Made by a program: the position numbers and the translations under genes. From the NCBI GenBank assembly GCA_013298335.1, contig JAAFHI010000022.1, positions 1-13,208 of the forward strand: DNA of 13,208 bases, given 5' to 3'. The notes under the pieces are model-generated. The model made no database searches. It worked only from the letters and a program-made list of their open reading frames with translations, and was not told the DNA's origin. Each line of letters starts with the position of its first letter. The first letter of the stretch is position 1. This DNA comes from Actinomycetota bacterium. Lineage in GTDB: Bacteria; Acidobacteriota; Blastocatellia; Chloracidobacteriales; Chloracidobacteriaceae. Shown here in pieces: positions 1 to 13,208 of the stretch.

Positions 1-1326
1 GCCATGCTGGTCGTCTACCGTATCGGCAGCCATATTCGGACACCGGGAATCGACCCTGAACGTCTGGCGGCTCTCTGGTCACAACTCCAGGGGTCGCTGG
101 TTGGCGTTCTGGACCTGTTTTCAGGCGGAAACTTCCGCCTGATTTCGATTTTTGCCCTCGGAATCACGCCCTACATCACGGCTTCGATCATCCTTCAGTT
201 GATGACGGTGGTCTGGCCGTATCTGAAGAAGCTTCAGGAAGAAGGCGATGCGGGCCGGAAGAAGATCAACCAGTACACGCGCTATCTGACCATTGTTCTT
301 TCGGTGGTCCAGTCAACCACCATTGCGCTCTGGCTCCAAAATCAGCCGGGGCTGGTCTATGGCGGCGGCGGTATCGGATTCACGCTGATGGCGGTCCTGA
401 CCCTCTCCACCGGTACGGCCTTCATCATGTGGGTGGGTGAGCAAATTACCGAGCGGGGTATCGGCAACGGAATCAGCCTTCTGATTTTTGCGGGAATTGT
501 GCTCAGGCTGCCTTCCGCAATGTTCCAGTTAATTGAAAAGGGACGCGCGGATGCCGCTTCGGCCTTGGGTGTGATTATTCTGGTGGCGGTCATGATCCTG
601 ATCGTGGCCGGGGTGGTCTTTATGGAACGGGGCCACCGAAAGATTCCGATCAGCTATTCGCGTCGTCAGGTTGGAAAACAGCAGGTTCAGGGGCAGTCCT
701 CTTACATGCCGTTGCGGGTCAATATGGCGGGTGTCATCCCGGTCATCTTCGCCTCGTCGGTGCTGACGTTTCCGCAGACCATTGCCCAGTTCGTCAATTC
801 GGACGCCGCGTGGCTGAAGAACCTTCTGGGAATGCTCCGGAGCGGACACCCCCTCTATGATCTGATCTTCGTTGGCGGCATCATCTTCTTCACGTTTTTC
901 TACATCTCGATTGTCTTCAACGTGGATGAAGTTTCGGACAACCTCCGGAAATACGGCGGGTTCATCCCCGGTGTACGGCCCGGAAAGAACACGGCGGAAT
1001 ATCTCAACGCGGTACTGACCCGCCTGACAGTGGTCGGTGCGTTGTACCTCGCGGTGGTCTGCATCATTCCGCAGTTCATCATTACGGGCATCGAAGTCAA
1101 CGAAGTCCCTTTCATCGGGGAAAAGATCTACAACTTCCTGGTTTCGAACCCGGCGCTGGCCTGGATCGTCAAGGGATTCGGATTGAGTTTCTACTTTGGT
1201 GGAACGTCGCTCCTCATTGTGGTGGGCGTGGCGATGGACACGGTTCAGCAAATCGAGTCGCAACTCATTATGCGGCAGTACGATGGCTTCCTGAAAAAAG
1301 GAAGAATTCGCGGACGCCGCGACTAA
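1..1326 (+). CDS. secY: Preprotein translocase subunit SecY (5' partial)
   Basis: SecY is the channel subunit of the SecYEG translocon in the inner membrane, through which unfolded secretory proteins pass and membrane proteins are inserted. The frame is open from base 1, so the ATG at position 4 is an internal methionine. The visible protein begins in the first membrane helix ([15 protein letters not shown]), and by comparison with the family roughly 20-25 N-terminal residues lie outside the window. Family signatures include [15 protein letters not shown], the [12 protein letters not shown] segment, [18 protein letters not shown] and the cytoplasmic loop [16 protein letters not shown]. Many hydrophobic membrane segments alternate with charged loops, and the C-terminus is basic ([10 protein letters not shown]). 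It is the first visible gene of the ribosomal-protein cluster, 27 bases before adk. Confidence 0.97.
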
Positions 1327-1353
1327 TCGTACAGGTTCAAGAGGGATTACACG

Positions 1354-2007
1354 GTGACTGTCGCAATCGTATTGATGGGAGCGCCCGGGGCGGGGAAGGG
1401 AACGCAGGCACGTCTTCTTGAGACGGCCTTCGGGTTCCCCCAGATCTCCACCGGCGACATCCTTCGGGAAATTGCCAGGCAGGACACGCCACTCGGGAAA
1501 AAGGTTCAGGAAATCCAGGCCGCCGGCTTGTATGTTTCGGATGAGGTCCTCGCGGAAATCATCACCGAGCGACTGGCCCGCCCGGATTGTGAAAAGGGAT
1601 TTGTGCTGGATGGTTTTCCCCGCACCCTCCCGCAGGCCGAATTTCTGGAAAACCTTTTGGAGAAGCGCGGCGCAACCCTCTACGTGCTTGAGGTCCAGGT
1701 GGCTCGGGACATCCTGATCAAGCGGCTGACGGGACGCTTCACCTGTGCGACCTGCGGGGAAATCTACAACGATTATTTCCGCAGTCCGAAAACGGACGGC
1801 ACGTGTGACCAGTGCGGAGGACACGAATTTCGCCGCCGGGATGACGATAAGGCCGAGGTGGTTGAACGGCGGCAGACGGTGTACGAAGACCAGACGGCAC
1901 CGCTTCTCAAGCATTTTGATGACCGTCGGTATTTGCGCTCCCTCGACGGGACGCAGGACGTTTCGGCGATCCTTGAACGAATCAAGGTCGAATTGGGACT
2001 GGTTTGA
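1354..2007 (+). CDS. adk: Adenylate kinase, zinc-lid form
   Basis: Cytoplasmic adenylate kinase interconverts ATP plus AMP with two ADP. The protein has 217 residues, the usual long-form length. The P-loop GAPGAGKGT lies near residues 9-17, followed by the AMP-binding STGDILR and the DGFPRT motif. The LID domain carries four cysteines, C131-X2-C134 and C151-X2-C154, the structural zinc site seen in Gram-positive and many other bacterial enzymes and absent from E. coli Adk. The start is GTG, giving MTVAIVLMGAPGAGKGT, with an AAGAGGGA ribosome-binding site ending 8 bases upstream. No other in-frame start fits, since the P-loop begins at once. It sits between secY and map, the classic arrangement. 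Confidence 0.97.
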   Translation: MTVAIVLMGAPGAGKGTQARLLETAFGFPQISTGDILREIARQDTPLGKKVQEIQAAGLYVSDEVLAEIITERLARPDCEKGFVLDGFPRTLPQAEFLENLLEKRGATLYVLEVQVARDILIKRLTGRFTCATCGEIYNDYFRSPKTDGTCDQCGGHEFRRRDDDKAEVVERRQTVYEDQTAPLLKHFDDRRYLRSLDGTQDVSAILERIKVELGLV

Positions 2008-2013
2008 TCTGAC

Positions 2014-2018
2014 GGAGG
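2014..2018 (+). promoter_or_regulatory. Ribosome binding site of map (GGAGG)
   Basis: GGAGG lies 9 bases before a TTG at 2028. The in-frame GTG (2043) and ATG (2058) are 24 and 39 bases away and lack a comparable motif, so this site favours the TTG start. Confidence 0.55.
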
Positions 2019-2027
2019 CGCGCTCCG

Positions 2028-2810
2028 TTGCCGCGGGGCGACGTGACGACGGTAGACATGATTGTCACGAAATCGCGGGCGGAACTTGAAAAGATGTATC
2101 GGGCCGGGCAACTCCTGGGCGAAATGCTCGGAGAACTGACCCAGCGGGTCGAACCGGGCGTCACGACGCTCGACCTGGATCGCTTTGCGGAACAGTGGCT
2201 GAGAAAAGCCGGAGCGATCTCGCCCTTCAAGGGCTATCGGAATTACCCGGCGCATATCTGTACGTCGGTCAATGAACAGGTGGTCCACGCAATTCCGGCG
2301 AACCGGGTGCTGCGCGAAGGCGACGTCATCAGCATTGACGCGGGAATCCGGGTGAATGGTTACGTAGCGGACTCTGCCATCACGGTCGGCGTCGGCAAAA
2401 TCTCGGAGAAGGCGGAACAGCTCATTCGCCATACCGAAGCGTCGCTGGAACGGGCTATTGAGCAAATGCGACCGGGAAACCGGCTCTACGATATTTCTCA
2501 TGCGGTGCAATCCTACATCGAACCCCTCGGGTATACCCTCGTGAAGGAGTTCTGCGGGCACGGAGTGGGCCGTAAGATGCACGAGGAGCCGCAGGTCCCG
2601 AATTGCGGACACCGACCCCACACCGGACCTCGTCTTCGGCCAGGGTGGGTTCTGGCGGTCGAGCCGATGGTGAACCTCGGAACGGCGGCGGTGAAGATTG
2701 AAAGGGATGGATGGACGGTGACGACGCTCGACGGACGGATTTCCGCCCACTGCGAGCACACCATCGCCATCACCGATGACGGACCCTGGATATTGACACA
2801 GGTAAAGTAG
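2028..2810 (+). CDS. map: Type I methionine aminopeptidase
   Basis: This enzyme removes the initiator methionine from new proteins and uses two metal ions. The five metal ligands are present: D104 (ISIDAG), D115 (VADSAIT), H178 (CGHGVG), E212 (VEPMV) and E243 (CEHT), counted from the TTG start. The substrate-site histidine in NEQVVHAIP is H87. From TTG the protein is 260 residues; from the ATG at 2058 (MIVTKSRAELEKM) it is 250, closer to the family norm. I prefer TTG because of the GGAGG before it, but the ten extra residues are not conserved in the family and the ATG remains possible. It follows adk by 20 bases, as in many ribosomal-protein clusters. Confidence 0.95.
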   Translation: MPRGDVTTVDMIVTKSRAELEKMYRAGQLLGEMLGELTQRVEPGVTTLDLDRFAEQWLRKAGAISPFKGYRNYPAHICTSVNEQVVHAIPANRVLREGDVISIDAGIRVNGYVADSAITVGVGKISEKAEQLIRHTEASLERAIEQMRPGNRLYDISHAVQSYIEPLGYTLVKEFCGHGVGRKMHEEPQVPNCGHRPHTGPRLRPGWVLAVEPMVNLGTAAVKIERDGWTVTTLDGRISAHCEHTIAITDDGPWILTQVK

Positions 2811-2828
2811 GGGAATTCGAGTTTGGGC

Positions 2829-2856
2829 TTTACAAATGCGGAGAATTCTCTATAAT
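2829..2856 (+). promoter_or_regulatory. Sigma-70-type promoter upstream of infA
   Basis: A -35 box TTTACA (2829-2834, one mismatch to TTGACA) and a perfect -10 box TATAAT (2851-2856) are separated by 16 bases. Transcription would begin near 2863, about 43 bases before infA. The surroundings are AT-richer than the genes on either side. This is the best promoter-like sequence I found in the window and would give infA-rpmJ and the alpha-operon genes a start independent of secY-adk-map. Confidence 0.75.
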
Positions 2857-2905
2857 GAAAGACTTGCTTTTCTGGCAAGAGTTTGTGGTCACAGTGTAAA
2901 CGGTA

Positions 2906-3124
2906 ATGTCCAAAGAAGATTCAATTGAAGTCACCGCTTCGGTCGTCGAGGCTCTCCCGAACGCCACGTTCCGGGTCGAACTCGAAAACAAGCACCTCGT
3001 GCTTGCCCGGATTTCCGGAAAGATGCGGAAGAACTTCATCAAGATTCTTCCGGGCGATCGGGTTCTGGTGGAACTCTCGCCGTACGATCTGACCCGCGGG
3101 CGGATCGTCTATCGGTACAAATAG
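2906..3124 (+). CDS. infA: Translation initiation factor IF-1
   Basis: IF-1 binds the A site of the 30S subunit during initiation and works with IF-2 and IF-3. The protein has 72 residues, exactly the usual size, and is a single OB-fold domain. It is nearly canonical throughout: [41 protein letters not shown] and the C-terminal [16 protein letters not shown]. The ATG at 2906 is fixed by the family N-terminus (M-x-KEDSIE). No strong Shine-Dalgarno motif precedes it, which contrasts with most neighbours. It follows its own putative promoter and is 25 bases before rpmJ. Confidence 0.98.
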
Positions 3125-3149
3125 TTTTGAAAAGGGCGGGTTTACCCTC

Positions 3150-3263
3150 ATGAAAGTCAGATCTTCGGTCAAAAAGATATGTAATCAGTGCAAGGTCATC
3201 CACCGGCAGGGCGTGGTTCGGGTCATTTGCGTGAATCCGAAGCACAAACAGCGTCAGGGATAG
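3150..3263 (+). CDS. rpmJ: 50S ribosomal protein L36 (zinc-binding form)
   Basis: This is a small but intact gene of 37 residues beginning [14 protein letters not shown] and ending PKHKQRQG, the classic L36 pattern. L36 is the smallest large-subunit protein and binds 23S rRNA near the base of the P-stalk. C11, C14, C27 and H32 form the zinc ribbon of the C+ form. The spacing infA-rpmJ-rpsM is the standard order. A GGGCGGG stretch about 10 bases upstream could serve as ribosome-binding site. Confidence 0.97.
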
Positions 3264-3271
3264 GCCCGATT

Positions 3272-3294
3272 CCCGGAAACCGATGGCTTCCGGG
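3272..3294 (+). promoter_or_regulatory. Stem-loop in the rpmJ-rpsM spacer
   Basis: CCCGGAA (3272-3278) pairs perfectly with TTCCGGG (3288-3294) around a 9-base loop. A T-run (ATTTTT, 3305-3310) follows, but 11 bases after the stem, so it is a poor intrinsic terminator. It sits just before rpsM. In E. coli, S4 binds a structured leader ahead of rpsM to repress the alpha operon; whether this stem has a similar role is inference only. Confidence 0.4.
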
Positions 3295-3340
3295 GCAAAA
3301 CGGTAATTTTTCGAGCAGAACAGTTCAGGTGAGGTAAGAG

Positions 3341-3724
<384 letters not shown>

Positions 3725-3766
3725 TTCAATCATTGCGACTTGGGTCGCCGTGGAAGGTTGTAGGCA

Positions 3767-4186
3767 ATGGCAAAGAAAGCTGCAGCGGCAAAATCGACTG
3801 GCAACAAGAAGAAGGTCTTCAAAAAGAGAGAGAAGAAGACCGTTTCGCAGGGCATCGTCCACGTACAGGCGTCGTTCAACAATACGTTGATCAGCATCAC
3901 GGACCTGGCGGGCAATCTGGTCTGCCAGAGCAGTTCCGGTGCTCTCGGCTTCAAGGGATCGCGCAAGGGTACGCCTTTTGCGGCGCAGCAGGCCGCGTCC
4001 CGGGCCGCCGGATTCGCCAAGGAAAGCGGCATGCATTCCTGCGAAGTCCGGGTAAAGGGACCTGGTTCCGGTCGCGAGTCGGCCATCCGCGCCATTCAGG
4101 CGTCGGGTATCGAAGTCCGGCTCATCAAGGATGTGACCCCGATTCCGCACAACGGCTGTCGGCCGCGGAAACGTCGCCGCGTCTAG
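3767..4186 (+). CDS. rpsK: 30S ribosomal protein S11
   Basis: S11 forms part of the small-subunit platform next to the mRNA exit and the Shine-Dalgarno helix. It has 139 residues. The core from [18 protein letters not shown] through the C-terminal [18 protein letters not shown] is canonical. The first 25 or so residues are a low-complexity lysine/alanine tail, a little longer than in E. coli. GGAAGG (3752-3757) is 9 bases before the ATG. The gene is 42 bases after rpsM and 58 before rpsD. Confidence 0.98.
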
Positions 4187-4232
4187 GTCATCGAACACAT
4201 TCATTCACGGGAAGCGTTGTTTTCTGAGTTGA

Positions 4233-4237
4233 GGAGG
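4233..4237 (+). promoter_or_regulatory. Ribosome binding site of rpsD (GGAGG)
   Basis: GGAGG, inside GAGGAGGTT, is 7 bases before the TTG at 4245. A site this strong at ideal spacing supports the TTG as the true start, and the protein begins with the family N-terminus MARY there. Confidence 0.85.
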
Positions 4238-4244
4238 TTGGGGT

Positions 4245-4883
4245 TTGGCACGGTATCGTGATGCAGTATGTCGTTTATGTCGTCGGGAAGGTACCAAGCT
4301 CTTTTTAAAGGGCGAACGGTGCTTCAAGCCTTCCTGCCCGATTGAAAAACGTGGAACGCAACCGCCGGGACAACACGGCAAGGATGCGCGACGCGGGAAG
4401 CTGACGGGCTACGGCGAACAGTTGCGGGAAAAACAGAAAGTGAAGCGTATTTACGGGATGCTCGAAGGACAATTCCGGTCCTATTTCGAGAAAGCCGCGC
4501 GCCAGAAGGGGATTACGGGCGACAACCTGCTGATTCTGCTTGAGCGCCGTCTCGACAATGCGGTTTACCGACTTGGTCTCGCGACCTCACGCGCCCAGGC
4601 GCGCCAACTCGTCAACCACGGCCACATTCAGGTCAATGGACGGAACGTCAATATTCCTTCCTTCCAGGTGAAGGTCGGCGATCTGATCTCGGTTCACGAA
4701 AGCAGCACGGCGAACGTCCACATCCAGTCGGCCTTCCAGACGGCTGGCGGTCGCGGACGCCCCACCTGGCTCGAAGTCGTGGATGCGACCAAGCTCGTCG
4801 GGAAAGTCACTGCGCTGCCGCGTCGCGAAGACGTCACGCAGGACCTGAACGAGCAGATGATTGTCGAGTTGTATTCCAAGTAA
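4245..4883 (+). CDS. rpsD: 30S ribosomal protein S4 (zinc-binding form)
   Basis: S4 is a primary 16S rRNA binding protein that nucleates small-subunit assembly; in many bacteria it also represses its own operon. The protein has 212 residues and starts at TTG, giving [16 protein letters not shown]. Four cysteines, C9-X2-C12-X13-C26-X4-C31, make the N-terminal zinc knuckle of the C+ form. The S4 RNA-binding domain follows ([32 protein letters not shown]). Helical motifs [10 protein letters not shown] and QPPGQHG are typical. A weak TTG start behind a very strong ribosome-binding site may tune its expression. Confidence 0.98.
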
Positions 4884-4893
4884 TACTTATCTG

Positions 4894-4941
4894 GCTGAAC
4901 CGATTCGTACCCGTCTCACCGAGCGTTCGAAACGGTTCAGC
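4894..4941 (+). promoter_or_regulatory. Long stem-loop between rpsD and rpoA
   Basis: GCTGAACCG (4894-4902) pairs perfectly with CGGTTCAGC (4933-4941). After one A-A mismatch, TTCG (4904-4907) pairs with CGAA (4928-4931), for 13 pairs in all and a 20-base loop. Pyrimidine-rich sequence with short T-runs (TTTCCCTGTTTTG) follows. It sits 28 bases before the rpoA start. It could be an attenuator, a partial terminator or an mRNA processing site; the sequence does not decide. Confidence 0.55.
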
Positions 4942-4969
4942 TTTCCCTGTTTTGTAGAGAGAAACAATA

Positions 4970-5965
4970 ATGTGGACCAATTTTCAGCGACCGAAACGGC
5001 TGGTATGTGAAACGGAAACGTTGACCGACAAGTACGGCAGCTTTTACGCGCAGCCGTTCGAACGGGGCTTCGGCACGACCATCGGCAACAGCCTCCGGCG
5101 CGCGCTTCTCTCCTCAATCGAAGGGGCGGCCATCACTGCGGTCAAGATCGAGGGCGTGCTTCACGAGTTCTCGTCGATCCCCGGCGTGGTCGAAGACGCG
5201 ACCGACATCATTTTGAACCTCAAGCGGATTCCGTTTCGCATCAACAACAATGTTGGCGTGAAAACCATCCGTCTCGAAGGCACCGAACCGGGCGAACTCT
5301 ACTCCCGCGACGTTCAGGCCGACGGCGACGTCGAAATTCTTGACAAGGACATCTACATCGCGACCGTCAGCGAAGGCGGCTCCCTTTCGATCGAAATGCG
5401 GCTCCGGATGGGCCGTGGATACGTTTCGGCGGACCGCAACTTCGACGAGGATCTCGCGGTCGGATACATTCCGGTCGACTCGGTCCATTCGCCGGTCAAA
5501 AAAGTCAATTACCACGTTGAAGCGGCTCGTCTCGGTCAGGATACCGACTACGAAAAGCTGATTCTCGAAGTCTGGACGAACGGCAGCATCAAGCCGGAAG
5601 ATTCCATCGGTCTCGCAGCCAAGCTGGTCAAGGACCACATGTCCATCTTCATCAACTTCGAGGATTTCGAAGTTGAAGCGGTCGAGAGCGAAAGCGGCCC
5701 CAAGCCGCCGCGCCCCTACAACGAGAACCTCGACCGTTCGGTCGAAGAACTCGAACTGAGCGTGCGCTCCTACAACTGCCTGAAGAACGCCGACATCCGC
5801 ACGATTCGCGAACTGGTCCAGAAGACCGAGCAGGAAATGCTCAAGACCAAGAATTTCGGTCGCAAATCGCTGAACGAAATCAAGGAAATTCTGGCGGCGA
5901 TGGGACTCGGCCTGGGCGCGCTGTTCAACGACGAAGGCAATATCATCGGTTACCGAAACGACTAA
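4970..5965 (+). CDS. rpoA: DNA-directed RNA polymerase subunit alpha
   Basis: The alpha subunit dimerises to start assembly of RNA polymerase, and its C-terminal domain binds UP elements and activators. It has 331 residues, close to E. coli's 329. The N-terminal dimerisation domain (about 1-230) carries [19 protein letters not shown] and [19 protein letters not shown]. An acidic, proline-containing linker follows, then the C-terminal domain (about 250-325) with helix-hairpin-helix [16 protein letters not shown]266, in [10 protein letters not shown], corresponds to the DNA-contacting R265 of E. coli. AGAGAGA precedes the ATG. Nothing is missing or unusual. Confidence 0.98.
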
Positions 5966-6025
5966 TCGCGCTACGCGGGGCGCGGGCGGCTGGCCGTCAC
6001 GCGATCCCGGGGTGAAGAGGAAATA

Positions 6026-6469
6026 ATGAGACACCTGAATGCACATCGGAAACTCGGCAGAACGTCGTCGCACCGCAAGTCGTTGCTCCGCAATCTGGCG
6101 ACCTCGCTCATCATTCATGAGCGCCTCGTAACGACGCTTCCCAAGGCCAAGGAATTGCGGCCTTTCGTCGAACGGGTCATCACGCTCGGCAAACGGGGCG
6201 ATCTCCATGCGCGCCGTCAGGCCGCGGCCTACTTCCACGCCGGAAACCAGAACTGGAACGACGGCCCCCGCGGACAGCGTCCGGAGCGTACCGCCGGTGT
6301 CGCCGCTGTCGCCAAGCTGTTCGACGTGGTCGCCGCCCGCTTTACCGAACGTCCAGGTGGATACACCCGGATCATCAAGCTCGGCAAGCGCAAGGGCGAC
6401 GGCGCCGAACTGGCGCTGATCGAACTCATCGGCAGTGAATACAAACCGGCCGTCGAATCAGCCGAATAA
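6026..6469 (+). CDS. rplQ: 50S ribosomal protein L17
   Basis: L17 lies near the peptide exit tunnel of the large subunit. The protein has 147 residues: [41 protein letters not shown] and the C-terminal [27 protein letters not shown] are canonical. Between AAAY and KLF there is a long segment (about residues 70-96, containing [16 protein letters not shown]), about 11 residues longer than in B. subtilis. AAGAGG (6015-6020) is 5 bases before the ATG. It is the last gene of the ribosomal-protein cluster, with a terminator right after it. Confidence 0.97.
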
Positions 6470-6500
6470 GTCATTTCCTCACATTTCGGGGGTTTGAACG

Positions 6501-6541
6501 AGCCTCAACTTCACCGGTGTGCGTGTGTGGTTGGGGCTTTT
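6501..6541 (+). terminator. Intrinsic terminator after rplQ
   Basis: AGCCTCAAC (6501-6509) pairs with GTTGGGGCT (6530-6538), with one G-U pair, and is followed by TTT and then CGATTT. The loop contains a small nested CACCGGTG palindrome. The T-run is short, so termination may be partial. It lies 31 bases after the rplQ stop and separates the ribosomal cluster from accBC. Confidence 0.7.
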
Positions 6542-6639
6542 CGATTTCCACCCCCGAGGGTCTTCCGGAATATGTCGGACGCAATTTACCGGCAATGCGG
6601 AAGTCAAAGGCACGACCCTACAAACAAACAATTCCAAGT

Positions 6640-6644
6640 GGAGG
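6640..6644 (+). promoter_or_regulatory. Ribosome binding site of accB (GGAGG)
   Basis: GGAGG is 7 bases before the GTG at 6652. The in-frame GTG at 6646 is only 1 base away and is ruled out. This sets the AccB start. Confidence 0.75.
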
Positions 6645-6651
6645 CGTGGAC

Positions 6652-7134
6652 GTGAACCCCAAAGAAATCAAGGAACTCATCGAACTGCTGTCTGATCGGC
6701 GGATTGCAGAATTCGAAATGGAACGGGCCGGCATCAAACTCCGGATTCGAACCACCCATCCGGGTGAGGGCGTCACCACGGCGCTTCCCCCAGTGATTAC
6801 GGTCGCTTCGACGCCGGTGGCCGCTCCCGCCCCGGTGGCCGCTCCGGCGGTGCCGAAGGCTGAAGCCGCCGCGCCGGCTCCCGCAGCGGAAAATCTCCAC
6901 ACGGTGAAGTCGCCCATCGTCGGGACCTTCTACCGCGCGGCGAATCCAAACGCAAAGTCGTTCGTCGATGTGGGAAGCCGCATCCAGACGGGTTCGGTGC
7001 TGTGCATCATCGAAGCCATGAAGCTGATGAATGAAATCGAGAGCGACGCGGCGGGCGAAGTTGTTGCCATCCTCGTCGAGAACGGCCAGCCGGTCGAATA
7101 CGGTCAACCGCTTTTCACCATCAAGAAGGACTAA
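6652..7134 (+). CDS. accB: Biotin carboxyl carrier protein of acetyl-CoA carboxylase
   Basis: AccB carries the biotin that AccC carboxylates and the AccAD transferase then uses to make malonyl-CoA, the first committed step of fatty acid synthesis. From the GTG the protein has 160 residues (E. coli 156). It has an N-terminal helical segment (NPKEIKELIELLSDRRIAEFE), a flexible proline/alanine hinge (about 48-78) and the biotinyl domain with EAMKLMNEI. K124 in that motif is the biotinylation site, 36 residues from the C-terminus as expected. An upstream in-frame ATG at 6597 exists, and a longer reading back to 6517 is open, but these lie in the leader next to the rplQ terminator. accC begins 6 bases after the stop. 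Confidence 0.95.
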   Translation: MNPKEIKELIELLSDRRIAEFEMERAGIKLRIRTTHPGEGVTTALPPVITVASTPVAAPAPVAAPAVPKAEAAAPAPAAENLHTVKSPIVGTFYRAANPNAKSFVDVGSRIQTGSVLCIIEAMKLMNEIESDAAGEVVAILVENGQPVEYGQPLFTIKKD

Positions 7135-7140
7135 GCCGCG

Positions 7141-8508
<1,368 letters not shown>

Positions 8509-8511
8509 CCG

Positions 8512-9024
8512 ATGATTCGTCCGTTTCAAGGCACGGTCCCGCGACTCGCCGACGGGGTGTATATCGCCCCGTCCGCCGAGGTCATCGGCAATGTCGAAAT
8601 CGGCGCGCGTTCGAGCATCTGGTTTCTTTGCACCGTCCGGGGCGACATCGACTCGATTCGCATCGGCGAAGACACCAACATTCAGGACAATTCGGTCCTC
8701 CACGTCACCGGCGGACGCTTCCCGCTCACCATTGGAAGCCGGGTCACGATGGGCCATCGGGTCATCGCGCACGGCTGCACCATCGGCGATCGCTGCCTGA
8801 TCGGGATGGGGGCCATCATTCTGGACGGCGCGGTCATCGGGGACGATTCCATCGTCGCCGCCGGCGCGGTCGTGCCTGAAGGCATGATCGTTCCGCCACG
8901 GACGCTCGTCGCGGGCGTTCCGGCGAAGATAAAACGTGAAACGACCGAAACCGAGCGCGAACGAATCGCCGAGGGCTGGCGGCATTACGTCGAACTGAAA
9001 GACATCTACCTCGCGGATTCCTGA
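8512..9024 (+). CDS. Gamma-class carbonic anhydrase-like protein (left-handed beta helix)
   Basis: This is a hexapeptide-repeat protein of 170 residues that would form a trimeric left-handed beta helix. Zinc ligands of gamma carbonic anhydrases are in place: H64 (SVLHVTGG), H82 and H87 (MGHRVIAHGCTIG). R43 and D45 (VRGD) and Q58 (NIQD) match the family active site. The acidic loop of the archaeal Cam type is absent, as in the short CamH/YrdA group. The C-terminal helix (ETTETERERIAEGW...) is typical. GGAG at the end of accC lies 8 bases before the ATG, and only 3 bases separate it from the accC stop, so co-translation with accC is likely. Family members are not all active enzymes. A bicarbonate supply role for AccC is inference from position. 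Confidence 0.9.
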   Translation: MIRPFQGTVPRLADGVYIAPSAEVIGNVEIGARSSIWFLCTVRGDIDSIRIGEDTNIQDNSVLHVTGGRFPLTIGSRVTMGHRVIAHGCTIGDRCLIGMGAIILDGAVIGDDSIVAAGAVVPEGMIVPPRTLVAGVPAKIKRETTETERERIAEGWRHYVELKDIYLADS

Positions 9025-9057
9025 CCCGTTTTTCAATTCGTCGGCCAATTCCCGTTT

Positions 9058-9105
9058 CCCGCATCCGCGTCGAAAAAACGTCCCGGATGCGGGGATTTTC
9101 TTTTT
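9058..9105 (+). terminator. Intrinsic terminator after the carbonic anhydrase gene
   Basis: CCCGCATCCG (9058-9067) pairs perfectly with CGGATGCGGG (9084-9093), and a T-rich tract (ATTTTCTTTTT) follows at once. The loop has a small nested CGT/ACG pairing. It should end the accB-accC-carbonic anhydrase transcript. Confidence 0.9.
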
Positions 9106-9137
9106 GAACGGGAAGAGTAACCCCCCGCGTCCGCACC

Positions 9138-9145
9138 TATATATT
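9138..9145 (+). promoter_or_regulatory. Possible -10 region upstream of the TlpA-like gene
   Basis: TATATATT stands out as an AT island in GC-rich sequence, about 160 bases before the preferred start at 9304. I found no good -35 box at 16-18 bases, so the call is weak. If used, it would give a leader of about 150 bases containing a GGCGGA/TCCGCC stem-loop at 9209-9228. Confidence 0.3.
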
Positions 9146-9289
9146 AAGGATCGCGCGCGTACGATGAACGCATGTTCAAAGTTCCGGGAATCGGTTCGGG
9201 GCCGATGAGGCGGAAAAAACTATCCGCCAGCCCTTTCCACGGTCCTGAAATCCGTGCTTCACTGCCGAAAAATCACCTGACATCGTTCC

Positions 9290-9294
9290 GGAGG
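9290..9294 (+). promoter_or_regulatory. Ribosome binding site deciding the TlpA-like start (GGAGG)
   Basis: GGAGG is 9 bases before the ATG at 9304, where a signal peptide begins. The upstream in-frame ATG at 9172 has no such site and would bury the signal peptide. Confidence 0.8.
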
Positions 9295-9303
9295 TTCGAA
9301 CCC

Positions 9304-10140
9304 ATGCGTCGTACGGTTGCCATCTGCGCTTTTGTATTCCTGACTTTTCTCGCAATGACGCCGCCACGCGCGACGGCCCGTCCCGAGGGGGACCGGGAAC
9401 GTTTCGGCAAACTGATTTCAGCCAGCGTGGAGGCTTTCAACGCCAAGCACCTGTTCACGGCCATGGCGCGGGTGAACGAGGCGGTGGTGGAAGGCGAAAA
9501 GGCGTTCGGCCCGGACCATTCCCAACTCGCGGCACCGCTGACGTACCTCGCGGTTGCCCATTACCAGATCGGCGACAACGAGCAGGCGAAAACGATTCTC
9601 GGTCGGGCGCGGGCCATCCGCGACAAAAATCGCAAGGATGTGCTGCCGCAGATTTCCAAAATGATGGACGACGTCTGGAAACGGCTTGAACGACCGCTTT
9701 CCTACGACTCGAAAATCAAACCGGGCGCGGTCCCGACGGATTTCAAAGGGAAGGGACTCGACGGCAAACCCATTGCTCTCAAGGATTACGCCGGAAAGGT
9801 CGTCCTCGTGGATTTCTGGGCGACGTGGTGTCCACCGTGCCGCGAGGAAATCCCGAGTCTGGTGATGCTGCATAAAAAGTTCGCCGGGAAGGGCTTTGAA
9901 ATCCTCGGCGTCTCGCTCGACGGCCCCGAGCAGAAGAAGATCGCCGGTTTCACGCAGCAGAACGGCATGGTCTGGCGTCACGTCTACGACGGGGGCGGCT
10001 GGGAGGCGGCGGTGTCGCGCAAATACGGTGTGCGCTCGATCCCGTTCACGGTCCTGATCGGCAAGGACGGCAAGATCATCGCTGTCGGGGCCGACGCTGA
10101 ATTGCTCAACGGTCTGCTGGAAGAAACGCTCGGGAATTGA
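9304..10140 (+). CDS. Secreted TPR/TlpA-type thioredoxin-fold protein
   Basis: The protein has 278 residues from the ATG at 9304. Residues 1-25 are a signal peptide (MRRTVAICAFVFLTFLAM, cleavage probably after ATA), so it acts outside the cytoplasm. About 30-115 is helical with TPR-like character (NEAVVEGEKAFGPDHSQLA, LAVAHYQIGDNEQAKTIL). About 140-278 is a TlpA/AhpC-type thioredoxin fold with the redox motif WCPPC (C176, C179) and the cis-proline P247 (RSIPFTVLIG). Such proteins reduce disulfides in periplasmic partners, for example in cytochrome c maturation, but no partner gene is next to it. It stands alone between a terminator and a palindromic element. Fold and location are well supported; substrate is unknown. 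Confidence 0.88.
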   Translation: MRRTVAICAFVFLTFLAMTPPRATARPEGDRERFGKLISASVEAFNAKHLFTAMARVNEAVVEGEKAFGPDHSQLAAPLTYLAVAHYQIGDNEQAKTILGRARAIRDKNRKDVLPQISKMMDDVWKRLERPLSYDSKIKPGAVPTDFKGKGLDGKPIALKDYAGKVVLVDFWATWCPPCREEIPSLVMLHKKFAGKGFEILGVSLDGPEQKKIAGFTQQNGMVWRHVYDGGGWEAAVSRKYGVRSIPFTVLIGKDGKIIAVGADAELLNGLLEETLGN

Positions 10141-10141
10141 G

Positions 10142-10182
10142 GATTTTCGGTAACTGTTCAGAGTCCCCCGCTTTAGCGGGGA
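10142..10182. repeat. Left arm of the inverted repeat of element 1
   Basis: This 41-base arm pairs with 10282-10322; the inner 38 bases (10145-10182) match perfectly and there is one mismatch at 10144. The arm contains GTAACTGTTCAGAG and then a self-complementary CCCCGC-TTTA-GCGGGG hairpin. Confidence 0.9.
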
Positions 10183-10314
10183 GAACGTGAGAAAAGTTCC
10201 TGTTTCGCTCCCCTCATATCCGCCAAAGCGGGAGGAAACGTTCGAAAGCGTCGTTCGACTGATGCACCGTGCCGGTTCCTTTCCCCGCTAAAGCGGGGGA
10301 CTCTGAACAGTTAC
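10150..10314. mobile_element. Palindromic MITE-like element 1
   Basis: This 165-base non-coding unit runs from GTAACTGTTCAG to CTGAACAGTTAC, the same ends as element 2 (10798-10971). Its middle (10183-10281) holds another stem, GTTTC-g-CTCCC (10202-10212) with GGGAGGAAAC (10230-10239), and a third GC-rich CCGC-CAAA-GCGG motif. The interior is unlike that of element 2. No direct target repeat flanks it; instead the flanks are near-perfect reverse complements of each other (GATTTTCG and CGAAAGTC, 7 of 8). With those flanks it fills the whole space between the convergent stop codons of the TlpA-like and thioesterase genes. No protein is encoded. Confidence 0.65.
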
Positions 10315-10322
10315 CGAAAGTC
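10282..10322. repeat. Right arm of the inverted repeat of element 1
   Basis: Reverse complement of 10142-10182 with a single mismatch at 10320. It carries its own CCCCGC-TAAA-GCGGGG hairpin and ends in CTGAACAGTTAC plus 8 further paired bases, just 1 base before the end of the thioesterase gene. Confidence 0.9.
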
Positions 10323-10323
10323 T

Positions 10324-10764
10324 TCAATCCTTTTGGGCTGGCGGAATCGAGTAGGTCCCCGTCGCGTGGGCGACGAGTTCGGTTTCCGCCGCGTTGTAGA
10401 TTGAAACCTCGCCCACCGCGAGCCGCTTGCCGAGTTTGTGCAGGCGTCCGATGCCGATTGCGTCTCCCGCGCTCGGTTTCTTCAAAAAATTGATGTTGAG
10501 ATTGGTCGTCACGGCGAGCGTGACCGGCCCGAGCATCGCCATGACCGCGATGTAGAGCGCCGTGTCCGCCAGCAGAAACAGCGACGGACCGGCGAGCGTC
10601 CCGCCAGGACGCAGATTGCGCTCGGAAAAGTGCAGCCGGACGCGCGAGGTCATCGGCCCGACCGCTTCGACCGTCAAAACGCGGTTCGCCTTGATCGGAA
10701 AGAGGCGGTGCATCAGTTCATCGAGTTCGGCGGCGGTCATGACGGGTTCGGACGGTTTCGACAT
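10324..10764 (-). CDS. PaaI-type hotdog-fold thioesterase
   Basis: The protein has 146 residues and a single 4HBT/PaaI-type hotdog domain, so it probably hydrolyses an acyl-CoA thioester in the cytoplasm. The active-site helix region reads ERNLRPGGTLAGPSLFLLAD. N50 and D67 match the Asn and the catalytic acid of PaaI enzymes, but the usual HGG is replaced by AGP. As I recall, relatives with RPGGT-SGP and a following VTTNLNINFLKKP are a known subfamily, so this is not decay. The ATG at 10764 is preferred; a second ATG at 10740 gives MTAAELDEL. The gene is bracketed by two palindromic elements: element 1 touches its 3' end and element 2 lies 33 bases before its start. Substrate is unknown. Confidence 0.85.
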   Translation of the reverse strand: MSKPSEPVMTAAELDELMHRLFPIKANRVLTVEAVGPMTSRVRLHFSERNLRPGGTLAGPSLFLLADTALYIAVMAMLGPVTLAVTTNLNINFLKKPSAGDAIGIGRLHKLGKRLAVGEVSIYNAAETELVAHATGTYSIPPAQKD

Positions 10765-10789
10765 CGGGCACTCTCGGGGGATGGGGAAT

Positions 10790-10797
10790 GGTGAAGT
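10790..10797. repeat. Left target-site duplication GGTGAAGT of element 2
   Basis: The 8-base sequence GGTGAAGT directly abuts the left end of element 2 and is repeated in the same orientation at 10972-10979. Confidence 0.9.
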
Positions 10798-10819
10798 GTA
10801 ACTGTTCAGGCCGGTCGTC

Positions 10820-10845
10820 GCCCTGCCCTCAAGGACAGGGCTATT
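10820..10845. repeat. Left 26-bp internal inverted repeat of element 2
   Basis: Perfect reverse complement of 10922-10947. The arm is itself nearly palindromic (GCCCTG-C-CCT-CA-AGG-A-CAGGGC), so each copy can form its own hairpin. Confidence 0.95.
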
Positions 10846-10921
10846 TCCTTTTGAAGCCCCGCGAACGGGGCTCAGAAATCAGGAAAATCGGTTTGAGCCT
10901 CGTTCACGAGGCTTGTTTTTG

Positions 10922-10947
10922 AATAGCCCTGTCCTTGAGGGCAGGGC
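10922..10947. repeat. Right 26-bp internal inverted repeat of element 2
   Basis: Perfect reverse complement of 10820-10845; separated from the right terminal repeat by 12 bases, against 10 on the left, so the element is not fully symmetrical. Confidence 0.95.
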
Positions 10948-10971
10948 AAACGGCGGAGGCTGAACAGTTAC

Positions 10972-10979
10972 GGTGAAGT
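10972..10979. repeat. Right target-site duplication GGTGAAGT of element 2
   Basis: Direct copy of 10790-10797, abutting the right end of element 2 and ending 1 base before the stop codon of the unknown secreted protein gene (10981-10983). Confidence 0.9.
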
Positions 10980-10980
10980 T

Positions 10981-11790
10981 TCAAAACTGCGCGGCCATGA
11001 ACTTTTCCCACGCGGCGCGGTCCATTTTCTCGGTTTTGACGAGTTTGAACTTGAAACTCTGCCATTCGGGGTTGTCGGCGAGGGTGATTTCGACGTCCTC
11101 GAAATGGCCGCCCGCCCGGTTGACCCAGATGGTGCCGCCGCGGTTGGCGAGGCCGGGGCCGTCGATGGTGTACTTCCGGCACATCACGCCGTTGCGCGTT
11201 TCCTCGCCGACGTAGGAAACCGTCACCTCTCCGCGATATGCAAAAAGCGGCCCTTCTTCCTTGAAGGTCGGATCGGCGATGCCGACGGTGAAACTGCCCT
11301 TCGGATTGACCAGATGGCGAAAAGCGAAATTCAGGCTCGCCAGATCGAAGTTGTAGATATGAAAGGGTATCCGGGGAATTGGCGTCAGTTCCGGGGTTTT
11401 CCGGAAGGCCGGAATCGAGACTTCGACCGATTTTTCCATCGGCAGATAGCGCAGGGTGGCGAAGAGATTCTTCTTTCCGCCCGCGAACGCCTGCCACGAC
11501 TCCAGCCGTTTGGCCGAAAATGTCTTCCAGTCCATCACGGCGATGACGAGGCCCGCCCGTTCGCTTTTCGGATGGAATTTGAAGGATTCGATGGTGTCGG
11601 ACGCCGCCACGTAGGTCGAGACGTGTTCGGGCTGCGTCCCGTCAATGTTCGTCTTGAGGTAGTGGTACACCGTTCCGACCGTGACTTTCGACGGTTGAAA
11701 CCTGAAGACGGGAGATTTCGCGGAAATCGCGGGTACTCCGGTAAACAACGCGAGCGTCAGCAGCAGAAGCGCGGAGATTCGTTTTTTCAT
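10981..11790 (-). CDS. Secreted protein of unknown function
   Basis: I do not recognise this protein. From the ATG at 11790 it has 269 residues. Residues 1-24 are a clear signal peptide (MKKRISALLLLTLALFTGVPAISA), with no lipobox cysteine. The mature part is rich in beta-strand patterns. A C-terminal segment has GVMCRKYTIDGPG, then GTIWVNRAGGHFEDVEITL, which recalls the strand pattern of periplasmic DUF3108-like or lipoprotein-carrier-like proteins, but this is only a loose resemblance. There is one mature cysteine, C204. A longer reading to 11934 would bury the signal peptide and is rejected. The start has only a weak upstream CCCGGA. It is followed 9 bases after its stop by element 2 and then the thioesterase gene in the same direction. 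Confidence 0.8.
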   Translation of the reverse strand: MKKRISALLLLTLALFTGVPAISAKSPVFRFQPSKVTVGTVYHYLKTNIDGTQPEHVSTYVAASDTIESFKFHPKSERAGLVIAVMDWKTFSAKRLESWQAFAGGKKNLFATLRYLPMEKSVEVSIPAFRKTPELTPIPRIPFHIYNFDLASLNFAFRHLVNPKGSFTVGIADPTFKEEGPLFAYRGEVTVSYVGEETRNGVMCRKYTIDGPGLANRGGTIWVNRAGGHFEDVEITLADNPEWQSFKFKLVKTEKMDRAAWEKFMAAQF

Positions 11791-12028
11791 GTTCCGGGTG
11801 ACAGCCAGTGGGGGATGGATGAGCGCAAAAGGTATAGCGCATTTCCCGTCGCGGACGCGATTGGAACAGTTGAAAAAAGTGTCACAGCCGTTCCCCGTGA
11901 CCACCGGAAAAGACATACCGTCGGGCGAATTCATCCCTTCGGTTTCCCGGCTTTATCCGCATCCTCATCAGAATGAAGAGGTTCGCCATGGCTCCCAGGC
12001 CGGACGGGCGCAACGAGTGGGTCAAAGG
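11791..12028. other. Intergenic region without a recognisable gene
   Basis: These 238 bases lie between the start of the unknown secreted protein gene and the terminator of the next leftward gene, so a leftward promoter is expected here. The best leftward -10-like motif is TATACC (reverse complement of 11831-11836), without a convincing -35. A 23-codon rightward frame (11973-12044) runs into the terminator and has no ribosome-binding site. I see no conserved RNA structure. Confidence 0.5.
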
Positions 12029-12060
12029 AAAAAAGCCCGGCTAGCAGTCCGGGCTTTTTT
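12029..12060 (-). terminator. Bidirectional-looking intrinsic terminator
   Basis: AAAAAAGCCCGG (12029-12040) and CCGGGCTTTTTT (12049-12060) form a perfect 12-pair stem around an 8-base loop. Read leftward, the GC stem is followed by six T, and it lies 21 bases after the single-cysteine thioredoxin-like gene, which it should terminate. It would also work rightward, but no rightward gene leads into it. Confidence 0.92.
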
Positions 12061-12081
12061 CTGTCTCGCGAAAGACGGCGG

Positions 12082-12693
12082 TTATTTGGTTTCGGCGGGG
12101 AGGCCGAGTTTTTCGCGGATGAACTTCTCCGCTTCGGCTTCGATGAGTTCGCCGTTGACGATGCTCGCGCGTTCGGTCAGCAGGTCACCCTCCTTCGCCA
12201 GTTTTGCCGGTTCGAGAAAGACGTTGTAGGGCGAACCCCACGTCCGGGTGTCGCCCGAGACGCGGCGGTAATTGAAGTGCGAGGTTTCGCCGACCTTGGC
12301 GCGGTCTTCCGACTCGACGACCACGGTGTAGGGCGCGCCCTTTTCACCGAAAAAGGTCTTGGCCTCGGCTGCCGTGCCGTACTCGTTGACCGCGATGACG
12401 TCGAAACCCTTGTCCTTGTACTTGTCGTAAAGCTTTGAAACGACCGCCGATTCATACTTCCAGTTGCCGCACCACGGCGCGTAGTAGACGACCAGCACGA
12501 GTTTCTTGTCGCCGGCCCAGTGCCTGAACTCGACCGGCTTGCCGTCGAGCGTCTTGAAGGTCCAGTTTTTGTACTTGATGGCCGATTCCTGAATCGGCGC
12601 GTATTCATGATCGTCGTTCGCCCGGACGAACCCACCGAACGTCAGTCCGGTGAGGATCAGGGCGAACAGGGCTGCAAAAGCGAATTTCCGCAT
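12082..12693 (-). CDS. Secreted thioredoxin-like protein with one active-site cysteine
   Basis: The protein has 203 residues. A signal peptide covers about 1-25 (MRKFAFAALFALILTGLTFGGFVRA). The rest is a TlpA/redoxin-type thioredoxin fold: KTLDGKPVEFRHWAGDKKLVLVVYYAPWCGNWKYES, with the cis-proline P155 in WGSPYNVFLEP. At the redox motif, W74-C75-G76-N77-W78 replaces WCxxC: the second cysteine is Trp, and there is no other cysteine in the protein. It therefore cannot form the usual internal disulfide; a peroxidase-like, glutaredoxin-like or purely binding role is possible. The reading is clean on both sides, so this is not a frameshift. It starts 21 bases after the lon stop and is probably co-transcribed with lon. 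Substrate is unknown. Confidence 0.87.
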   Translation of the reverse strand: MRKFAFAALFALILTGLTFGGFVRANDDHEYAPIQESAIKYKNWTFKTLDGKPVEFRHWAGDKKLVLVVYYAPWCGNWKYESAVVSKLYDKYKDKGFDVIAVNEYGTAAEAKTFFGEKGAPYTVVVESEDRAKVGETSHFNYRRVSGDTRTWGSPYNVFLEPAKLAKEGDLLTERASIVNGELIEAEAEKFIREKLGLPAETK

Positions 12694-12714
12694 TCCGCGT
12701 CAATCTCCGTTCAG

Positions 12715-13208
12715 TTATTTCTGGGCAGCTTTCCGGATGGGCGGACCGAGCGCGACGTTGAGCACCTCACGCACGTCGTCCACGTAGACGAATTTCAAAT
12801 CCTTGACGAGTTCCGGCTGAATCTCGGCGATGTCCTTGCGGTTCTGTGAGGGAAGAATCACCGTCTTGATTTTCGACCGCCGCGCCGCCAGCACCTTTTC
12901 CTTGACGCCCCCGACGGGCAGGACGTTGCCGCGGAGGGTGATTTCGCCGGTCATCGCGACCGACCGTTTCACCGGGCGGTTCGACAGCGCCGAAATCATC
13001 GCGGTCGCCATCGTGATGCCCGCCGACGGGCCGTCCTTCGGAATCGCGCCTTCGGGAATGTGGATGTGGAGGTCGTTCTGGGTGAACAGGTCCTCGTTGA
13101 TGCCGAGTTCCTTCGCCCGCGACTTCGCGTAGGACAGCGCCGCGTGGGCCGATTCCTTCATCACGTCGCCGAGTTTGCCGGTGAGCATCAGTCCGCCCTT
13201 GCCGCGCA
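12715..13208 (-). CDS. lon: Lon protease, C-terminal proteolytic domain (5' partial)
   Basis: Lon is an ATP-dependent cytoplasmic protease that removes misfolded and regulatory proteins. Only the last 164 or so codons are in the window; the frame stays open to the window edge, so the N-terminal and AAA+ domains lie beyond it. The visible part begins [20 protein letters not shown] and has [19 protein letters not shown] with the catalytic serine in PSAG, and [13 protein letters not shown] with the catalytic lysine in [13 protein letters not shown] and [10 protein letters not shown] are also standard. Both halves of the Ser-Lys dyad are intact. The stop is TAA, with the single-cysteine thioredoxin-like gene directly downstream. 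Confidence 0.96.

Follow-up and report, generated by a model that had tools for sequence, protein, structure and literature searches.

The window, by which we mean the whole 13,208-nucleotide stretch of DNA analysed, carries genes that, from their translations, we take to be secY, adk, map, ribosomal protein genes, rpoA, accB and accC. A 174-bp element (10798-10971) lies between two minus-strand genes. One of these (10981-11934) has no Pfam match and has its stop 9 bp from the element, and the other (10324-10764), of the thioesterase superfamily (4HBT), has its start 33 bp from it. The element is flanked by the 8-bp target duplication GGTGAAGT (10790-10797 and 10972-10979), identified by direct reading and by the duplication count given below. 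Its left terminal inverted repeat is the 12-bp GTAACTGTTCAG (10798-10809, plus strand), identified by direct reading and an end-motif scan, and its right one is the reverse complement of the same motif (10960-10971, minus strand). Internal to these are the left (10820-10845, plus strand) and right (10922-10947, minus strand) arms of a perfect 26-bp inverted repeat, in which the family alignment places hairpins h1 (10820-10841) and h1' (10926-10947). Two inner hairpins, AGCCCCGCGAACGGGGCT (10855-10872) and AGCCTCGTTCACGAGGCT (10896-10913), correspond to h3 and h2, respectively, of the family alignment, which is oppositely oriented.

The duplication, 12-base ends, 26-base repeat and length reported in the first-pass annotation were exact to the base. 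Its description of the element as non-coding also held, with neither an open reading frame of at least 80 amino acids nor an IS66 transposase gene inside 10798-10971. Folding of the element gave z = -14.7 on both strands, a value equalled by none of 200 shuffles. Rfam returned no match at the gathering cut-off; mir-28 (37.5 bits, cut-off 64) and SmY (21.4 bits, cut-off 39), both under their cut-offs, were rejected as hairpin look-alikes.

A second element in the window (165 bp, 10150-10314) has the same 12-bp ends and hairpins at 10166-10181 and 10283-10298, and lies 9 bp from the stop codon of both genes of a convergent pair. Its target duplication is gone, with 0 of 8 positions matching; the flanks GATTTTCG (10142-10149) and CGAAAGTC (10315-10322) are nearly inverted, not direct, repeats.

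Two groups of inserted elements

The 174-bp element, assigned to group A, matched at least 82 pieces of the genome that contains it (5.1 Mb in 1093 contigs), 40 of 102 candidates having been scored. As the first-pass annotation had anticipated, the ends proved to be multi-copy: GTAACTGTTCAG occurred 61 + 55 times with at most one mismatch, compared with 6 + 3 times for the reversed pattern. The 22-base group A arm occurred 59 + 55 times with at most three mismatches, compared with 0 + 0 for its control. Matches listed comprised 100 of the 116 for the ends and 100 of the 114 for the arm, the latter being exact in 82 of those 100. Collecting copies through their arms (at most four mismatches) and assembling arm pairs yielded 48 group A and 39 group B elements, i.e., about ninety related copies in the genome. 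Unpaired arm matches were also present, several of them at contig ends or interrupted by a third repeat, element C.

Group B, to which the 165-bp element belongs, has 12-base ends as in group A, but each end carries a different hairpin (GTTCAGAGTCCCCCGCTTTAGCGGGGA) and the interior diverges. There are four hairpins between the ends in group A and two in group B, and the two groups have only their ends in common. Several very short B copies (L030:984-1061, L260, L261 and L265), of 77-86 bp by our own end calls, have both hairpins and GTTCAG without GTAACT, and resemble REP pairs. In one A copy (L026:129-301) the left arm is flipped and both arms point the same way, which looks like an inversion of the hairpin.

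The family appears to be narrowly distributed. No copy of group A was found in 38 relatives, none of which belongs to the same genus, and a 25-base group B pattern, with up to two mismatches allowed, had 41 + 40 matches here and none in 161 further genomes of the class. The exact 22-base A arm had no match in the genome_contigs or viral_contigs collections, from which the organism's own or very near records may have been excluded.

Target duplications were examined in the 55 copies in which both ends could be recognised (at most four mismatches each). The 8-bp duplication was perfect in 14 copies and matched at seven or more positions in 22, whereas 1000 shuffles of flank partners gave a mean of 0.03 (maximum 1) and 0.17 (maximum 3), respectively. 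When flank identity was calculated for different assumed lengths, the sole peak was at 8 bp (64%, compared with 41% at 7 bp and 36% at 9 bp). Both A and B copies were thus inserted with 8-bp duplications. For the A copy in the window, a fairly recent insertion is plausible. The best RpoA matches among the 80 loci kept, at 81% identity, came from a Blastocatellia MAG and an uncultured Chloracidobacterium MAG, which makes the host very probably a member of the class Blastocatellia in the Acidobacteriota. No empty site was found among these 80 rpoA loci, with at most 8 kb of flank and many ending at a contig edge, none of which contained the tlpA-like, thioesterase or 10981-11934 gene.

IS66-type ends and a candidate transposase

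In the available text of PMC11946415, the IS66 family is characterized by GTAA ends, 8-bp duplications and a 20-30 bp inverted repeat starting GTAAGCG. The A and B elements share the GTAA ends and the 8-bp duplication; they differ in having no transposase gene, so that they are not autonomous members, and in perfect ends of only 12 bp that start GTAACTG, a type seen in the IS66 relatives that we examined. These relatives were seven among 412 plasmid records, with 41-48% identity (the ORF limits of L328, L331 and L332 being estimates). Four of the seven had similar ends and perfect 8-bp duplications, i.e., those from Chlorohelix (GTAACAATTCAG and GTAACAGTTCAG), Leptolyngbya (GTAACTACTCAGG), Paraburkholderia (GTAACTATTCAGCG) and Acaryochloris (GTTACTGCCCAGG), and three were without clean ends. 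Three of the four begin with GTAA and one with GTTA, and GTAACTGTTCAG therefore fits that branch of IS66. The earlier attribution of the ends to IS66, made from GTAA and the 8-bp duplication, is supported by the perfect duplications, the peak at 8 bp and these four relatives.

The genome contains one IS66 DDE domain, within a 355-residue open frame that runs off contig C1014 and is classified by NCBIfam as an IS66 transposase. Its stop codon lies inside GTAACTGTTCAA, which agrees with the MITE end at 11 of 12 bases, the other end of the element being off the contig. The IS66 N-terminal domain PF13007 was not found in the genome, and the rest of the gene was thus not recovered; neither was a second copy of the IS66 DNA detected among 40 of 83 candidates scored. 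In the 38 relatives, the protein had weak matches in two only (best 27% identity). Adjoining the gene, at L031:640-1210, are two overlapping frames that look to us like a broken transposase of another, presumably ISKra4-like, family.

We consider IS66-type transposition of the A and B elements to be very probable. In the mechanism that we propose, an IS66-family transposase, probably that of C1014, would have used GTAACTGTTCAG as its recognition sequence and placed the elements in the short spaces that separate genes. The first-pass proposal of a MITE mobilised by a resident IS66-type transposase thus stands as regards copy number, ends and duplications; that the C1014 gene is the mover we infer from a gene that is single and incomplete, with one visible end bearing one mismatch in 12. 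The full-length IS66 element with matching ends that it had also envisaged was found in part, as this one gene and its 3' end, but not as an element with both ends, the contig stopping inside the gene. If a partner of the C1014 type is correct, a complete IS66 element with GTAACTGTTCA ends on both sides would be expected.

The elements have the features of MITEs, being short, non-coding and multi-copy, with terminal inverted repeats and target duplications. Bacterial MITEs with assigned parents include MITECca01 (IS982), MITEPsy1 (IS5?), MITEPsy2 (Tn3) and MITEPye1 (IS1182), while MITEPsy3 is thought to be moved by ISPsy25, of IS630 (PMC9769881, PMC3189936, PMC11578231, PMC6053426). As far as the available parts of these papers describe them, they too are short and non-coding with inverted ends, and are copied by a transposase in trans. 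The A and B elements differ from them by their IS66-type ends, their two groups with nothing but ends in common, and their hairpins, which are more conserved than the ends. Within the parts of the open-access literature searched, we found no MITE attributed to IS66.

Conservation of the hairpins

Of the 48 group A copies, 44 were aligned, four being too long. Pairwise identity was highest in the four hairpins (0.93-0.97), intermediate in the three linkers between them (0.58-0.73) and in the ends (0.48-0.52), and lowest in the duplications and flanks (0.20-0.24). The aligned copies were then classed as having a duplication of at least 7/8 (n = 11), a duplication of at most 5/8 (n = 9) or no recognisable end pair (n = 22), two of the 44 with 6/8 being left out. 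Over these classes, in order, divergence from the consensus was 0.110, 0.208 and 0.496 in the ends, 0.168, 0.298 and 0.269 in the linkers, and 0.025, 0.018 and 0.030 in the hairpins. Copies lacking recognisable ends retain all four hairpins. The hairpins do decay slightly: divergence was 0.048 in the quarter of copies with the most diverged ends compared with 0.013-0.023 in the rest, and the rank correlation between end and hairpin divergence was 0.29 (p = 0.055).

Because the copies had been located by their arms, arm conservation alone is a biased measure. The inner hairpins, which were not used in finding copies, diverged by 0.025, 0.022 and 0.030 over the same classes. Moreover, in a set selected by ends with hairpins ignored, an A or B hairpin adjoined 87 of 110 ends (A called at an arm with at most six mismatches, B at most five; 23 were neither), and the A arm was exact in 29 of 40. 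These two results answer the bias in part. In group B, 21 of 77 half-elements (one of 78 was left out) lack the outer GTAACT, where identity is a flank-like 0.24; identity in the same half-elements is 0.95 in GTTCAG and 0.89-0.93 in the stem.

Changes within the hairpins often preserve pairing. In group A, 19 compensated double changes were counted against 19 single pair-breaking and nine single pair-keeping (G-T) changes, and in group B, 17 against five and nine, respectively, whereas sliding the partner by 1-2 bases as a control gave 0-3 double changes. Compensated variants recur, 16 of the 17 in group B being one pair change, and they are therefore not independent events. The compensated pair in group B is confined to one arm in 11 of the 14 elements having it, and three group A elements (L017, L021 and L022) have a changed apex in one arm only. 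The unit that is kept is thus the local hairpin, and not only the long inverted repeat.

From the persistence of hairpins in A copies without recognisable ends, together with the compensated changes, we read constraint after insertion. On these sequence comparisons, we consider selection on the hairpins slightly more likely than not. The hairpins would be useful after insertion at the level of RNA or DNA, and selection would for that reason retain them while the mobile ends decay. The account as a whole, in which IS66-type MITEs have hairpins that selection keeps after insertion, we regard as moderately probable. The first-pass reading had none of three features: the second group, the copies that lack ends, and the preservation of the hairpins.

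Two explanations dispense with selection. According to the first, these are plain IS66-type MITEs with no host role: all copies would be fairly young, their ends and linkers would have differed from the outset through descent from different source copies, and the hairpins would be unchanged for lack of time or because transposition needs them. Copies with perfect duplications do already differ in ends and linkers; mismatches per 12 bases at the two ends were 5 and 2 in L267, 3 and 4 in L025, and 3 and 2 in L018, and end divergence is thus no clean clock. That the searches made found the whole family in this genome alone points the same way. Against this, hairpin divergence is 0.030 and linker divergence 0.27 in copies without recognisable ends, and the centre between the hairpins has fallen to a pairwise identity of 0.58; we regard this explanation as rather unlikely. 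The second holds that short-tract gene conversion or hairpin-templated repair homogenised the hairpins among copies. The same variants do recur, in several copies and in several arms, which, like the flipped arm of L026, is consistent with it, but the linkers between the hairpins, merely 12-23 columns, were not homogenised. Correction of the palindrome should, furthermore, have erased the C-A mismatch of h1, yet 43 of 44 left arms still have it, and we consider homogenisation improbable.

Genomic placement and a putative REP-like role

Gene context was determined from calls made with our own simple codon model. Twenty-six of the 87 elements were left out for lack of a called gene on one or both sides, and a further 15, partly overlapping these, touch the edge of a predicted ORF. 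Among the 61 classifiable copies, one is inside a predicted gene, and others overlap ORF edges. A long predicted ORF runs uninterrupted through one group B copy (L218:1499-1630), which has a duplication of 7/8. In 43 tandem gaps, the upstream stop lay at a median distance of 10 bp and the downstream start at one of 19 bp, without side preference (stop nearer in 16 of 36 untied cases, p = 0.77). From these distances, many copies are probably inside transcription units, and their hairpins would be transcribed there.

That the hairpins act mainly as transcription terminators at gene ends is very doubtful. The group A copy in the window contains two terminator-like sites, and convergent gaps are in excess (16 of 63 gaps with elements compared with 10 of 99 without; Fisher p = 0.015), although the contigs were chosen for holding elements. 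However, both sites are on the plus strand while both neighbouring genes are on the minus strand, where none is listed; nor is any listed in the window's group B copy, and elements in tandem gaps show the lack of stop-side preference noted above. From the sequence, we favour a putative REP-like role: the hairpins may act at the RNA level, e.g., by shielding the upstream message, or at the DNA level as a site to which a protein binds.

As far as the available text of PMC3116915 and PMC1525189 describes them, REP, BIME and REPIN sequences likewise comprise inverted pairs of conserved hairpins, are intergenic, have variable spacers and are invaded by other elements at their palindromes. The A and B elements differ by their 8-bp duplications, their IS66-like ends and the lack of any link found to a Y1 gene. 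Movement of REPIN-like elements by a RAYT (REP-associated Y1 transposase), with the GTAACTGTTCAG ends gained by chance, could account for the inverted hairpin pairs, the variable spacers and the B copies of down to 77-98 bp, and the genome has five Y1 transposase genes. The 8-bp duplications, and the absence of A, B and C motifs from the 2-3 kb around each of these five genes, nevertheless do not support such an origin, which we regard as highly improbable.

Element C has ends ATGGTYTTTGAAAAATTG that occurred 23 + 17 times with at most two mismatches, compared with 1 + 0 for the control, and 15 copies with both ends measured 256-348 bp. When its flanks were joined, a stem of at least eight pairs formed at the junction in nine of the 15 copies but not in six, compared with 4.5% of 5000 random places, indicating that element C often sits in hairpin tips. 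Its hosts were A hairpins, B hairpins and one hairpin of neither group (L299). Examples of this palindromic repeat are at L317:790-1058, L301:1250-1518 and L299:1501-1848. The available text of PMC1525189 describes insertion sequences, several of them of the IS110 family, that have REP palindromes as their targets. A broader and more tentative possibility is that the elements form a REPIN-like system based on a DDE (IS66) transposase, in which hairpin pairs would spread as MITEs, lose their mobile ends, stay as host elements selected for hairpin structure and then become landing sites for the hairpin-tip-seeking element C.

MITEs are mostly regarded as decaying parasites. The data support a new MITE family whose ends are of IS66 type and whose hairpins are unexpectedly resistant to decay. 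Within a single genome, some ninety copies have their own inner yardsticks, i.e., duplication, ends and linkers, against which the hairpins hardly decay. Given a sister genome, these yardsticks would allow a sequence-based test of whether a bacterial MITE is useful once it has inserted.
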